From the NCBI GenBank assembly GCA_001769385.1, contig MEPB01000077.1:62001-126000 (forward strand): 64,000 bases of DNA, read 5' to 3'. The position numbers and the translations under genes were made by a program. The DNA comes from Bacteroidetes bacterium RIFCSPLOWO2_12_FULL_35_15 (GTDB lineage: Bacteria; Bacteroidota; Bacteroidia; 2-12-FULL-35-15). This document shows, piece by piece, positions 1 to 64,000 of this stretch (position 1 is the first letter of the stretch; each line of letters opens with the position of its first letter). The notes under the pieces are model-generated. The model saw only the letters and a list, made by a program, of their open reading frames with translations, did not search any database and was not told the origin of the DNA.

Positions 1-712
1 CACCAGCTGCCCCAGTAGCTCCTGCTGTTCCAGTAGCTCCGGTAGCACCAGCTGTTCCAGTCGCACCTGTAGTACCTGTAGCACCAGCAGTCCCGGTCGC
101 TCCGGTAACACCATTTGTTCCTGTTGCACCGGTAGCTCCCGCTGTTCCTGTCGGGCCGGTTGCACCGGCAATTCCGGTAGCACCTGTTGGACCTGTTGGA
201 CCTGTGGCACCAGGAGTTCCTGCACCAAAACCTGTAGCACCGGTAAGTCCGGTTGGGCCGGTTGCACCGGTAGCTCCCGCTGTTCCTGCTCCTGTTGGAC
301 CAGTATCACCTGTTGCACCTGTAACACCATTTACCCCTGTAGGACCGGTAACACCATTAATGCCTGCCATTCCGGTCGGACCAGTAGGGCCTACAGAGCC
401 TGCTCCGCCTCCCGAATTGCATAACGAAACCCATGAAGTAGTTGGTACTCTATAAAAACAATAACACATTGAATCGGTGTTAAATATTAATAAGGCATTG
501 GCAGGTGCTGCAATAGCGTTCATGCCGGCAGTATTCATTCGAGGAATTAATAATCCTTTATTTGCAGAAAGTAACTCTAAAATAGCGCTTGCATCAGGAG
601 TATTAGTTCCTATACCCACATTATCCTGAGCATTACTGTTTTTTGGAATAAAAACAATCATAAAAGAAATAATGCCAATAATTGCAAGCAGTTTGTATAA
701 TTTATTTTTCAT
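1..712 (-). CDS. Collagen-like Gly-X-Y repeat secreted protein (3' end beyond window)
   Basis: The minus-strand frame opens with ATG at 712 and stays open to the window edge, so the C-terminus is missing. The product starts [17 protein letters not shown], a hydrophobic signal peptide ending near SNAQ. A domain of about 85 residues follows, containing [12 protein letters not shown] and [14 protein letters not shown], a module common in Bacteroidota surface and tail-fibre-like proteins. From about residue 112 the protein becomes Gly-X-Y repeats rich in GATG, GPTG and GVTG triplets, as in bacterial collagen-like proteins. It is probably exported and may form a trimeric fibre; the partner is unknown. 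The CCGGT/GCACC-rich repetitive DNA encodes these triplets. The repeat tract could vary in length between strains. Confidence 0.85.
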
Positions 713-855
713 TTTTGAGAGGTATTTATTTTTACAAATCTAATGTTTTTAAAATAGTATTTAATATTTTTATATGGGGAAAAGCTATGCCTTTTTATTA
801 TCATATTAGACGCAAGACTCAGTCATTAAGTTGCATTAAATTATAAAACCAGATT

Positions 856-2622
856 TTAAAATTCAATGTCCAGATCAAATGCCTGTCGAAGTTTATTGAT
901 AGTTGGATTTTTTTCTGATAACCTTTTATACCTGTCAGTTGCAGTATATAGGTTTGTTTTTTCTTCTGACACAGTCATCACAAGGCTCATTGAAATGGAA
1001 TAGTTATTTAATTCCTTGCGTAAAAAGTCCAGAAAATTCATTTTATCTTCATTAATGGCCTCTTCCAATGCTTTATTATTTATGGGGAACTCAACAATTG
1101 TTTCATTCGTTAAATTTGGGCGCTTACTTAATAAAGCACTTGCTAATCCGGCTCGTTTTTCTTTTAATCCATTGGCATACTTATTCCAGGCAACTTCAAG
1201 CGCTTGTTGCGTGAACGGGACTTTTGGCTGACCGGATAATAGTATGTTTTGTTCAACATTATTATCAGAAAGGTTTTTAGTTTTTTTTTCGGAATTCAGA
1301 TGTTGCTGAATAGAAGGTGTACTTGTTTTTATTAGTGGCTTTTTCACAGTTGCTACACTGCTTTCCGGATTCACCGGAGTGTTTTTTAAAACCGGCTGTT
1401 CGTTAGTAATAACCGGCTGTTTAACAGATACTGAAGATGTGGATAATACCGAATTAACAAGCCCTTCAGGTATTTTAGGTTTAGCTATTGGCTTGATTAA
1501 GTCATTTTTTTTTTCGGTATCAGTCCCGATGGAGTTGATAGAACAAAGTTGCAGTAACGCTAACTCCACCTGGAGTCGATGATTTTTACTGGACTTGTAC
1601 TGTATATCCGTTTTATTGAGAATCGTTAATCCTTTTACCAAAAATGACATGGAGCATTTCCCGGATTGATCCTTGTATTTATCTCTGATCTTAGTCCCGA
1701 CTTCCAGCAATTGAATTGTTTCGACATCTTTACTTACTAATAAATTGCGCAAGTGTTCTCCCATACCGGCAACGAAATTATGTCCATCAAAACCATTATT
1801 TAATATTTCGTTAAATATTAATAATGCCTGTGAACTATTTTCATTTAAAACGGCCTCTGTTACCTGAAAATAATAATCGTAATCAAGAATATTCAAATTA
1901 TCAATTACTGCTTTATAAGTAACCGTATTACCTGCAAAACTAACGATCTGGTCGAAGATCGAACAGGCATCCCGCAAAGCGCCATCTGCTTTTTGAGCGA
2001 TGATCTGCAAGGCATCTGTTTCGGCAGTTACATTTTCACTTTTAGCAATAAATGCAAGATGATTCGCAATATCATCAATTTGAATTCTGTTGAAATCAAA
2101 TATCTGACAGCGTGAAAGAATTGTTGGGATAATTTTATGCTTTTCAGTGGTTGCCAAAATAAAAATGGCATGTTTTGGTGGTTCCTCCAAGGTCTTCAAA
2201 AATGCATTGAATGCACTTGTTGAAAGCATGTGAACCTCATCAATGATATAAACTTTGTGAGTACCTAGTTGTGGGGCATAACGCACCTGATCAACCAGAT
2301 TACGGATATCATCAACCGAATTATTGGATGCTGCATCTAATTCAAACACATTATGTGATGCACCACTATTGAATGACTGGCAAGATTCGCACTGATCACA
2401 AGCTTCGGTTTCTGAAGTACGATTGGTACAATTAATTGTTTTTGCCAGGATACGGGCACAAGTCGTTTTACCAACGCCACGAGGGCCGCAGAATAAAAAA
2501 GCCTGAGCCAAATGACCGGTTTTTATGGCATTTTTTAAAGTATTGGTAATGTGCTCCTGACCAACAACAGTGTTAAATGTTGCCGGGCGATATTTGCGAG
2601 CCGATACAATAAAATTATCCAT
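856..2622 (-). CDS. dnaX: DNA polymerase III subunit gamma/tau
   Basis: Clamp-loader ATPase subunit of the replicative polymerase (588 residues). The N-terminus RKYRPATFNTVVGQEH is typical of DnaX. Walker A GPRGVGKT lies at 46-53, the zinc-binding cysteines at 65, 75, 78 and 81, the Walker B/DEVH box at 128-131, and a LEEPP motif and the SRC sensor follow at about 170. The C-terminal third (from about 390) is low complexity and then a tau-like domain that would contact the polymerase and helicase. The start at 2622 fits the family. It is transcribed alone, away from the ribosomal protein operon. No frameshift heptamer was examined in detail, so a short gamma form is neither supported nor excluded. 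Confidence 0.97.
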   Translation of the reverse strand: MDNFIVSARKYRPATFNTVVGQEHITNTLKNAIKTGHLAQAFLFCGPRGVGKTTCARILAKTINCTNRTSETEACDQCESCQSFNSGASHNVFELDAASNNSVDDIRNLVDQVRYAPQLGTHKVYIIDEVHMLSTSAFNAFLKTLEEPPKHAIFILATTEKHKIIPTILSRCQIFDFNRIQIDDIANHLAFIAKSENVTAETDALQIIAQKADGALRDACSIFDQIVSFAGNTVTYKAVIDNLNILDYDYYFQVTEAVLNENSSQALLIFNEILNNGFDGHNFVAGMGEHLRNLLVSKDVETIQLLEVGTKIRDKYKDQSGKCSMSFLVKGLTILNKTDIQYKSSKNHRLQVELALLQLCSINSIGTDTEKKNDLIKPIAKPKIPEGLVNSVLSTSSVSVKQPVITNEQPVLKNTPVNPESSVATVKKPLIKTSTPSIQQHLNSEKKTKNLSDNNVEQNILLSGQPKVPFTQQALEVAWNKYANGLKEKRAGLASALLSKRPNLTNETIVEFPINNKALEEAINEDKMNFLDFLRKELNNYSISMSLVMTVSEEKTNLYTATDRYKRLSEKNPTINKLRQAFDLDIEF

Positions 2623-2779
2623 ACTTTTTGTTTCTCTTTTTTTAGGAAGACAAATTTAAAGATAAAAAGTAATTTTTTGCAGATTGTTAAAAAGTTAATT
2701 TGGAAGGCGGATTTCGGAAGTTAAAAGTTAAAAAGGTGAGAGTGAAAATTGAGGTTTGAAGATTTGACTAGCACTATTA

Positions 2780-2915
2780 ATTATATCCGACAGACAGGAA
2801 CACCTAAACCCGATAGCAATGAAAAGCCCGCTAAAGGAAGGATTGCGGGTGGCGCGGACTTGTAATAAATAGCGGGACAGAAGGAATGGAAGAGCGACAG
2901 ACCTCGCTTTACAAC
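2780..2915. other. GC-rich intergenic block between dnaX and rpsF
   Basis: The gap 2623-3120 has no convincing gene. Its middle is clearly richer in G and C than the flanks and contains CCCGC...GCGGG (about 2829-2851), then GCGCGGAC and AGCGGGAC. A 74-codon minus-strand reading frame crosses it, but the translation has no recognisable signal or domain. It looks like a dispersed intergenic repeat or a decayed element; copies elsewhere would be needed to show this. Confidence 0.35.
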
Positions 2916-2945
2916 CAATTGAAAATATACTATAGTCCTTTCGCA

Positions 2946-2985
2946 ACCTCACCCTAAGCCCTCTCCTTGAAAAAGGAGAGGATTA
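2946..2985. repeat. Dispersed hairpin repeat, copy 1 (CCTCTCCTT-GAAA-AAGGAGAGG)
   Basis: A 9-bp perfect stem (2960-2968 with 2973-2981) closes a GAAA loop and is preceded by AACCTCACCC. The same hairpin with the same lead-in occurs at 12249-12283. Two copies with conserved flanks indicate a dispersed palindromic repeat, not a terminator private to one gene. There is no T-run directly after this copy. Confidence 0.6.
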
Positions 2986-3036
2986 ATTGGTCTATACTAT
3001 GTTTTCAATTGATTACTGAAAAAACTGAGAAATTCT

Positions 3037-3066
3037 TTGGTCAAAATTCAAAATTTGCTATCTTTG
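3037..3066 (+). promoter_or_regulatory. Sigma-ABfr-type promoter of the rpsF operon
   Basis: TTG at 3037-3039, a 19-nt spacer, then TATCTTTG at 3059-3066 match the Bacteroidota consensus TTG-N17-23-TAnnTTTG. The predicted start site near 3072 leaves a leader of about 50 nt before rpsF. Confidence 0.7.
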
Positions 3067-3120
3067 CATCCCTTTTAGAAAAAGGAATAATTAATTATTA
3101 ACCAATTAAATTACAAAACA

Positions 3121-3462
3121 ATGCTAAAACATTATGAAACCGTCTTCATTATGACTCCCGTTTTGTCTGAAGAACAGGCAAAGGAGACGGTAAGTAAGTA
3201 CAAAAAGATACTTACAGACAATGGCTGCAAAATTGTAACCGAGCATGCTTGGGGCTTACGCAAATTGCAGTATCCAATTCAAAAGAAAACAACTGGTTTC
3301 TACCATTTGTTTGAATTTCAAGCTCCTGCCACATTTGTTGCAGATTTAGAAGTAGCTTACAAACGTGATGAGCGCTTGTTACGCTTCTTAACAGTTGCTC
3401 TTGATAAGCATGCAGTTGCATACAGCTTAAAAAGCAGAAACAAAACAAAAGTAGTAGCTTAA
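3121..3462 (+). CDS. rpsF: Small ribosomal subunit protein S6
   Basis: 113 residues, beginning MLKHYETVFIMTPVLSEEQ and containing the family signature region AWGLRKLQYPIQKKTTGFYH followed by DERLLRFL. S6 binds 16S rRNA together with S18 in the platform of the 30S subunit. It is first in an rpsF-rpsR-rplI operon (26 nt to rpsR, 9 nt from rpsR to rplI), the usual bacterial order without an intervening ssb. Length is normal. Confidence 0.97.
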   Translation: MLKHYETVFIMTPVLSEEQAKETVSKYKKILTDNGCKIVTEHAWGLRKLQYPIQKKTTGFYHLFEFQAPATFVADLEVAYKRDERLLRFLTVALDKHAVAYSLKSRNKTKVVA

Positions 3463-3488
3463 TTCATTCAATTTAAAACAACCAGAAA

Positions 3489-3755
3489 ATGGCAGCAAAT
3501 TCAGAAATCAGATATCTTACACCTCCCACAGTGGATGTGAAGAAAAAGAAATACTGCCGCTTCAAAAAAAGCGGAATAAAGTATATCGATTACAAAGACC
3601 CTCAATTTTTATTGAAGTTCATTAATGAGCAAGGTAAAATTTTACCTCGCAGATTAACAGGTACATCAGTTAAATATCAACGTAAAGTTTCAAAAGCTGT
3701 AAAGCGTGCTCGTCACTTAGCTTTATTGCCTTATGTTGCTGATATGTTAAAATAA
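3489..3755 (+). CDS. rpsR: Small ribosomal subunit protein S18
   Basis: 88 residues. The core [18 protein letters not shown], then [14 protein letters not shown] and the basic tail [15 protein letters not shown], are characteristic of S18, which heterodimerises with S6. A single Cys is present near the N-terminus, not a full zinc-binding set. Middle gene of the operon. Confidence 0.97.
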
Positions 3756-3764
3756 GAGAAAGAC

Positions 3765-4211
3765 ATGGAAGTAATTTTAAAACAGGACGTTAAAAACCTT
3801 GGATACAAGGATGACGTAGTAAATGTAAAACCAGGTTACGGAAGAAACTTTTTAATTCCGAAAGGAGTTGCTGCAATGGCAACCGGTTCGGCAAAAAAAA
3901 TGTTGACAGAAACTGTAAAACAGCGTGCATTTAAAGAACAAAAAATTAAAACTGCTGCAGAATCTGCTGCAGCTAAATTAAAAGAAATGATTGTTAAAGT
4001 TGGAGCAAAAGTAGGTGAATCCGGAAAAATTTTCGGTTCAGTTACCACAGTTCAGTTGGCTGACGCAATTAAAAAATTAGGTTACGATGTGGATAGAAAA
4101 AACATCACGATGACTGAAGAAAGTATCAAAACTGTTGGTACTTATACAGCTGATGTACGTTTTCACAAAGAAGTAACCGGAACAGTTACATTTGAAGTTG
4201 TTCAGGAGTAA
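3765..4211 (+). CDS. rplI: Large ribosomal subunit protein L9
   Basis: 148 residues. The N-terminal 23S rRNA-binding domain reads MEVILKQDVKNLGYKDDVVN then KPGYGRNFLIPKGVA, followed by a long Ala/Lys-rich helix and the C-terminal domain (GKIFGSVTTVQLADAIKKLG). Family-typical length. Last gene of the operon, followed 19 nt later by a strong terminator hairpin. Confidence 0.97.
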   Translation: MEVILKQDVKNLGYKDDVVNVKPGYGRNFLIPKGVAAMATGSAKKMLTETVKQRAFKEQKIKTAAESAAAKLKEMIVKVGAKVGESGKIFGSVTTVQLADAIKKLGYDVDRKNITMTEESIKTVGTYTADVRFHKEVTGTVTFEVVQE

Positions 4212-4230
4212 TTTTTCTTTTTTACTAAAA

Positions 4231-4269
4231 AACATCGCTTCCGATATATTCGGAAGCGATGTTTTTTTT
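4231..4269. terminator. Bidirectional intrinsic terminator between rplI and the rhomboid gene
   Basis: A 14-bp perfect stem (4231-4244 with 4250-4263) with a 5-nt loop is followed by a run of T on the plus strand and preceded by A4 and TTTACT on the other side. It serves rplI (+) and can also terminate the convergent rhomboid gene (-). Confidence 0.85.
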
Positions 4270-4289
4270 GTTTCTTTTTTTAACCTTAA

Positions 4290-4988
4290 TTATTTTTCCT
4301 CTTCGTTTTCTTTTTGAAAATATTTATAACTTACGGAAACTTCGCTTTCTGAATCATCCGTATTTTCACTATTTTCAGGATCAATAGTATCCTCATCTTC
4401 CTCTTCGCCAAAATCATATTTTTGCGACACAGGTCCTTCTTTACGAAAATAATAAGCAGTAATTAAACCTGCTAAAGAACCTAACAAATGCGACTCCCAG
4501 GAAATACCGGGCTGAATGGGAAAGATCCCCCAAACTGTTCCTCCATATAAAAACACTACGAATAATGACAAAGCCATCAAACGGGTGTCTCTTCTGAAAA
4601 CTCCACTAAAAAACAAAAATGTCACAAAACCATAGATCAACCCGCTTGCCCCAATATGGTATGCATCTCGTGCTGCGGCCCAAACCCAAAGACCAGTCAT
4701 CAGGTAAACCCAAAAAAACACCTGAAAAGCAATGGTCCGGTAAAAGAAAAAGATGATACTTCCTAAAACCAAAAGAGGCAATGAATTTGACATTAAATGT
4801 GTAAAATTAGCATGTAATAAGGGGGCAGTAAATATTCCAAATAGCCCATGTATCGTTCTGGGATACAATCCATACCATGAAAAATCAGTTTTTTCTGCTA
4901 CTTCAAAAAGTTTTACTCCCCATAAAACGATCACAAATAAACACGGGTAAAGAACACTTATAAAGAATTTGGAGGTTTTATTCCGCAT
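4290..4988 (-). CDS. Rhomboid family intramembrane serine protease
   Basis: 232 residues with about six hydrophobic segments. Hallmarks: HANFTHLMSNSLPL (57-72, the His/Asn loop before TM2), the nucleophile motif GASG with Ser115, and the catalytic His167 in SWESHLLGSLAG. The family cleaves transmembrane substrates inside the lipid bilayer; the substrate is not evident. A C-terminal cytoplasmic tail (about 185-232) is very acidic (GEEEDEDTIDPENSEN), which is unusual and could be a regulatory or docking tail. Monocistronic and convergent with rplI. Confidence 0.93.
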   Translation of the reverse strand: MRNKTSKFFISVLYPCLFVIVLWGVKLFEVAEKTDFSWYGLYPRTIHGLFGIFTAPLLHANFTHLMSNSLPLLVLGSIIFFFYRTIAFQVFFWVYLMTGLWVWAAARDAYHIGASGLIYGFVTFLFFSGVFRRDTRLMALSLFVVFLYGGTVWGIFPIQPGISWESHLLGSLAGLITAYYFRKEGPVSQKYDFGEEEDEDTIDPENSENTDDSESEVSVSYKYFQKENEEEK

Positions 4989-5085
4989 ATTAAACTTATA
5001 CTTAAAAGAGGTGAAAAAGTTTTATTAGTTAGCAAGTGTCATACCAATATTATAAAATGCCAGAAAGGCATTTTTAGCAATCGTA

Positions 5086-5117
5086 TTTGATTTTATATTT
5101 TTATTTATTTACTTTTA
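5086..5117 (+). promoter_or_regulatory. Promoter of the 5130 gene
   Basis: TTTG at 5086-5089, a 20-nt spacer and TACTTTTA at 5110-5117, one mismatch from TAnnTTTG. It lies 12 nt before the ATG, giving a very short leader. Confidence 0.45.
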
Positions 5118-5129
5118 GATTCAATTGTA

Positions 5130-5660
5130 ATGAAAAAAATAGCAGCATTATTTTTACTTTCCATTTTTTTGTTTAATACAGTGGGATTCTACTTTGTATT
5201 CAGAGCTGAACAATATTTAGTGAAATCAGAAGTGCAAAACAAAATAAAATCAGGCTTTGATCCCTCAGAATTAGAGGCCGTTACTATCAACAAAGATAAA
5301 TTAGCAGATGTTCAATGGTTGAAACATGGTAAAGAAATGTTTTATAATAATCAAATGTATGATATTGTAAAAAGCACAGAAACATCCTCAACCATTACCT
5401 TTTATTGTATCAATGATACAAAAGAAAAAGCCTTATTGAGTAAACTGGAAAACCATATCAATACGCATGTTGTATCAAGCAATCCGACAAAAAACGATTC
5501 ATCAAAAAAAATTATTGATACGGTCATAAAGTTATACTTTTCGAATCAGATGTCATTTTCAGTTTTTCAAAGTGAATCAACAATTCACTATTTTATTTCC
5601 AATTTAATTTACACACCTGCTCTTTTAGAAATAACCTCTCCACCTCCTGAATTTGTTTAA
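5130..5660 (+). CDS. Unknown membrane-anchored or exported protein
   Basis: 176 residues; family not recognised. The N-terminus MKKIAALFLLSIFLFNTVGF is one hydrophobic segment without a clear signal peptidase site, so the protein may stay anchored. The rest is hydrophilic, with the segment VQWLKHGKEMFYNNQMYDIV followed by alternating beta-type stretches, and a Pro-rich end TSPPPEFV. It sits 184 nt upstream of a TonB receptor on the same strand, so a role in the same uptake function is possible but unproven. Confidence 0.75.
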   Translation: MKKIAALFLLSIFLFNTVGFYFVFRAEQYLVKSEVQNKIKSGFDPSELEAVTINKDKLADVQWLKHGKEMFYNNQMYDIVKSTETSSTITFYCINDTKEKALLSKLENHINTHVVSSNPTKNDSSKKIIDTVIKLYFSNQMSFSVFQSESTIHYFISNLIYTPALLEITSPPPEFV

Positions 5661-5844
5661 GTTTCCATTTCGAATCAAATAATTGTTGTTTAATTTAAAC
5701 AAATCCTAAGCTATTCTGAATAGCTGGGAAGTGATTTATTTGTATTCTATCGTTATGATTTATTTTCAGACTTCTCTTTGCGTTCAGCGATAAAACCTGC
5801 TGAAGGTGGAGGAAGGTATTCATATTAAATTAGGATAAATAAAA

Positions 5845-8265
5845 ATGAAAAAATATCTATTTAGCCTGACAATGCTACTTTGTGCAATGATTGCAGGAGC
5901 TCAAACATTAATTATAGTGGATAAAACAACACGGCAAACGCTACCCGGGGTAATTGTTTATTCAAACAACCCTAAGGTGTCCATTCTTTCTAATTCAAAA
6001 GGACAGGTTGACGCAACTTTATTTAAGACAGCAGATAGCATCCATTTTAGCTTTGTAAGTTACGAACCGATCGTATATTCCTACCAAAAGCTCGAATCGA
6101 TGAATTTCAAAGTTGAACTATCTGAAGCAACCATCTCGCTTGGAGAAATAGTTGTATCTGCAAACCGTTGGGAGGAAGCACAAATTGAGACACCTAACCG
6201 GATCGAAAAGATCAGTAAAAAAGATGTTGATTTCCAAAACCCACAAACATCCGCAGATGTGTTGGAAACAAGTGGCTATGTGTATATTCAAAAAAGTCAA
6301 CTAGCCGGGGGATCACCCTCTCTGAGGGGCTTTGCTACCAACAGAGTAATGCTGGTGGTGGATGGTGTAAGAATGAATAATGCTATTTTCAGGTCGGGAA
6401 ATTTACAAAGTGTTATTTCTATCGATGCCTCTGCCCTTGAAAGCGCAGAGGTGCTTTTTGGCCCTGGCGCTGTCATGTATGGTAGTGACGCTATTGGGGG
6501 AGTAATGGATTTTCACACCCTGAAACCAAAATTTTCCGATAGCACCACTAAGTTGCTATTCACAGGTAATGCCTTCGGACGTTTTTCATCAGCCAATACT
6601 GAAAAAACAGGACACTTGGATTTTAATATCGGAATAAAAAAATGGGCCTTTGTTACCAGCATCAGTTACTCTGATTATGATGATTTACATGCAGGCTCTT
6701 TCGGGAATCATTATTTTCTTCGGCCTTCTTATGTCGGAAGATTTGACAGTAAGGATTCCATGCTTATAAACAACGACTCTTCCCTTCAGATTGGTTCCGC
6801 ATTCAGCCAGGTAAATTTAATGCAAAAGATCTATTTTAAATCCGGTAAGTCCTGGGATATTGATTATGCATTTCATTATTCGGCAACATCTGATGCACCC
6901 CGTTATGACCGTCTTTATCTGGATGCAGATAATAATGGAACGCTCGATTACGGGGAATGGTATTATGGTCCACAAAAATGGATGATGAATCGATTGGGAA
7001 TTACACATACACAAATTACTAAGATTTATGATCAATTACGGATTGTTGCGGCAATGCAGAATAATGAAGAAAGCCGTCACGATAGAAAATTTAACAACAA
7101 AAAAATGCGTAATCAAACAGAAACCGTTGATGCCTATTCCTTCAATCTCGACCTGGATAAAAAGATAACTGAAAAAGCCACTTTATTTTATGGAGTTGAA
7201 GCACTTTACAATAAGATTGGGTCAGTGGCAAACCGCATTCATCTCGAAACACATGTTGAGGAACCCACTAACACCCGTTATCCTGATGGGTCCACCTGGC
7301 AGGCCTATGGTGCATATTTAAATATGAAATACAAACTTCATTCGAAATGGATTGTTAATGCGGGTGCACGTTATACTCACTATTTGATAAAAGCCGACTT
7401 TGATACCACTTTTTTCCCTTTTCCTTTTGTTCATGCTGAAAATAGCAATGGAGCATTAAATGGTAGTTTGGGATTGGTATTTAGTCCAAATCCTAAATGG
7501 CAACTCTATTTGAATGGATCAACTGGATTTCGTGCCCCCAATATTGATGATATGGGAAAAGTTTTTGATTCGGAACCGGGAACAGTTGTAGTTGCTAATG
7601 CCGACTTAAAACCTGAATATGCATATAACGCAGAAATAGGAACAGCTAAAACAATTGGAGGTTTTCTGAAAGTGGATTTTGCCGGGTATTATACCTTGCT
7701 AAAAAATGCGCTTGCGCGCAGGGCGTTTCAATACAATGGTCAGGACAGTATTATTTATGATGGGCAAATGAGCCAGGTCCAGGCAATTCAAAACATTACC
7801 GCAGCTTATGTATATGGTGTTCAAGCAGGTGTTGAAATTAGCTTTGGTAGAGGGATAGGGCTAAGAAGCACCATCAGCTATCAAAAAGGAGAAGAACAAA
7901 GTGAGGAGCGTTTGATTTATTATCCAAAACCACATGTTGCGCCATTGTTTGGAAGTACACATTTAACCTATGTACGTAAAAAACTTAAACTTGATTTGTA
8001 TGCACAGTATAACAGCAAAATGGGATACAAGGATCTTCCTTTGGTTGATCGCACCGATAATGCTTCATATGCAAAAGATGCCAGCGGACTTCCTTTTGTT
8101 CCGGGCTGGTACACCCTCAATTTCAAAGCAGCCCTTTTTATAAACAAATTTTTTTCTGTGAATGCCGGTGTTGAAAACATAAACGATCAGTTGTACAGAA
8201 CCTATTCATCAGGCATAAGTTCACCAGGAAGAAATTTTATTGTTGCTCTTAGAGTGAAAATTTAA
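5845..8265 (+). CDS. TonB-dependent outer-membrane receptor, haem/haemoglobin-like
   Basis: 806 residues: signal peptide (1-19), a carboxypeptidase-regulatory-like domain (about 20-95), plug domain (about 100-225) and a 22-strand-type beta-barrel ending in NFIVALRVKI. Plug signatures include GGSPSLRGFATNRVMLVVDG, VRMNNAIFRSGNLQ and FGPGAVMYGSDAIGGVMDF. The MNNA.FR.GNLQ form resembles haemoglobin/haem receptors of the HmuR group, but substrate assignment is an inference. Barrel motif FRAPNIDD and C-terminal YRTYSSG..SPGRNF are typical. It imports its ligand using TonB/ExbBD energy. Neither a haem lipoprotein nor an ABC transporter lies nearby. Confidence 0.93.
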   Translation: MKKYLFSLTMLLCAMIAGAQTLIIVDKTTRQTLPGVIVYSNNPKVSILSNSKGQVDATLFKTADSIHFSFVSYEPIVYSYQKLESMNFKVELSEATISLGEIVVSANRWEEAQIETPNRIEKISKKDVDFQNPQTSADVLETSGYVYIQKSQLAGGSPSLRGFATNRVMLVVDGVRMNNAIFRSGNLQSVISIDASALESAEVLFGPGAVMYGSDAIGGVMDFHTLKPKFSDSTTKLLFTGNAFGRFSSANTEKTGHLDFNIGIKKWAFVTSISYSDYDDLHAGSFGNHYFLRPSYVGRFDSKDSMLINNDSSLQIGSAFSQVNLMQKIYFKSGKSWDIDYAFHYSATSDAPRYDRLYLDADNNGTLDYGEWYYGPQKWMMNRLGITHTQITKIYDQLRIVAAMQNNEESRHDRKFNNKKMRNQTETVDAYSFNLDLDKKITEKATLFYGVEALYNKIGSVANRIHLETHVEEPTNTRYPDGSTWQAYGAYLNMKYKLHSKWIVNAGARYTHYLIKADFDTTFFPFPFVHAENSNGALNGSLGLVFSPNPKWQLYLNGSTGFRAPNIDDMGKVFDSEPGTVVVANADLKPEYAYNAEIGTAKTIGGFLKVDFAGYYTLLKNALARRAFQYNGQDSIIYDGQMSQVQAIQNITAAYVYGVQAGVEISFGRGIGLRSTISYQKGEEQSEERLIYYPKPHVAPLFGSTHLTYVRKKLKLDLYAQYNSKMGYKDLPLVDRTDNASYAKDASGLPFVPGWYTLNFKAALFINKFFSVNAGVENINDQLYRTYSSGISSPGRNFIVALRVKI

Positions 8266-8271
8266 AAAAAT

Positions 8272-8337
8272 TGCCACAGATTCGCAAATTAAAATTTCAT
8301 TTTCATAGGAGGCAAGAGAATCTGTGAATCTGTGGCA
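8272..8337. repeat. Imperfect long inverted repeat after the TonB receptor
   Basis: TGCCACAGATTC at 8272-8283 is mirrored by GAATCTGTGGCA at 8326-8337 (12 bp perfect), with further pairing inward (CGCAAATT against AATCTGTG). It begins 7 nt after the receptor stop codon. It may end the transcript, but it has the look of a dispersed palindromic intergenic repeat. Confidence 0.55.
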
Positions 8338-8392
8338 TATTTTAAAAGGACAGCCTCCTTTTGTTAAGAAATGATAAAAAGCCTATTATTTA

Positions 8393-8423
8393 TTGATTTT
8401 GTATCTAAAAGTTGTTATTTTTG
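8393..8423 (+). promoter_or_regulatory. Consensus promoter of the 8445 gene
   Basis: TTG at 8393-8395, a 20-nt spacer, and TATTTTTG at 8416-8423, an exact match to TTG-N17-23-TAnnTTTG. The ATG at 8445 is 21 nt downstream, which supports that start over the upstream ATG at 8412 lying inside the promoter. Confidence 0.7.
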
Positions 8424-8444
8424 GTAAAACAATATACTTTACAA

Positions 8445-8726
8445 ATGAAAAATTTATTCAAATTATTCTTTTTTGTAATTCTGATCAATGTTACCGGGTC
8501 TTTAAAAGCGGCTGGCAAAGGCACTAATCCTGCCATAGCTGAGGGGAACGGAAAAAATAACGATACAACAGTTGGAATAAAAAGTAATATTGTAATATTC
8601 AGAATGATTGCTGCACCGGCAAGCAACAGCTCCAATGGCAGTTTAAGAAAAGCAGGTAAAGTAGCCCGCACCTCCACGACACACAGCTCCATTGATGCTG
8701 TCCTTTTTCAAAAGAAAGGCATTTAA
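8445..8726 (+). CDS. Small exported protein, unknown
   Basis: 93 residues from ATG 8445, chosen because the ATG at 8412 lies inside the promoter and because MKNLFKLFFFVILINVTGSLKA would then form a clean signal peptide. The mature part is short, rich in Gly, Asn, Ser and Lys, with NIVIFRMIAAPASNSSNG in the middle. No domain recognised. An antisense frame of similar length overlaps it, but only this strand has a signal peptide and a consensus promoter. Confidence 0.55.
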   Translation: MKNLFKLFFFVILINVTGSLKAAGKGTNPAIAEGNGKNNDTTVGIKSNIVIFRMIAAPASNSSNGSLRKAGKVARTSTTHSSIDAVLFQKKGI

Positions 8727-8798
8727 TAATCATTTAATAATTTTCTGTTAACATTCCCTTATTCTTGAGTTCGTTCCTTTGTATAAAATTATATACGA

Positions 8799-9017
8799 AT
8801 GAATAACACACATCAAACAGCAACCGAAGCTGTGATTTATTTAAAAAACGGAGAACGTAAATATGGAATTCTTTTTATTGAAAATTTCATTAAAGAAAAT
8901 GTTTATCGATTTATTTCAAACAACAATTTAAATTTGTTTAAAACAACGAACAATCCCGATTATATTGAGAATGTATCCGAATTTTCGATCGAATCGATTG
9001 ATATTGATCTAAAATAA
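8799..9017 (+). CDS. Small conserved-looking hypothetical protein
   Basis: 72 residues. The core AVIYLKNGERKYGILF then ENVYRFISNN and FSIESIDIDLK suggests a small beta-rich cytoplasmic fold, with no signal peptide or cysteines. It ends 2 nt before the convergent DnaJ-domain gene. Codon use is like the neighbours. Function unknown. Confidence 0.6.
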   Translation: MNNTHQTATEAVIYLKNGERKYGILFIENFIKENVYRFISNNNLNLFKTTNNPDYIENVSEFSIESIDIDLK

Positions 9018-9019
9018 AA

Positions 9020-9769
9020 CTAGGAGAATCCTCTTTGCTTTTTGATATTTTCGTAGGCATGCTGCACTTTTTGAAATTTTTCTTTTGCAGCCTTTTGAAC
9101 CTCTTCACCAAGTGATGCTACTTTATCAGGATGAAACTTAACAGCCATCTTGCGGTAAGCTTTTTTCACCTCATCATCTGAACAATTAGTTTCTATTTCA
9201 AGAATCTTATAATCACTGGTCGGATCACGGAAATACATTGCCTTCAAAGAATTAAAATCGGCAGCGCTAACTCCTAAATAAGTAGCAATGGTATGTATGG
9301 TTTGCAGCTCCAATTCATGCACATGTCCATCCGCTTTTGAAATTCCAAAAAGATAATGAATGATCTGCAACCGCTCTGAATGAGGCATGTATTGCTTAAT
9401 CTGAATACAGACCTCGTGTAAAGGAATTTCTTGTTTTAAAATCTCTTTCAGCATTAACATTTGCTGTTGTGCATGCTCCTCCCCAAATTGATTTGCTAAA
9501 AACTTTCTTACATATTCCAATTCGCTTTTAAGCATTTTACCATCACTTTTCATAACGGCTGCCGAAAGCACCAATAAACTTGCAGCAAAATCTCCGATAT
9601 GCGGAGAGTGCCCAGCTGGTGAATAGCTCGTCCCATCCGTTTTTTGAATAGTAACACTGGCAGCATCAAATGCCGAACCCAATGCAAAACCCAACACACC
9701 GCCCAAAGGACCACCTAATGCCCATCCCAATCCTCCGCCTAACCATTTACCAAATTTTAATTTTGCCAT
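9020..9769 (-). CDS. TerB/DnaJ-domain co-chaperone (DjlA-like)
   Basis: 249 residues in three parts: a Gly-rich hydrophobic N-terminus (about 7-36, GKWLGGGLGWALGGPLGGVL) that could insert in the membrane, a TerB-like helical domain (about 60-180, LSAAVMKSDGKMLKSE and FGISKADGHVHELE), and a J-domain (about 186-249) with the HPD tripeptide at 213-215. J-domains stimulate DnaK ATPase. The order matches DjlA-type proteins. Client unknown. Monocistronic. Confidence 0.9.
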   Translation of the reverse strand: MAKLKFGKWLGGGLGWALGGPLGGVLGFALGSAFDAASVTIQKTDGTSYSPAGHSPHIGDFAASLLVLSAAVMKSDGKMLKSELEYVRKFLANQFGEEHAQQQMLMLKEILKQEIPLHEVCIQIKQYMPHSERLQIIHYLFGISKADGHVHELELQTIHTIATYLGVSAADFNSLKAMYFRDPTSDYKILEIETNCSDDEVKKAYRKMAVKFHPDKVASLGEEVQKAAKEKFQKVQHAYENIKKQRGFS

Positions 9770-9877
9770 AATTTTAATTTATTTGTGGGTGCAAAGTTAA
9801 TTATTTAACAGAAATAGAGAAGATAGCAGTATCAAAAGAGGGACTTTATTTAAAAATAAATGAACTAAATTATGTTT

Positions 9878-10579
9878 CTATTTTTCTGCAACATTAAAAA
9901 TAAAACCAACACCATGAATATTTTCAATTTTCAATTGCTCATCGTCTTTCAGGTATTTCCTGATCTTTGTTATAAAGACATCCAGGCTTCTACCTAAGAA
10001 ATAATCATTAACTCCCCATACGGCAATTAATAATTCCTCTCGTTTTACCAATCTGTTTTTATTGTTGCATAAATAAAATAATATTTCACTTTCTTTTTCG
10101 GTAATACGTTTTGTTTCTGAGCCAATTTTTAAAGCTTGATTTTTATGGTCAAAACTATATTTCCCGAGATTGATAAGGCCTGTTTCATTTTTTTGACTGC
10201 TATCTCCTACTCTTCTTATTATTGCTTTAATACGGCATAATAACTCTTCTTCTTCAAAAGGCTTGGTAATGTAATCATCGGCTCCAACATCAAAACCTTT
10301 TACTTTGTCTTCTTTTAGTGATTTAGCAGTGAGAAACAGGATTGGAATTTTTGCATTTATTGTTCTGATTTGTTTGGCTAATGTATAGCCATCCATTTTA
10401 GGCATCATTATGTCGAGCAAACAAATTTCATAAGCCCCATTTTTAAATGCTTTTAAAGCAATTTCTCCATCGCGGCACAGCTTTACTTCAAAGCCTTCCG
10501 ATTCCAGATAATCGACAAGAAGAATCCCGAAATTCAGATCATCTTCAGCGAGCAATATTTTTACTTTCGAATCCATCAC
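9878..10579 (-). CDS. OmpR-family response regulator
   Basis: 233 residues: receiver domain with acidic pocket AEDD (11-14), phospho-acceptor Asp56 in LLDIMMPKMDGY and the conserved Lys in LFLTAKS, then a winged-helix DNA-binding domain (about 135-230, ITEKESEILFYLC, SLDVFITKIRKYL, GVGFIF). It follows its histidine kinase with a 2-nt gap, so the two are co-transcribed and probably coupled. Resembles RprY of Bacteroides. Targets may include the divergent Cys-rich gene at 11987 (inference). Confidence 0.93.
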   Translation of the reverse strand: MMDSKVKILLAEDDLNFGILLVDYLESEGFEVKLCRDGEIALKAFKNGAYEICLLDIMMPKMDGYTLAKQIRTINAKIPILFLTAKSLKEDKVKGFDVGADDYITKPFEEEELLCRIKAIIRRVGDSSQKNETGLINLGKYSFDHKNQALKIGSETKRITEKESEILFYLCNNKNRLVKREELLIAVWGVNDYFLGRSLDVFITKIRKYLKDDEQLKIENIHGVGFIFNVAEK

Positions 10580-10581
10580 AT

Positions 10582-11844
10582 TTATGCTTGCAATAAAGGT
10601 AATGTAATTTTAAAAATTGAACCTTGATCTACTGCACTTTCCAGTTCAATAGTACCATTGTGTAATTCTATAATACGTTTTACATAGGCCAGTCCCAATC
10701 CAAAACCTTTTACATTATGTATATCTCCGGTAGGAACTCTGAAAAACTTATCAAATACTTTGTCAAGATAATTTTTATTGATTCCGATTCCTTTATCAGA
10801 GATTTTAATAATAATATTATTGTCTTTGTTGAAAGTAGAAATTTCTATTTCAGGCTTTTCTTTCGCATACTTGATAGCATTATCGATAAGATTACAAATA
10901 GTATTAATAAGATGATTTTTATCGCCAGACACATTCAAGCTCTCTGCATTTAAATTTAATTTCAAACTACCGTCTTTCGCTTCTAATTGTATCCTCATGC
11001 ATTTTACAGCATTTTCAATTACATCCCCCAGATTAATTTCTGTTTTTACAATAGGTATTTCACCTCTTTCGAGAGCAGTCATGCTTAATACCTGTTCCAC
11101 CTGCAAGAGGAGTTTTTCATTTTCGTCAAGAATGATATTTGTATAATACTTAATTTTCTCAGCATTAGAAATGTTCGGTTCTTTGGTTATCATTTTGCTT
11201 GCCAGTGAAATATTTGCCAAAGGAGTTTTAAATTCATGCGTCATATTATTCAGAAAATCTGTGGTGTGTTGCGAGATCATTTTTTCTTTCCAGAGCGAAC
11301 GAATGGTGATCCAAAAGAAGATAAGAATGATCACAATAAGTAAAATGGAAGAAATAAACATGCTTCCCATTTCGGCAATAATAAATTGTTTTTTATCCGG
11401 AAAAACCAATTTCAATTCGAGTCCGCTTTTATTTACAACTTCCTCCAATCGTTTTTTAAATATATTTCGTTTTGTATCTTCACTAACATCCTCCATAACA
11501 GCCTTATTGGGTTTGATTAATTCAAAAGAATAATCGATATGAAAATGATAAGACGCCATGTTCTGTTTTAGGAGGGAATCAATCCGATTGACCTCCACAT
11601 GACTCAGCATCAATTTGCATTCCTTCATACCTGCGGAAGAATTACATTCTTCAAAGCGTTCACACATTTTTGTATCAGAGCATAATTCTTCCACGGTTTT
11701 TGACAAAACCATGGTTGCTTTTTCATTAAAAAGTTCTTCCTTGATCTTTGCTGATTGAATGATCCATTCAACCTGAATGAATACTAAAATTGCTAACGCA
11801 ATAGTTGAAATACCTATAAATAATTTTGTTTTGTTCAGTTGCAT
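10582..11844 (-). CDS. Sensor histidine kinase (RprX-like)
   Basis: 420 residues from ATG 11844. An upstream ATG at 11892 in the same frame precedes the promoter and is unlikely. TM1 at about 8-26, an extracytoplasmic sensor (about 27-158) containing four cysteines (55, 61, 67, 76), TM2 at about 161-184, H-box with His203 in NNMTHEFKTPLANISLA, and an HATPase domain with N, G1 (ISDKGIGI) and G2 (GFGLGLAYV) boxes. No HAMP is evident. The Cys cluster suggests redox or metal sensing, or simply disulfides. Partner regulator lies directly downstream. Confidence 0.92.
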   Translation of the reverse strand: MQLNKTKLFIGISTIALAILVFIQVEWIIQSAKIKEELFNEKATMVLSKTVEELCSDTKMCERFEECNSSAGMKECKLMLSHVEVNRIDSLLKQNMASYHFHIDYSFELIKPNKAVMEDVSEDTKRNIFKKRLEEVVNKSGLELKLVFPDKKQFIIAEMGSMFISSILLIVIILIFFWITIRSLWKEKMISQHTTDFLNNMTHEFKTPLANISLASKMITKEPNISNAEKIKYYTNIILDENEKLLLQVEQVLSMTALERGEIPIVKTEINLGDVIENAVKCMRIQLEAKDGSLKLNLNAESLNVSGDKNHLINTICNLIDNAIKYAKEKPEIEISTFNKDNNIIIKISDKGIGINKNYLDKVFDKFFRVPTGDIHNVKGFGLGLAYVKRIIELHNGTIELESAVDQGSIFKITLPLLQA

Positions 11845-11849
11845 TTCAT

Positions 11850-11882
11850 CAAAAATAGTGATTAAACACAGTCGTTTTTCAA
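11850..11882 (-). promoter_or_regulatory. Promoter of the kinase-regulator operon, abutting the start codon
   Basis: Reading the minus strand: TTG (complement of 11880-11882), a 22-nt spacer, TATTTTTG (complement of 11850-11857), then ATG at 11844 only 5 nt later. An exact consensus match; the transcript would start at or next to the ATG. Confidence 0.6.
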
Positions 11883-11945
11883 TCGTTAACAAGTCATTAA
11901 CAAAACTCTAACTTCTCAATAACAAAAGCCAACAATGTTCCTATT

Positions 11946-11953
11946 TACCTTTG
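11946..11953 (+). promoter_or_regulatory. Minus-7 element of the Cys-rich gene
   Basis: TACCTTTG matches TAnnTTTG exactly, but no TTG lies 17-23 nt upstream. Such a promoter may need an activator, for example the divergently encoded regulator. It implies that translation starts at 11987 and not at the ATG at 11951. Confidence 0.5.
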
Positions 11954-11986
11954 ATAAAAATAATTGTTAATCTAAAACCTAAAAAA

Positions 11987-12241
11987 ATGAAAAAATTAAT
12001 TGTTAGTACTTCGATCATACTATTTGTTGGACTTGCTGCATTTGCGCAAGATGGTACAAAGAAATGTTGCGTTAAAAATGGTGACCCAAAGGAATGTTCT
12101 ATTAAAAAATGTGAGCCGAAAGATTGTGCAACCATGCAAACAGGAAAATGTGACCCAAAAGATTGTCCTACAGGAAAAGAAAAATCATGCAAAAAAAGCT
12201 GCAGTGCAGATGCATCTAAAAAGAATGAAATAAAAAAATAA
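11987..12241 (+). CDS. Small cysteine-rich exported protein
   Basis: 84 residues: signal peptide MKKLIVSTSIILFVGLAAFA followed by a mature part with nine cysteines in a repetitive pattern (KKCCVK, PKECSIKKCEPKDC, KCDPKDC, SCKKSC). The repeated C-x-P-K-D-C units with many Lys and Asp suggest a metal-binding or disulfide-rich extracytoplasmic peptide. It is divergent from a histidine kinase whose sensor domain also carries four cysteines. Function not recognised. It lies too close to the promoter for the alternative start 36 nt upstream. Confidence 0.75.
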   Translation: MKKLIVSTSIILFVGLAAFAQDGTKKCCVKNGDPKECSIKKCEPKDCATMQTGKCDPKDCPTGKEKSCKKSCSADASKKNEIKK

Positions 12242-12248
12242 TTTTCAA

Positions 12249-12283
12249 ACCTCACCCATCCCTCTCCTTGAAAAAGGAGAGGG
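12249..12283. repeat. Dispersed hairpin repeat, copy 2
   Basis: CCCTCTCCTT (12260-12269), GAAA loop, AAGGAGAGGG (12274-12283): 10-bp perfect stem, preceded by AACCTCACCC as in the copy near 2946. It lies between two convergent genes and may also act as a terminator for either. Confidence 0.6.
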
Positions 12284-12308
12284 CTTATTTGGGTGTTTAT
12301 ATTTTTAA

Positions 12309-15137
12309 TTAGTGTTTAAGAATTGTCACCGATCCAATATAATAATGAAAATTTCTGGACATATCTGAAACCTGAACCTTCCAGACGTAAACATCCACCT
12401 GTGCTATATTGCTCCCTTTATTTACTTTTCCATCCCAACCTTTATAAGGATCAGAAGTGTTAAAACACAAATTCCCCCATCTGTCAAAAATAGATAATTG
12501 ATAGGATTGAGGATCCCATCCTTCTCCTTTTGGAAGAAATATATCATTGTTCTCATTACCATCGGGAGTAAAAGTATTGGGGGCATAAAAAGTAAAACCA
12601 TCATTGATAATAATTTCGTGTACTACAGTATCAATACAACCTTGAGCATCAGTAACAATTAAAGTAACAGGATAAACACCTTCGCCATTATAGGTATGTA
12701 CAGGATCCTGACTGTTTGAAAAAGTAGTATCTCCAAAATTCCAAAACCAGTTATTAGCTCCGATTGAGGATTGATCAGTAAAGTATATATCGGTATTGTA
12801 AATATCAGTTACCGTTAAATTACTTGTAAAATCAGCATTTATTTGAGGAGGATTACTAAGAACAATACATGCAGAATCGCGACATCCACCTGCATCAATA
12901 ACTGTGGCACAATAATTACCTGCACTCAAATTTGTAATCCCGGAACTTGTTTGTCCCGTATTCCATAAAATTGAATACGGAGTGTTACCACCACTAATGG
13001 CTATTGTTGCGGTTCCATTTGTACCTCCAAAACAGTCAATGGGTGTTAAAGAAATGGAAGTAGTAATTAAAGAGGAATTTGCAATACTTGTGTTTATCAT
13101 TATGGTGCAACTATTAGCATCAGCTATTGTAATGGTGTAAGTGCCTTGTGCAAGACCGGTAGCATTTGCAGTGCTTCCACCGAAAGGAGCCCATGAATAA
13201 GTATATGGTGAAGTACCACCTGTTGCAATGATAGAAGCTGTTCCATTATTTTGCCCACAGGTAGATGGTGTATTTGTTATCGTTGCTGCTAAAATTGAAT
13301 TTGGTTGTAAAATAATTGTTGAAGAAGGAACACTGCAACTAAGAGCATCTGTAACAGTAACTGTATATGTGCCGGCACTCAGGCTCGAAGCTGTTGCTGC
13401 TGCTCCACCACTTGGACTCCATGAAAATAAATACGGGGCGGTTCCTCCGGTAGGTGTTACTGTTGCTGTTCCATTGTTTCCATTAAAACAACTTACTGGA
13501 GTACTGATAATAGATGAAGTAATTGCAGCGGGTTGAGCAACAACGGCAGTGGCTGTTGTACTGCATGAGTTTTGATCGGTTACTGTGATCGTATAATTTC
13601 CGGCAGAAAGTGCGGTTGCGGTTGCACTCGATCCTCCTGAAGGAGACCATGAATAGGAATAGGGAGCAGCTCCATTTATCACTGTTGCAGTGGCTGTACC
13701 ATCATTCCCACCAAAACAGGTAACAGACGTAACACTTGTTGTAACACTCAGTGAACCAGCCTGAGTAACGTTTGCAGAATCAATTGCAGAACATCCATTC
13801 AAATCCGAAACTGTTAAAAAATAAGTACCTGCTGAATTTACTGTCGGGGTTAAGGTGGAGCCACCGGAAACTATTCCAGGACCTGTCCAGTTATAAGTTG
13901 TACCGGCAGTACTTGACAAACCGCTTAAAGTAGCATTAGTTACACCACAGGGAATATTTTGATCTAATCCGGCATCAACATTTGGTAAAGCATCTACAGT
14001 AACACTAACGATCGTTCTTAGGCTTTCGCATCCACTTAAAGTTTGAGAAACATAATAATTGATGGTCCCTGCAATAGCTGTGTTTGGTGTTGGAGCAATC
14101 GCAGAACCAGCTCCTCCTGTTGCAGTTGTGTACCAAAGCAAATTACTTCCTGTAGCTGTAAGCATGGATGATGGCTCTCCCTGACAATAGGAAACAGCGT
14201 TTGCAACCGGACTTGAAGCAGAATTAACTGTAACAATTACCGAATCAAGAATTGTATCATTGCAAGTAGTAAGCACTCCTAATGTAATAAGAACAGGCCC
14301 TGATTCTGTTGCTGATGGAGTATATGTTGTGCTTAATGAAACAGGATTTGAAAACACTCCACTACCACCTTGCCAGAATATAGCGCCTGTTGTTCCTGAG
14401 ACGGAACCAAGTAATGAAGCGCTCCCCCCGCAAATGGCACTTCCTGCACCGGCATCAACCGTTAATGGTATGAAAGGAGCCTGACACCCTAAATTTACAT
14501 ACGAAGCCGCACCACTCCATGAAAACTCAACAGCACCGCCATCCTGCCCTCCAGGACTTCCATTTTGCATAATTAAGGATGCTCTGTTGTATGTTACCAC
14601 ATCCGAACAAGCTGCAGGTGGAGAAAAGGACATTGTTAAGGTTCTTGTTCCGGTTCCGAAGTTTGCAAAATGACCGGCTGTATTTCCTGAACATTGAAAA
14701 ATAATATAAAGTGTGTCGCTTAAGTTTGCAAAACTTTGGGCTGAAGGATTAAATGCAGTGCTGGTTACTAATATTACTCTAGCTCCTGCCGGTAAAACTC
14801 CTCCTGCTGGCTCCTTCAGATAGCCGCAGTTAGTGATGGTCGCATTTAATTGAGCTACAGCTAAGGCTGTGCTTGCATTCTGACAGATCCCTAACCATAA
14901 ATTTGTTGTATTGGGCCAGCTAGCTGTTAAATTTGCTGTATTCAAAGCAGTGTTTCCAACAACAAAACGAACCATTTCATTTTGTCCTTCCAGCGAACCA
15001 TCACAACCATCCACCAAAATACTTTCTATTTCAAAACAGCTGGTTGGGGTTTGAGCTTTGACTACAAATGATTGTAAGGAAATAAACAGCACAAAACAGG
15101 TTGCGATTTTTTTGATATGTACTGTTGTTTTATTCAT
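12309..15137 (-). CDS. Large secreted SprB-repeat/PKD protein with CHU_C gliding-motility C-terminal domain
   Basis: 942 residues. Signal peptide (1-28), an N-terminal lamin-tail-like region (LEGQNEMVRFVVGN, about 45-60), Ig-like segments, four SprB-type repeats (about 465-770, each with TCFGGNDGTAT-like starts and SAGNYTITVTD-like ends), a PKD domain (about 795-850, WFWNFGDTTFSNSQDPVHTY) and a CHU_C C-terminal domain (FTPDGNENNDIF, LSIFDRWGN, YVWKV). CHU_C is a T9SS type B signal, so the protein should reach the cell surface through T9SS, possibly as an adhesin. The usual adjacent PorP/SprF gene is absent here. Confidence 0.92.
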   Translation of the reverse strand: MNKTTVHIKKIATCFVLFISLQSFVVKAQTPTSCFEIESILVDGCDGSLEGQNEMVRFVVGNTALNTANLTASWPNTTNLWLGICQNASTALAVAQLNATITNCGYLKEPAGGVLPAGARVILVTSTAFNPSAQSFANLSDTLYIIFQCSGNTAGHFANFGTGTRTLTMSFSPPAACSDVVTYNRASLIMQNGSPGGQDGGAVEFSWSGAASYVNLGCQAPFIPLTVDAGAGSAICGGSASLLGSVSGTTGAIFWQGGSGVFSNPVSLSTTYTPSATESGPVLITLGVLTTCNDTILDSVIVTVNSASSPVANAVSYCQGEPSSMLTATGSNLLWYTTATGGAGSAIAPTPNTAIAGTINYYVSQTLSGCESLRTIVSVTVDALPNVDAGLDQNIPCGVTNATLSGLSSTAGTTYNWTGPGIVSGGSTLTPTVNSAGTYFLTVSDLNGCSAIDSANVTQAGSLSVTTSVTSVTCFGGNDGTATATVINGAAPYSYSWSPSGGSSATATALSAGNYTITVTDQNSCSTTATAVVAQPAAITSSIISTPVSCFNGNNGTATVTPTGGTAPYLFSWSPSGGAAATASSLSAGTYTVTVTDALSCSVPSSTIILQPNSILAATITNTPSTCGQNNGTASIIATGGTSPYTYSWAPFGGSTANATGLAQGTYTITIADANSCTIMINTSIANSSLITTSISLTPIDCFGGTNGTATIAISGGNTPYSILWNTGQTSSGITNLSAGNYCATVIDAGGCRDSACIVLSNPPQINADFTSNLTVTDIYNTDIYFTDQSSIGANNWFWNFGDTTFSNSQDPVHTYNGEGVYPVTLIVTDAQGCIDTVVHEIIINDGFTFYAPNTFTPDGNENNDIFLPKGEGWDPQSYQLSIFDRWGNLCFNTSDPYKGWDGKVNKGSNIAQVDVYVWKVQVSDMSRNFHYYIGSVTILKH

Positions 15138-15524
15138 TTTTATGCTTTGAAGAACTTTAAAGAAAAAATCCTTTTGCGTAATTTTTATAAATGAAATAAA
15201 GTGGTTTCGGAATATTTCGAAAGGATCATCGAAATTCTTGTAGGGTATTCACTTTTTTTGTTTTATCCAAAACAAATATAATAATAAAATTTAGTGGATT
15301 TATTATTTAAAAATCAAAATCTTGTTAACAATTGGGATTAAATAAGCTAAGATCTTTTTCAAATTCCTTTTTATGACAAAAATTAACTTTGCTAAAATGA
15401 GATTTCACCCCGGAGTTTATCCTGAGCGAAGACGAAGGGGGAGAAATGACAGTTGTGTATAAATAATTCAAATTACCTCACAGAATAAATTTAATTTTGA
15501 GCAGCAAAAAATAAAAACAAGTTC
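15138..15524. other. Intergenic region with one dispersed repeat
   Basis: AT-rich gap between divergent genes. It holds a repeat at 15399-15450 and a -7 element TAATTTTG at 15492-15499, 26 nt before the oxidase gene. No open reading frame of note and no other structure seen. Confidence 0.5.
15399..15450. repeat. Dispersed repeat fragment (CCCGGAGTTTATCCTGA)
   Basis: The 17-bp segment CCCGGAGTTTATCCTGA at 15409-15425 recurs exactly at 25573-25589, flanked in both places by AGATTTC on the left and CGAAGGGG...AAATGAC on the right. Shared flanks show a mobile or dispersed intergenic element. Confidence 0.6.
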
Positions 15525-16931
15525 ATGCAATTTAAGAAAATCACAAACGAAATCATTACCCGATTAAAAAAAATAGTTGGAGACGAATATGTGTTATTTG
15601 ATTCGGAAAATCTTGAAAAATATGGAAGAGATGAAACAGAGAATTTGCTTTTCAAACCGGAAGTAGTTGTAAAACCAATAACTCCACAAGAAGTTTCTGA
15701 AATCTTAAAACTTGCAAATACTGAATTTATTTCTGTTACACCACGGGGAGCCGGCACAGGATTGAGCGGTGGAGCATTGCCGATCTATTCCGGAATCAGT
15801 TTATCCATGGAGCGTTTCAATAAAATTTTAGAAATTGATGAACGTAATTTACAAGCCACTGTTGAGCCGGGAGTGATCAATGAAGCATTTCAAAATGCCG
15901 TGAAAGAAAAAGGATTGTTCTATCCGCCGGACCCTGCAAGCAAAGGAAGTTGTTTTTTAGGCGGCAATGTTGCAGAAAGCAGTGGGGGACCAAAGTGTGT
16001 GAAGTATGGAACAACAAAAGATTATATTTTGAATTTAGAAGTTGTGTTACCAACAGGTGAAATTATTTATACTGGAGCAAATACTTTAAAAAATTCTACC
16101 GGATATAACCTCACACAGTTAATGATTGGCAGTGAAGGCACCTTAGGAATTGTCACAAAAATAATTGTTAAACTATTACCTCATCCCAGATATGATCTGT
16201 TGATGTTGGTTCCGTTTCGCAGCTTGGATGAAGCTTGTGAAGCAGTGAGTGAAGTTTTTCGTTCCGGATTTACACCAAGCGCATTGGAATTAATGGAACG
16301 GGATGCCTTGGATTATGTATGCAAATTTGTGGAGAGTAGTGTTGTAAAATTAACAGAAGATATTCAGGCACACTTATTAATTGAAGTAGATGGAAATGAT
16401 ATGAACGTGTTGATGAAAGAGATGGAAGCGATTTCTGAATTAATGTCGAAATACAATGTGGCGGATATTTTATTTGCTGAGAGTGCGGCCCAAAAAGAGG
16501 AACTTTGGAAATTACGCAGAAAAATAAATGAAGCTGTGAAATCAAATGCTATCAGTAAAGAACAAGATACAGTAGTTCCCCGCGCTGAATTACCAAAATT
16601 GGTAAAAGGGGTAAAAGATGTTGGTAATAACTATAATTTCAAAACAGTTTGTTATGGACATGCCGGTGATGGCAACTTACACATCCGTTTGATAAAAGGC
16701 GATTTAACTCATGAACAATGGAATGGCGATTACATCAAAAAAGCCATTGCCGAAATATTTATGCTTTGCAAGCAATTAGGAGGCACCATCAGTGGCGAAC
16801 ATGGTATTGGTTTAATTCAGCAAGAGTATGTGAAAATTGTATTTTCTGAAAAGACCTTGGAACTTCAACGCTCCATCAAAACTATTTTTGACCCGAAAGG
16901 AATTTTAAATCCGGGAAAAATGTTTGGGTAA
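15525..16931 (+). CDS. FAD-linked oxidase, GlcD family (glycolate/D-lactate dehydrogenase-like)
   Basis: 468 residues. FAD-binding type 4 domain with PRGAGTGLSGGALP (73-86), GGNVAESSGGPKCVKYG and the long-range ITK-type strand; C-terminal FAD-linked oxidase domain with YGHAGDGNLHIR and SGEHGIG, ending DPKGILNPGKMFG, a standard family end. It oxidises a 2-hydroxy acid, most likely glycolate or D-lactate, passing electrons on. GlcE/GlcF partners are not next to it, which favours a single-subunit D-lactate type. The start MQFKKITNEIITRLKK is consistent with homologues. Confidence 0.92.
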   Translation: MQFKKITNEIITRLKKIVGDEYVLFDSENLEKYGRDETENLLFKPEVVVKPITPQEVSEILKLANTEFISVTPRGAGTGLSGGALPIYSGISLSMERFNKILEIDERNLQATVEPGVINEAFQNAVKEKGLFYPPDPASKGSCFLGGNVAESSGGPKCVKYGTTKDYILNLEVVLPTGEIIYTGANTLKNSTGYNLTQLMIGSEGTLGIVTKIIVKLLPHPRYDLLMLVPFRSLDEACEAVSEVFRSGFTPSALELMERDALDYVCKFVESSVVKLTEDIQAHLLIEVDGNDMNVLMKEMEAISELMSKYNVADILFAESAAQKEELWKLRRKINEAVKSNAISKEQDTVVPRAELPKLVKGVKDVGNNYNFKTVCYGHAGDGNLHIRLIKGDLTHEQWNGDYIKKAIAEIFMLCKQLGGTISGEHGIGLIQQEYVKIVFSEKTLELQRSIKTIFDPKGILNPGKMFG

Positions 16932-17078
16932 TTAATAATGTCCTTCCAACCGATTCTTCTACTTCCTTTTCAAACAATCAAAATCAGATTAACAAAAAAA
17001 GAAAAAAACTTTTGGTTTAAAAATTGCATTATCAGCTGCTGAATTTTACATTTACATTCCAATTTAAAAACCTTTTTT

Positions 17079-17681
17079 ATGAAAAAAATAATTTTTGCTA
17101 TTACTTTATTATTTTTAGCCCTCACATCATTTGCAAAAGACAAAAATCCGAAACTGGAAAAAGGGCTGTATGCTGAAATCACTACCAACAGAGGCGTTAT
17201 TTTACTTCAATTGGAATTTGAAAAAACCCCTTTAACAGTTGCTAACTTTGTTGGATTAGCAGAAGGAAAGATAAAAAATACAGCAAAAAAAGAAGGTCTC
17301 CCTTTCTATGACAGTTTAAAGTTTCATCGGGTGATCCCCAATTTTATGATACAAGGTGGCGACCCTGCAGGCAATGGCACCGGTGGACCGGGATATAAAT
17401 TCAAAGATGAAATTGTTCCTGAATTCAAATTTACTGGTCCGGGTATTTTAGCGATGGCAAATGCGGGAGCGGGAACAAATGGCTCTCAATTTTTCATCAC
17501 ACATGTCGCTACTCCATGGTTAGATGGCCATCATACCATATTCGGCCATGTTATTACCGGACAAGATATCGTAACAGCAACAAAACAAGGTGATACCATT
17601 ATTCATATTAAAATTATCCGCAAAGGGAAACCGGCAAAAAAATTCAAAGCGGATAAAGTTTTTGCGGAACTAAATAAATAG
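17079..17681 (+). CDS. Exported cyclophilin-type peptidyl-prolyl isomerase
   Basis: 200 residues: signal peptide (MKKIIFAITLLFLALTSFA) and a cyclophilin domain with FHRVIPNFMIQGGDPAGNG (active-site Arg, Phe, Met, Gln), ILAMANAGAGTNGSQFFIT and HTIFGHVITG. It speeds proline isomerisation in the periplasm or at the surface. A Lys-rich tail follows. It stands alone between the oxidase and the next exported protein. Confidence 0.94.
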   Translation: MKKIIFAITLLFLALTSFAKDKNPKLEKGLYAEITTNRGVILLQLEFEKTPLTVANFVGLAEGKIKNTAKKEGLPFYDSLKFHRVIPNFMIQGGDPAGNGTGGPGYKFKDEIVPEFKFTGPGILAMANAGAGTNGSQFFITHVATPWLDGHHTIFGHVITGQDIVTATKQGDTIIHIKIIRKGKPAKKFKADKVFAELNK

Positions 17682-17748
17682 AATTAAGTATAAGTATTAG
17701 TTGTAAGACTAAATGTACCCCTCAATGTGACACAAATAAAAAATCAAA

Positions 17749-18315
17749 ATGAAAAAAATCATTTTATCAGTTATAGCCATTTCAACCATTTCATTTGCAT
17801 TTAAGCCTGCAGGAGAAATTATCGGAAAAACATTTCCAGCAATGCAATGCGAAAATTATAATGGTGAAAAAGTAACTATTCCGGAAGAAACAAAAGGAAA
17901 ATATACAGTGATAGGGATGGCATTTAGTAATGCAGCCGAAAAAGACCTGAAAACATGGATAAATCCTGTTTACAATAAATTTATTGGAAAGGTAGATCAC
18001 TCGAAAGCTGATGTATTTGATGTTGGAATTGAGTATGATATCAACTTGTATTTCATCCCCATGTTCACAGGATTAAATCAACTGACCGGTAAATCATCAA
18101 AGCAAAAAATAAAAGATGCCACAGATAAAGAACTCTACTCCTATTTATTATTCTATGAAGGAGGCAAAACGTATAAAGAGGAATTAGATTTTGAGAAAAA
18201 AGATATTCCCTATTTTTTCGTTTTGGATAAATCAGGTAAAATAAAATATGCCACATCAGGAAAATTTGATGATAAAAAGTTTGAAAAGATCCTTGATGTG
18301 ATCGAAGAAAATTAA
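17749..18315 (+). CDS. Exported thioredoxin-fold-like protein lacking CxxC
   Basis: 188 residues with a signal peptide (MKKIILSVIAISTISFAF). The order GKTFPAMQCENYNGEKVTIP, YTVIGMAFSN, then IPYFFVLDKSGKIKYATSGK and DDKKFEKILDVIEE resembles the AhpC/TSA or ATP10-like thioredoxin fold, with a Cys shortly after the start but no CxxC. Such proteins often act as chaperones rather than oxidoreductases. Assignment is from pattern only. Confidence 0.7.
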   Translation: MKKIILSVIAISTISFAFKPAGEIIGKTFPAMQCENYNGEKVTIPEETKGKYTVIGMAFSNAAEKDLKTWINPVYNKFIGKVDHSKADVFDVGIEYDINLYFIPMFTGLNQLTGKSSKQKIKDATDKELYSYLLFYEGGKTYKEELDFEKKDIPYFFVLDKSGKIKYATSGKFDDKKFEKILDVIEEN

Positions 18316-18336
18316 TAATTTCCTATTTAAAAAAAA

Positions 18337-18367
18337 TTTGTTTGATTCTTGTGTTTTGTTATCTTTA
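18337..18367 (+). promoter_or_regulatory. Promoter of the hydrolase cluster
   Basis: TTTG at 18337-18340, a 19-nt spacer and TATCTTTA at 18360-18367 (one mismatch to TAnnTTTG). Start codon 29 nt downstream. It may drive the three T9SS-cargo genes up to 25299. Confidence 0.5.
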
Positions 18368-18396
18368 CTATTGGATAACTCATAAAAAACAAACGA

Positions 18397-21300
18397 ATGA
18401 AAAAACATTTACTTCTCATTGTATTGGCATTTGCATTTCAGATAATTAAAGCAAATGAAAATGTTCCAAATAATTACACAGTCTCTTTTAATAAAGCATA
18501 TCAGTTGCATCCGGAGATTCCAAAAGGGATTTTAGAAGCGGTTTCGTTTTGTAATACCCACTTTAATCACATTCAACATGCTTCTTCTCAATCTGAAAGT
18601 TGCACAGGAATACCAAATTCTTATGGTGTGATGGGACTTACATTGGATGGGCAAAATTATTTTGCGAATAACCTTATCACAGTATCAACTCTTTCGGGAA
18701 AAACTGTAAACGAAATTATTACAGATCCGGAAAAAAACATTTTGGCTTATGCTGATGCCTATGTAGCTGTAAAAAATTTATTAGCTATTACAGGAAATGA
18801 TATAGAATCTCAAATTCCAATTTTAGTTTATTTAAGTGAATTACCTCAAAAAACTCTTGGACAAAATTTTGCGTCACAAACTCAACTTTATGGTTATTTT
18901 CAATTTTTAACTACGGTTGATTATCAACAGCAATATGGGTTTCCGCATTATACCATTAATTTTGAAAAGATCTTTGGTGCAGAAAATTATGCAATACTCA
19001 GTTCAACCGAAATTACTGTAACGGATGAAAGTGTTTATAATAAAAGCGGACAGCAGTTCCAAAATAAATCTGTTTTATCTACGGAATATGGTCCCGCAAT
19101 CTGGAATCCTACTACTTGCAATTACAGTTCGCGAAGCGGAACAGCAATTTCTGCAATAACTATTCACACGGTACAAGGAACTTATTCCGGGTGTATTTCA
19201 TGGTTCAAGAATTGTTCTGCAAGTGCTTCTACACACTATGTCCTCCGCTCATCTGACGGGCAGGTTACTCAAATGGTTGTGGAAGCGGATAAAGCCTGGC
19301 ATGTGGGTTCCGAAAACCCTTATACCATCGGTTATGAACATGAGGGATATGTGAATGATGCTTCCTGGTACACCAACGCAATGTATGTCAGTTCTGCCAG
19401 TTTATCCAGAGATATCACGCAAAGCGGATACGGAATAAATCCTTTAAGGACCTATTTCGGACCGGGTTGTTCAGGAAGTACAACTCAATGCGGAATAGGA
19501 GCCTGTACAAAAATTAAGGGTCATCAAATGTATCCGAATCAAACACATACTGATCCCGGACCAAATTGGAACTGGGCTTATTATTATTTATTGATCAATA
19601 ATAATCCAACTATTACTACAGTTACAACTGCCACCGGCACATCTACCGACAATGGCGGAAGTACTGCAAACTATACAGATGACCAACGTATATTAACACT
19701 TATTCAACCCACAGGTGCTACATCTGTCACACTTAATTTTACATCCTTCAACCTGGAATTAAATTGGGATTATTTATTAATTTATGATGGAACAACCACA
19801 GCTGCTCCATTGTTAGGAAAATACACAGGCACAACAAATCCGGGAACCATTACATCAAGCGGTGGGTCTTTATTAATAGAGTTTCGTTCTGACTGTGCAA
19901 CTACCGCACCCGGTTGGGTTGCCAACTGGACAAGCAATATTGTGATACCAACATCGCCAGATAATGTTGCTCCAACAACAACAGTAAGCACCCCGAATAC
20001 TTGGGAAACAGCTAACTTCACAGCTGCTTTCACAGATGCTGATAATGCAGGAGGAAGTGGTCTGGAAAAAAGTTATTACCAGGTAATTGATTATAACGGA
20101 ATCGAATGGCGAGCCAATAAAAACAATGGTTTTTTTGCAGATAATTTTGATGCTGCAATTCATCCTGACTGGACCAGCGCAAACGGAAATTGGAGCATTA
20201 ACACTGGCGCCTTATACCAATCAAATGAAGATTCCACTAATACCAACATTTACGCTTCCTTGAACCAAACTTTATCAAACAGATATTTATATAATTTCTA
20301 TGGAAAAATTGATGGAGCAGGAACAAATAAACGAGCAGGATTTCATTTCTTTTGTGATAATGCTTCTCAATCAAATCGTGGAAACTCTTATTTTGTATGG
20401 TTCAGAGTAGATAATGCAAAATTACAAATTTACAAAGTGGTGAATGATGTATTTGGTTCACCGGTAGTAGATACAGCATTTACAACCCTTGCCGGACAAT
20501 GGTATGATTATAAAGTTATTTACGATCGCATCACCGGAAAAATTTCCATTTATAGAGACAATTCATTTGTTACAAGCTGGAAAGATCCATCACCCTACGC
20601 TACTGGAAATGCAATTTCCTTCCGAAGCGGAAATGCAAATTTCGCGATCAATGAATTAAAAGTATATCGTTCCCGTTTAGCCTCCGCTTCCATATCTGTT
20701 GGTGCTGCAGCAACGAATGATATTCGTTATCAGAATCCGAATCCGACCACTTCTTCCGCTAAAATAAAATCCATCTGCGTGGACTCAGCAAGAAATCTTT
20801 CTGCCATATTTTATAAAGATCTGAACATTGACTGGACAGTTCCAAGCACTGTGGATACCATCAATGATGGCACAGGAGCAGATATCATATTTACAAATTC
20901 TGCAACTGATCTGTCGGCAAACTGGAGTAATGCTGCTGATACCAACTCTGCAATTGATCGTTATTGGTATGCAATAGGAACAAGTCCGGGAGCAACAAAT
21001 ATCAAAACATGGACGGATAATTGGTTCAACAGAAGTGTAACTGCAACAGGTTTAAGTTTAGTGAACGGACAAATTTATTATTTCAGCGTTAAGTCTGAAG
21101 ATGGCGCAGGATTACTATCAACAGTATTTACCAGCAACGGGCAAACAGTTCAATTAAGTTTAGGAATAACCGACCAAGATGGATTGAATACCATTTCGGT
21201 TTCACCAAATCCTTTTTCAAACACTACCAGCCTAACTTATAATTTAACTGAAAATTCGAAAATTACCATTTCACTATTTGATGTATTAGGGAAGGAAATT

Positions 21301-21444
21301 ATTTTATATAACAACTCCAATCAGACATCCGGAAAGCATGAATTGACAATCAATTCAAATGAATTGAAAATTGCAAAAGGAATGTATTTTGTGAAGATCA
21401 AAACCGATAAAAATTTAAAAACCCTGAAAGTGGTTTTGAAATAA
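18397..21444 (+). CDS. T9SS-secreted N-acetylmuramoyl-L-alanine amidase with CUB and lectin-like tail
   Basis: 1015 residues. Signal peptide (1-19). Residues 36-180 resemble a helical lysozyme/transglycosylase-like domain (HPEIPKGILEAVSFCNTHFN, YGVMGLTLDG). Amidase_2 domain at about 250-395: probable zinc ligands His257 (ITIHTVQG), His384 and Asp386 (HTDPGPNWNW), with conserved WHVG and IGYEHEG. A CUB-like domain (about 405-515), a laminin-G/lectin-like module (about 560-770), a fibronectin-like module and a T9SS type A sorting domain follow (SPNPFSNTTSLTYN to GMYFVKIKT). It would cut peptidoglycan stem peptides outside the cell. The tail closely matches the GH18 protein two genes on. Confidence 0.92.
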   Translation: MKKHLLLIVLAFAFQIIKANENVPNNYTVSFNKAYQLHPEIPKGILEAVSFCNTHFNHIQHASSQSESCTGIPNSYGVMGLTLDGQNYFANNLITVSTLSGKTVNEIITDPEKNILAYADAYVAVKNLLAITGNDIESQIPILVYLSELPQKTLGQNFASQTQLYGYFQFLTTVDYQQQYGFPHYTINFEKIFGAENYAILSSTEITVTDESVYNKSGQQFQNKSVLSTEYGPAIWNPTTCNYSSRSGTAISAITIHTVQGTYSGCISWFKNCSASASTHYVLRSSDGQVTQMVVEADKAWHVGSENPYTIGYEHEGYVNDASWYTNAMYVSSASLSRDITQSGYGINPLRTYFGPGCSGSTTQCGIGACTKIKGHQMYPNQTHTDPGPNWNWAYYYLLINNNPTITTVTTATGTSTDNGGSTANYTDDQRILTLIQPTGATSVTLNFTSFNLELNWDYLLIYDGTTTAAPLLGKYTGTTNPGTITSSGGSLLIEFRSDCATTAPGWVANWTSNIVIPTSPDNVAPTTTVSTPNTWETANFTAAFTDADNAGGSGLEKSYYQVIDYNGIEWRANKNNGFFADNFDAAIHPDWTSANGNWSINTGALYQSNEDSTNTNIYASLNQTLSNRYLYNFYGKIDGAGTNKRAGFHFFCDNASQSNRGNSYFVWFRVDNAKLQIYKVVNDVFGSPVVDTAFTTLAGQWYDYKVIYDRITGKISIYRDNSFVTSWKDPSPYATGNAISFRSGNANFAINELKVYRSRLASASISVGAAATNDIRYQNPNPTTSSAKIKSICVDSARNLSAIFYKDLNIDWTVPSTVDTINDGTGADIIFTNSATDLSANWSNAADTNSAIDRYWYAIGTSPGATNIKTWTDNWFNRSVTATGLSLVNGQIYYFSVKSEDGAGLLSTVFTSNGQTVQLSLGITDQDGLNTISVSPNPFSNTTSLTYNLTENSKITISLFDVLGKEIILYNNSNQTSGKHELTINSNELKIAKGMYFVKIKTDKNLKTLKVVLK

Positions 21445-21462
21445 TTTACTCGATTCGAATAC

Positions 21463-21491
21463 CCCTGTCAGGGTTTGAAACCCTGACAGGG
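21463..21491. repeat. Perfect palindrome, GTTT-G-AAAC core
   Basis: CCCTGTCAGGGTTT (21463-21476), a single G, then AAACCCTGACAGGG (21478-21491): 14-bp perfect arms with a 1-nt centre. It lies between the amidase and the next T9SS gene. The centre GTTT-N-AAAC is shared with the palindrome at 26802-26834. Confidence 0.75.
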
Positions 21492-21516
21492 ATAAAATTC
21501 AACTAAATATTCTCCA

Positions 21517-22263
21517 ATGAATGTCAAGAAGATTTTTTTCACAACGATTTTCACTATGCTACTTGCATTTATGGCAAATGGCACAACCTGGACAACTATT
21601 TCAAATGGTTTTTGGAATGACCCTGCAACATGGTCAACAGGTGTAGTCCCGCCACTTTCAAGTGCTGATACTTTTAATATAAAATTTCCGGTTGCCATCC
21701 AAAATAATTTGACTTTCAACACAGGAGCTTTCTTATATATTGACAGTACCGGAGGTATATGCGGACATTACAAGGTCACTGTAAAATCAGGCGCAAAACT
21801 ATCAAAATTCGGGATACTTGAATTGGATACTCTTTCTATTCCCGGAGGAATTGTTACTTGTCAGGCTCCCGGACAGGTCATCTTAACTTGTTATGGAATT
21901 ATTAGTAACGGAGGCTCCTTTTCTGTGAATGGTTGTTCACTTGCTGTTGGCCCTTGGTTTAATTGTCTTCAGCCTGCCTATGCATTTGTTTTAGGAATAG
22001 ATGAAATGAGCACGACCAATTCAGTTGTTCTATACCCCAACCCTAACAATGGTAAATTCACTTTAACATATCAATTATCAAGTCCGAAAGCAGAATTAAA
22101 AATAATAAATCTTTTAGGCGAAAATATTTACAGTCAATATCTTTATGGCACAGGGGGGTCGGTAGAAATTACAATTTCAGAATTTAGAAAAGGCATTTAT
22201 TTTTGGGAAATAATTACCGAAGAAGGAATTACAAAAAAAGGAAAAATTGAAGTATTAAAATAA
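21517..22263 (+). CDS. T9SS-secreted beta-rich protein
   Basis: 248 residues: signal peptide (1-22), a G8-like or autotransporter-like start (TTISNGFWNDPATWSTGVVP) with short beta repeats to about residue 155, and a T9SS type A sorting domain (VLYPNPNNGKFTLTYQLSS, LKIINLLGENIY, KGIYFWEI). The 'W-x-N-PATW' opening is frequent in Bacteroidota surface proteins. It lies between two hydrolases on the same strand, 6 nt before the GH18 gene, suggesting a common transcript. No catalytic residues seen. Confidence 0.85.
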   Translation: MNVKKIFFTTIFTMLLAFMANGTTWTTISNGFWNDPATWSTGVVPPLSSADTFNIKFPVAIQNNLTFNTGAFLYIDSTGGICGHYKVTVKSGAKLSKFGILELDTLSIPGGIVTCQAPGQVILTCYGIISNGGSFSVNGCSLAVGPWFNCLQPAYAFVLGIDEMSTTNSVVLYPNPNNGKFTLTYQLSSPKAELKIINLLGENIYSQYLYGTGGSVEITISEFRKGIYFWEIITEEGITKKGKIEVLK

Positions 22264-22269
22264 TTAACA

Positions 22270-25200
22270 ATGAAAAAAACACTACTCCTGATTTTTACAT
22301 TTGCAACACAAATTTGTTTTGCACAAAACAAAAATGAAATTCACAAATCCATTCACCAGGAAGAATTAGAAAAATATGCGCAGTATAATTTAAGCACCGA
22401 TGCGCAATGGGACAGTTTACGTGCCGTTCAAACAGATTTACCAAAAAGTGTACGCCCTGTTGAAAGTGAACTTAAAAGTGGCTCACGTGCCTGCAACCTG
22501 AACAAACGTGTGTATGGCTGGCATCCATACTGGAGCAATGGCTTACAAACAAATTACGACTGGAACGGATTAACGGACCTGTGTTATTTTGCTTATGAAG
22601 TAAATTCAGCAACAGGTGCGGCATCCAACACCCACAGTTGGTCAACAGCTGCAGTTGTAACAGCAGCTCAAACAAACGGAGTGAATGTTACTTTGTGTGC
22701 CACATTATTCAGCGGACATACTACATTTTTTGCAAGTTCCACCTCACAACAAACCCTTATTACCAATTTAATAAATGCCGTTCAACAACGAAATGCACAT
22801 GGTGTAAATATTGATTTCGAAGGAATGGGATCTTCGCACAAAGCAAGTTTTACAGCCTTTATGATCGATCTTTGTAATCAAATGCATGCAGCAATTCCCG
22901 GTTCAGAAATAAGCATTGCTTTGTATTCAGTGGATTGGAGCGGAGTGTTTGATATGCCGGCTTTAAATCCTTATGTTGATCTATTTGTAATCATGGGTTA
23001 CGATTATTATTACAGTGGAAGTACCACAGCCGGACCAGAAGACCCCTTGTATAATTTCCAAACTTCTTACAATTACACCCTCACAAAATCAATTACATAC
23101 TATCTGAACAAAGGCACCTCCAGATCAAAATTATTATTGGGCCTGCCCTATTATGGCCGGGAATGGGCCACTACAGCATCTACTGCGCCAAGCAGCACAA
23201 CAGGTGGCGGAACAAATACAGTTATATATAATACGATGCGCAATAATACATCCGGCAATTACAGCAACCGCCAATGGGATGTGAACAGTTCTTCGAGTTG
23301 GTATTTATCTCAACGTTCAGGTGTCTGGTGGCAGGCATTTGTTGATGATGCGTATTCGATGGGTAAACGTTTCGATATGGTTAATCAATTTGGAATTGGA
23401 GGCATCGGCATCTGGGCATTAGGGTATGATAACGGCTATAGCGACTTCTGGAACCTGATACAAAATAAATTCACCGATTGCGCAACTGTTCCGTGTACAG
23501 ATACTATTTATGACATGGGTGGGCCTAACAGAGATTATTATGCAAATGAAAATTACACATACACCATTGCACCAACAGGATCAACTGGTGTAACATTAAA
23601 TTTTTCTGCATTCACAACTGAATTAAATTACGATACACTCTGGATCTATAATGGTGCAAGTACCGCATCACCATTGATTGGCTTTTACACAGGAACTAAT
23701 AGTCCCGGCACAGTTAGTTCCACTAACGGTGCATTAACCATTCGATTCAAATCCGATATTGCAACACAAGCAAGTGGCTTTAAAGCAATATGGAATTGCA
23801 GCCTGGCAGCTATTGATGTTGTAAATCCTACAACGCAAGTTACTGCACCTACAAACTGGGTAACGCAAAATTTCACCGGTACTTTTACTGATGCTGATAA
23901 TGCAGGCGGTTCAGGTATAGAAAAAAGTTTTTATCAAGTACTTGACTACAATGGTACTGAATGGAGAGCAAATAACGGCAATGGATTTTTCAGTGATAAT
24001 TTCGATCTGGTCCTTCATCCCGACTGGACCATTGCAAATGGAACATGGGCCATCAATGGGGGGTATTTAGAGCAAAGTGATCAGGCAACAACAACTACTA
24101 ATACAAACATATATGCGCCACTTACTCAAAATTTATCGAACAGATATTTATATAACTGGCAAGGAAAAATTGGTGGTACCGGAACAAACAGACGTGCAGG
24201 ATTTCATTTTTTCTGTGATGATGCGACACAATCAAATCGGGGAAACTCTTATTTTGTATGGTTCAGAGTAGATCAGAGTGTTTGTGAATTTTATAAAGTA
24301 ACAGCCAACACTTTTTCTTTAATGAGCTCAGTTCCGATGACAGTAGCCCTAAACACATGGTATGATTATAAAGTTTCATATGATCGTATTTCAGGAAAAA
24401 TAGATGTGTATCAAAATAATATTTTTGCAGGAAGCTGGACAGATCCAACACCATTGTCGAACGGAAATGCAATCTCTTTCCGCAGCGGAAATTGTAATTA
24501 TATGGTGAATGACCTGAAAGTGTATCGTTCACGCTTACAATCTGTTACAGTTAGTGTTGGCGCTGCTTCCACAAATGATGTCCGTTATCAGAATCCCAAT
24601 CCTACTACTCCATCGTGCAGAATAAAATCAATTACAAAAGATGTGACAGGAAATTTATCGACTGTTGCTTTTCAGGATGTAAATGTTGACTGGACAATCC
24701 CATCAAGTGCTTCGGTGGTTGATGGAACCACTACAGATATTGACACTACCTATTCCTTAACACAATTATCTGCGAACTGGACAATTTGCGCAGATACAAA
24801 TTCTGATGTTGTGAATTACTGGTATGCCATTGGAACCACAGCAGGCGCAACAGATATTGTGAATTGGACCAATAATAATCTAAATACCGCAGTTACAAAT
24901 ACCGGATTAACATTAACATCCGGACAACTTTATTACTTCAGTATTAAATCAGAAGATGGAGCAGGATTATTATCAACGATAACAACCAGCGATGGACAAT
25001 TGGCATTATTGGCAACAGGAATTAATGAAGTGGCGAATGATCTTAATCTGATCGCTTTCCCAAATCCATTCACAGAAAATACTACGATAGAATATAATTT
25101 ACAAACAAACAGTACAATTGAAATTTCGCTTATTGATATCCTTGGAAAAGAAATCATGATAACACCTAAACAAAACCAACAAAGCGGAAAACATCAATTA

Positions 25201-25299
25201 GTGATCAATAAATATGATTTGAATCTTTCAAATGGAATTTACTTTTTGAAAGTTAAAACAGACAAAAAAGAAATAATTACAAAATTGATCCTGCAATAA
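22270..25299 (+). CDS. T9SS-secreted GH18 glycoside hydrolase with the same tail as the amidase
   Basis: 1009 residues. Signal peptide (1-19). GH18 barrel at about 78-400: VYGWHPYWSNG, the catalytic strand HGVNIDFEG with the acid Glu184 (the usual first Asp of DxxDxDxE is Asn here), VIMGYDYYY, LLGLPYYGREW and GIGIWALGYDNG. GH18 enzymes cut chitin or related GlcNAc polymers, and spore-wall types cut peptidoglycan. CUB-like (about 408-510), lectin-like, fibronectin-like and T9SS type A domains follow (FPNPFTENTTIEYNLQ, NGIYFLKVKT). From the CUB domain onward it aligns with the 18397-21444 protein nearly end to end. Confidence 0.93.
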   Translation: MKKTLLLIFTFATQICFAQNKNEIHKSIHQEELEKYAQYNLSTDAQWDSLRAVQTDLPKSVRPVESELKSGSRACNLNKRVYGWHPYWSNGLQTNYDWNGLTDLCYFAYEVNSATGAASNTHSWSTAAVVTAAQTNGVNVTLCATLFSGHTTFFASSTSQQTLITNLINAVQQRNAHGVNIDFEGMGSSHKASFTAFMIDLCNQMHAAIPGSEISIALYSVDWSGVFDMPALNPYVDLFVIMGYDYYYSGSTTAGPEDPLYNFQTSYNYTLTKSITYYLNKGTSRSKLLLGLPYYGREWATTASTAPSSTTGGGTNTVIYNTMRNNTSGNYSNRQWDVNSSSSWYLSQRSGVWWQAFVDDAYSMGKRFDMVNQFGIGGIGIWALGYDNGYSDFWNLIQNKFTDCATVPCTDTIYDMGGPNRDYYANENYTYTIAPTGSTGVTLNFSAFTTELNYDTLWIYNGASTASPLIGFYTGTNSPGTVSSTNGALTIRFKSDIATQASGFKAIWNCSLAAIDVVNPTTQVTAPTNWVTQNFTGTFTDADNAGGSGIEKSFYQVLDYNGTEWRANNGNGFFSDNFDLVLHPDWTIANGTWAINGGYLEQSDQATTTTNTNIYAPLTQNLSNRYLYNWQGKIGGTGTNRRAGFHFFCDDATQSNRGNSYFVWFRVDQSVCEFYKVTANTFSLMSSVPMTVALNTWYDYKVSYDRISGKIDVYQNNIFAGSWTDPTPLSNGNAISFRSGNCNYMVNDLKVYRSRLQSVTVSVGAASTNDVRYQNPNPTTPSCRIKSITKDVTGNLSTVAFQDVNVDWTIPSSASVVDGTTTDIDTTYSLTQLSANWTICADTNSDVVNYWYAIGTTAGATDIVNWTNNNLNTAVTNTGLTLTSGQLYYFSIKSEDGAGLLSTITTSDGQLALLATGINEVANDLNLIAFPNPFTENTTIEYNLQTNSTIEISLIDILGKEIMITPKQNQQSGKHQLVINKYDLNLSNGIYFLKVKTDKKEIITKLILQ

Positions 25300-25332
25300 A
25301 AATGTTTATTTTGCATTAAAATAGTATAAAAT

Positions 25333-25509
25333 ATGAAAGAATGTATCGTATGTAAAAAATCTCATAATGAGATTCCCTTAACCTCTTTTATTTATAAAGA
25401 GACCTCCTTTTGGATCTGTCCGCAGCATATCCCAATTTTAATTCACAGTCCGCAGAAGCTGGCAGACTTGCTTCCCGGAGCAGATCAGTTTGAAGGAGCA
25501 GCTCATTAA
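25333..25509 (+). CDS. 58-residue zinc-ribbon-like protein
   Basis: Short frame read directly from the DNA: ATG 25333 to TAA 25507. The N-terminus MKECIVCKKSHNEIPL gives a CxxC knuckle; the second pair is ICPQH (Cys and His three apart), so a CxxC...CxxH zinc site is likely. The rest is LIHSPQKLADLLPGADQFEG, consistent with a small folded domain. It begins 33 nt after the GH18 stop, so may share its transcript. No signal peptide, so cytoplasmic. Function unknown. Confidence 0.7.
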   Translation: MKECIVCKKSHNEIPLTSFIYKETSFWICPQHIPILIHSPQKLADLLPGADQFEGAAH

Positions 25510-25515
25510 TTATTT

Positions 25516-25613
25516 GTCATTTCGAACGGAATGAAATGAAGAGAGAAATCTGTTGATCGAGATAAGATTTCTCCCGGAGTTTATCCTGACGGAGTCGAAG
25601 GGGTTAAAATGAC
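25516..25613. repeat. Dispersed element with imperfect terminal inverted repeats
   Basis: GTCATTTCGAAC at 25516 is mirrored by TTAAAATGAC ending at 25613. Inside are AGAGAAATCTG, its near complement AAGATTTCTC, and the 17-bp segment also found at 15409-15425. The length of about 98 bp and the ends are like a MITE or REP-type unit. Confidence 0.6.
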
Positions 25614-25694
25614 AAGGTTGGTAAAAATAAAAAAACAGATCCTTTTTTATGTTCTTAATAGAAAAAAATAAAATTGAAAATCATATTTTGAACA

Positions 25695-25764
25695 TCATTG
25701 CGAGGAACCGAAGCAATCTATCAAAAGCGATTTATGTGGAGATTGCTTCGGTTCCTCGCAATGA
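25695..25764. repeat. 25-bp perfect inverted repeat (cruciform)
   Basis: Arms 25695-25719 and 25740-25764 are perfectly complementary, starting TCATTGCGAGGAACCGAAGC, with a 20-nt loop. ATTGCGAGGAAC...GAAGCAATC is a motif recalled from dispersed palindromic repeats of several bacterial groups. No T-run follows, so it is not a simple terminator. Confidence 0.75.
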
Positions 25765-25850
25765 CAAGCTAACAGCAGAAAATCTTTAACCATTAATAAC
25801 AAGGCATGAACTTTATAGTATGTCGTTTCAAAAAATTAAAATTTAGTACA

Positions 25851-26714
25851 ATGCGTTTCCTTTTTCTCTCCATTTTTATTTTTCTTTACATCCTCACCAA
25901 AGCACAAGATGATGTTGATCCATTTGAAAAATATGGCCCTCCGGGCGCAACATACACCAATTTGAAAGATGCATTGCTGGATTCGAAAATAGCATACAAA
26001 GTAAAAATCGAAAATCAGATCCTTGATCCAAAACTTTCACCAAAATTTGGAAAACTCACGCAAACACAGGCTTTGCAGCTGTCAAGCAATAGTTTAACAC
26101 AATTACCGGAAGGATTTAAAGAGCTGACAAATCTTATTTATTTTGCGAGCATTGGAAATCAACTTACTTCCTTGCCAACAGATTTTAGTAACCTATCACA
26201 ACTCACCGAGCTTCATTTACACAGCACCAAATTAGATTCCTTAACAAATGATTTTGTTTATCTGGGGAAACTAAAAGCATTAGAAATACAGAACAATAAA
26301 GCTGATACTTTTTATTTCCCTAATACATTTGGATACTTAGCCAGCCTGAATAGTTTATTATTATTTAATACGAAGCTTGATACGTTGCCAGGCTCATTTG
26401 CTGAATTTAAAAAATTAAAAAGTTTGACATTCGCCATGTGCGGGTTAAACAAAGTACCGAAGGGCATAAGTAAAATAGGGTCTTTAGAGTTATTAGTACT
26501 TGATAATAATTCAATAAGCGAACTTCCAAAAAGTATTTATAAATTAAAAAACTTAAAATACCTTTCCCTTCAAAGTAATAAACTTGTTGCAATTTCTGAC
26601 AGCATTTGTATGCTAAAAAACCTTGAAATGCTTGACTTGCGGGGAAATTACCTGAAAGAATATGATATTGCCATATTGAAGGCATTATTGCCGAAATGCC
26701 GGATTTTGTATTAG
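25851..26714 (+). CDS. Leucine-rich-repeat secreted protein
   Basis: 287 residues from ATG 25851; an ATG 45 nt upstream would add a tail ahead of the signal peptide MRFLFLSIFIFLYILTKAQ and is less likely. Residues 60-285 are about nine LRRs with the x-L-x-x-L-x-L-x-x-N-x-L pattern (LTNLIYFASIGNQLTSLP, LKNLKYLSLQSNKLVAI, LKNLEMLDLRGNYL). This makes a solenoid for protein binding. There is no catalytic domain and no T9SS tail, so it may remain periplasmic or on the surface by another route. Confidence 0.87.
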   Translation: MRFLFLSIFIFLYILTKAQDDVDPFEKYGPPGATYTNLKDALLDSKIAYKVKIENQILDPKLSPKFGKLTQTQALQLSSNSLTQLPEGFKELTNLIYFASIGNQLTSLPTDFSNLSQLTELHLHSTKLDSLTNDFVYLGKLKALEIQNNKADTFYFPNTFGYLASLNSLLLFNTKLDTLPGSFAEFKKLKSLTFAMCGLNKVPKGISKIGSLELLVLDNNSISELPKSIYKLKNLKYLSLQSNKLVAISDSICMLKNLEMLDLRGNYLKEYDIAILKALLPKCRILY

Positions 26715-26715
26715 A

Positions 26716-26744
26716 GCTATTACCGCTATAGCATTTTATTTTTT
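26716..26744 (+). terminator. Weak terminator after the LRR gene
   Basis: GCTAT (26716-26720) pairs with ATAGC (26728-26732) over a 7-nt loop and is followed by ATTTTATTTTTT. Only 5 bp, so low confidence. Confidence 0.35.
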
Positions 26745-26801
26745 AAATAATATCATTAATTAAATCAAATTAGTCCAATCTGTTTTTTGCCTCAGCGATA
26801 A

Positions 26802-26834
26802 ACCTTTTCCAAAGTTTCAAACTTTGGAAAAGGT
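26802..26834. repeat. Perfect palindrome, GTTT-C-AAAC core
   Basis: Sixteen-bp arms ACCTTTTCCAAAGTTT (26802-26817) and its complement (26819-26834) around a single C. Same GTTT-N-AAAC centre as 21463-21491 with different arms. The preceding TCAGCGATAAACCT also matches 5785-5797 closely. The rest of the gap 26715-27050 shows nothing else. Confidence 0.75.
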
Positions 26835-27050
26835 ATAATTACCTCTGGATTGATTCATAAAAAGTATTGATATAATTGCCCCACCTTTAATATCTTCCTA
26901 AGATAATTCCAATTGTAATTTGTTACAAAACTAAAACATGACATATAATAGCTGCTGTTTTCAAAGAATGTTTTAAATTGCAGTAAGATTGAAAAAATAA
27001 AAAAAACGATTCCTATTTCCAATCAGTAATTTGCACTCAAAAAAGTCACC

Positions 27051-28256
27051 ATGAAAAATATAAAATTTGTCTTATTGCTTTTATGCTTTTATCAGGTATC
27101 TTATTTATATTCACAGGGAGAATATGTTGTAGAAATTGATAAAACAAATGGAGCATTTATAAAAACAGGACTGGCAATTACTGATATTACATATATCTAC
27201 CCTGATGACAGAACTTATGATGAAAATACAGGAACCTTTATTTTTGCAAGCAGTTTAGTGAATCACAGTTTATTTTCAATAAATGTTTCAGATGGTTCAA
27301 TAATTAACAATCCAACGATAAATAGCATTTCCCTTTTTGAATTTGACAACACTAACAGTAAATTATATGGGTTAGAACAAGACAATGCTACTAATTCAAA
27401 ACACTTTGTGTTAATTAATCCGGCAACAGGAACCCTTATACAACTGGGGGATTCTATTCCCGGTTCAGCAATGTATGGTGGTGGGCTAAATACCTTTGAC
27501 GAAATAAATCATAGCTATATTTTTATTGATCCTTCCAACATACTATACTCCATTAATGCAACAAATGGCATAATTATTTTCGATCCTTATTTATCATTGG
27601 CCTCTAGTGAAAGTATTGCTAACCTGGCATTTGATAATTCCAGCGGTATATTATATGCATTGTTAAATGATTATAATGCTCAGAAGTTTTTTTTAGTTAC
27701 TATAGATCCTGCAACAGGCATTAACACCAGAATTGGATCAGGTACAACACATGGAATTGGAGGCGGAAGTGCCGCAATTGACAAAGTCAATCAACATTAC
27801 AGTTATTTGTATTCCGACACAGATGAAGGAGGCTTTGCTATAACAACACTAGACCTTGCAACGGGTAATGTGGTTTACAATTCGCTGGTACAAGCATTTA
27901 CTGCAAACGACAATTTTTACAGTCTAAAATATGATAATGTTCAGGGAAAGTCTTACGCTATTCATTGGGAAACAAATACGGTTACACAAGTTCCGAAATC
28001 AGAAAACTCAAATCCCTACTCAACTATTTACCCAAATCCATTTAAGCAAAATGCAATCCTTCAATTTAGTAATTCTAAGAATGAAAATTGTGATATAAAG
28101 ATATACAATACACTGGGAGAGCTGATTCTTGAGATTGGTAACATTACTACTGATCGTGTAAAAATTGAAAAAGGAACAATAGCAAATGGTCTTTATTTTT
28201 TTCGGATTCAAAGTGACAAAGAAATTATCTCAAAAGGCAATTTCATAATAGAATAA
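27051..28256 (+). CDS. T9SS-secreted beta-propeller-like protein
   Basis: 401 residues with a signal peptide (1-21) and a T9SS type A domain (IYPNPFKQNAILQFSN, DIKIYNTLGELIL, NGLYFFRI). The middle has repeated SIN...TG, INPATGT and LDLATGNVVYN units like a WD40/PQQ-type propeller. No enzyme motif found. Monocistronic. Confidence 0.85.
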   Translation: MKNIKFVLLLLCFYQVSYLYSQGEYVVEIDKTNGAFIKTGLAITDITYIYPDDRTYDENTGTFIFASSLVNHSLFSINVSDGSIINNPTINSISLFEFDNTNSKLYGLEQDNATNSKHFVLINPATGTLIQLGDSIPGSAMYGGGLNTFDEINHSYIFIDPSNILYSINATNGIIIFDPYLSLASSESIANLAFDNSSGILYALLNDYNAQKFFLVTIDPATGINTRIGSGTTHGIGGGSAAIDKVNQHYSYLYSDTDEGGFAITTLDLATGNVVYNSLVQAFTANDNFYSLKYDNVQGKSYAIHWETNTVTQVPKSENSNPYSTIYPNPFKQNAILQFSNSKNENCDIKIYNTLGELILEIGNITTDRVKIEKGTIANGLYFFRIQSDKEIISKGNFIIE

Positions 28257-28421
28257 GAAGTTAAATGGAAATTCTATTCAATTCCCAAATCGCCTTTGGG
28301 TCATACACCAATCTTTACCGGATTAAATCAGGTGAGAACCGGGACACATGACTGGCTCAGATGAACAAGTTCATTTGCCCTGCCTCTTTTCTTTAGAGAT
28401 TGAGGTTGTAACGAACAACAT

Positions 28422-29150
28422 CTATTTACGTTTGAAAGTTTTTGCCTCTTCCTTCTCCTCGTAATTCAACACACCTCCCCAAAGTACCATTTGGCGAATG
28501 ATCCAGGCTTGTCGCTTTAAAACATAGCCACTCGGTTTCGCAGCTGAAAACCGTATAGGATTGGGTAATACCGCTGCAATTAAGGATGCTTCGCCTTTTG
28601 TTAAATACTCGGCATCTTTATGAAAAAAGTTTTTCGAAGCCGCCTGGGCACCATAGACCCCATCACCCATTTCAATTACATTCAGATAAACTTCCATGAT
28701 GCGTTGTTTGCTCCAGAAAGTTTCGATCAGAAAAGTGAAATATACTTCAAAGCCTTTACGGATCCAGCTTCGGCCCGCCCATAAAAAAACATTTTTTGCT
28801 GTTTGTTGACTGATCGTACTTGCCCCGCGTGTTTTTTTATGACTTTCATTATACTCCAATGCCTTATCTATGGCTTCAAAATCAAAACCATTGTGTTTGA
28901 TAAAATTTTGATCTTCGGAACAAACAACTGCTAATTGAAGATGGGGAGAAATTTCTTCAAGAGGAACCCAGTCTTTTTTAAGTTTCAGGTCCTTGCCATC
29001 CATCTTCTGTTCCACACATCTAATAAGCATTAGGGGAGTAACAGGAATTGGCACCCATCGGAAAAATAAAACGGAAACAATGCTGATGATAAAAAACCAC
29101 ATGGCTGCTTTCCAGGTAAAGCGCCAAATTTTTTTGAGAAATTCTTTCAC
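28422..29150 (-). CDS. mtgA: Monofunctional peptidoglycan transglycosylase
   Basis: 242 residues: one N-terminal TM (about 12-30) and a GT51 domain. Catalytic Glu79 lies in VVCSEDQNFIKHNGFD; further signatures are RGASTISQQTAKNVFLW, ETFWSKQRIMEVYLN and EMGDGVYGAQAASKNFF. It polymerises lipid II into glycan strands. Last gene of a four-gene minus-strand operon (15-nt gap after the PorP-like gene), an unusual link between wall synthesis and T9SS genes. Confidence 0.95.
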   Translation of the reverse strand: MKEFLKKIWRFTWKAAMWFFIISIVSVLFFRWVPIPVTPLMLIRCVEQKMDGKDLKLKKDWVPLEEISPHLQLAVVCSEDQNFIKHNGFDFEAIDKALEYNESHKKTRGASTISQQTAKNVFLWAGRSWIRKGFEVYFTFLIETFWSKQRIMEVYLNVIEMGDGVYGAQAASKNFFHKDAEYLTKGEASLIAAVLPNPIRFSAAKPSGYVLKRQAWIIRQMVLWGGVLNYEEKEEAKTFKRK

Positions 29151-29165
29151 AGGATCAGCATAACA

Positions 29166-30122
29166 TTAAAATTCAAACTTAGGACATTCTGCCACACTGT
29201 TTCTTCCTTCATTATCCTCTGCTCCCATTACCGGTGAAAACCCCATCATGATCTCTGTAGAGTTTGATTGGGAAGCCCGAAAGCGTGAAACAGTGTAATC
29301 GTAAGCAAAGCCAATTACCAGGTTATCAAAAAGCCGAACCTGCACAATTGCAGAAACAGCATCGTGCATGCGATACGTTAATCCAAACCCAACTCTTTTT
29401 CTGTAATAGGCCATGCAATTAAAATGTACTAAAGGTAAATTTGTAAAAGTGGATTGTACATGAATAGCCGGAATATATGTGAAATCATAATTAGGGGAAT
29501 AAAATTTTCTGCTAAGTGTAATAAATGCAGAAGGAATAAGTTTGGTAGGAGTTCCGATTTGTCTGCTGCCTTGCTTCAATTTATTCTTGTAAAGATTCCG
29601 AACAGAAATATCAATCGCAATTTTTTTTGAATAAAAATAAAGACCGGGAATAAAATCAGGATAAAGCAAAACCTTTTTATCCTGTACTGCTAAAGCCGGA
29701 TCATTGGCATCAAATAAAATATTATTTACCATCACTTGTTTTATTCCCGCATTTAATCCAAAACTCAAATAATAATCCTTGGATAATTTTAAGTGAATTG
29801 CATAAGTACCATAAGCAGATTTATTGATAAATGCCCCGAACTTATCTGATTCGACATACAGTCCAACCCCATGCCAATAGCGTTTATATCCTTTTTTTCC
29901 AAAATCTTTTGTTACCGAAGCGAAATTAGTTTCTGGTGCATAAGCAAATCCGCGCCATTGTGTTCTTCGTCCCAGCACTATATTCCAATTTCTGGTATAA
30001 CCTGCTACTGCAGGATTCAAACCATACCTGTTCATCATGAACTGAGAATATTGTACAGTTTGTTGCGCCTGCAAACCCGCCATAAAAAAGAAAAAAAGCA
30101 GTATGTATATTATTTTTTTCAT
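29166..30122 (-). CDS. PorP/SprF-family outer-membrane protein
   Basis: 318 residues, signal peptide (1-19), then QYSQFMMNRYGLNPAVAGYT, the PorP/SprF start, and an alternating hydrophobic pattern of an OMP barrel. Proteins of this family sit with type B (CHU_C) T9SS cargo and help their secretion or attachment. It begins 1 nt after the CHU_C protein's stop, a tight pair. Confidence 0.9.
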   Translation of the reverse strand: MKKIIYILLFFFFMAGLQAQQTVQYSQFMMNRYGLNPAVAGYTRNWNIVLGRRTQWRGFAYAPETNFASVTKDFGKKGYKRYWHGVGLYVESDKFGAFINKSAYGTYAIHLKLSKDYYLSFGLNAGIKQVMVNNILFDANDPALAVQDKKVLLYPDFIPGLYFYSKKIAIDISVRNLYKNKLKQGSRQIGTPTKLIPSAFITLSRKFYSPNYDFTYIPAIHVQSTFTNLPLVHFNCMAYYRKRVGFGLTYRMHDAVSAIVQVRLFDNLVIGFAYDYTVSRFRASQSNSTEIMMGFSPVMGAEDNEGRNSVAECPKFEF

Positions 30123-30123
30123 T

Positions 30124-30705
30124 TTATCTTACAATAGAAACGCTCCCTTTTTTAATGGCTTTTTCATCTTTTTTATCTTTGTAAACAAGGAAAAAATAAG
30201 ATGCATCGGGTAATGGAGTTCCGAACATATCTCTGCCATCCCAAGGCTCTGCATATAAACCCTTATTTTCATATACTTTTTGCCCCCACCTGTTATACAC
30301 TAATACCAATGCATTGGGGAAATATTGCGAATTTGAAATAGACCAGGTATCATTATAACCATCCCCATTGGGTGTAAACCCAATTTCAGGAGCCATCTCA
30401 CATTCTAATTCCTGAATGGTGAATGTAATTATTGTATCATAACCGCTGGCATCTGAAACAATAACAAAATAATTTTGAACTTCTAAATTCTCAATGGATG
30501 CATAATTTCCGGAAGAGTTTTGTCCATTGCTCCATTGAAATGAATAGGGAGGATTTACAAGACTAGTAATAGTAACAGTTGCTTTTCCTAATTTGAAATG
30601 CATACACTGGACATTTTGAATAGAAAGCACGGCATCAACTTGTGCCGGTGAGAGTTTGATCAGCATCAGAAAAGAAAAAAGAAAATATAGTTTTATTGGT
30701 TTCAA
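30124..30705 (-). CDS. Small CHU_C (T9SS type B) secreted protein
   Basis: 193 residues: signal peptide (1-21), one SprB-like repeat (IQNVQCMHFKLGKATVTITS, QWSNGQNSSGNYASIENL) and a CHU_C domain (GFTPNGDGYNDTWSI, VLVYNRWGQKVYEN, YFFLVYKDKKD). It is a small relative of the 12309-15137 protein and likely the cargo of the adjacent PorP/SprF-like protein. Confidence 0.9.
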   Translation of the reverse strand: MKPIKLYFLFSFLMLIKLSPAQVDAVLSIQNVQCMHFKLGKATVTITSLVNPPYSFQWSNGQNSSGNYASIENLEVQNYFVIVSDASGYDTIITFTIQELECEMAPEIGFTPNGDGYNDTWSISNSQYFPNALVLVYNRWGQKVYENKGLYAEPWDGRDMFGTPLPDASYFFLVYKDKKDEKAIKKGSVSIVR

Positions 30706-30708
30706 AAT

Positions 30709-31419
30709 TTAATTACATAATTTATTAATTAATTCTTCGGCCATTATACTTCCTTTATCAGAAGCTGTTTTAAGTACTTCACAAGATTGTGTTTTGTCGC
30801 CATGCAAATACAACAATGTAGCTAAACCAATATATGCTTCCCGATAACTTATATCAAGAGCAATTACTTTTTTATAATCCGCAACAGCTCCCTCATAATC
30901 TCCTGAAAAATCTTTCCAGAAAGCACGGCTATAATATGCGTTTATATAATTTGCATCTATACTAATGGCTTTATCCAGATCAGAAATTGCTGATGGGTAA
31001 TCCCCCAAATACCCTTTTGCTAAAGCTCTGTTATAATAAGTCTTTGCAGAATTTGGTCTTAAAGAAATTGCCTTACTAAAATCTTTAATTGCTCCGATGT
31101 AATCTTTCGATTGAGCTTTAGCGATGCCGCGTGCATAAATGGGTTCAAAATAATTAGGATTGAATTTTATTGCCTGACTTAATTGTTTTATCGCCAGTTT
31201 ATTTTCTCCTGATTTATAATTGATGATTCCTTGTAAACACAATGCACTATCATAATCAGGTTTAGAAAGCAAAGCATTATCCAGATCCTGCAAAGCTGCT
31301 TTATGATCTTTTAATGAATCATTTATTAAAGCACTTTTGTAATATTCGTAGGCAGAATTTTGAGCAAACGAAAATGTAGCTGAAACTAAAAAGAAAATAA
31401 ACAGGGCTACTTTTTTCAT
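30709..31419 (-). CDS. TPR repeat protein
   Basis: 236 residues with a signal peptide (MKKVALFIFFLVSATFSFA) and six or so TPRs (AALQDLDNALLSKPDYDSAL, AIKDFSKAISLRPNSAKTYY and similar). A protein-interaction scaffold in the periplasm. First in the operon TPR, CHU_C, PorP/SprF, mtgA, with 3-nt spacing to the next gene. Confidence 0.9.
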   Translation of the reverse strand: MKKVALFIFFLVSATFSFAQNSAYEYYKSALINDSLKDHKAALQDLDNALLSKPDYDSALCLQGIINYKSGENKLAIKQLSQAIKFNPNYFEPIYARGIAKAQSKDYIGAIKDFSKAISLRPNSAKTYYNRALAKGYLGDYPSAISDLDKAISIDANYINAYYSRAFWKDFSGDYEGAVADYKKVIALDISYREAYIGLATLLYLHGDKTQSCEVLKTASDKGSIMAEELINKLCN

Positions 31420-31515
31420 TGTTGAGTAAACTGTACTGCGTTAATGTTGGCAAGAGTTAAAATAAAACTGCAAAACCTGATTTGAATTAATTCATTGCTT
31501 TCTCTTTTATAAAAA

Positions 31516-33753
31516 CTACTTCAGCAATTCTCCCAACGCACTATCAAATATGGATTTTGCTTCAGAAACTGTTCCAAATGATTCTTCATCAATGATCATT
31601 TCTTTTCCTTTCACATCACCAAGGTATTCAAATTCTGCTCGAGAATCCATCATCAGATCAATAAATTTATCTTCGTCTTGCTTTTTAACTGAAACAATAA
31701 CTCTGCTTTGCGCTTCCCCAAATAAGAATGCATCTTTTCGTATGGTTTCATCGGAGCTGATATCGAAACCTAAGTCATTTACCATTGCACTTTCAAGCAA
31801 TGTAATAAATAAACCACCATCTGAGCAATCATGAGCAGATTGTATGACACCTTCTTTAATAATTGTTTTTACTGCTTTTTGAACTTCAAATTCTTCATTC
31901 AGATCAAAAGTGGGTGCAGGCGTATTTTTTACTTTGTGGTAGGAGTATAAATATTCAGATGAAGAGATACAATTTTTCGAATATCCAATTAAATAAATGG
32001 AATCGCCTTCATTTTTAAAATCAAGGGTCATACGTGTTGACTTATCTTTTAAAACGCCTAACATACCAATTGTTGGCGTTGGGAACACAGGTCCTTCATA
32101 AGATGACTGATTATAAAAACTAACATTACCACCGGTAACAGGGGTTTCAAATTTGATACAGGCACTTCCCATTCCTTTGATAACATTCACAAATTGCCAA
32201 TACACTTCCGGGTTATAAGGATTCCCGAAATTCAAACAATTGGTGATCGCACTTGGTTCACCTCCACTACAAACAATATTCCGAGCAGCTTCTGAAACAG
32301 CAATAGCACATCCTACTTCAGGATCAGCATTCACATAACGCGCATTACAATCTATTTTTAATGCAATGGCTTTATTTGTTCCTTTTATGTTTACGATGGC
32401 AGCATCCGAAGGAGCATTCGTACTCATATTGGCTGTTCCCACCATTGAATCGTATTGATTGTAAACCCATTGTTTGGATGCAATATTCGGATGAGCAATT
32501 AAAAATTTAGAAACAGCGATCAGATCTGTTGGCTCTTCCACATTTTCAATTTTGAATTTTTTTGATTCTTTGAAATAAGCAGGCTCTTTATAATCACGGT
32601 GATAGACAGGAGCTCCTCCTCCTAACACGAGGTCAAAAGCAGGAACATCAGCAACAACTTCATCACCCACAAAAAACTTAACACGCTTAGAATCCGTTAC
32701 TACTCCTATCATTGCGCAATTCAGATCCCATTTTTGAAAAATCTTTTCTACTTCTTTTTCTCTTCCTTTTTTCACAACGATCAACATACGTTCCTGTGAT
32801 TCGGAAAGTAATATTTCAAACGGTTGCATATTTGCCTGACGGGTAGGAACCCTGTCTAACCAAATCTCCATTCCATGTTCTCCTTTTGCACTCATTTCGG
32901 ATGTAGAACATGTGATACCGGCAGCACCCATATCCTGCATTCCAATAACAGCACCTGTTTTAATAACTTCTAACGAAGCTTCCAATAATAATTTTTCCTG
33001 AAACGGATCGCCTACCTGAACTGCAGGAAGATCTTTTGCGGAATCTTCTGTAATATCAGCCGAAGCAAATGTTGCTCCATGAATTCCATCTTTCCCTGTT
33101 GCTGAACCAACAATAAACACAGGGTTTCCTACACCATACGATGTAGCAGAAGCTGTTTCACCGGATTTAACAATACCGGCACTCATAGCATTTACAAGTG
33201 GATTCACATTGTAACAATCATCAAAAAACACTTCTCCGCCAACAGTAGGAATACCAAATGCATTTCCGTAATCACCAATTCCTTTTACAACACCTTTGAC
33301 CAGCCATTTTGTTTTCTCTAATTTGATATCACCAAAACGCAATGAATTTAATTGAGCGATAGGGCGGGCTCCCATTGTAAAAATATCACGGTTAATTCCT
33401 CCCACACCGGTTGCAGCGCCTTGATAAGGCTCTAACGCACTCGGATGATTATGTGATTCGATTTTAAAACAACACCCCAAACCATCACCAATATCTACTA
33501 ATCCTGCATTTTCTTCTCCTGCTTCCGCCAAAATATAGGGACCTTTTTTAGGTAATTTTTTTAACCAAACAATAGAATTTTTGTAGGAACAATGCTCGCT
33601 CCACATAACCGAAAAAATACTCAGTTCGGTAAAATTTGGCGTACGACCCAATATCACTTTAATTTTTTCATATTCATCGGGTAGCAAACCTAATTTTTGA
33701 GCTGTTTCAACTGTTGTTAATTCTTCTTTCGCTGCTGTTGGCATAATGTTCAA
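31516..33753 (-). CDS. purL: Phosphoribosylformylglycinamidine synthase subunit PurL
   Basis: 745 residues, the small PurL type that needs PurQ and PurS. Signatures: [33 protein letters not shown], the ATP-binding region, and the second half with [16 protein letters not shown] and [10 protein letters not shown]. It converts FGAR to FGAM in purine synthesis. An alternative start MPTAAKEE three codons on (33744) is as likely as MNIM. A -7 element TAAATTTG (minus strand) sits at 33798-33805. Confidence 0.96.
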
Positions 33754-33797
33754 AATTTTGTTGTATTTGATAACTATTCGTTACGTTTTTGAAAAAC

Positions 33798-33805
33798 CAA
33801 ATTTA
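33798..33805 (-). promoter_or_regulatory. Minus-7 element upstream of purL
   Basis: TAAATTTG on the minus strand is an exact TAnnTTTG match 44 nt before the ORF start. No TTG is correctly placed. Confidence 0.35.
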
Positions 33806-33900
33806 CGCAAAACCGCCCGATTGAGAGGAATATTTTATTTTGAGTTTTCAACAGGATTTTAATTGCTCCTTTTTTTAGAAAAACAAACACCTCCCCGCTT

Positions 33901-33969
33901 CTTCGACAAACTCTGACTGACAGCGAGTTGGTCATATTGAGCTTGGCCTGTGCTGAGCTTTTGTCGAGG
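33901..33969. repeat. Imperfect inverted repeat (CTTCGACAAA...TTTGTCGAGG)
   Basis: CTTCGACAAACTC (33901-33913) faces GAGCTTTTGTCGAGG (33955-33969), pairing with a few mismatches. TTCGACAA.CTC.G is typical of dispersed palindromes in Bacteroidota. A minus-strand frame of 72 codons across it has no protein-like features. Confidence 0.45.
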
Positions 33970-34022
33970 CATCGAAATATGTGTGATAGCATCCTGCTAT
34001 GAGGTATTGGGATTTGAATTAG

Positions 34023-34030
34023 TATATTTG
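34023..34030 (+). promoter_or_regulatory. Minus-7 element of the 34054 gene
   Basis: TATATTTG is an exact TAnnTTTG match 23 nt before the TTG start codon. The nearest TTG upstream is only 14 nt away, so the -33 part is poor. Confidence 0.4.
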
Positions 34031-34053
34031 AGAAAATTTATTAAAACAAAAAA

Positions 34054-35385
34054 TTGGAAATACTTTTAACCATAACCTACACGTTACTTTTCATATTCAT
34101 CATTCATAAGATGAAGTTTTTTGAAGTTGAAGGAGTATCAAAACGTTTACTTTCAGGTATTTTTATTCTTAAAATATTTTTTGGTTTATTACTTTGGGCC
34201 ATCTACACATTTTATTATACCGATCGTTCCACCGCTGATATTTACAAATATTTTGATGACAGTAAAGTTTTATCTGACATTTTAAAAACAAATCCTACTC
34301 ATTACTTTAAAATACTTTTTGGAATAGGAAACAATGCCCCTGAATTTGAAACTTATTATGCTCAAATGCATTTTTGGGCACGTAAAATTGACAGCAACAT
34401 TTATAACGACAGCCATACGATCATTCGTTTCAATAGCCTGGTGAGGTTTTTCTCATTCGGCTATTACAACGTCCATACAGTATTTATTTGTTTTCTTTCA
34501 CTACTAGGACTTACAGGAATTTACAAGACGTTTGTTGTTTATTTACAAGACAAAAAAACAGAATTACTAATTGCTGTGTTCCTATTGCCCTCCGTACTTT
34601 TCTGGGGTTCAGGAGTGTTAAAAGAAGGATTGATCTTTTTTGCTTTGGGATTATTGATCTATCATTTCAACAAATTATTCAGCCTCCGATCCATTTTTAT
34701 TTGTCTGGGAGTTGCACTATTACTGGCACTTTCAAAATTTTATGTTTGGCTGGCAATTGTTCCCGGTTTACTTTTTATACTCTGGATAAACAAAACCAGC
34801 AGTTCAAAGATCATTTTAAAATTTACCTTAGTAATTCTAATGTTTGGAACAATTGGTTTAAATATTGATCGTTTTACATCCATTCAGAATCCATTGGTTA
34901 CACTTTCCCAAAAACAAATTGAATTCAACCAGTTAGCCTCCGGACAGCTGACGGATGCGAATAAAAATCCAATTGCAATTGCTAAGAGTGCCATTAAAAT
35001 CAGAACACTGGAACCAACTCTTTATTCATTTGTAAGAAATAGTCCGGAAGCCCTTATAAATACGACACTTCGTCCGTACATATGGGAATTAAAATCTCCC
35101 CTGATGATTATGGCAGGCCTGGAGAACCTCTTGATTCTTGGATTTATTTTACTTTGTATCCTTTTCATAAAACCATTGGCTGAGATACGTTGGGAGTATG
35201 TATTATTTTGCATTTCCTTTGTGATGATTCAATTTTTGATCATTGGTGAAACTACACCAATCATTGGTGCAATTGCGCGATATAAAGTTCCAGCACTTCC
35301 CTTTTTACTGATTGCATTTTTATTTATGCTTGATAAAAATAAATTGATAAAACGCATCCCGCTTTTGAAAAAATTGCTTCGTTAA
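34054..35385 (+). CDS. Polytopic membrane protein, polymerase/glycosyltransferase-like
   Basis: 443 residues with about ten hydrophobic segments and loops such as YTDRSTADIYKYFDDSKVL (about 53-71) between TM2 and TM3, resembling O-antigen polymerase or GT-C type enzymes, whose catalytic residues lie in such loops. The exact family was not recognised. Start is TTG at 34054: an in-frame TAA lies just upstream, and the first ATG (34111) would cut into TM1. Not in an operon with the purine gene. Confidence 0.75.
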   Translation: MEILLTITYTLLFIFIIHKMKFFEVEGVSKRLLSGIFILKIFFGLLLWAIYTFYYTDRSTADIYKYFDDSKVLSDILKTNPTHYFKILFGIGNNAPEFETYYAQMHFWARKIDSNIYNDSHTIIRFNSLVRFFSFGYYNVHTVFICFLSLLGLTGIYKTFVVYLQDKKTELLIAVFLLPSVLFWGSGVLKEGLIFFALGLLIYHFNKLFSLRSIFICLGVALLLALSKFYVWLAIVPGLLFILWINKTSSSKIILKFTLVILMFGTIGLNIDRFTSIQNPLVTLSQKQIEFNQLASGQLTDANKNPIAIAKSAIKIRTLEPTLYSFVRNSPEALINTTLRPYIWELKSPLMIMAGLENLLILGFILLCILFIKPLAEIRWEYVLFCISFVMIQFLIIGETTPIIGAIARYKVPALPFLLIAFLFMLDKNKLIKRIPLLKKLLR

Positions 35386-35402
35386 TAATTTTTCTAAATT
35401 TG
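35374..35402 (+). promoter_or_regulatory. Promoter of the APC-SpoIIE operon
   Basis: TTG at 35374-35376, an 18-nt spacer and TAAATTTG at 35395-35402, an exact consensus match that overlaps the end of the preceding gene. Leader about 18 nt. Confidence 0.65.
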
Positions 35403-35425
35403 CTTACCATTAAAAATAATCATCT

Positions 35426-37354
35426 ATGAATTTCAATAGTTTATTCCGTAAGAAATCAGTACACGATATATTAAAGCAAGTAGCGAAAAATGAAGCTGAA
35501 GGAGGCCACGCATTAGGAAAACATCTTGGTGTTCGTGACCTTACAGCATTTGGTATTGCGGCCATTATTGGTGCAGGGATTTTCAGTACCATCGGAAAAG
35601 CAAGTGCTGACGGTGGTCCTGCAGTCATATTTCTATTTTTGTTTACTGCAATCGCATGTGGTTTTGCAGCTTTTGCTTATGCAGAATTTGCTTCCATGGT
35701 CCCTGTTTCAGGAAGTGCCTATACGTATTCTTATGTTGCCTTCGGTGAATTGATCGCCTGGATCATAGGCTGGGCACTAATCATGGAATACGCCATTGGA
35801 AATATAACAGTAGCGATTTCCTGGAGCGATTATTTTACAGGATTACTGGATAGCCAGGGACTTCATTTGCCACAATGGGTTCAGATGGATTATTTAACAG
35901 CTTCAAAAGGATTTCATCAGGCAACTGCATTACTTCAAAGCGGAAAGACATTTGAAAATTTAGATGCCGGATTACAATCTGCTTATAACGCATGGACAAC
36001 TTCCCCTGCAATAGGTTCGTTGCATTTGATTGCCGACCTCCCTGCTCTTTTTATTATTGTTGCAATCACGGCATTAGTTTATAGAGGAATGAAAGAATCA
36101 AAGAATGCCAGCAACTTAATGGTAGTTATTAAATTATGCATTATTCTTTTGGTTATTGCAGTTGGTGTTTTTTATGTGGATACCAATAACTGGCACCCAT
36201 TTGCTCCTAATGGAGTTGGTGGAATTCTAAAAGGTGTTTCTGCTGTATTCTTTGCATACATAGGGTTTGATGCTATTTCAACCACTGCTGAAGAATGTAA
36301 AAATCCTCAACGGGATCTGCCACGCGGGATGATGTGGGCAATAATTATTTGCACCATTTTATATATTATTATCGCTTTAATTTTAACCGGTATGGTTAAA
36401 TATGATCAATTAAGTGTTGGAGATCCATTGGCTTTTGTATTTGAGAAATTAAATTTAAAATGGATGTCAGGAATAATTGCTGTAAGTGCTGTTGTAGCGA
36501 TGGCAAGCGTTTTATTGGTTTTTCAAATGGGACAACCCCGTATCTGGATGAGTATGAGTCGTGATGGATTATTACCAAAAGCTTTTTCACGCGTTCATCC
36601 AAAATTTAAAACGCCTTCATTTGCTACAATTGTTACAGGTTTTGTAGTTGCAATTCCTGCATTATTTTTGAATCTTACAATGGTAACAGATTTGTGTAGC
36701 ATCGGAACCTTATTCGCATTTGTATTGGTATGCGCAGGAGTATTAGTAATGCAAAACAAGCCGGACATCCCACGCGGGAAATTTAAAACGCCCTATATCA
36801 ATGCAAAATTTATTATGCCTCTTTTAATTGTTGTTGCAGGAATTTTATCCTTCGCCTATAACAAAGAAGCTTCCATCGCTTTTCTTACAAACGAGAAAAA
36901 AATAAATGATGCAACCACAATTGTAACCTCCTTAAATGTGAAACAAATAAATGATATTAAACAACATTTGATCACAACCGACAGTGCTACTTTTGTTGCA
37001 AATAGGAATGATGTAGAAACATATATGAGCGGCTTAGAGGAAACAAAATATGCGGCTTTAGTTCAGGCATTACCCATTGGAGAGGAATTAAAGTTTGAAT
37101 CAGGATTTAGTTTATTCAAACATAAGATCCCCATGTGGATCTTTATTTTTATTTCACTTGGATTAGCCTTTTGGGCCTTCAAAGAAAATCTTTCCTTAAT
37201 ACCATTATTAGGATTAACAAGCTGTTTATATATGATGGCAGAATTAGGACTTTCCAACTGGATCGGATTTGGAATTTGGTTAATTGCCGGTTTACTTATC
37301 TATTTCGGATATAGCAGAAAAAACAGTAAATTGAATACGTTGAACGCAGAATGA
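35426..37354 (+). CDS. APC-family amino-acid permease (cationic amino-acid transporter-like)
   Basis: 642 residues, about 12-14 TM segments. GAGIFSTIGKASADGGPAV is the substrate-binding TM1 region, followed by FAYAEFASMVPVSGSAYTYS and FFAYIGFDAISTTAEECKNP, the CAT subfamily hallmark. It takes up amino acids by proton symport or exchange. Two soluble insertions, at about 147-187 and 488-567, make it longer than the usual 480-residue CAT. The stop overlaps the next gene by 4 nt (ATGA), so translation is coupled. Confidence 0.93.
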   Translation: MNFNSLFRKKSVHDILKQVAKNEAEGGHALGKHLGVRDLTAFGIAAIIGAGIFSTIGKASADGGPAVIFLFLFTAIACGFAAFAYAEFASMVPVSGSAYTYSYVAFGELIAWIIGWALIMEYAIGNITVAISWSDYFTGLLDSQGLHLPQWVQMDYLTASKGFHQATALLQSGKTFENLDAGLQSAYNAWTTSPAIGSLHLIADLPALFIIVAITALVYRGMKESKNASNLMVVIKLCIILLVIAVGVFYVDTNNWHPFAPNGVGGILKGVSAVFFAYIGFDAISTTAEECKNPQRDLPRGMMWAIIICTILYIIIALILTGMVKYDQLSVGDPLAFVFEKLNLKWMSGIIAVSAVVAMASVLLVFQMGQPRIWMSMSRDGLLPKAFSRVHPKFKTPSFATIVTGFVVAIPALFLNLTMVTDLCSIGTLFAFVLVCAGVLVMQNKPDIPRGKFKTPYINAKFIMPLLIVVAGILSFAYNKEASIAFLTNEKKINDATTIVTSLNVKQINDIKQHLITTDSATFVANRNDVETYMSGLEETKYAALVQALPIGEELKFESGFSLFKHKIPMWIFIFISLGLAFWAFKENLSLIPLLGLTSCLYMMAELGLSNWIGFGIWLIAGLLIYFGYSRKNSKLNTLNAE

Positions 37355-39687
37355 AAAATTCACAATTAAAAGATCATTTAAGAATTTTGATAAAAAAAAG
37401 CTTTATCCTCATTCTGATGGTAATTGCAATAAGTCTGTTGTTTGAGAAACAATCTGTTGCTCAAAACATCGACTCCTTAAAACTTGCTCTAAAAAATTGT
37501 AAACACGATAGTATCAAAGGGCAAATCTTTAACAATTTAGGAATGAGTTATTATCTGTTTGCCCCGGATAGTGCCTATTATTTTTGGGAGAAATCGCTTC
37601 AGCTTGCCAATAAAAACTTAGTGAATGTTAAGCCTGAAGAAAAAAAAGCTTTTTTAGTTAATAAAGCTGAAGCCTTAGGAAGTTTAGGTTATTTAGATCA
37701 TGGGAACGGAAATATTGAATTGGCCACTTCCAGATATAAAGAATCTGCTGATATCTTTGTAGAACTGAACGATATGACCAATGCCGCTACTGTTTATAAT
37801 AATACAGGAATTATTTACCTGAACGATTCCAGACTCAAAGAAGCATTTGAACTATTTGACTTAGCTGAAAAATATTTCACTGAAGGGAAAGAATTTAAAG
37901 GAAAGGCCATGACCATTCAAAACAAAGCTCTTATATATAAAAACAATGGTAACATGAAAAGAGCAATTGAATTATATAACAGAAGTTTACAAATAAGGGA
38001 CTCTATAGGTGATTCTTTAGGATTAGGTCATTCTTTTTATGAACTTGGTATAATTCACAATCTTCAGGAAGATTATACCAAATCAAAAGAGTTTTTACAA
38101 AAGAGCTTACTGATTCGCAAAAATATAAAAGATATGGGAGGAGTTGGAGCTTCTCTAAATGAACTTGGAATGTTGTATAACAATGAAGATAACGATTCAA
38201 GTCTGTTTTTTTTTAGAGAAAGTATAAAGTATAGGATGATTGGCAAAAATATCTCGGGAATTGGTTTTTCTTATTCCGGTATTGGTTCATATTACCTCAA
38301 AAAAAATCAAATTGACTCTGCTATTTTTAATTTTAAAAAGGGCCTTGAATATAGAATTAAATCGAACGAAAAAACAGGAATATCTTTATCTTATTTTCTA
38401 CTTGGAAACGCATACAATACGAAAGGTGATTACAAAAAAGCAATGGAAAATGCATCTAAAGCGTATGCATTAGGAAAAGAGGGCAGATACATGGAAACCA
38501 TTTGCAAATCAGCAAATCTGTTAAGTACACTCTATAAAAAATCAGGCGATTATAAAAAATCGCTTTCTTATTTTGAAGAGTATAAATCAGCTTCAGACAG
38601 CTTACTAAATAATGACACCAAACGTAAAACAATTGAATCACAACTGAACTTTGAATTTGATAAAAAAATTACAGCTGACAGCATAAAGTCTTCAGAAAAT
38701 AAAAAAGTATTAACTGCCCAAATTGAAAAAGAAAAGACTCAAAAATATGCTCTTTATATTGGTCTATTTATGGTGTTTGTTTTTGCTGCATTTATTTTTA
38801 ATCGATTTAAAGTCATCCAAAAACAAAAGGGTATTATTGAACAACAAAAACTCATAGTAGAAGAAAAACACAAGGAAATTACCGATAGCATTAATTATGC
38901 AGAACGCATTCAACGTAGCTTTTTGGCTACAACAGCATTGTTGGATGAGAATTTAAACCACCATCTTTCAGGAAGAGAGATTATTGATAAAGCTTACTTT
39001 GTTTTTTTTCAACCCAAGGATGTTGTAAGTGGTGATTTTTACTGGGCAAGTAAATTAAGCAATGGAAATTTTGCTTTAGTAACAGCTGATAGCACAGGGC
39101 ATGGTGTCCCCGGTGCCATAATGAGTATTTTGAATATTTCCTCTTTAGAAAAATCAATAGAAGAAAAATTAGTTGAGCCGCAAGAAATATTAAATCATAC
39201 CCGTTTAAAAATTATAGAAAGATTAAAAAAAGACGGAAGTGTTGATGGCGGAAAAGACGGGATGGATTGCAGTTTAATTAGTTTTGATTTTAAAAACCAC
39301 AAACTCATTTACTCAGCAGCCAATAATCCTGTTTGGATTATTAGAGGTGCCGGTTTGAGCGGAATCGGGAACAAGGTTCAATTATTTGAATTTGCCCCGG
39401 ATAAAATGCCGGTAGGTAAGCATGATATGGATAAAATACCATTTTCCCAACATGTTATTAATTTAGAAAAAGGTGATTTAGTATATTCATTAACTGATGG
39501 TTTTCCTGATCAGTTTGGAGGGAAAAAAGGGAAAAAATTTTTATATAAACAATTAAAAGAATTAATTATTAGCATCGCACATTTGCCAATGCAGGAACAA
39601 AAAGAAACACTAAAAATTTCGTTTAATAATTGGAAGGGCAATTTAGAGCAAGTAGATGATGTATGTTTAATTGGGGTGAGAATATAA
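37351..39687 (+). CDS. TPR sensor with SpoIIE/PP2C serine phosphatase domain
   Basis: 778 residues. TM near the N-terminus (about 14-30, KSFILILMVIAISLLF), eight or so TPRs (about 55-440) outside or periplasmic, TM2 (about 468-486), short coiled coil, then a SpoIIE domain (about 510-778) with KDVVSGDFYWASKL, VTADSTGHGVPGAIMS, DGMDCSLISFD and YSLTDGFPDQFGG, including metal-binding Asp residues. It should dephosphorylate a serine on an anti-sigma antagonist-like protein. Overlapping the amino-acid permease by 4 nt suggests it responds to, or controls, nutrient uptake (inference). Confidence 0.92.
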   Translation: MKNSQLKDHLRILIKKSFILILMVIAISLLFEKQSVAQNIDSLKLALKNCKHDSIKGQIFNNLGMSYYLFAPDSAYYFWEKSLQLANKNLVNVKPEEKKAFLVNKAEALGSLGYLDHGNGNIELATSRYKESADIFVELNDMTNAATVYNNTGIIYLNDSRLKEAFELFDLAEKYFTEGKEFKGKAMTIQNKALIYKNNGNMKRAIELYNRSLQIRDSIGDSLGLGHSFYELGIIHNLQEDYTKSKEFLQKSLLIRKNIKDMGGVGASLNELGMLYNNEDNDSSLFFFRESIKYRMIGKNISGIGFSYSGIGSYYLKKNQIDSAIFNFKKGLEYRIKSNEKTGISLSYFLLGNAYNTKGDYKKAMENASKAYALGKEGRYMETICKSANLLSTLYKKSGDYKKSLSYFEEYKSASDSLLNNDTKRKTIESQLNFEFDKKITADSIKSSENKKVLTAQIEKEKTQKYALYIGLFMVFVFAAFIFNRFKVIQKQKGIIEQQKLIVEEKHKEITDSINYAERIQRSFLATTALLDENLNHHLSGREIIDKAYFVFFQPKDVVSGDFYWASKLSNGNFALVTADSTGHGVPGAIMSILNISSLEKSIEEKLVEPQEILNHTRLKIIERLKKDGSVDGGKDGMDCSLISFDFKNHKLIYSAANNPVWIIRGAGLSGIGNKVQLFEFAPDKMPVGKHDMDKIPFSQHVINLEKGDLVYSLTDGFPDQFGGKKGKKFLYKQLKELIISIAHLPMQEQKETLKISFNNWKGNLEQVDDVCLIGVRI

Positions 39688-39830
39688 TTGTTACGAATAA
39701 ACGAATATGTGTGAAATAAAATATAAATCTATAAGGATGATAATAATCAGTCCGGAGGCAGATTGCAGCTTAAATTAATATTTATTTAGTTTAGGTTTTA
39801 TTACTTGATTTTAACAATAAAAATAATTTT

Positions 39831-40583
39831 ATGATTGTATTTATAACAGGAGCAACAGCAGGTATCGGACAAGCAACAGCAGAATTGTTTGCAAAGAACG
39901 GATACGACCTAATTATTACAGGACGAAGAAAAGAACGTTTAGATGAATTTTCAAAACATTTAAAATCTACTTATAAAATTGATGTTTTGAATTTAAATTT
40001 TGATGTGCGAAATGTAAAAGAAGTTGAAAGTGCTATAAATTCAATTCCAACAGAATGGAAAAAAATAAATGTACTGTTGAACAATGCCGGATTAGCCTTA
40101 GGAATTAGTCCCATACAAGAAGGCATTATTGATGACTGGGAACGAATGATCGATACCAATGTCAAAGGTTTACTTTATATGACCCGCACTATTGCTCCCA
40201 TTATGATACAAAATGGTTTCGGACATATCATTAACATTGGCTCTATTGCAGGGAAAGAAGTGTATGCAAACGGAAATGTATATTGTGCCACCAAATTTGC
40301 TGTTGATGCGTTAAATAAAAGTATGCGTATTGATCTGTTACCACATAACATAAAAGTTACTGCAATCAATCCGGGAATGGTTGAAACAGAATTTTCAATT
40401 GTCAGATTCAAAGGGGATGTGGAGCGTGCGAAAAATGCATACAAAGGAATTCAACCATTGGTAGCTGAAGACATTGCGGAAACAATTTATTGGGTTGCTA
40501 CCCGTCCTGCACATGTAAACATTAATGATATTGTTATTGTGGCTGCTGCCCAAGCCAATGCAACAATTGCAATCAGAAAATAA
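39831..40583 (+). CDS. SDR family NADP-dependent oxidoreductase (YdfG-like)
   Basis: 250 residues. Rossmann motif TGATAGIG at 6-13, RRKER (NADP-preferring basic residues), NNAG, catalytic Ser in INIGSIAGKE, Tyr-x-x-x-Lys in YCATKFAV, and PGMVETEF. The set fits 3-hydroxy acid dehydrogenases such as YdfG, which oxidise serine and related 3-hydroxy acids. Monocistronic. Confidence 0.94.
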   Translation: MIVFITGATAGIGQATAELFAKNGYDLIITGRRKERLDEFSKHLKSTYKIDVLNLNFDVRNVKEVESAINSIPTEWKKINVLLNNAGLALGISPIQEGIIDDWERMIDTNVKGLLYMTRTIAPIMIQNGFGHIINIGSIAGKEVYANGNVYCATKFAVDALNKSMRIDLLPHNIKVTAINPGMVETEFSIVRFKGDVERAKNAYKGIQPLVAEDIAETIYWVATRPAHVNINDIVIVAAAQANATIAIRK

Positions 40584-40603
40584 TTTCATATTTTTTTTCT
40601 AAA

Positions 40604-40650
40604 AAGAAAGAAAAATCTTTTGAAAATTTTTCAGAAGATTTTTCCTTCTT
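40604..40650. terminator. Long hairpin between convergent genes
   Basis: GAAAAATCTTTTGAAAA pairs with the segment from 40627 to 40644 (16 bp with one G-U), and AAGAA (40604-40608) extends the stem with CTTCTT after a single mismatch. It separates the SDR gene (+) and the T9SS gene (-). T-rich tracts flank both sides. Confidence 0.6.
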
Positions 40651-40697
40651 AAAAACAAAAATTTTTATTATAAAATCGGAATCTCTCGTTCAAGACA

Positions 40698-41957
40698 TTA
40701 TTCTACTACAATTTTTTGAGTTTGAATTTCATTCTGATCATTTCGAAGGAGAATCAAATATTCACCAGGTGCTATTCCCGAAAAATTTAATTTGGAGGGT
40801 GATTTTTTTTGCATGATACTATTCCTGCTCATTACTTTCTTTCCTTGCATGTCATATATTTCAATTACTGTATTTCCATTCCAAGAACAGCTTACATTTA
40901 AATATTCTGATACAGGGTTAGGAGATATTGTTAGTTTAGTACTGTTTGGTTCAACAATTCCAATTGTCCCGGAATTGTAAACAAAAACTGAGTCGTGTCC
41001 GAATGCTGATCCAAAAACTTTATTATTATGAGTTGTTACCGAAACAAAATAGGTTCCGGCAGTACCCATATCCGACCAATTCGTACCTAAATCACTTGTA
41101 ACATATAAGTAATTTGGTGCATTGTTGCTTCTTACCGCAGCATATAATTTTGTTCCATCATAATGCATGGCGGTTACATAAGGTGCTCCGTAAAACAGTG
41201 AAAAATTATTATCGATTCTTGTCCAGGTGCTACCATCATCTGTTGATTTATATACACCGGTACTGCCCATGTACAAGTCGTTCCCTATCGCTAAGAGAGG
41301 AGCTGTTGTAAAGGCGGAAGATGTATTTGCGGGATAACCGGCAACAGTTTTTTGAGTCCAGGTAATGCCTCCATCCGAAGATTCAAAAAAAGTATTATAG
41401 CCTGCAGCAAATAATTTGCTTCCTTTGGCAACCATATAATGAATCAATGTTCCGGAATTTGTTCCAATTGAACCGCTGCTAACCCTTGTCCAATTATTAT
41501 CAGCTGGTGATTTGTAAAACAACCCATAACTAGGCCAACCTGCACTTGTAAATACACGGTTATTTGTATTGTCATAGAAAATTGTTTTTGCTTCATTGCT
41601 GGAGCCGGAAGATCCAATGCCCGCAGTATCTATTGTCCATGTTACGCCATTATTCAATGACCTTAAAATTCCATAGGTAGTTGTTCTGACAAAGATTTCA
41701 TTATTTGATGTAAAAACTATCTCCCTGTCACTGGAAGAAGATGATGATGCAAACCCGTTGGTTAAATCGGCCCATGTGTTTCCATCGTCTGTTGAAGAAT
41801 AAACTCCGACATTTGTGGTTACAAAAAGCTGGCTATTATGACTTTTTAAGTCCCATGCCGGATAATATTGTGAAACATGAGGCAAAGGATTCCATTGAGC
41901 CAATGACGATGAAGCAATCAATAATGCTACAGAGAAAAGTAAGAGTTGTTTTTTCAT
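40698..41957 (-). CDS. T9SS-secreted BNR/sialidase-like beta-propeller protein
   Basis: 419 residues from ATG 41957; the reading frame extends further upstream, but only MKKQLLLFSVALLIASSSLA gives a signal peptide. Repeats of the Asp-box type (SSTDDGNTWADL, ESSDGGITWTQK, KSTDDGSTWTRI, SDLGTNWSDM) build a propeller. T9SS type A tail: ISPNPVSEYLNVSCSW, IEIYDMQGKKVM, PGEYLILLRN. Not shown to be an enzyme; Asp-box repeats alone do not prove sialidase activity. Confidence 0.9.
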   Translation of the reverse strand: MKKQLLLFSVALLIASSSLAQWNPLPHVSQYYPAWDLKSHNSQLFVTTNVGVYSSTDDGNTWADLTNGFASSSSSSDREIVFTSNNEIFVRTTTYGILRSLNNGVTWTIDTAGIGSSGSSNEAKTIFYDNTNNRVFTSAGWPSYGLFYKSPADNNWTRVSSGSIGTNSGTLIHYMVAKGSKLFAAGYNTFFESSDGGITWTQKTVAGYPANTSSAFTTAPLLAIGNDLYMGSTGVYKSTDDGSTWTRIDNNFSLFYGAPYVTAMHYDGTKLYAAVRSNNAPNYLYVTSDLGTNWSDMGTAGTYFVSVTTHNNKVFGSAFGHDSVFVYNSGTIGIVEPNSTKLTISPNPVSEYLNVSCSWNGNTVIEIYDMQGKKVMSRNSIMQKKSPSKLNFSGIAPGEYLILLRNDQNEIQTQKIVVE

Positions 41958-42208
41958 AGTATAAATTGTTTGTTTATAATTTTTGCTTAATTCAAATTTA
42001 AAAATAAAAATAATAGAAAGTAATTTGTTAAAAAAACAATATGTTGTTTTTTTAATATTAGAGTCCTTTAAAAAAATATTTATGGAAACAATTATCAAAA
42101 AATTAAGTATTACTTTTCAGGAAAAAGAAAAAAAGAAAATGGAGATTCAGTAGTAGTCTTGCTCCTCGCAATCGTTTTTTCTTTTCAATATTTTTCGGAT
42201 AAAAAATT

Positions 42209-43222
42209 TTACTGGGCATAATCCCTCACTAACCGGATGGCCATAAAAGAGTATTTCTCATCATTTCCGGAACCTAAACTTTCGGTATCCCAACCTAAAC
42301 TATGTGTCCATCTTTTAGCTCCTGTGCCATAGCTGCCGTCATCATAAACTGATGAGGACCAATATCCCACAGAACTAGTTATCGGAGCAGAGGAATAGAT
42401 GGATGATGGTATCCCCTTAAACCCCGCACTATTTGTAGCTCCAGTATTTGGTGATGCCCAATGAGTCAAACCGGTTTCTTTCATTTTCCCACCGGCAACA
42501 TTGTAACCGCCAAGATATTTTCCAAGAAAATCCCATTCTTCCTGCGATGGAACATGCCATCCTGCAGGAGTAATTTTTCTGGTATCTGAAGCAGCATAAA
42601 AATTATACAAACGTCCATAAGTAGCTGCATTAGTTGGACTGTTACCTGCGTTCATATATTTTTCAGTGGTAATGGTATTAAAATCATAAGGATCTGTCCA
42701 TAAAGAAATTGAATCACCATTGGCGTAACGAACCACGTTCAGATTTTTGTCCAACCAAACCTGGTTCCCAATCACCAACGTATTATAAACATTGCCATCC
42801 GTATCCGCCACCGTAGTTGGAGGTATTGCTAATGTTGTAAATGAAACATCATTTCCATAACCTGTACCTGTCACATTGGTGCAATAAGCTCGCACATGGT
42901 AAGTAGTACCCGGAAGTAAATTATTTATGATAACATCATACGAACCACCACCACTTGCCCAGGAACCATACATTTCTTCCGAATGACTATCGCTGATAGT
43001 TGGACTTTCAGATGTGCTCCAGCAAATTCCCTGAGCAGAGCTATTATTTGTTTCTGTTGTAAAGGCACCTCCACAAAATGCACCATTATGCGAAACATAA
43101 CTAACAGACCTTGTTGTCATTTCTGCAATTGGATTTTCTTCTTCTTTTTTCTTACAACCATTTGTCAGGACAAAGAATAAACTAACAAACAGGATCTGAG
43201 AAATTAATTTTGTTGCTTTCAT
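42209..43222 (-). CDS. FISUMP-domain lipoprotein
   Basis: 337 residues. Signal peptide with lipobox LTNGC (Cys23), followed by KKKEEE. A fibronectin-like domain (about 35-132, LLPGTTYHVRAYCTN) precedes a FISUMP domain (about 140-335) with DTDGNVYNTLVIGNQVWLDK, PAGWHVPSQEEWDFLGKYLG and AIRLVRD. Domain function is unknown; these proteins are abundant on Bacteroidota and Fibrobacter cell surfaces. Flanked by two T9SS propeller proteins on the same strand. Confidence 0.9.
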   Translation of the reverse strand: MKATKLISQILFVSLFFVLTNGCKKKEEENPIAEMTTRSVSYVSHNGAFCGGAFTTETNNSSAQGICWSTSESPTISDSHSEEMYGSWASGGGSYDVIINNLLPGTTYHVRAYCTNVTGTGYGNDVSFTTLAIPPTTVADTDGNVYNTLVIGNQVWLDKNLNVVRYANGDSISLWTDPYDFNTITTEKYMNAGNSPTNAATYGRLYNFYAASDTRKITPAGWHVPSQEEWDFLGKYLGGYNVAGGKMKETGLTHWASPNTGATNSAGFKGIPSSIYSSAPITSSVGYWSSSVYDDGSYGTGAKRWTHSLGWDTESLGSGNDEKYSFMAIRLVRDYAQ

Positions 43223-43281
43223 TTTTTTAAAATTGAATTTTAAAATTATTTACTTTTTTTCGTTCCTGATAGAAGATTACA

Positions 43282-44526
43282 TTATTGCTTAATTAACTTT
43301 TGTGTATCAGATCCATTTTCATTTTCATATTTAATAAAATATATGCCTTTTGACAGATCACTAATGTCAATGACAGTTTTAGTTGTTGTGACCACTTGTT
43401 TAAGTATTTCCTGACCCTGGATATTTAAAATAGAAACAGTATTTGATTTTGCAGATAGCTCCGTTTCCAGAGTGATTTTATTAGTGGCCGGTGATGGGAA
43501 TATTTTTATTGATTCAGGTAATATATTTTCAGAAACAGAAGAAAGCAAATTAAAATTTCTTACTATTTTAGTGCCTCCGGATGCTGAGATCAAAGCATAT
43601 CCTGAAGCACCGATAAACTTTAAACCATGAGGATTACATCCTGTAGCTCCTGTATATTGAATTGTCCAGGTGCTTCCGGCATCTGTCGATTTGTAAATAT
43701 TGTCCCCTGCAGCAGCAAAAAACAAATTATTATTCACACAATAGATTTCATTAGAAACTAAAGGCACTGTACTAATTTGTGTCCAGGATGTTCCACCATC
43801 GGTAGTTTTCCAAAGTTGATTTGGAGGCCCACCGGGATAAACAACAGCGCACCCATTAGTGACGGACGAAAACGAAAGACTGCTAATGCTGCCTGAAGTA
43901 ATTCCTCCGGTGACATCAGCCCAGGTTTGACCTCCATCTGTTGTTTTCATAAAAAGACCACTTCCTCCCATGTATGCAATAGTTGAAGAAGGCATTTCAA
44001 GAGTTGTTATTGCAGCTAAACTTCCGTTAGGTCTGGTAGCAAGAGTGGTCCAGTTACCACCTCCATCAGTTGTATAAGCTACCTCTCCATCACTGGTTAC
44101 GGTAATACCATTGTTGCCATTAAAATCAATATCATTAATGTAACAGGTATAATTGAATAATTGAGGCCCCTGTGTCCAAGTTGTGCCACCATCATTCGAT
44201 TTGTCGTAAAACCCTCTATCAGTGCCCGCATACACGGTTGTTTGACTACCATAAAAATTAAAGCAGGTAAACATTGCATAGGATGGCGTTGGATCTTTGT
44301 AAGGACTCCATGTTGAAGCTGCATCTGACGTATAACGATACCCCCAACCAACCTGAATGGTGCCATAAGTACCATTGTCTGAAAAATCATAATCATTGAC
44401 TGTAACACTGTTGGTATTAAAAACCGAATCTAATACAGCCCAGGTCTGAGATTTTACTTTTAAAACGGGTATTAGAAAAAGAAGAACTAAAAATAAAGAT
44501 GATTTTAGTGTACGTTTTGTTTTCAT
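43282..44526 (-). CDS. T9SS-secreted Asp-box beta-propeller protein
   Basis: 414 residues: signal peptide, propeller repeats (KSNDGGTTWTQG, YTTDGGGNWTTL, KTTDGGQTWADV, KTTDGGTSWTQI, KSTDAGSTWTIQ) and a T9SS type A tail (IFPSPATNKITLETEL, VSILNIQGQEILK, KGIYFIKYEN). It is a paralogue-like partner of the 40698 gene. Some such proteins are related to the YCF48/Hcf136 propeller. Confidence 0.9.
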   Translation of the reverse strand: MKTKRTLKSSLFLVLLFLIPVLKVKSQTWAVLDSVFNTNSVTVNDYDFSDNGTYGTIQVGWGYRYTSDAASTWSPYKDPTPSYAMFTCFNFYGSQTTVYAGTDRGFYDKSNDGGTTWTQGPQLFNYTCYINDIDFNGNNGITVTSDGEVAYTTDGGGNWTTLATRPNGSLAAITTLEMPSSTIAYMGGSGLFMKTTDGGQTWADVTGGITSGSISSLSFSSVTNGCAVVYPGGPPNQLWKTTDGGTSWTQISTVPLVSNEIYCVNNNLFFAAAGDNIYKSTDAGSTWTIQYTGATGCNPHGLKFIGASGYALISASGGTKIVRNFNLLSSVSENILPESIKIFPSPATNKITLETELSAKSNTVSILNIQGQEILKQVVTTTKTVIDISDLSKGIYFIKYENENGSDTQKLIKQ

Positions 44527-44842
44527 GTTGTTTAGTTTTTTTGTGAATAAATAATTTTCATTATAAAATGTTACTAAAGAGGAAAATTGAAATAAAATTA
44601 CTTTTGTTAACTTTTAGATATTCAGAATTTTATTCGTCCTTCGATAATAACAAAGTCATTATTAAAAAGGTTTTATAAGCCTGAGCTTCCCGACAAAGAT
44701 AGATTTGATAAAAAAACTGTGAAATAGTGCAGATGTACTATACCACCTATAGTTATTTCAGCCAATGAATAATTGCAAAATATTTATTGTTTAAAAAAAC
44801 GATATTCATATTTTATTCAGCTATTATTTTTAATTTCACAGT
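44527..44842. other. Intergenic region between divergent genes
   Basis: AT-rich. A TAGATTTG at 44700-44707 matches the -7 consensus on the plus strand, but no -33 TTG is in place and it lies 135 nt before the kinase gene. Nothing else seen. Confidence 0.35.
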
Positions 44843-46735
44843 ATGCATAAGCGCCCATTTAAAATACAATTCATTTTTTTTCTAAATATTTTATTCTCCA
44901 CTTTTTCTTCTTTCTCACAGACGCAAAAAGATAGCCTTGAAGTAAGTACATTAATTGATTCTGCAAAATATTTAACGAATATAGATGCAAAAGCAGCAAT
45001 GAATATTGCGAATAAGCTTTTGGCAAAAACTAAAAAATTCAACGATAAAAAATATCTCGGCTTGGTTTATTCTCTGATTGGAATTATTAAAGACAATGAA
45101 GCAGATATAAATGGAGCAAAACGATATTACGATTCCAGTTATGTACAATATAAAATTGCCGGTTATCCACTAGGCATATCGATGTATTATAACAATATGG
45201 GACTCCTGTCAAACAAAGAAGGCAATTATAATAATGCCTTAATGTTCTATTTAAAAGGACTAAAAATTTCTGACAGTATTAAGAATGAAAGAATGAATTC
45301 AAGATTCTATAACAACATTGGCTTCCTGTACAATAATATGGAACAATATAATTTAGCGATTCCTTATTTTAAAAAAGCACTCGAAATACATACCAAAAAC
45401 AATAATAAAATTCAGATTGGCAGAGTTACTCAGAACCTGGCTATTTCTTACGAAATGCTCAATGATCTTGCAAACGCTGAAAAAATGTACTTAACGGCCC
45501 TTGAGAATGAAGAGGCCCTAAAAGATTCAGTTACATTGGGATATAGCTTTGATAACATCGGAGGGCTTTATAAAAAACAGGGGAAATTTGAAAAAGCATT
45601 TAATTATCATGTGAAAGCTTATAACATTATTAAAGGATTGAATGATGTTGCCGAATTAGCTACCATAGAAAATAACCTTTCTGAAATCTGTTTTGAAATT
45701 AAAAAATACGATCTGGCCCTGAAATATGCTATTGAAGCGCTTTCGATTTCTGATGCCTCAAAACTGAAAAGACAGCAAGTTAGGGCATATCATAACATTG
45801 CAACGTATTATTCACTTACGAATAATTATAAAACAGCGAATGAATATTTACAAAAAGAAAATGAATTAACAATTACCATGTTCAATGAAGACATTGCGAA
45901 GTCCGCCTCCGAAATGATGGTGAAATATCAAACAGAGAAAAAAGAAAATGAAAATAAATTATTGATTCAGCAAAATGCAATCAAATCTTTAGAAATTGAA
46001 AACAATACTCAAAAATTAAAAATCCGGAACATAACCATATTTATTTTAATTGCTATTATGGCTGTGATTGCTATCTTAATTCTATGGCAAATTAATCTCA
46101 GTAAACTAAAAAAACAAAAACGTGAATTAGAAGCACAGCAGAAAATTCAAATTGAAAGGGAGCGTATTTCTCGTGATTTGCACGATAATGTTGGCGGACA
46201 ACTATCCTATGTTTTATTTTCGCTGGAAGGAGATGAAGAAATATCAACTGAAAAAAGGAGAGAGAGAGCAACCACTTTGGCATCATCCATCAGAAGTATC
46301 ACCCGAAATTTACGTGAAACTATCTGGGCCTTAAATCAGGAAAAACTAACCTTAAAGAATTTATCCGATAAGCTCAAACTATATGCAAGAAATATGTTTG
46401 CCTATACTGATACAAAAATTAAATTTGAAGAACATATTGATGATGACAATGAATTAAATCCTGCATTTGCATTGAACTTATTCCGGATCTGTCAGGAAGT
46501 AATTAATAATGTTTTTAAACATGCCAAGGCTAGTGAATTAACTGTAACTATTGAACGAAAAGAAAAAATAAAAATTTGTATCACCGATAATGGTATTGGG
46601 TTTGACAAAAATGACTTGCCGGAAGACAATCATTTCGGACTTTCAAATCTCCACAGCAGAGCTAAAGAAATTAATGCTACAATAGATATTGAAAGCTCAA
46701 TCAATAATGGAAGTAAAATAACACTTGTAGTATAA
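44843..46735 (+). CDS. TPR sensor histidine kinase (NarX/HisKA_3 type)
   Basis: 630 residues: signal peptide (1-28), periplasmic TPRs (about 40-370), TM at about 393-413, coiled coil, HisKA_3 helix with the phospho-His in RISRDLHDNVGGQLSYVLFS, and a HATPase domain (RICQEVINNVFKHAKA, ITDNGIGFD, FGLSNLHSRA). It partners with the LuxR-type regulator 26 nt downstream. Confidence 0.93.
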   Translation: MHKRPFKIQFIFFLNILFSTFSSFSQTQKDSLEVSTLIDSAKYLTNIDAKAAMNIANKLLAKTKKFNDKKYLGLVYSLIGIIKDNEADINGAKRYYDSSYVQYKIAGYPLGISMYYNNMGLLSNKEGNYNNALMFYLKGLKISDSIKNERMNSRFYNNIGFLYNNMEQYNLAIPYFKKALEIHTKNNNKIQIGRVTQNLAISYEMLNDLANAEKMYLTALENEEALKDSVTLGYSFDNIGGLYKKQGKFEKAFNYHVKAYNIIKGLNDVAELATIENNLSEICFEIKKYDLALKYAIEALSISDASKLKRQQVRAYHNIATYYSLTNNYKTANEYLQKENELTITMFNEDIAKSASEMMVKYQTEKKENENKLLIQQNAIKSLEIENNTQKLKIRNITIFILIAIMAVIAILILWQINLSKLKKQKRELEAQQKIQIERERISRDLHDNVGGQLSYVLFSLEGDEEISTEKRRERATTLASSIRSITRNLRETIWALNQEKLTLKNLSDKLKLYARNMFAYTDTKIKFEEHIDDDNELNPAFALNLFRICQEVINNVFKHAKASELTVTIERKEKIKICITDNGIGFDKNDLPEDNHFGLSNLHSRAKEINATIDIESSINNGSKITLVV

Positions 46736-46761
46736 ATGCACTATTTCAGGATTTAAAATCA

Positions 46762-47463
46762 ATGATGACTTTTGCCATGAATAATAAAAATAAAATGACC
46801 TACTTAGCAATAGTTGATGACAAACAATCCATCCGAAACGCGTTATTGCAACGGTTCGAAAATTCTGAAAATTACAAGGTTCTTTTTTCTGCCGAAAATG
46901 GAGAAGCATTTTTAGAAAAAATGATGGAAGCGCGAAAAATAATTACTCCCGATGTAGTGCTTATGGATATTGACATGCCTGTGATGAACGGAATAGAAGC
47001 CATTTCGAGAGCAAAAGATATTTATCCTCACACAAAATTTTTAATACTTACTATTTTTGATGATGATGACAAGATATTTGAAGCGATCAAAGCGGGTGCT
47101 AATGGTTATTTATTAAAAGATGAACCCTTAGAAAAAATAAAGGATGCTATCCGGAATTTGATCGATGACCATGGAGCTCCCATGTCCCCAAGTATTGCGC
47201 GTAAAGCACTTGAATTATTAATGAATGCAAAAGTTGATTCTAAACTTATTTCCCCTGATGATGCCCGTAATCACAATTTAACAGCCAGAGAAAATGAGAT
47301 TTTGAAACTTTTAGTAGAAGGAATGGAATACAAAGAAATTGCGGAAACAACTGCTACAAGTCCGAATACAATCAGGAACCACATTACCAATATTTACAAA
47401 AAATTGCATGTTACATCTAAAGCACAAGCCATAAGAATGGCAATGAATAAAAAATGGTTCTAA
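46762..47463 (+). CDS. LuxR/NarL-family response regulator
   Basis: 233 residues from the first ATG; starts at MNNKNK (46777) or MTYLAIVDD (46795) are also possible and fit the receiver better. Receiver: IVDDKQSIRN, VVLMDIDMPVMNGIEA with the phospho-Asp, and the conserved Lys in YLLKDEPL. HTH: LTARENEILKLLVEGMEYKE, TSPNTIRNHITNIYKKL. It regulates transcription under control of the kinase before it. Confidence 0.93.
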   Translation: MMTFAMNNKNKMTYLAIVDDKQSIRNALLQRFENSENYKVLFSAENGEAFLEKMMEARKIITPDVVLMDIDMPVMNGIEAISRAKDIYPHTKFLILTIFDDDDKIFEAIKAGANGYLLKDEPLEKIKDAIRNLIDDHGAPMSPSIARKALELLMNAKVDSKLISPDDARNHNLTARENEILKLLVEGMEYKEIAETTATSPNTIRNHITNIYKKLHVTSKAQAIRMAMNKKWF

Positions 47464-47665
47464 ATCTCTAAAGACCTCGTAGATCTTATCAGCTACATCT
47501 ATTCAATATTCAATCATCAGATATTTATACAATCCTGCCTAAAAGGTGAGAAATTTGAATCCTGCGCACCTGTTTCCTTAAGAAAATAAAATTGGCTTGA
47601 TTTTTTTAACCTAATTCCATTCCATCCGCAGTATTGGATATTTAATTAACTTTATGAGCAATTAT

Positions 47666-47694
47666 TTGTGCTAAAAAACAAATGGGTATTTTTG
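47666..47694 (+). promoter_or_regulatory. Promoter directly before the 47698 start codon
   Basis: TTG at 47666-47668, an 18-nt spacer and TATTTTTG at 47687-47694 are an exact consensus match. The ATG at 47698 begins 4 nt after the box, implying a leaderless mRNA. This also argues against the upstream GTG at 47668. Confidence 0.6.
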
Positions 47695-47697
47695 CAA

Positions 47698-48480
47698 ATG
47701 AAATTTCAAAATCAGGTAAATACTATTAAAAATTCGTATTTAATTATTTTTAAAAACAAATCACTTTTGTTTGTAGCAGCACTATTTTTCTCAAATAGTA
47801 TTTCTGCCCAACAAGGGGTATCTTCCTACAAAGTCAGGAAAGTAAAACATCGCATCACTGCAGGTCCCGTAATTTCATTTTACAAAAACAACACTCAACA
47901 TACTGTTAATACAAAAGCAAAGGCTGGTTTTAACGCAGCATATAAATGCGAGCTCACGCTTGGCCGAAAAACAAATTTTTTAGTTGGGCTGGAATATATG
48001 AGCCAGGGATTAAAATTTAATGGATACTTCTCCGCACCAAATCATACTTATTTATTTGATGAAACATTTGCCTATTCTCATGAAATTCGATTTCAGGAAA
48101 TTCAGTTACCACTGGCTTTTAAAATTGCATTTAGTCCGGAAAAAGACAATCGTTTTTCTTCTTATTTTTTTCTTGGACCTGGTTTTAGATATATCGTAAA
48201 ATCAACCGCATTCATCGAATCGGATTCAACACAGGAAACAGTATTGGATGGCACGACTGATCTAACTTTCGAAAACCATATTGTTGATCAACACTTCAAT
48301 GCCTTTTTACATGCCGGAATGGGGATTCAGAAAAACTTTCGCGATACAGGGAAAGCCTTGTTTATCGAATTCACCTATAAGTACAATATTTCAAGGTTGC
48401 ATTACATTGGTGACAAAAATTCTAACAATTTAAATATCAAGAATAATAGTCTTTCTATTTGTGTCGGTGTCCGGTTCTGA
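47698..48480 (+). CDS. Outer-membrane beta-barrel protein (porin family, PorT-like)
   Basis: 260 residues from ATG 47698 (the GTG at 47668 lies inside the promoter). A hydrophobic stretch SLLFVAALFFSNSISAQ is a signal peptide set 20 residues in, then barrel strands (KHRITAGPVISFYK, TNFLVGLEYMSQGLKF, YFFLGPGFRYIVK, HAGMGIQKNF) and a terminal aromatic SLSICVGVRF. Typical of the outer membrane beta-barrel family of Bacteroidota. No substrate inferred. Confidence 0.82.
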   Translation: MKFQNQVNTIKNSYLIIFKNKSLLFVAALFFSNSISAQQGVSSYKVRKVKHRITAGPVISFYKNNTQHTVNTKAKAGFNAAYKCELTLGRKTNFLVGLEYMSQGLKFNGYFSAPNHTYLFDETFAYSHEIRFQEIQLPLAFKIAFSPEKDNRFSSYFFLGPGFRYIVKSTAFIESDSTQETVLDGTTDLTFENHIVDQHFNAFLHAGMGIQKNFRDTGKALFIEFTYKYNISRLHYIGDKNSNNLNIKNNSLSICVGVRF

Positions 48481-48522
48481 TATCGTTTACAATTTTCCTG
48501 ATTCAATTTCGTTCTGTTTTAA

Positions 48523-49146
48523 ATGCATCTGACACAAAAAATATCAACTATTTTAATTTTTATATCCACTGCAAATATTGTTGTTGCTCAAAAAACATGG
48601 GATTTAAAAACTCTTGAGAAAGCAAATACAGCAAAGAATATAAGCTATTTAACTACCCAAGAAAAAAAAGTTATTCAATATTGTAATTTAGTTCGGCTCA
48701 ACCCAAAATTATTTTTAGAAACATTCGTTAAAGAGTATTTGGATTCTACAAAAGAAAACAACAATTATACCGGTTCATTAATTAAAACACTTCGATTTGC
48801 TAAAAGCACAGGCCTTCTTTATCCTTCAGAAAAGCTGTATGCGTTAGCAAAAGAACACGCTATCGATTTTGGTAAAAAAGGAAAAACCGGCCATGCCGAT
48901 TTCGATAAACGTTTCATGAAATTTACTAAAGAATGTGATTGCGCTATTGGTGAAAACTGTGATTACGGAAGTAATAACGCATTGGATATTGTGATGAGTT
49001 TACTAATTGATGCTGATGTACCTGACCTTGGACATCGTGAAAACATTCTTGATCCTGAATATAAAAACATTGGTGTTTCTATTCAAGAACATAAAAAATA
49101 TGATTGGACCTGTGTGATGGATTTTAGTGGGGCGACCTTAAAATAA
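48523..49146 (+). CDS. CAP (SCP/PR-1) domain secreted protein
   Basis: 207 residues with a signal peptide (to VVAQ, about 23) and a CAP domain: QYCNLVRLNPKLF, KLYALAKEHAIDFGKKGKTG (His), GENCDYGSNNALDIVMSLLI, then GHRENILDPEYKNIGV. The His/Glu set (CAP cavity) is present. Such proteins often bind lipids or act at the cell surface. It lies 43 nt after the barrel gene and may be co-expressed. Confidence 0.9.
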   Translation: MHLTQKISTILIFISTANIVVAQKTWDLKTLEKANTAKNISYLTTQEKKVIQYCNLVRLNPKLFLETFVKEYLDSTKENNNYTGSLIKTLRFAKSTGLLYPSEKLYALAKEHAIDFGKKGKTGHADFDKRFMKFTKECDCAIGENCDYGSNNALDIVMSLLIDADVPDLGHRENILDPEYKNIGVSIQEHKKYDWTCVMDFSGATLK

Positions 49147-49187
49147 TTTTATTAGGTCAACGAATATTTTTAACTTTTCTTTATTTC

Positions 49188-50498
49188 TCACATTACTAAA
49201 TAATGCGCCAACCCAAACAATGAACTTATACCTATCCACAAGATCATATTTAGTTTAAACCGATAAATAGCAATAAAAGAAACAACAACCCAAATTATTG
49301 AAACCATATCCAATCCGGCAAAAGAAATAGTTGTTGGAAAAATTACAACTTTTCCCAGATAAATCGTCAGATTTAACACGACTCCCACAACTGCTGCTGT
49401 TACCAGCCCGAGTATTTGTTTTACAGTTTTATTTTCCTGCGTCCGTTCAATGATTGGGGCTCCAATAAATATAAAAAAGAAACAAGGAAGAAAAGTATAA
49501 AAAGTAGTAGTAACCAGCCCAAGAGTTCCCATTACCAAAGAGTTTCCGAAATGATTATGTCCCGCCATAAAACCAACGTAAGCAAGCACCATAATTAATG
49601 GGCCAGGTGTTGTTTCTCCCAAAGCAAGCCCATCAATCATTTGCAGATTTGTTAACCAATGTAACTTTTCAACACTAACTTGTGCAACGTATGGCAATAC
49701 TGCATAAGCGCCCCCAAATGTAACGAGTGCAGCCTTTGTAAAAAACATGGAAAGAGTTTTCCAAAATTCGAAATCACTGGTAAAAAAATAAAACACTACT
49801 AAAGGAATTACCCACAACAATAAAGCAATAGCTACTTGCTTCAAAATTCTAGCGAAACGAAAACCGGTGTCAACAATGACTGTATCCTTATTCAGAAAAT
49901 AGTCCTCTTCATTTATTATTTTTTGTACTACATTATTATTTTGAGTATGGAAGATTCCTGGAATTAATTTTCTCGAAATAGCAGCAACAAATATTGCTCC
50001 GATAATGATCAGTGGAAAAGGTATATTAAAAAAGAAAATGCAAATAAAAGCAGCCAATGCAACAAAATAATGAAATGGGCTAAGCAAGGACTTTTTTCCG
50101 ATCTTGACCAAAGCAAGAATAACAATGGCAATTACAGCAGGTTTCAAACCAGTGAATAAGGCATGGATCCATGGTACATTTCCAAACGTAACATAAATAA
50201 AACTCAGGCCAAGCAGAATAAACATGGATGGTAATACAAAAAGAACTCCTGCTAAAAATCCACCAAGTCTTCCATGCAACAACCACCCGATATATATGGC
50301 CAGTTGTTGTGCTTCCGGACCCGGTAATATCATACAATAATTTAATGCATGAAAAAATTTACTGTCGCTTATCCATTTTTTTTGTTCGACAAGATATTCA
50401 TGCATAAGGGCTATTTGCCCGGCAGGCCCTCCAAAACTAATAAAGCCCAGCTTTGTCCAAAATGTTAAAGCTTCTTTAAGTGTCGGCTTTTGTCTCAT
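49188..50498 (-). CDS. chrA: Chromate transporter, ChrA family
   Basis: 436 residues with two homologous CHR halves. The first starts FWTKLGFISFGGPAGQIALM and has LPGPEAQQLAIYIGWLLHG, the second ALVTFGGAYAVLPYVA and LALGETTPGPLIMV. These are the family signatures of the long (fused) ChrA type, which exports chromate driven by the proton gradient. Some ChrA-like proteins carry other anions, so chromate is inferred. Monocistronic. Confidence 0.94.
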   Translation of the reverse strand: MRQKPTLKEALTFWTKLGFISFGGPAGQIALMHEYLVEQKKWISDSKFFHALNYCMILPGPEAQQLAIYIGWLLHGRLGGFLAGVLFVLPSMFILLGLSFIYVTFGNVPWIHALFTGLKPAVIAIVILALVKIGKKSLLSPFHYFVALAAFICIFFFNIPFPLIIIGAIFVAAISRKLIPGIFHTQNNNVVQKIINEEDYFLNKDTVIVDTGFRFARILKQVAIALLLWVIPLVVFYFFTSDFEFWKTLSMFFTKAALVTFGGAYAVLPYVAQVSVEKLHWLTNLQMIDGLALGETTPGPLIMVLAYVGFMAGHNHFGNSLVMGTLGLVTTTFYTFLPCFFFIFIGAPIIERTQENKTVKQILGLVTAAVVGVVLNLTIYLGKVVIFPTTISFAGLDMVSIIWVVVSFIAIYRFKLNMILWIGISSLFGLAHYLVM

Positions 50499-50563
50499 AA
50501 ATCATTTTGGTAAAACATAGAAAAATAATATTTCATTTTTTTGAGGATATTCTTTTACAAACT

Positions 50564-50959
50564 TTATCCCCCTTTCGGTTCTATCAAATCCCAAAGATTT
50601 CCATACAGATCTTCAAAAACAGCTACCGTTCCATACTCTTCTTCTTTTGGAATTCTTACAAAATTGATATTACTTTCTACCATGTTATGATAATCTCTCC
50701 AAAAATCATCGGTATGCAAAAACAGGAAAACTCTTCCTCCTGTTTGATTCCCAACTCTGCTTTTTTGTTCTTCATTAGCTGCTTTTGCAAGTAACAGACA
50801 ACACGCTGTTGAACCTTTCGGAGCTATTAAAACCCACCGCTTTGTTTCACTTAACACCGTATCTTCAACAAGGATGAAATTTAATTTTTCTGTATAAAAT
50901 TTTATCGCTTCATCATAGTCATCAACCACCAAAGCAATATGCGCAATTTTTTGTTTCAT
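50564..50959 (-). CDS. VOC family (glyoxalase-like) protein
   Basis: 131 residues. Begins KIAHIALVVDDYDEAIKFYTE and ends VAVFEDLYGNLWDLIEP, with His near the start and Glu near the end as possible metal ligands. VOC enzymes include glyoxalases, dioxygenases and resistance proteins; no substrate is clear. Separate from the second VOC gene at 52279. Confidence 0.9.
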   Translation of the reverse strand: MKQKIAHIALVVDDYDEAIKFYTEKLNFILVEDTVLSETKRWVLIAPKGSTACCLLLAKAANEEQKSRVGNQTGGRVFLFLHTDDFWRDYHNMVESNINFVRIPKEEEYGTVAVFEDLYGNLWDLIEPKGG

Positions 50960-50976
50960 CTTCTATGCCTTTCCTT

Positions 50977-52245
50977 TTATAGGTTTTCAATTCCAATACC
51001 GAATCTCATAAAAAAACCTTTCGACAAAATTTCTCCTTTGACAAAACCATCTGTTTTATATCCCGGCTGTACTACTATGCTTACAGGATTTTTTTTGCCT
51101 AAAACTTTAATACCTAAAGTGCCTGTAAAACAATAGCCATATCCCGCAGCGGTTGTACGTGTTTTAGAAGTACCACTTTGCAATTTTAGTGAAGGCTGAT
51201 TCCAAACATCAACTGAAGTATGAAGAAAACCATATTTTGTATTCAACAGGTTCATTGTTTTTATTCCAAAGCCATAAAATTTTTCAAATCGGGGGTCGCC
51301 AATTCGAAGGTATATATTCGCGACTCTATTTTTCCATTTTAAATAGTTATGATCATAAAACTCCGCCCCGAAAGGACTAAGAGACATATTGAAAGAAGGA
51401 AGGTATTTAACTTTTCCTATTTTTATCATTGGTAATTTCCCTTTTTCCTTACCCGAAATAATATAGCTCATCCAATGATAAAGAGCCATATATTGGTAAG
51501 GATCGATAAAATTAAGTATAGAATATTTCCCTAAATCATCTATCGAATATTTTTTTTCACCTGCATTGATTTGCAAATAATATTTTGAATTAATATCATA
51601 TATATAATTATTCATATCATTCCCACCCGTGATCTTTTTACCATTTTTTACTTTATAAAGTGTCTGATATATGTAATTTGTCAGGTTATTAAACTCACCA
51701 CCGTAAAGAAAAAAATCACGATAATTTATACTGTCAGCCATTATCCATTTTTCGCGCATGCTTTCCGCCAGCACCTGACCACTCTCAACGCCTGAAAACA
51801 CCATTGTTGTGTGTTCATCATCAGTTGAATTGAAAGGAGGATAACCCGTTGCGAAACCGTGTCCATCACCGTATGGTGGAGGTAAACTCATATGATAAGA
51901 AGTATTGCGCCATTTAAATTCCCGAAAGCGTGCTCCATGTCCAAATGCTTCATGTTGAGTTTCAGCAATAAAATAATCAACAGGGTAATCAATCAGAAAT
52001 GATTTAATAAGCCGGTAACCTCCATTTGCAATTTTCACCCCCACGTTTTTTTCTCCGAAAGGGTTAGCCGGCAAAATTCTTTCTTCAGCAGAATAGAAGG
52101 CTTTGTGAAGGATAAGAATATTTTCTGCTCCTGCTTTTTCTGAAAAATTCTTTTCATAAAACAGAAAATAATTTGATTGCGCCTTTGCATAACACTGAAA
52201 TGTCAGCAAAAGAACAACTACTTTTATTTTTATTGATTTTTTCAT
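50977..52245 (-). CDS. Unknown exported protein with HEAFGH metallopeptidase-like motif
   Basis: 422 residues from ATG 52245 (MKKSIKIKVVVLLLTFQCYA signal peptide; the ATG 30 nt upstream adds a charged tail). Residues about 88-100 read ETQHEAFGHGARF, an HExxGH-type zinc motif, and further possible ligands are SGVESGQVLAES. The C-terminal half (from about 290) has alternating strands and ends FFMRFGIGIENL, like an OMP barrel terminus. The combination of a metallopeptidase-like motif and a barrel is not one I can name. Downstream of the VOC gene at 52279 with a 33-nt gap. Confidence 0.75.
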   Translation of the reverse strand: MKKSIKIKVVVLLLTFQCYAKAQSNYFLFYEKNFSEKAGAENILILHKAFYSAEERILPANPFGEKNVGVKIANGGYRLIKSFLIDYPVDYFIAETQHEAFGHGARFREFKWRNTSYHMSLPPPYGDGHGFATGYPPFNSTDDEHTTMVFSGVESGQVLAESMREKWIMADSINYRDFFLYGGEFNNLTNYIYQTLYKVKNGKKITGGNDMNNYIYDINSKYYLQINAGEKKYSIDDLGKYSILNFIDPYQYMALYHWMSYIISGKEKGKLPMIKIGKVKYLPSFNMSLSPFGAEFYDHNYLKWKNRVANIYLRIGDPRFEKFYGFGIKTMNLLNTKYGFLHTSVDVWNQPSLKLQSGTSKTRTTAAGYGYCFTGTLGIKVLGKKNPVSIVVQPGYKTDGFVKGEILSKGFFMRFGIGIENL

Positions 52246-52278
52246 TCCCAAAACCCGTATGATTTTTATTCGCAAATT

Positions 52279-52653
52279 CTATTCATCTTCAGCAAATGTT
52301 AAAACATAACCGTTATTATCTTTAATGGAAAATTCGGTTGCTCCGTAGAATGTTTTTTCAAGCCCTTTCAGAACTGTTACTTTATTTTTTATACTTTCAA
52401 AAAAAGTTCTGATATTTTTCAGCTTTATATAAAACAAAAGCGACCCTCCGTCTTGTCGGCTGATTTCAGGCATTTCCTCCCCTAAACTCTCAAAAGTCTG
52501 AAACATAAAAGTAATGTCTCCGCATTTCATCATAACCCAAACAAAGTCTCCTTGTTCGGGAACCGTCATTACAAGGTCAAAGCCTAATTGCTTAAAGAAG
52601 TTAATAGTTTGGTTAATGTCTTTTACAAAAATGTTTGGTGATATAGTATCCAT
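52279..52653 (-). CDS. VOC family protein, bleomycin-resistance-like
   Basis: 124 residues: SPNIFVKDINQTINFFKQLG, MMKCGDITFMFQ, FYIKLKNIRTFFESIK and GYVLTFAEDE at the end. The lack of a clear N-terminal His suggests a ligand-binding rather than metal-dependent VOC type. It precedes the HEAFGH gene on the same strand. Confidence 0.85.
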   Translation of the reverse strand: MDTISPNIFVKDINQTINFFKQLGFDLVMTVPEQGDFVWVMMKCGDITFMFQTFESLGEEMPEISRQDGGSLLFYIKLKNIRTFFESIKNKVTVLKGLEKTFYGATEFSIKDNNGYVLTFAEDE

Positions 52654-52752
52654 AAGTTTTGTTTTTTAATTTAATGCATAAAAAGCGTTTAGGTAATTAC
52701 CCGAACTCCTCTGTCTTGTTTTTGTTAACTGTTTTAACTTTATTATTCCTAC

Positions 52753-53256
52753 TTATTTTCTTCTGGTCATGGCAAATTCCTCTTTTTTTAATTCCCCATT
52801 TTCCTTTCCTTCAATTCTTGCATATAATGAATCGGGGCTTGGGTTCTTGTAAATTATACGCTGCGGAAAGTCATGTTCCTTATTTTCAAAAATCAGTTCT
52901 CCTTTTTCGATGGATATAAGTTTAAAGAGGACTGGAAGTTCCTTATTTTGATTTCTGACAGTTGGAATATAAAACAAGTTTTTATTTCTGAATTCCAATG
53001 ATATTTTTTCTGAAAAAGCAGTATCATTTTGTACTATCATAAAACTTCTACCTGCAAAAGTGGAGTCATCAATTTTTGTCCAGGTCTCATATAAATCCCC
53101 TTTAACCGACAAGTTTTCCCAACTTCCAATAACCCATTCCATTTGTTTTATTTTAGTTGAATCTGTTGTTATTTTGCCTGCTTCATTTTCTTTTATTGTT
53201 CCATTGTTACAGGAAAATATTAATACCTGAAATCCGCAAAGAGCTAATTTTTTCAT
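52753..53256 (-). CDS. DUF6265-like lipoprotein
   Basis: 167 residues. The N-terminus MKKLALCGFQVLIFSCNNG contains a plausible lipobox (IFSC, Cys16). The core WVIGSWENLSVKGDLYETWT, DSTFAGRSFM and KEHDFPQRIIY match what I recall of DUF6265 family proteins. Beta-rich, lipocalin-like guess. No enzymatic motif. Confidence 0.75.
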   Translation of the reverse strand: MKKLALCGFQVLIFSCNNGTIKENEAGKITTDSTKIKQMEWVIGSWENLSVKGDLYETWTKIDDSTFAGRSFMIVQNDTAFSEKISLEFRNKNLFYIPTVRNQNKELPVLFKLISIEKGELIFENKEHDFPQRIIYKNPSPDSLYARIEGKENGELKKEEFAMTRRK

Positions 53257-53295
53257 GTTTTTAATTATTGATACTAATTATTAAGTCAATATATT

Positions 53296-55905
53296 TTATT
53301 CCCCTCCGATCTTGAATCCTAAACTACCACCTGTGGCACGTTTATTTTCAATTACAAATTCTTTTACATCACTAATCAGTAATGTTTGGAGGTGCAATGT
53401 GGTACGTTCAGAGGCTGGCATTCCGGCCAATCGCAAATTTTGATTTTTAATAGTTTCGGCAATTACTTGTCTCACCGTTCTTGCATTACCAAAATGTTTA
53501 TCACGATTGATATAAATAAAATTGAAATAATTTTTCAAATGAGCTTCTGATTCAGCATCAGGTGTTATTTTTTCTTTCGTTAAAATTGAAAGTGCAATCA
53601 AATACATTTCATCCGCGGAATAATCCAGGAACTGAAAAGTTCTGTCAAACCTTGACTTTAGGCCTGGATTTGATTCAACAAATTCATACATATTATCAGG
53701 ATAACCTGCAACGATAACTCCAAATTGTCCGCGCATATCTTCCATGCGTTTTAAAATTACCTGTATGGCTTCCTGCCCAAAATCATTGCCAATTGTCTTA
53801 TTCGCCAATGCGTATGCCTCATCAATAAATAAAATCCCTCCCTGCGATTCCTCTACTTTGTCTCCTGTTTTAATGGCTGTTTGTCCTACCCATCCTGCTA
53901 CCAGTGCTTCCCTGTCAACCTCCACCACATGTCCGCGTTCCAGCAACCCTAATCCTTTGTATATTTTTGCAACAATACGTGCAACAGTTGTTTTTCCCGT
54001 TCCCGGATTTCCTGTAAAGATGCTATGCAATGAAAATTTGTTCAACACATCTCTTCCTGTTTCTTTATAAAAACGAACCAGTTTTACTAATTCATTAATT
54101 TCTTCTTTGATGTTGTTCATACCGGTTAGCGCATTTAGCTCCGCTAATCCTTCTTTCAATAATTTTTCATTCACATCTAATTTTAATTTCTTTTTTCCGC
54201 GGCCTTCAAATACTTTTTCGAAATCGGAAAGCTCAACAGTTGAAAGCACTTCGTTTGATAATTCAGACACATTCGCCTGATTCATTAAACGCAAACCTAA
54301 ATTCATTTTTGCTTCATCAATAATTGAATAAACAAATCGTGCATTCCCGAAAGCATTATCACGGTTACGATACGCCTCTACCAACATATCATCTAAGAAT
54401 ACTTTTGCATCCGTTGTAATTGTTACACCTTTTTTCTTACTTGCCAGATCTGCGATCGAGGACATTTCTTCAGGCATATAATCTTCGAAATGAAAATACT
54501 GACTGAAGCGTGATTTCAATCCGGGATTTGAATCAATAAATGTCTGCATTTCTTTTGGGTAGCCTGCACACATAATAGCAATATCACCGGTTCCATCACT
54601 CATTTCTTTCAATAAAATTTCAAGTACTTCATGTCCGAAATCATTCGAATCTTCTTTTGCACGTGTGAGCGAATAAGCTTCATCAATAAATAAAATTCCG
54701 CCTTTAGCTTCTTCAATGATCTTTTTCACTTTGGGTGCTGTTTGCCCAATGTATTGTGCTACTAAGTCAGAGCGATCCACTTCTTTTACCTGGCCCTTTG
54801 AAAGCAATCCCATTTTTTTATACAATCGCCCCAACATATTTACAACAGTGGTTTTCCCGGTCCCAGGGTTTCCTGTAAAAATGCTGTGAAGATTTATTTT
54901 TCCTCCATCATCAAAACCTTTTTCCTTCCGCAGTTTTATAAAATTGATATAATTGATATGATTTCGAATATTTTTTTTCACCTCATCCATCCCGATTAAT
55001 TCATCCAGCTTTGCTAGTAGTTGCTCTATTGTTTCGTCTGAGGAATCTGCTGTAATAGCTTTTTGTGCCGGCATTTGTTCAGATGTTGCTACTGGTTGAA
55101 GGACACCTTCTTCGCTTGTTTCACCCATTTCGAAAGGAACAAGTGCCACCAGAGTATCCATAAAAACAATTTCTGCTGTATATTTATCATCTTTCCATGA
55201 ACCAGTCGATTCTGTTCCCCAACCGGACTCAAACGTATAAATTAATTCTTGTTTTCCTTTTTCAATATATCCTGTTCGCACACTCTGGCCTTTGGGTTGT
55301 CCGGCATCATCATAAAAATTAAAGAAAAACTCATAGTTCCAATCCTTCTCCGTCTTTGTCTTGATCTTGAATTCTACCCATAAATAAGGTGTTTGGTTGC
55401 GGTTGAGTTTTTTATAATAGGTTCTCTCCTTTATATTCCAGCCATCGGATGGCCCGGAATATAGTTTCACTGATTCCACTGTAAAATATGGATTAATGGA
55501 GGAAGAAACTTTTCCCGCATCTTCAACAAAAAATTTTTTTGAACCAACCAATTCACCATCAATATAGGCTTCCCATAAATAATCACCTTTGAACCAAAAA
55601 GTTCCTTCATTAGGCGTCCCCCATCCATCACGCACATATACAATATTTTCATCCATTTTTATTTCACGGGAAGATTCTAAATTACATAATTCTGTTCGGG
55701 TACTTCCTACCAATGAAAATGCTTTCAGGGCAATTTTTGCACTCCAAGCCTGTTCATCAAATAATTTATTGTAAAACGAAAACTCTGTTCTTAAATACGT
55801 TGTTTCCATTCTATCGAATACAGTACGGTATTTTTTAGTTGAGTTTGCCATCCATTCATCTGATGAATAGACTTTCATTTCTTTGAACTTGTAATTTTTT
55901 GACAT
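53296..55905 (-). CDS. Double CbbX/SpoVK-type AAA+ ATPase with duplicated N-terminal domain
   Basis: 869 residues. Two related N-terminal domains (about 8-128 and 142-260), each ending GWGT..... then a beta stretch with YLWEAYIDGELV or KYTAEIVFMDTLV. Two CbbX-type AAA+ modules follow: Walker A GNPGTGKTT at 345-353 and 632-640, Walker B GGILFIDEAY at 402-411 and 689-698, and SNPGLKSRF in both. CbbX-type ATPases remodel protein complexes such as inhibited RuBisCO; the target here is unknown. It lies 171 nt downstream of the molybdoenzyme beta gene on the same strand. Confidence 0.9.
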   Translation of the reverse strand: MSKNYKFKEMKVYSSDEWMANSTKKYRTVFDRMETTYLRTEFSFYNKLFDEQAWSAKIALKAFSLVGSTRTELCNLESSREIKMDENIVYVRDGWGTPNEGTFWFKGDYLWEAYIDGELVGSKKFFVEDAGKVSSSINPYFTVESVKLYSGPSDGWNIKERTYYKKLNRNQTPYLWVEFKIKTKTEKDWNYEFFFNFYDDAGQPKGQSVRTGYIEKGKQELIYTFESGWGTESTGSWKDDKYTAEIVFMDTLVALVPFEMGETSEEGVLQPVATSEQMPAQKAITADSSDETIEQLLAKLDELIGMDEVKKNIRNHINYINFIKLRKEKGFDDGGKINLHSIFTGNPGTGKTTVVNMLGRLYKKMGLLSKGQVKEVDRSDLVAQYIGQTAPKVKKIIEEAKGGILFIDEAYSLTRAKEDSNDFGHEVLEILLKEMSDGTGDIAIMCAGYPKEMQTFIDSNPGLKSRFSQYFHFEDYMPEEMSSIADLASKKKGVTITTDAKVFLDDMLVEAYRNRDNAFGNARFVYSIIDEAKMNLGLRLMNQANVSELSNEVLSTVELSDFEKVFEGRGKKKLKLDVNEKLLKEGLAELNALTGMNNIKEEINELVKLVRFYKETGRDVLNKFSLHSIFTGNPGTGKTTVARIVAKIYKGLGLLERGHVVEVDREALVAGWVGQTAIKTGDKVEESQGGILFIDEAYALANKTIGNDFGQEAIQVILKRMEDMRGQFGVIVAGYPDNMYEFVESNPGLKSRFDRTFQFLDYSADEMYLIALSILTKEKITPDAESEAHLKNYFNFIYINRDKHFGNARTVRQVIAETIKNQNLRLAGMPASERTTLHLQTLLISDVKEFVIENKRATGGSLGFKIGGE

Positions 55906-56075
55906 TGTAATTGATTTTTATCTTTTCTAAAAATAATTTAAAAATTAGAAGTTTTCGAAAATGTTAAAAAATAAAATTTAAAATCTTTTGAAAGGAATAC
56001 AGAATAAAATTCCAAGTTTTCCTTTTCTTATAAAAATTCACATTGCTATATGAAAAAAATAATTTTTTTTATATT

Positions 56076-57068
56076 TTAAACAGGTGACTGATGAAACGGT
56101 TTGAACATATCATGCCATTTTCTGGAAATAAGCAGATCCATCAATTCGGAATTTCCTTTTTTCTCCCGTTCCGTTGCAATTGTTTTCAAAGAATATTCTA
56201 CTTCATTTCCAAAAAGAGAAATAAGGTAAGATAATGGAACGCGAGGATTTTCCTCGTTGATGGTTCCATCCGCATTTAATGTTTTTGGTAGAATAGGTGG
56301 AATGTAAAAAACATTCGGCTGTGTATTAAATTCAGGATGAAGCGGCAATGCCACTTTCCATTTGTGTACCAATTTATGTACTTGAGAATTTTCATCCTCT
56401 AAAAAACCAAAATGACGCGCTCTTCCCGGACACTGTCTGACACAAGCCGGAGCAACACTTTTTTCTAATCTTGGAAAACAAGCAATGCATTTTTGAGAAA
56501 CGTTCCGCTCTTCATTCAAATAAATACGTTTGTATGGACAAGCCATCTGGCAGGTCTTTGTTCCTTTACAAATGGAATCATCGATCAGAACGGCTCCATC
56601 CTGTTCGCGTTTGTAAATTGCTTTTGTAGGACAAGCAGCAAGGCAGGCAGGTTTAGAACAATGGTTACAAAGGCGGGGCATATTAAAATAATAACTATTT
56701 GGAAATTGTCCCGCACCTTGCTCTTCATCCCAATTAGGTCCCCATTCAGGGCGATCACCGATAGGTTTAAATTGAACCTTGTCTTTATTCCCCTCATAAT
56801 GAACTTCATTAAAATTAAAGTTCCAGGCTTCGCCAAATTCTTTTTTTGAAGGCAATCTCCCATACACCAGATTCCCATCTTTCCAGCCTCCTCCCATTGT
56901 TTCCCAATCTTTTGGTGTTCCTTTTCCGGGCATGGAATTTACAATGTTCCACCACATATGTTCCATCCCTTTTTCATCTGTCCACAATTGTTTGCAGGCA
57001 ACGGTGCAGGTTTGGCAACCAATACATTTATTAAGATCTATGACCTGGGCTACTTGTTTTGTCTCCAT
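56076..57068 (-). CDS. Four-cluster ferredoxin subunit (NarH/SerB/EbdB-like beta subunit)
   Basis: 330 residues from ATG 57068 (4 nt after the alpha stop; a start at 57110 would overlap the alpha gene by 38 nt). Cys motifs: DLNKCIGCQTCTVACKQ, CNHCSKPACLAACP, CKGTKTCQMACPYKR and CIACFPRLEK with CVRQCPGRARHFG, giving four Fe-S clusters as in type II DMSO-reductase beta subunits (nitrate, selenate, chlorate reductases, ethylbenzene dehydrogenase). It passes electrons between the Mo subunit and a cytochrome. Confidence 0.92.
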   Translation of the reverse strand: METKQVAQVIDLNKCIGCQTCTVACKQLWTDEKGMEHMWWNIVNSMPGKGTPKDWETMGGGWKDGNLVYGRLPSKKEFGEAWNFNFNEVHYEGNKDKVQFKPIGDRPEWGPNWDEEQGAGQFPNSYYFNMPRLCNHCSKPACLAACPTKAIYKREQDGAVLIDDSICKGTKTCQMACPYKRIYLNEERNVSQKCIACFPRLEKSVAPACVRQCPGRARHFGFLEDENSQVHKLVHKWKVALPLHPEFNTQPNVFYIPPILPKTLNADGTINEENPRVPLSYLISLFGNEVEYSLKTIATEREKKGNSELMDLLISRKWHDMFKPFHQSPV

Positions 57069-57072
57069 GTTT

Positions 57073-59970
57073 TTATACTTTTTCAATTCCAACTCGCGTG
57101 TCTCTGTCACTCATTCCAGGCTGTCTGACGGCCATTACAGGTCTCAGGTAGGGATAATCCCCAACCATCTCTATAGGATTCAAAGGAGAAGCCAATACAT
57201 TCCGATAAGATTTGCCTTCCTTGAATTGATAACTTTCCCAGCCATGATACATGATGAGTTGCCCGGGTTGAACAGTGGTTGAAATTTTAATCCGGCTGAA
57301 ATAATAACCAACATCATTAAAAATTTTTACCATTTCATCATCTTGTAATTTATTTTTTCTAGCATCTGCAACAGAAATAAGTGTGAAAGGTTCACCACGT
57401 TGTAGCCTCAATAAACCCGGATCGGTGCGCATCAGGGAATGAATGCTCCATCGGGTATGACCTCCGGTTAGTACAAATGGATGATCGCCTCCTGCTTTTG
57501 GCGGATCTTTGTGAATCGGTAATTGTTCATTTAACTCCAGATACCAATCATGGTCAATGTAAAATTGTATTCTTCCTGATAAGGTGGTCCAGACATCTTT
57601 TTTTTCAGTGTGCCAGGTATGCGGGCTAATTGTTTCTCCTTTTTTAATGTTACAGGCATTACCAAAGCTTGCCGGATTGGTACCAAGTTCTGTAAACCGG
57701 GTATAACCTTGCTCCTTTAATTTTTCCCAGGAAATACCACCTAAATTTGTTGATTCTTCAGTCATTCTTTTGGAAATTAATTCACTTTCTTTTTCCTTTG
57801 CAAAAGAAGTCAGTGATTTATACATTTCCGTAAACTTTCGATTTTTTTTTCGCGCAGTTTTAAAGTTTACAATTTTTAATTTTCTGGAACGCTCTTTAAT
57901 TTTTTTTGCGAGTAAACAGGCAATTTCCCATTCATCCTTTGATTCTCCTATATTCTCAACAGCTTTTTGAGTGGTGTGAAAAAATGGCGAAAGTGTATTT
58001 GTATTTGCAACCATAACAGTCGATTTTTCATATGCTCCTGAAACAGGTAAGATATAATCGGCATACGTTGCGGTGGAACTCATTCTCATTTCAAGCGCAA
58101 CTACCAGATCTAATTTCGGCCACAGGTTGGTCAGTAATTTTTGAGAACCTCTCACTCTTCTAATTGCATTTCCTGCCCAGGAGAAATACACTTTTGGATC
58201 TGTAGATAATGGTGGATCTATAACCTGCCATTTCTTTTTTAACATCTCATCAATATATTCTTTGATGTCTCTTTTTAAGTGCGGGTCCCATTCATTGGTT
58301 CTCTTGCTTATATCAATCAGCCCTCCATGCAGGTTCCAAAACATAGTAGAGTTTGCCATAAACCTGGAATCTACAAAGGAATCCAGCACATATTTGTAGG
58401 TGGCCTGGTTCCAATCTTTTCTTTTGAGAAAATTCATCCAAAAAGGTGCGGCATACTTAAACAAGTATTGATATTTGAGATCTTTTGTAAGTTCTAATTC
58501 ATTGAGTATTTTATTTCCACCATCAGCAACTAAAAAAGAACAGGTAACAAATCCGTCCCCTTTTTTACCAAGATGTCCGGCTAAAATAAACACTAAGATT
58601 TGCGAACGCATAATAAGATCGCCATGGTAAAATTTAGAAAAATTACTGGTGCAGGTATTGGTTGCTGCATTCGCATTAACAAGCATCATGGTTAATTTCC
58701 GAATTGTTTCGGGAGCAACGCCACAAATTTCAGAAGCTTTTTCCGGAGTAAATTCCCGGAGTTGATCTTTTAATAATTCAAAAACAGGACGAACAGTAAG
58801 CTCCCCCTGATAAGTGGCAATTATAAATTCTCCCTCAATTGCAGGGTCCGTATGTAATTTTAATGAGGACTGACTTGGAATTTCCAATCTTTTTTTTCTG
58901 TTATCCCATCTGTAAAGAACATGTTTATTACCATCTTTAACGACATCCGATTCTCTTAAAAGTTTATTATTATCTGATCGAACCAAAAAAGTTAAGTCGG
59001 TTTGTTCCTGTAATAAATGTTTGTTATATAATTTTTCAGAAATAATAATATGTGCCATTGCGTTCGCAAGAGCTGAATCTGTGCCTGGTTTCACGGGTAC
59101 ATAATAATCCGCTTTAATTGCAGAAGCATTCATATCAGGACTGATGGCAACTATTTTTGTACCATTGTATTTTGCTTCGGTCAAAAAATGAAAGTTTGGA
59201 ATTTGTGTATAGGCAGGGTTTCCACCCCAAATAAATATTAAATCAGAATAAAAATAATCATCCCCTGAACGGTCATTCGAAATTTCGCCATAGGTCACAG
59301 CAGCGCCTTGCTGATCATCTCCTAATTCACAATTGATATCCAAAATAGTACTGTCTAAAAAATCAAAAAATCTAAAAAGACTGTAAAAAGAAAGATAATT
59401 AACAATGTTTCCACCCGGATCAACCACCACTGATTTTGTTCCATTTTCATGAATTGCCTGTATCGTTTTATCGGCAATGCCCGTAAGTGCTTCATCCCAT
59501 GAAATTTTTTCCCATTTTCCTTCACCCCGTTCACCTGTTCTTTTGAGCGGATGCTTGATCCTTGCTTCACTGTACATAAAATCACTATAGCTGCACCCTT
59601 TCTGACAACCTCTTGGATTAAAGTCTGGGACTTTTTCATTGGTTTGAGGATAATTACCAACCTGCTCTTCACGTGTTATTTTTCCATCTTTTGTATAAAC
59701 ATGAAATAAGCAATTCTGTTGAAACCAGCAGTTAAGATTATGTGTTCCTAAATGAACTTCATCCCAAGTCCATTTGTTTCTGTAATTATCTTCAAATCCC
59801 GGTTTGAACGGAGGTTTTAATGGAGGGTAAGAAGATGCTGATTTGTTTGCTAGCAGCGAAGCCGGAAAAGTAGTAGCAATTACAAATCCTAAAGATAATT
59901 TAGCACAAGACCTGCAAAATTCTCTTCTGTCTTGTTTGTTAAAACCGGAAGATTTAGAATCGGATTCCAT
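57073..59970 (-). CDS. Tat-exported molybdopterin oxidoreductase, type II DMSO-reductase family alpha subunit
   Basis: 965 residues. Twin-arginine motif DRREFCR (14-20) and hydrophobic stretch 25-42. FeS ligand region: His77, Cys81, Cys87 (five residues apart, not the NarG three), Cys122, then RIKHPLKRTGERGEGKWEKI and SWDEALTGIADKT. INCELGDDQQGAAV carries the Asp expected to bind Mo. The C-terminal molybdopterin-binding part includes PFVLTGGHTRWSIHS. Relatives oxidise or reduce nitrate, selenate, chlorate, DMS or ethylbenzene; I cannot say which. Periplasmic by the Tat signal. Confidence 0.92.
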   Translation of the reverse strand: MESDSKSSGFNKQDRREFCRSCAKLSLGFVIATTFPASLLANKSASSYPPLKPPFKPGFEDNYRNKWTWDEVHLGTHNLNCWFQQNCLFHVYTKDGKITREEQVGNYPQTNEKVPDFNPRGCQKGCSYSDFMYSEARIKHPLKRTGERGEGKWEKISWDEALTGIADKTIQAIHENGTKSVVVDPGGNIVNYLSFYSLFRFFDFLDSTILDINCELGDDQQGAAVTYGEISNDRSGDDYFYSDLIFIWGGNPAYTQIPNFHFLTEAKYNGTKIVAISPDMNASAIKADYYVPVKPGTDSALANAMAHIIISEKLYNKHLLQEQTDLTFLVRSDNNKLLRESDVVKDGNKHVLYRWDNRKKRLEIPSQSSLKLHTDPAIEGEFIIATYQGELTVRPVFELLKDQLREFTPEKASEICGVAPETIRKLTMMLVNANAATNTCTSNFSKFYHGDLIMRSQILVFILAGHLGKKGDGFVTCSFLVADGGNKILNELELTKDLKYQYLFKYAAPFWMNFLKRKDWNQATYKYVLDSFVDSRFMANSTMFWNLHGGLIDISKRTNEWDPHLKRDIKEYIDEMLKKKWQVIDPPLSTDPKVYFSWAGNAIRRVRGSQKLLTNLWPKLDLVVALEMRMSSTATYADYILPVSGAYEKSTVMVANTNTLSPFFHTTQKAVENIGESKDEWEIACLLAKKIKERSRKLKIVNFKTARKKNRKFTEMYKSLTSFAKEKESELISKRMTEESTNLGGISWEKLKEQGYTRFTELGTNPASFGNACNIKKGETISPHTWHTEKKDVWTTLSGRIQFYIDHDWYLELNEQLPIHKDPPKAGGDHPFVLTGGHTRWSIHSLMRTDPGLLRLQRGEPFTLISVADARKNKLQDDEMVKIFNDVGYYFSRIKISTTVQPGQLIMYHGWESYQFKEGKSYRNVLASPLNPIEMVGDYPYLRPVMAVRQPGMSDRDTRVGIEKV

Positions 59971-60005
59971 ATTATAATTTTACAGGATTAATGATCATTA
60001 CTACT

Positions 60006-60431
60006 TTATTTGGCTGCAAGCGTTCGAATATAATTTACCAGATCCCATCGTTCATTTTCGGAGAGAACAAATTTATAGGAGATCATATCCAATGCAGGAC
60101 GACCTTCCGTTAATTTCCAAAAAATGGCGCCATCACTTTGTGTTTGCATTTTTTTACCGGAATGATCAGCAGGTTTATTTTTTATAGACAAACTTGCAGC
60201 ACCATCACCTTTGCCTTCCTCGCCATGACATGAAATGCAGTAGGTTGTATAAATTATTTTTCCTGAATTAATAGATTTTTGATCGGATGCAAATGGATTT
60301 TTTATTTTGTTAGCTTCCGGTGGCGCTATCCATGCATCCGGTTGAAAAAAAGAGGGAAATACTTTTTGATTTTGCTCAAAACTCATTAAACTTAACAAAA
60401 CTAATATCACACATAGGATCGACTTGTTCAT
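60006..60431 (-). CDS. Exported class I cytochrome c
   Basis: 141 residues. Signal peptide (1-17) and one haem site CISCH in TTYCISCHGEEGKGDG; a possible axial Met is in the C-terminal half (ALDMISYKF), and it ends WDLVNYIRTLAAK. First gene of the operon with the molybdoenzyme alpha (35-nt gap) and beta subunits, so probably its electron partner. A -7 box TATATTTG lies at 60484-60491 (minus strand). Confidence 0.92.
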   Translation of the reverse strand: MNKSILCVILVLLSLMSFEQNQKVFPSFFQPDAWIAPPEANKIKNPFASDQKSINSGKIIYTTYCISCHGEEGKGDGAASLSIKNKPADHSGKKMQTQSDGAIFWKLTEGRPALDMISYKFVLSENERWDLVNYIRTLAAK

Positions 60432-60483
60432 ATCTGTTATTATACTATTTCTGTGATTCTTAGATCATTAATTGCAATAATAA

Positions 60484-60491
60484 CAAATATA
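60484..60491 (-). promoter_or_regulatory. Minus-7 element of the cytochrome/molybdoenzyme operon
   Basis: TATATTTG on the minus strand, exact TAnnTTTG, 53 nt upstream of the cytochrome ATG. No TTG in the right place, so it may depend on an activator. Confidence 0.45.
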
Positions 60492-60754
60492 GTTTCTTTT
60501 TACCATAAATGGAAAGCGATGTTTTTTCGGAGATGTTAAAAAAATTAACCCTGCTCTTCCGCAGTAATACCAAAATTTTATAAAATGTTCCAATGTTTAA
60601 AGTCCGTCAGAGTTTGTAGAAGACTATGCGCTGGAATTTGTTGGACCAAAATATATTTGTAATTGGTTAATTAGGGTTCACTCAAAAATTAAGGTTCCTA
60701 GTATTTGGAATCAATAATGTTTAATTTAATAAAAATGTTTGTTGGTTTGATGTG

Positions 60755-60915
60755 CGGGAGCTCTGAGCAAACGCGATGTCGAGTTGCGGTGAACACAATT
60801 TTTCTTGAAGGTCTTGGAGAGAGCTTTAGCAGCTCTCATAGACATTCAAAAAAATTGAGAGAGGAGTGGGGGCAATCGTTTGCTCTTGTTCTTCTCTGAA
60901 GAATTGTTTTTTTCA
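60755..60915 (+). ncRNA. Candidate structured small RNA with its own terminator
   Basis: Nested perfect pairings on the plus strand: closing stem GAGCAAACG (60765-60773) with CGTTTGCTC (60877-60885); inner stem 60796-60809 with 60845-60857 (13 bp, one bulged C); GTCT (60811-60814) with AGAC (60840-60843); GAGAGCT (60819-60825) with AGCTCTC (60831-60837). Unpaired segments of 22 and 19 nt form a central bubble. TTCTTC-TCT-GAAGAA (60889-60903) followed by a T-run is a terminator. One long hairpin with a central bubble is the layout of 6S RNA. A 64-codon frame over it looks incidental. Gap 60432-61161 otherwise holds no gene. Confidence 0.5.
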
Positions 60916-61087
60916 TTAAGGAAAAAGAACTGCAAGGAAAACAAGCATTTTATGTTTAAATATTTGCATCTAATAAAAGTGAAAAGCTTTAAAAGTATAG
61001 ATAATATTGATGTTTTTGATGTTTGAGCAAACCCTAATTAAAACAGAATTCTATTATTCTTGTCCTTTTCGAGGAAAGTATATAAAA

Positions 61088-61120
61088 CAAAAAACCCGCT
61101 ACATAATTGTATCGGGCTTT
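61088..61120 (-). terminator. Terminator of the 61162 lipoprotein gene
   Basis: On the minus strand, CCCG (complement of 61113-61116) and TACA pair with TGTA and CGGG over a short loop with one mismatch, followed by a T6 tract (complement of 61089-61094). Confidence 0.6.
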
Positions 61121-61161
61121 TCATTAATTAGACAAATCTCTCTCTAAACTAAATCTAATTA

Positions 61162-61557
61162 TTAATAATTGCCTTGGGCAATAGCTTTTACAGAAGGATT
61201 ACTTGTTGATCCTTCCTTAAATAATACGTTATCAATAAAAATTTGAACCTGAACAACTTTATGGGATGGTGTAACATTTGAAGCCTCTATAGAAAACAAA
61301 TGTCCACTACTAAAATTAAAATTGACTACTGATGAAGTTCTATTCATCGTCTCATTTTCCATTTCTAAAACGCCATCTGAATTTGGACTTAAATAACTTA
61401 TATTCACATTCCCTGACTCACATTGTATGCGATATTCTACATTAATTGTTTTTGGAGCAATTGGATCTTGTGGTGTAGCCTTCTCTTCTTTTTTACATGA
61501 AGTTACAAAAACACTTGTCAGCACAATAAAAGAAAGGAGTAATTTCTTCATTTTCAA
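61162..61557 (-). CDS. Small lipoprotein of unknown function
   Basis: 131 residues. Lipobox VTSCKK (Cys21) after a hydrophobic stretch, then a beta-type domain beginning NVEYRIQCESGNVNISYLSP, resembling the MmpS-like fold by pattern only. An exact promoter lies upstream and a terminator downstream, so it is a single-gene unit. Confidence 0.8.
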   Translation of the reverse strand: MKMKKLLLSFIVLTSVFVTSCKKEEKATPQDPIAPKTINVEYRIQCESGNVNISYLSPNSDGVLEMENETMNRTSSVVNFNFSSGHLFSIEASNVTPSHKVVQVQIFIDNVLFKEGSTSNPSVKAIAQGNY

Positions 61558-61579
61558 TTTTTTTGTATGAATTTGAGTA

Positions 61580-61609
61580 CAAAAGTAATATAATTATCTC
61601 AAAAAGCAA
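61580..61609 (-). promoter_or_regulatory. Consensus promoter of the 61162 gene
   Basis: Minus strand: TTG (complement of 61607-61609), 19-nt spacer, TACTTTTG (complement of 61580-61587). Exact match to TTG-N17-23-TAnnTTTG; leader about 20 nt. Confidence 0.7.
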
Positions 61610-61682
61610 ATATTTGTCGTTCTATTTTAGTTTTTTACCGATATAAATATCAACAATATCGATGAATCGTGTTCATAAGCCT

Positions 61683-62297
61683 TCAATCATTTTCCCATTT
61701 ACGTGTTGAACGTCCTTTTTGAATATAGGTTACATATCCATTTTTCTGTGAGAGTTTCTGCATTTTTTTTCGGAAGGCTTTGGGATGAAATGCTTTGTGC
61801 ATGCTTTTTAATTTACTGCATTTTTTCACAACCCCGATAGTTCCCAAAACCCAATAACAGGATGACGCACATCTCATACCGAAAAAAGCATAATCATGAG
61901 GCGACTCTTGGATATACTCCTCATACTGCTTAATTAATTGTTCATATTGGTTTAAAAAGATGGGGATTTCAATGGAAGTGATTTTGTATGATTTGTAATT
62001 TCGTTTCCAATCCGACAAATTTTCCTTTTCGTAAACTCCTGCTTTACCTCTTTTATGTGGAAAAACATGAATCTGCTTCGAATCAAAGAAAAAGCCATAC
62101 ACACATGAATCTGTTTCAATGACCACATGACCACCATACATTCCTCCAATCGTTTTGTACTCCACAGCCGATTTGGGTTTTGAGCCATGAATAATATGAA
62201 TTCGGATTAATTTTAAAGAATCAGAAGTTTGCGATTTCGTACAAAAAAATGCAAGAATAAAACATAAAGAAAAGAAATTTCTAACCTTTTTATTCAT
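61683..62297 (-). CDS. Unknown exported protein, possible permuted papain-like fold
   Basis: 204 residues: signal peptide (1-22), a segment GGMYGGHVVIETD with a His, and later YAFFGMRCASSCYWVLG with two Cys. His first and Cys in a following helix is the order of circularly permuted NlpC/P60 (LRAT/YaeF-like) cysteine peptidases. The C-terminus is very basic (HPKAFRKKMQKLSQKNGY). Function not established. Its ATG overlaps the nitronate monooxygenase stop by 8 nt, so translation is coupled. Confidence 0.75.
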   Translation of the reverse strand: MNKKVRNFFSLCFILAFFCTKSQTSDSLKLIRIHIIHGSKPKSAVEYKTIGGMYGGHVVIETDSCVYGFFFDSKQIHVFPHKRGKAGVYEKENLSDWKRNYKSYKITSIEIPIFLNQYEQLIKQYEEYIQESPHDYAFFGMRCASSCYWVLGTIGVVKKCSKLKSMHKAFHPKAFRKKMQKLSQKNGYVTYIQKGRSTRKWEND

Positions 62298-63294
62298 TCA
62301 TCACATCCATTAAGACTTGATATGATTCGGTGGTTTCTTTTTTCAGTCGGTCAACAATCTCCTTACAAGAAATAACATCGTGGATCAGTTCAACACTTTG
62401 ACCCGCACACCATAATGTCTGATAATTTCCGGGTTTAACAGATTGTTCCATTTTTTTCATTCCACGCAGCTGCACCAGCATTTTAAAATACTTTTTTGTG
62501 GTTGAATTTTTTGATAAAGTTTTTTCCAGCCAGTTTTGTTTAAGGCCAATTTTTTGTGCAAATGGCGTATTGATTATGGTACAGGGTGTTCCTGATATTT
62601 TTTCAGTCAATACAATATCACTCATCTTTGAGTCCACAATTGCATTTTTATAGTCATCATTTACTGACGCTTCCGTACATGCAATAAAACGGGTCCCTAT
62701 TGAAACACCGGTAGCTCCTAAAGCCAACATGGATAAGATCCCGGCACCGGTAGCAATTCCTCCTGCTGCTATTACAGGTGTATTCGGGAAGGTGCCATGC
62801 AAGGAAGGGATTAATATTTGCAATGGATTGGGTCCTGCATGCCCCCCGGCACCTTGGCCAACAGCAATAAAACCATCACAACCTAATTCAAAACATTTTT
62901 GTGCATGTTCAATGTTCGTTACATCACAAAACACTTTTGCCCCATAGCTATGTGCCTGTTCAATAACCTGTTTCGGGTTACCCAATGAAGTAATATAATA
63001 TGGGACTTTTTTTTCAACACATAACTTCAAATGCTTTTCATATAAAGGATTGCTGCGTTGTACTATTAAATTCACCCCATAAGTTCCTTTTACACTCAAT
63101 TTATTTTTTTCAACATTCAATTTATTCAAAATATGCTCTAACTCACCTTCTTTACGATAATTTAAAGTTGGAAAAGCAGCAGCAATTCCACTTTTCATCC
63201 CTGCTATAATCATTGCCTCATTGCTTACCAAAAACATGGGCGCCATTATTATTGGAAAATCTATGTTTAATAAAGCTGTAAGTTTTGTTTTCAT
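62290..63294 (-). CDS. Nitronate monooxygenase-like FMN enzyme
   Basis: 334 residues of the 2-nitropropane dioxygenase/FabK-like TIM barrel: FPIIMAPMFLVSNEAMI at the start, GQGAGGHAGPN (FMN phosphate and catalytic His region), PVIAAGGIATGAGILSMLAL and TGVSIGTRFIACTEA. Members detoxify nitronates or reduce enoyl-ACP (FabK); the GGHAG motif favours NMO. Co-transcribed with the downstream exported protein by an 8-nt overlap. Confidence 0.9.
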   Translation of the reverse strand: MKTKLTALLNIDFPIIMAPMFLVSNEAMIIAGMKSGIAAAFPTLNYRKEGELEHILNKLNVEKNKLSVKGTYGVNLIVQRSNPLYEKHLKLCVEKKVPYYITSLGNPKQVIEQAHSYGAKVFCDVTNIEHAQKCFELGCDGFIAVGQGAGGHAGPNPLQILIPSLHGTFPNTPVIAAGGIATGAGILSMLALGATGVSIGTRFIACTEASVNDDYKNAIVDSKMSDIVLTEKISGTPCTIINTPFAQKIGLKQNWLEKTLSKNSTTKKYFKMLVQLRGMKKMEQSVKPGNYQTLWCAGQSVELIHDVISCKEIVDRLKKETTESYQVLMDVMNE

Positions 63295-63464
63295 TTCGTG
63301 AAAAGATTTTAGTTGCTGAATCAGTAAAATAATTTATTTTTGGAAGCGTAAAGGTATAAGAAATAAATTATTTTAAAATTTAAGGATTCTTGTTTGAGAA
63401 TTAAAAATATTTTTTTTAACTACTAATTCATAATCATTACTTCTAAAAAAACAACACTAAAAAT

Positions 63465-64000
63465 ATGGCAGTAACACGTGTTTTCGAAATCATTCCACAA
63501 TTACTTGAAAAGTATAATAAACCAAATGCTTTAGCAGCAAAGGAAAATGGGAAATGGGTAACCTATTCTACACAGCAATTTGCAGATAATGTTAATTTTT
63601 TAAGTTATGGATTGTTAGGATTGGGAATTGAAAGAGAAGAGAAGATTGCGATCATCTCAAACAATCGTCCGGAATGGAATTTTGCTGATTTCGCGTGTCA
63701 GCAAGCCGGTGCAGTAAGTGTTCCTATTTATCCGACAATCAGCGAAGGCGATTTGAATTTTATTTTAAACGATGCCAAAGTAAAATACATTTTTGTTTCG
63801 AGTGCCGATTTATTTACTAAAGTAAAAAAGATAGCTGCCAATGCACCAAGTGTAAAAACGATCTATACTTTTAACAAAGTTGATGGAGCGAATCACTGGA
63901 CAGAATTATTAGAAGCTGGCAAAAAAAATCCAAAAGAAAAAGAAGTTGAATCGATAAAAAATTCGATAAAACCGAATGATCTCCTGACGATACTTTATAC
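63465..64000 (+). CDS. Long-chain acyl-CoA synthetase (5' part, runs off the window)
   Basis: ATG 63465, open to the window end; 178 codons seen. The translation reads MAVTRVFEIIPQLLEKYNKP, then GLGIEREEKIAIISNNRPEW, AGAVSVPIYPTISEGDLNFI and LNDAKVKYIFVSS, the N-terminal part of AMP-binding long-chain fatty-acid ligases. The ATP-binding P-loop lies beyond the window. It would activate fatty acids to acyl-CoA. Confidence 0.9.
   Translation, partial: MAVTRVFEIIPQLLEKYNKPNALAAKENGKWVTYSTQQFADNVNFLSYGLLGLGIEREEKIAIISNNRPEWNFADFACQQAGAVSVPIYPTISEGDLNFILNDAKVKYIFVSSADLFTKVKKIAANAPSVKTIYTFNKVDGANHWTELLEAGKKNPKEKEVESIKNSIKPNDLLTILY

Follow-up and report, generated by a model that had tools for sequence, protein, structure and literature searches.

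Bared glycan is made by amidases, and is cut by SpoIID, by DigH-type enzymes and perhaps by some GH18 enzymes. In SPOR, one binding domain that recognises peptide-free glycan (PMC6895207) is reused on amidases and glycan-cutting enzymes, and it serves the septal wall of the cell that makes it. DigH is a bared-glycan hydrolase (PMC12288456). CBM66 modules are accessory modules joined to hydrolases, as in the Bacillus subtilis levanase SacC and a Cohnella xanthanase; the two that are characterised bind terminal sugars of polysaccharides, in one case the fructose at the ends of fructans and in the other, as the authors of that work infer, the pyruvylated mannose with which xanthan ends (PMC11002231). 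Cargo of the type IX secretion system (T9SS) with a type A sorting domain ends outside the outer membrane and is often fixed there (PMC11205867). The locus reported here, in a 64,000-nucleotide stretch of DNA from Bacteroidetes bacterium RIFCSPLOWO2_12_FULL_35_15 (the window), encodes two hydrolases with one tail on different heads, as the initial annotation had described them and at the positions that it had given. The features are as follows.

18397..21444, + strand: predicted T9SS-exported N-acetylmuramoyl-L-alanine amidase, 1015 aa (ORF, Pfam, TIGR04183; orthologues in 16 further genomes)
18460..19071, + strand: conserved N-terminal domain of the amidase, aa 22-225 (without a Pfam family; in nearly all module-bearing amidases)
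19141..19563, + strand: Amidase_2 catalytic domain, aa 249-389 (Pfam, E 1.4e-20)
19624..19926, + strand: CUB domain of the amidase, aa 410-510 (Pfam, E 6.1e-13)
19969..21111, + strand: shared module, amidase copy, aa 525-905 (CBM66-like lectin between two Ig-like halves, followed by an FN3-like part)
20134..20679, + strand: predicted CBM66-like lectin fold, model residues 56-237 of the module (4azz, Z 20.9, rmsd 2.0, 161 residues; 4b1m, E 6.2e-10)
21202..21435, + strand: T9SS type A C-terminal sorting domain of the amidase, Por_Secre_tail, aa 936-1013 (Pfam and TIGR04183)
21517..22263, + strand: small T9SS cargo between both enzymes, 248 aa (ORF and Pfam)
22270..25299, + strand: predicted T9SS-exported GH18 glycoside hydrolase, 1009 aa (ORF, Pfam, TIGR04183)
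22552..23430, + strand: GH18 catalytic domain, Glyco_hydro_18, aa 95-387 (motif HGVNIDFEG; Asp and Glu invariant in 18 sequences)
23506..23787, + strand: CUB domain of the GH18 enzyme, aa 413-506 (Pfam, E 3.4e-13)
23827..24966, + strand: shared module, GH18 copy, aa 520-899
25057..25290, + strand: T9SS type A C-terminal sorting domain of the GH18 enzyme, Por_Secre_tail, aa 930-1007 (Pfam and TIGR04183)

Both heads can be assigned to known families. The amidase head is placed in Amidase_2 by its domain match and by its retained metal-binding and catalytic residues, with His, Glu, Gly-His and Asp-Pro positions that are invariant in 24 sequences and match AmpD. Whereas the catalytic domain has the same metal and catalytic positions as AmpD and other Amidase_2 amidases, the window amidase adds an N-terminal domain, a CUB domain, the lectin module and predicted T9SS export. 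An SLT lytic transglycosylase identity of the N-terminal domain looked plausible by eye and was set aside when a profile comparison gave no match, a weak test with a small reference set of 4 sequences, one of them misoriented. The GH18 head is assigned to its family by the domain match together with the Asp-x-Glu end of the catalytic motif.

Pairwise alignment of the amidase and GH18 enzyme tails gave 56% identity over 623 aa (670 bits), and the heads that precede them are unrelated. By segment, the two proteins are 47% identical in the CUB domain, 70% in the first Ig half, 64% in the lectin, 60% in the second Ig half, 61% in FN3 and 50% in the sorting domain; the best-conserved part of the tail is a module of 381 residues, and its two copies are 63% identical. 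The original observation of a shared tail was right, and identity peaks in the middle of the tail and not in the sorting signal common to T9SS proteins. Additionally, the source genome holds at least 150 matches to the PF18962 sorting domain, whereas the middle module occurs in only 4 places (E<=1). The tail identity of the pair is far above the common T9SS background.

A Pfam scan assigned no family to the module (amidase residues 525-905). The alignment of 36 module sequences (A1) has a mean column identity of 63% and a nearly invariant NRGNSYF, and an AlphaFold model built from these 36 sequences reached a pLDDT of 88. In this model, residues 56-237 match the CBM66 of B. subtilis levanase with a Z-score of about 21 and an rmsd of about 2 over 161 of 165 residues (Foldseek E 6e-10). 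The lectin is therefore predicted to have the CBM66 fold, a fold of carbohydrate-binding type, and structure prediction and fold comparison agree with the lectin-like module of the initial annotation; its fibronectin-like module is an FN3 domain according to weak Pfam matches in relatives, and follows the second Ig half. By sequence pattern and strand order, the lectin appears to be inserted in an Ig-like domain of the kind 'YYQV...W ... IKSIVxDxAGN', whose two halves would be the stretches on either side of it. Like CBM66, the window lectin matches a ConA-like lectin fold over nearly the whole domain and is an accessory module fused to hydrolases. However, it is 16% identical in sequence to the solved CBM66 members, lies between two stretches that look like the halves of a single Ig-like domain, and is carried by wall hydrolases rather than by enzymes for fructan, xanthan or pectin. 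The sugars bound by CBM66-like folds vary, and some ConA-like domains do not bind sugar at all; the fold match alone does not establish the ligand of the module, and glycan binding is something that we infer.

Neither protein had a SPOR match in the Pfam scan. The likeness to SPOR is an analogy of logic only, one binding domain being reused on amidases and glycan-cutting enzymes, whereas the fold and the compartment differ, with SPOR acting on the septal wall of its own cell and the module predicted to be exported by the T9SS. Open-licence papers that deal with the T9SS in connection with muralytic enzymes, peptidoglycan hydrolases or necromass yielded no account of the module. It reads as a new unit of putative targeting type, without a name, on known enzyme families.

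Searches with the module only, against relatives, 84,980 species and a class-wide sample, gave 177 distinct proteins; the contig profile search contributed the best 80 matches to a query led by the window amidase, and amidases and GH18 enzymes weigh heavily in the class-wide catalogue. Among the matches listed, a wall or amino-sugar-polymer hydrolase or a C39-like head was present in 172 of the 172 proteins with a recognisable head, the other 5 of the 177 being fragments. The listed heads were Amidase_2 (102), GH18 (49), C39-like (7), GH75 (6), SpoIID (2), M23 (2) and single cases of Amidase_3, GH25, GHL10 and an NlpC/P60-like head (L046) assigned by motif only. Thirteen further proteins, most of them picked because they matched the module weakly, also proved to be amidases or GH18 enzymes. 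The search for other heads on this tail, proposed in the initial annotation, thus returned ten unrelated head types across uncultured Bacteroidia among the matches listed. In the same matches a CUB domain accompanies all GH18 heads and 93 of 102 Amidase_2 heads and is absent from the eight remaining head types, which indicates that CUB is not part of the general module. The tail of about 600 residues described at the outset is common to both window genes, but the general unit is the Ig/lectin/FN3 module without the CUB and sorting domains. The module was detected in 114 of 395 genomes and 48 of 196 genera of the class-wide sample, and in 1 of 395 genomes of a phylum-wide sample in which the genomes shown were mostly near-complete ones of other families, so that the latter count is not a frequency. 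Thirteen of 36 genomes of the same genus, some of them incomplete, had no module match.

All four module genes of the source genome have wall-type heads. One of the two outside the locus (L065) encodes 1200 aa with Peptidase_C39_2 plus Golvesin_C. The other (L064) encodes 752 aa with a head below the Pfam cut-off that a profile search against PDB sequences identified as a GH75 relative of the chitosanase V-Csn (E 2.1e-51); the acidic residues of the active-site stretch are kept, and the AlphaFold model of this head (pLDDT 29) was not usable. L064 resembles V-Csn in its head and differs from it in the fusion to the lectin module and a T9SS sorting domain. As GH75 is a family of chitosanases and the C39-like heads may be proteases of an ordinary kind, neither type need act on peptidoglycan, which is therefore not the sole possible target.

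This raises the reading that the tail targets the amino-sugar walls of fungi or animals, with GH18 and GH75 as the main activities of a chitin and chitosan kit. The closeness of the GH75 head to V-Csn fits this, and so does the search of the PDB with the GH18 head, whose closest relatives of solved structure include true chitinases. However, Amidase_2 makes up 102 of the 172 listed heads, M23, SpoIID, GH25 and Amidase_3 also act on peptidoglycan, and the window GH18 gene is the sole one in the source genome. The full chitinase motif DxxDxDxE is also not present in the GH18 head, where the window has HGVNIDFE: His stands in place of the first Asp (relatives have His, Lys, Asn or Asp there), and Asn replaces the second in all sequences compared. 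The spore-related GH18 enzyme YdhD likewise has a motif without these two Asp. The catalytic domain can be aligned both to YdhD/SleL-type spore wall enzymes and to GH18 chitinases, and it differs from both groups in its predicted T9SS export and lectin tail. A system directed mainly at chitin or chitosan is thus decidedly unlikely.

The known ligands of CBM66, levan or xanthan ends (PMC11002231), would also be compatible with a lectin whose ligand is exopolysaccharide or biofilm matrix, made by the same cell or by others, and which places wall enzymes there rather than on the wall polymer. However, the choice of heads follows wall chemistry, and levanase, pectinase or other matrix-polymer heads account for 0 of the 172 heads among the matches listed, which makes matrix binding very unlikely.

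Conservation points to the lectin as a part under selection. Among 16 amidase orthologues, mean identity to the window was 81% for the lectin, 76% for Amidase_2, 65% for the N-terminal domain and 56% for the sorting domain; among 12 GH18 orthologues it was 80% for the GH18 domain, 76% for the lectin and 47% for the sorting domain, which is among the least conserved segments and diverges fastest among orthologues. On these alignments, the constraint on the lectin is about equal to that on the catalytic domain. Since the lectin of the amidase is at least as conserved as Amidase_2 and the sorting domain far less so, selection would act not just on export but also on the lectin.

The phylogeny of the module indicates that it has been exchanged between heads. 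In a tree of 175 modules, head type switches at least 39 times, where the minimum possible is 10, and in four genomes (G042, G485, G486 and G637) the amidase and GH18 modules are closer to each other than to same-head modules of the other compared genomes. Both window copies instead group by head with the copies of genome G024 (SH-aLRT 97 and 98), which suggests that this pair was inherited as such within the genus. The edge of the module is sharp in the GH18/SpoIID pair of G013 and in the C39/GH75 pairs of G022 and G027, with about 25% identity in the 130 residues before it and 62-85% inside. In genome G690, an amidase contig and a GH18 contig both stop inside the module; their last 99 bp, starting at the module edge, are identical, and identity upstream of this stretch is about a third. 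Two other contigs of that genome begin with an identical 99-bp stretch near the module end and then diverge. Contig ends of this kind are the expected assembler outcome when two genes carry an identical inner stretch, and they suggest a recent conversion of the module between different heads in G690, with an interior that would lie outside the recovered contigs. It is an unusually clean case, in which conversion seems to keep the putative binding part uniform while the heads differ.

The same data bear on the possibility that the module is a generic surface spacer, which keeps a large T9SS cargo folded or displayed, has no wall ligand and was spread by duplication among neighbouring wall genes. 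The module always lies between the head and the sorting region, and tandem arrays and conversion show local spread; tandem sets include amidase, M23 and SpoIID genes in G002 (L037) and C39 and GH75 genes in G027 and G022. However, a generic spacer would not be expected in four genes, all with wall-type heads, in a genome with at least 150 sorting-domain matches, or to be as conserved in its lectin as the catalytic domain. Lone genes carry the module as well: the GH25, Amidase_3 and GHL10 heads are each on a single gene, with no second module gene in the stretch examined. A spacer function alone is therefore unlikely. A module that occurs on ten unrelated types of wall-cutting head and has been copied between genes looks more like a general-purpose docking part.

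The amidase-then-GH18 order on the same strand was found at 17 loci in several families (including G455, G485, G637, G656 and L096), most with a gene spacing between a 4-bp overlap and 156 bp; at orthologous loci the spacing is either a 4-bp overlap or a gap of 12-156 bp. In the window, the gaps around the small cargo are 72 bp and 6 bp and are compatible with one transcript. This cargo, which the initial annotation had included, is real but outside the conserved unit: it is missing at the orthologous loci with clear gene ends (two loci, where the GH18 start was called downstream, are not counted here), and it was rejected as a part of the system for this reason. It is specific to the source genome among the loci seen.

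Export is predicted for both enzymes, as their type A sorting domains (TIGR04183/PF18962) score above the curated cut-off and the source genome encodes SprA (2614 bits, over the family cut-off). With type A cargo placed outside the outer membrane, the enzymes would meet foreign or dead walls and not the periplasmic wall of their own cell. Remodelling of the own wall, in which the enzymes would serve growth or division of the producing cell, might be suggested by the roles in division or sporulation that amidase, SpoIID, M23 and GHL10/DigH-type enzymes have in other settings (DigH: PMC12288456). However, type A sorting domains send proteins past the outer membrane (PMC11205867), away from periplasmic peptidoglycan, and many relatives of the same genus do not have the genes; this reading is highly improbable. 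The initial annotation had seen a surface kit for breaking foreign or own walls with the tail as a common targeting or binding unit. The tail on many wall-active heads and its carbohydrate-binding-type fold bear this out, whereas the extent of the unit, the cargo and own walls, an unlikely target, do not carry over.

We consider it rather probable that the module is an exchangeable extracellular targeting part for hydrolases of foreign or dead cell walls, where glycan binding, ligand, order of action and target are what we infer. Bacteroidia would fuse the module to any wall-cutting head exported via the type IX system. By analogy with SPOR domains that direct enzymes to bared glycan, we propose that the lectin holds diverse heads on the wall glycan of other or dead cells, where each head would cut one bond type and the FN3-like part would act as a spacer. 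At the window locus, the amidase may strip stem peptides first and the GH18 enzyme may then cut the bared glycan, both being displayed or released by the T9SS outside their own outer membrane.

A wider reading can be put forward only tentatively, as it may well prove too broad: the lectin-in-Ig module would be a general exported counterpart of SPOR and LysM targeting that recognises glycan of the wall, perhaps in its peptide-free form or at the ends of chains, whatever enzyme it carries, and that is kept uniform per genome by gene conversion, as part of a modular extracellular wall-dismantling system of uncultured Bacteroidia. The module also makes it possible to ask whether a single sugar-binding domain is able to bring ten different chemistries to one polymer. 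The module has no named family over its full length in the searches used, yet it marks wall-cutting enzymes in many lineages of uncultured Bacteroidia and can therefore be used to search for further wall hydrolases that are exported; the heads reached through it include GH25, Amidase_3, GH75, NlpC/P60-like and DigH-like GHL10, a family that includes E. coli DigH.

The module common to the T9SS-exported amidase and the GH18 enzyme is also carried by neighboring genes at a locus of genome G002.

L037:3556-15179, amidase, M23 and SpoIID genes arranged in tandem, their modules all closely resembling one another

Amino acid identity of the lectin was 80-92% among these array modules. Four contigs of genome G690 (L299, L300, L301 and L302) break within the module and have exactly 99 bases in common at each side, which points to an amidase gene and a GH18 gene of that genome being identical over an inner stretch. 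A single in-frame TAG was observed at the second module copy of L292 (G600:C1:3719795-3720580), and would reflect either a sequencing error or decay.

The module was found in 114 of the 395 genomes of the class-wide sample versus 1 of 395 in the phylum-wide sample, a sharp difference; it is possibly rare among well-sequenced cultured lineages.

Two regions outside the module were also considered, one of them in L064, a module-bearing paralogue in the same genome as the window.

18460-19071, + strand, amidase N-terminal domain of ~200 residues, shared by almost every amidase that bears the module
L064:4947-5654, GH75 head, a relative of the viral chitosanase V-Csn

No Pfam family matched the amidase N-terminal domain. 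The L064 head scores under the Pfam GH75 cut-off; it represents a divergent branch of GH75 that is joined to T9SS components. Between the amidase and the GH18 enzyme sits a small T9SS cargo of 248 aa (21517-22263), which was absent from those orthologous loci with clear gene ends.

One further protein in the window is a probable T9SS protein.

12309-15137, - strand, protein of 942 aa in which SprB-like repeats and an end of the CHU_C type were recognized by eye

Its role is probably of the gliding or adhesion type. Genome-wide, at least 150 type A sorting domain matches were detected, with 150 of 296 candidates scored, which amounts to a very large set of T9SS cargo.
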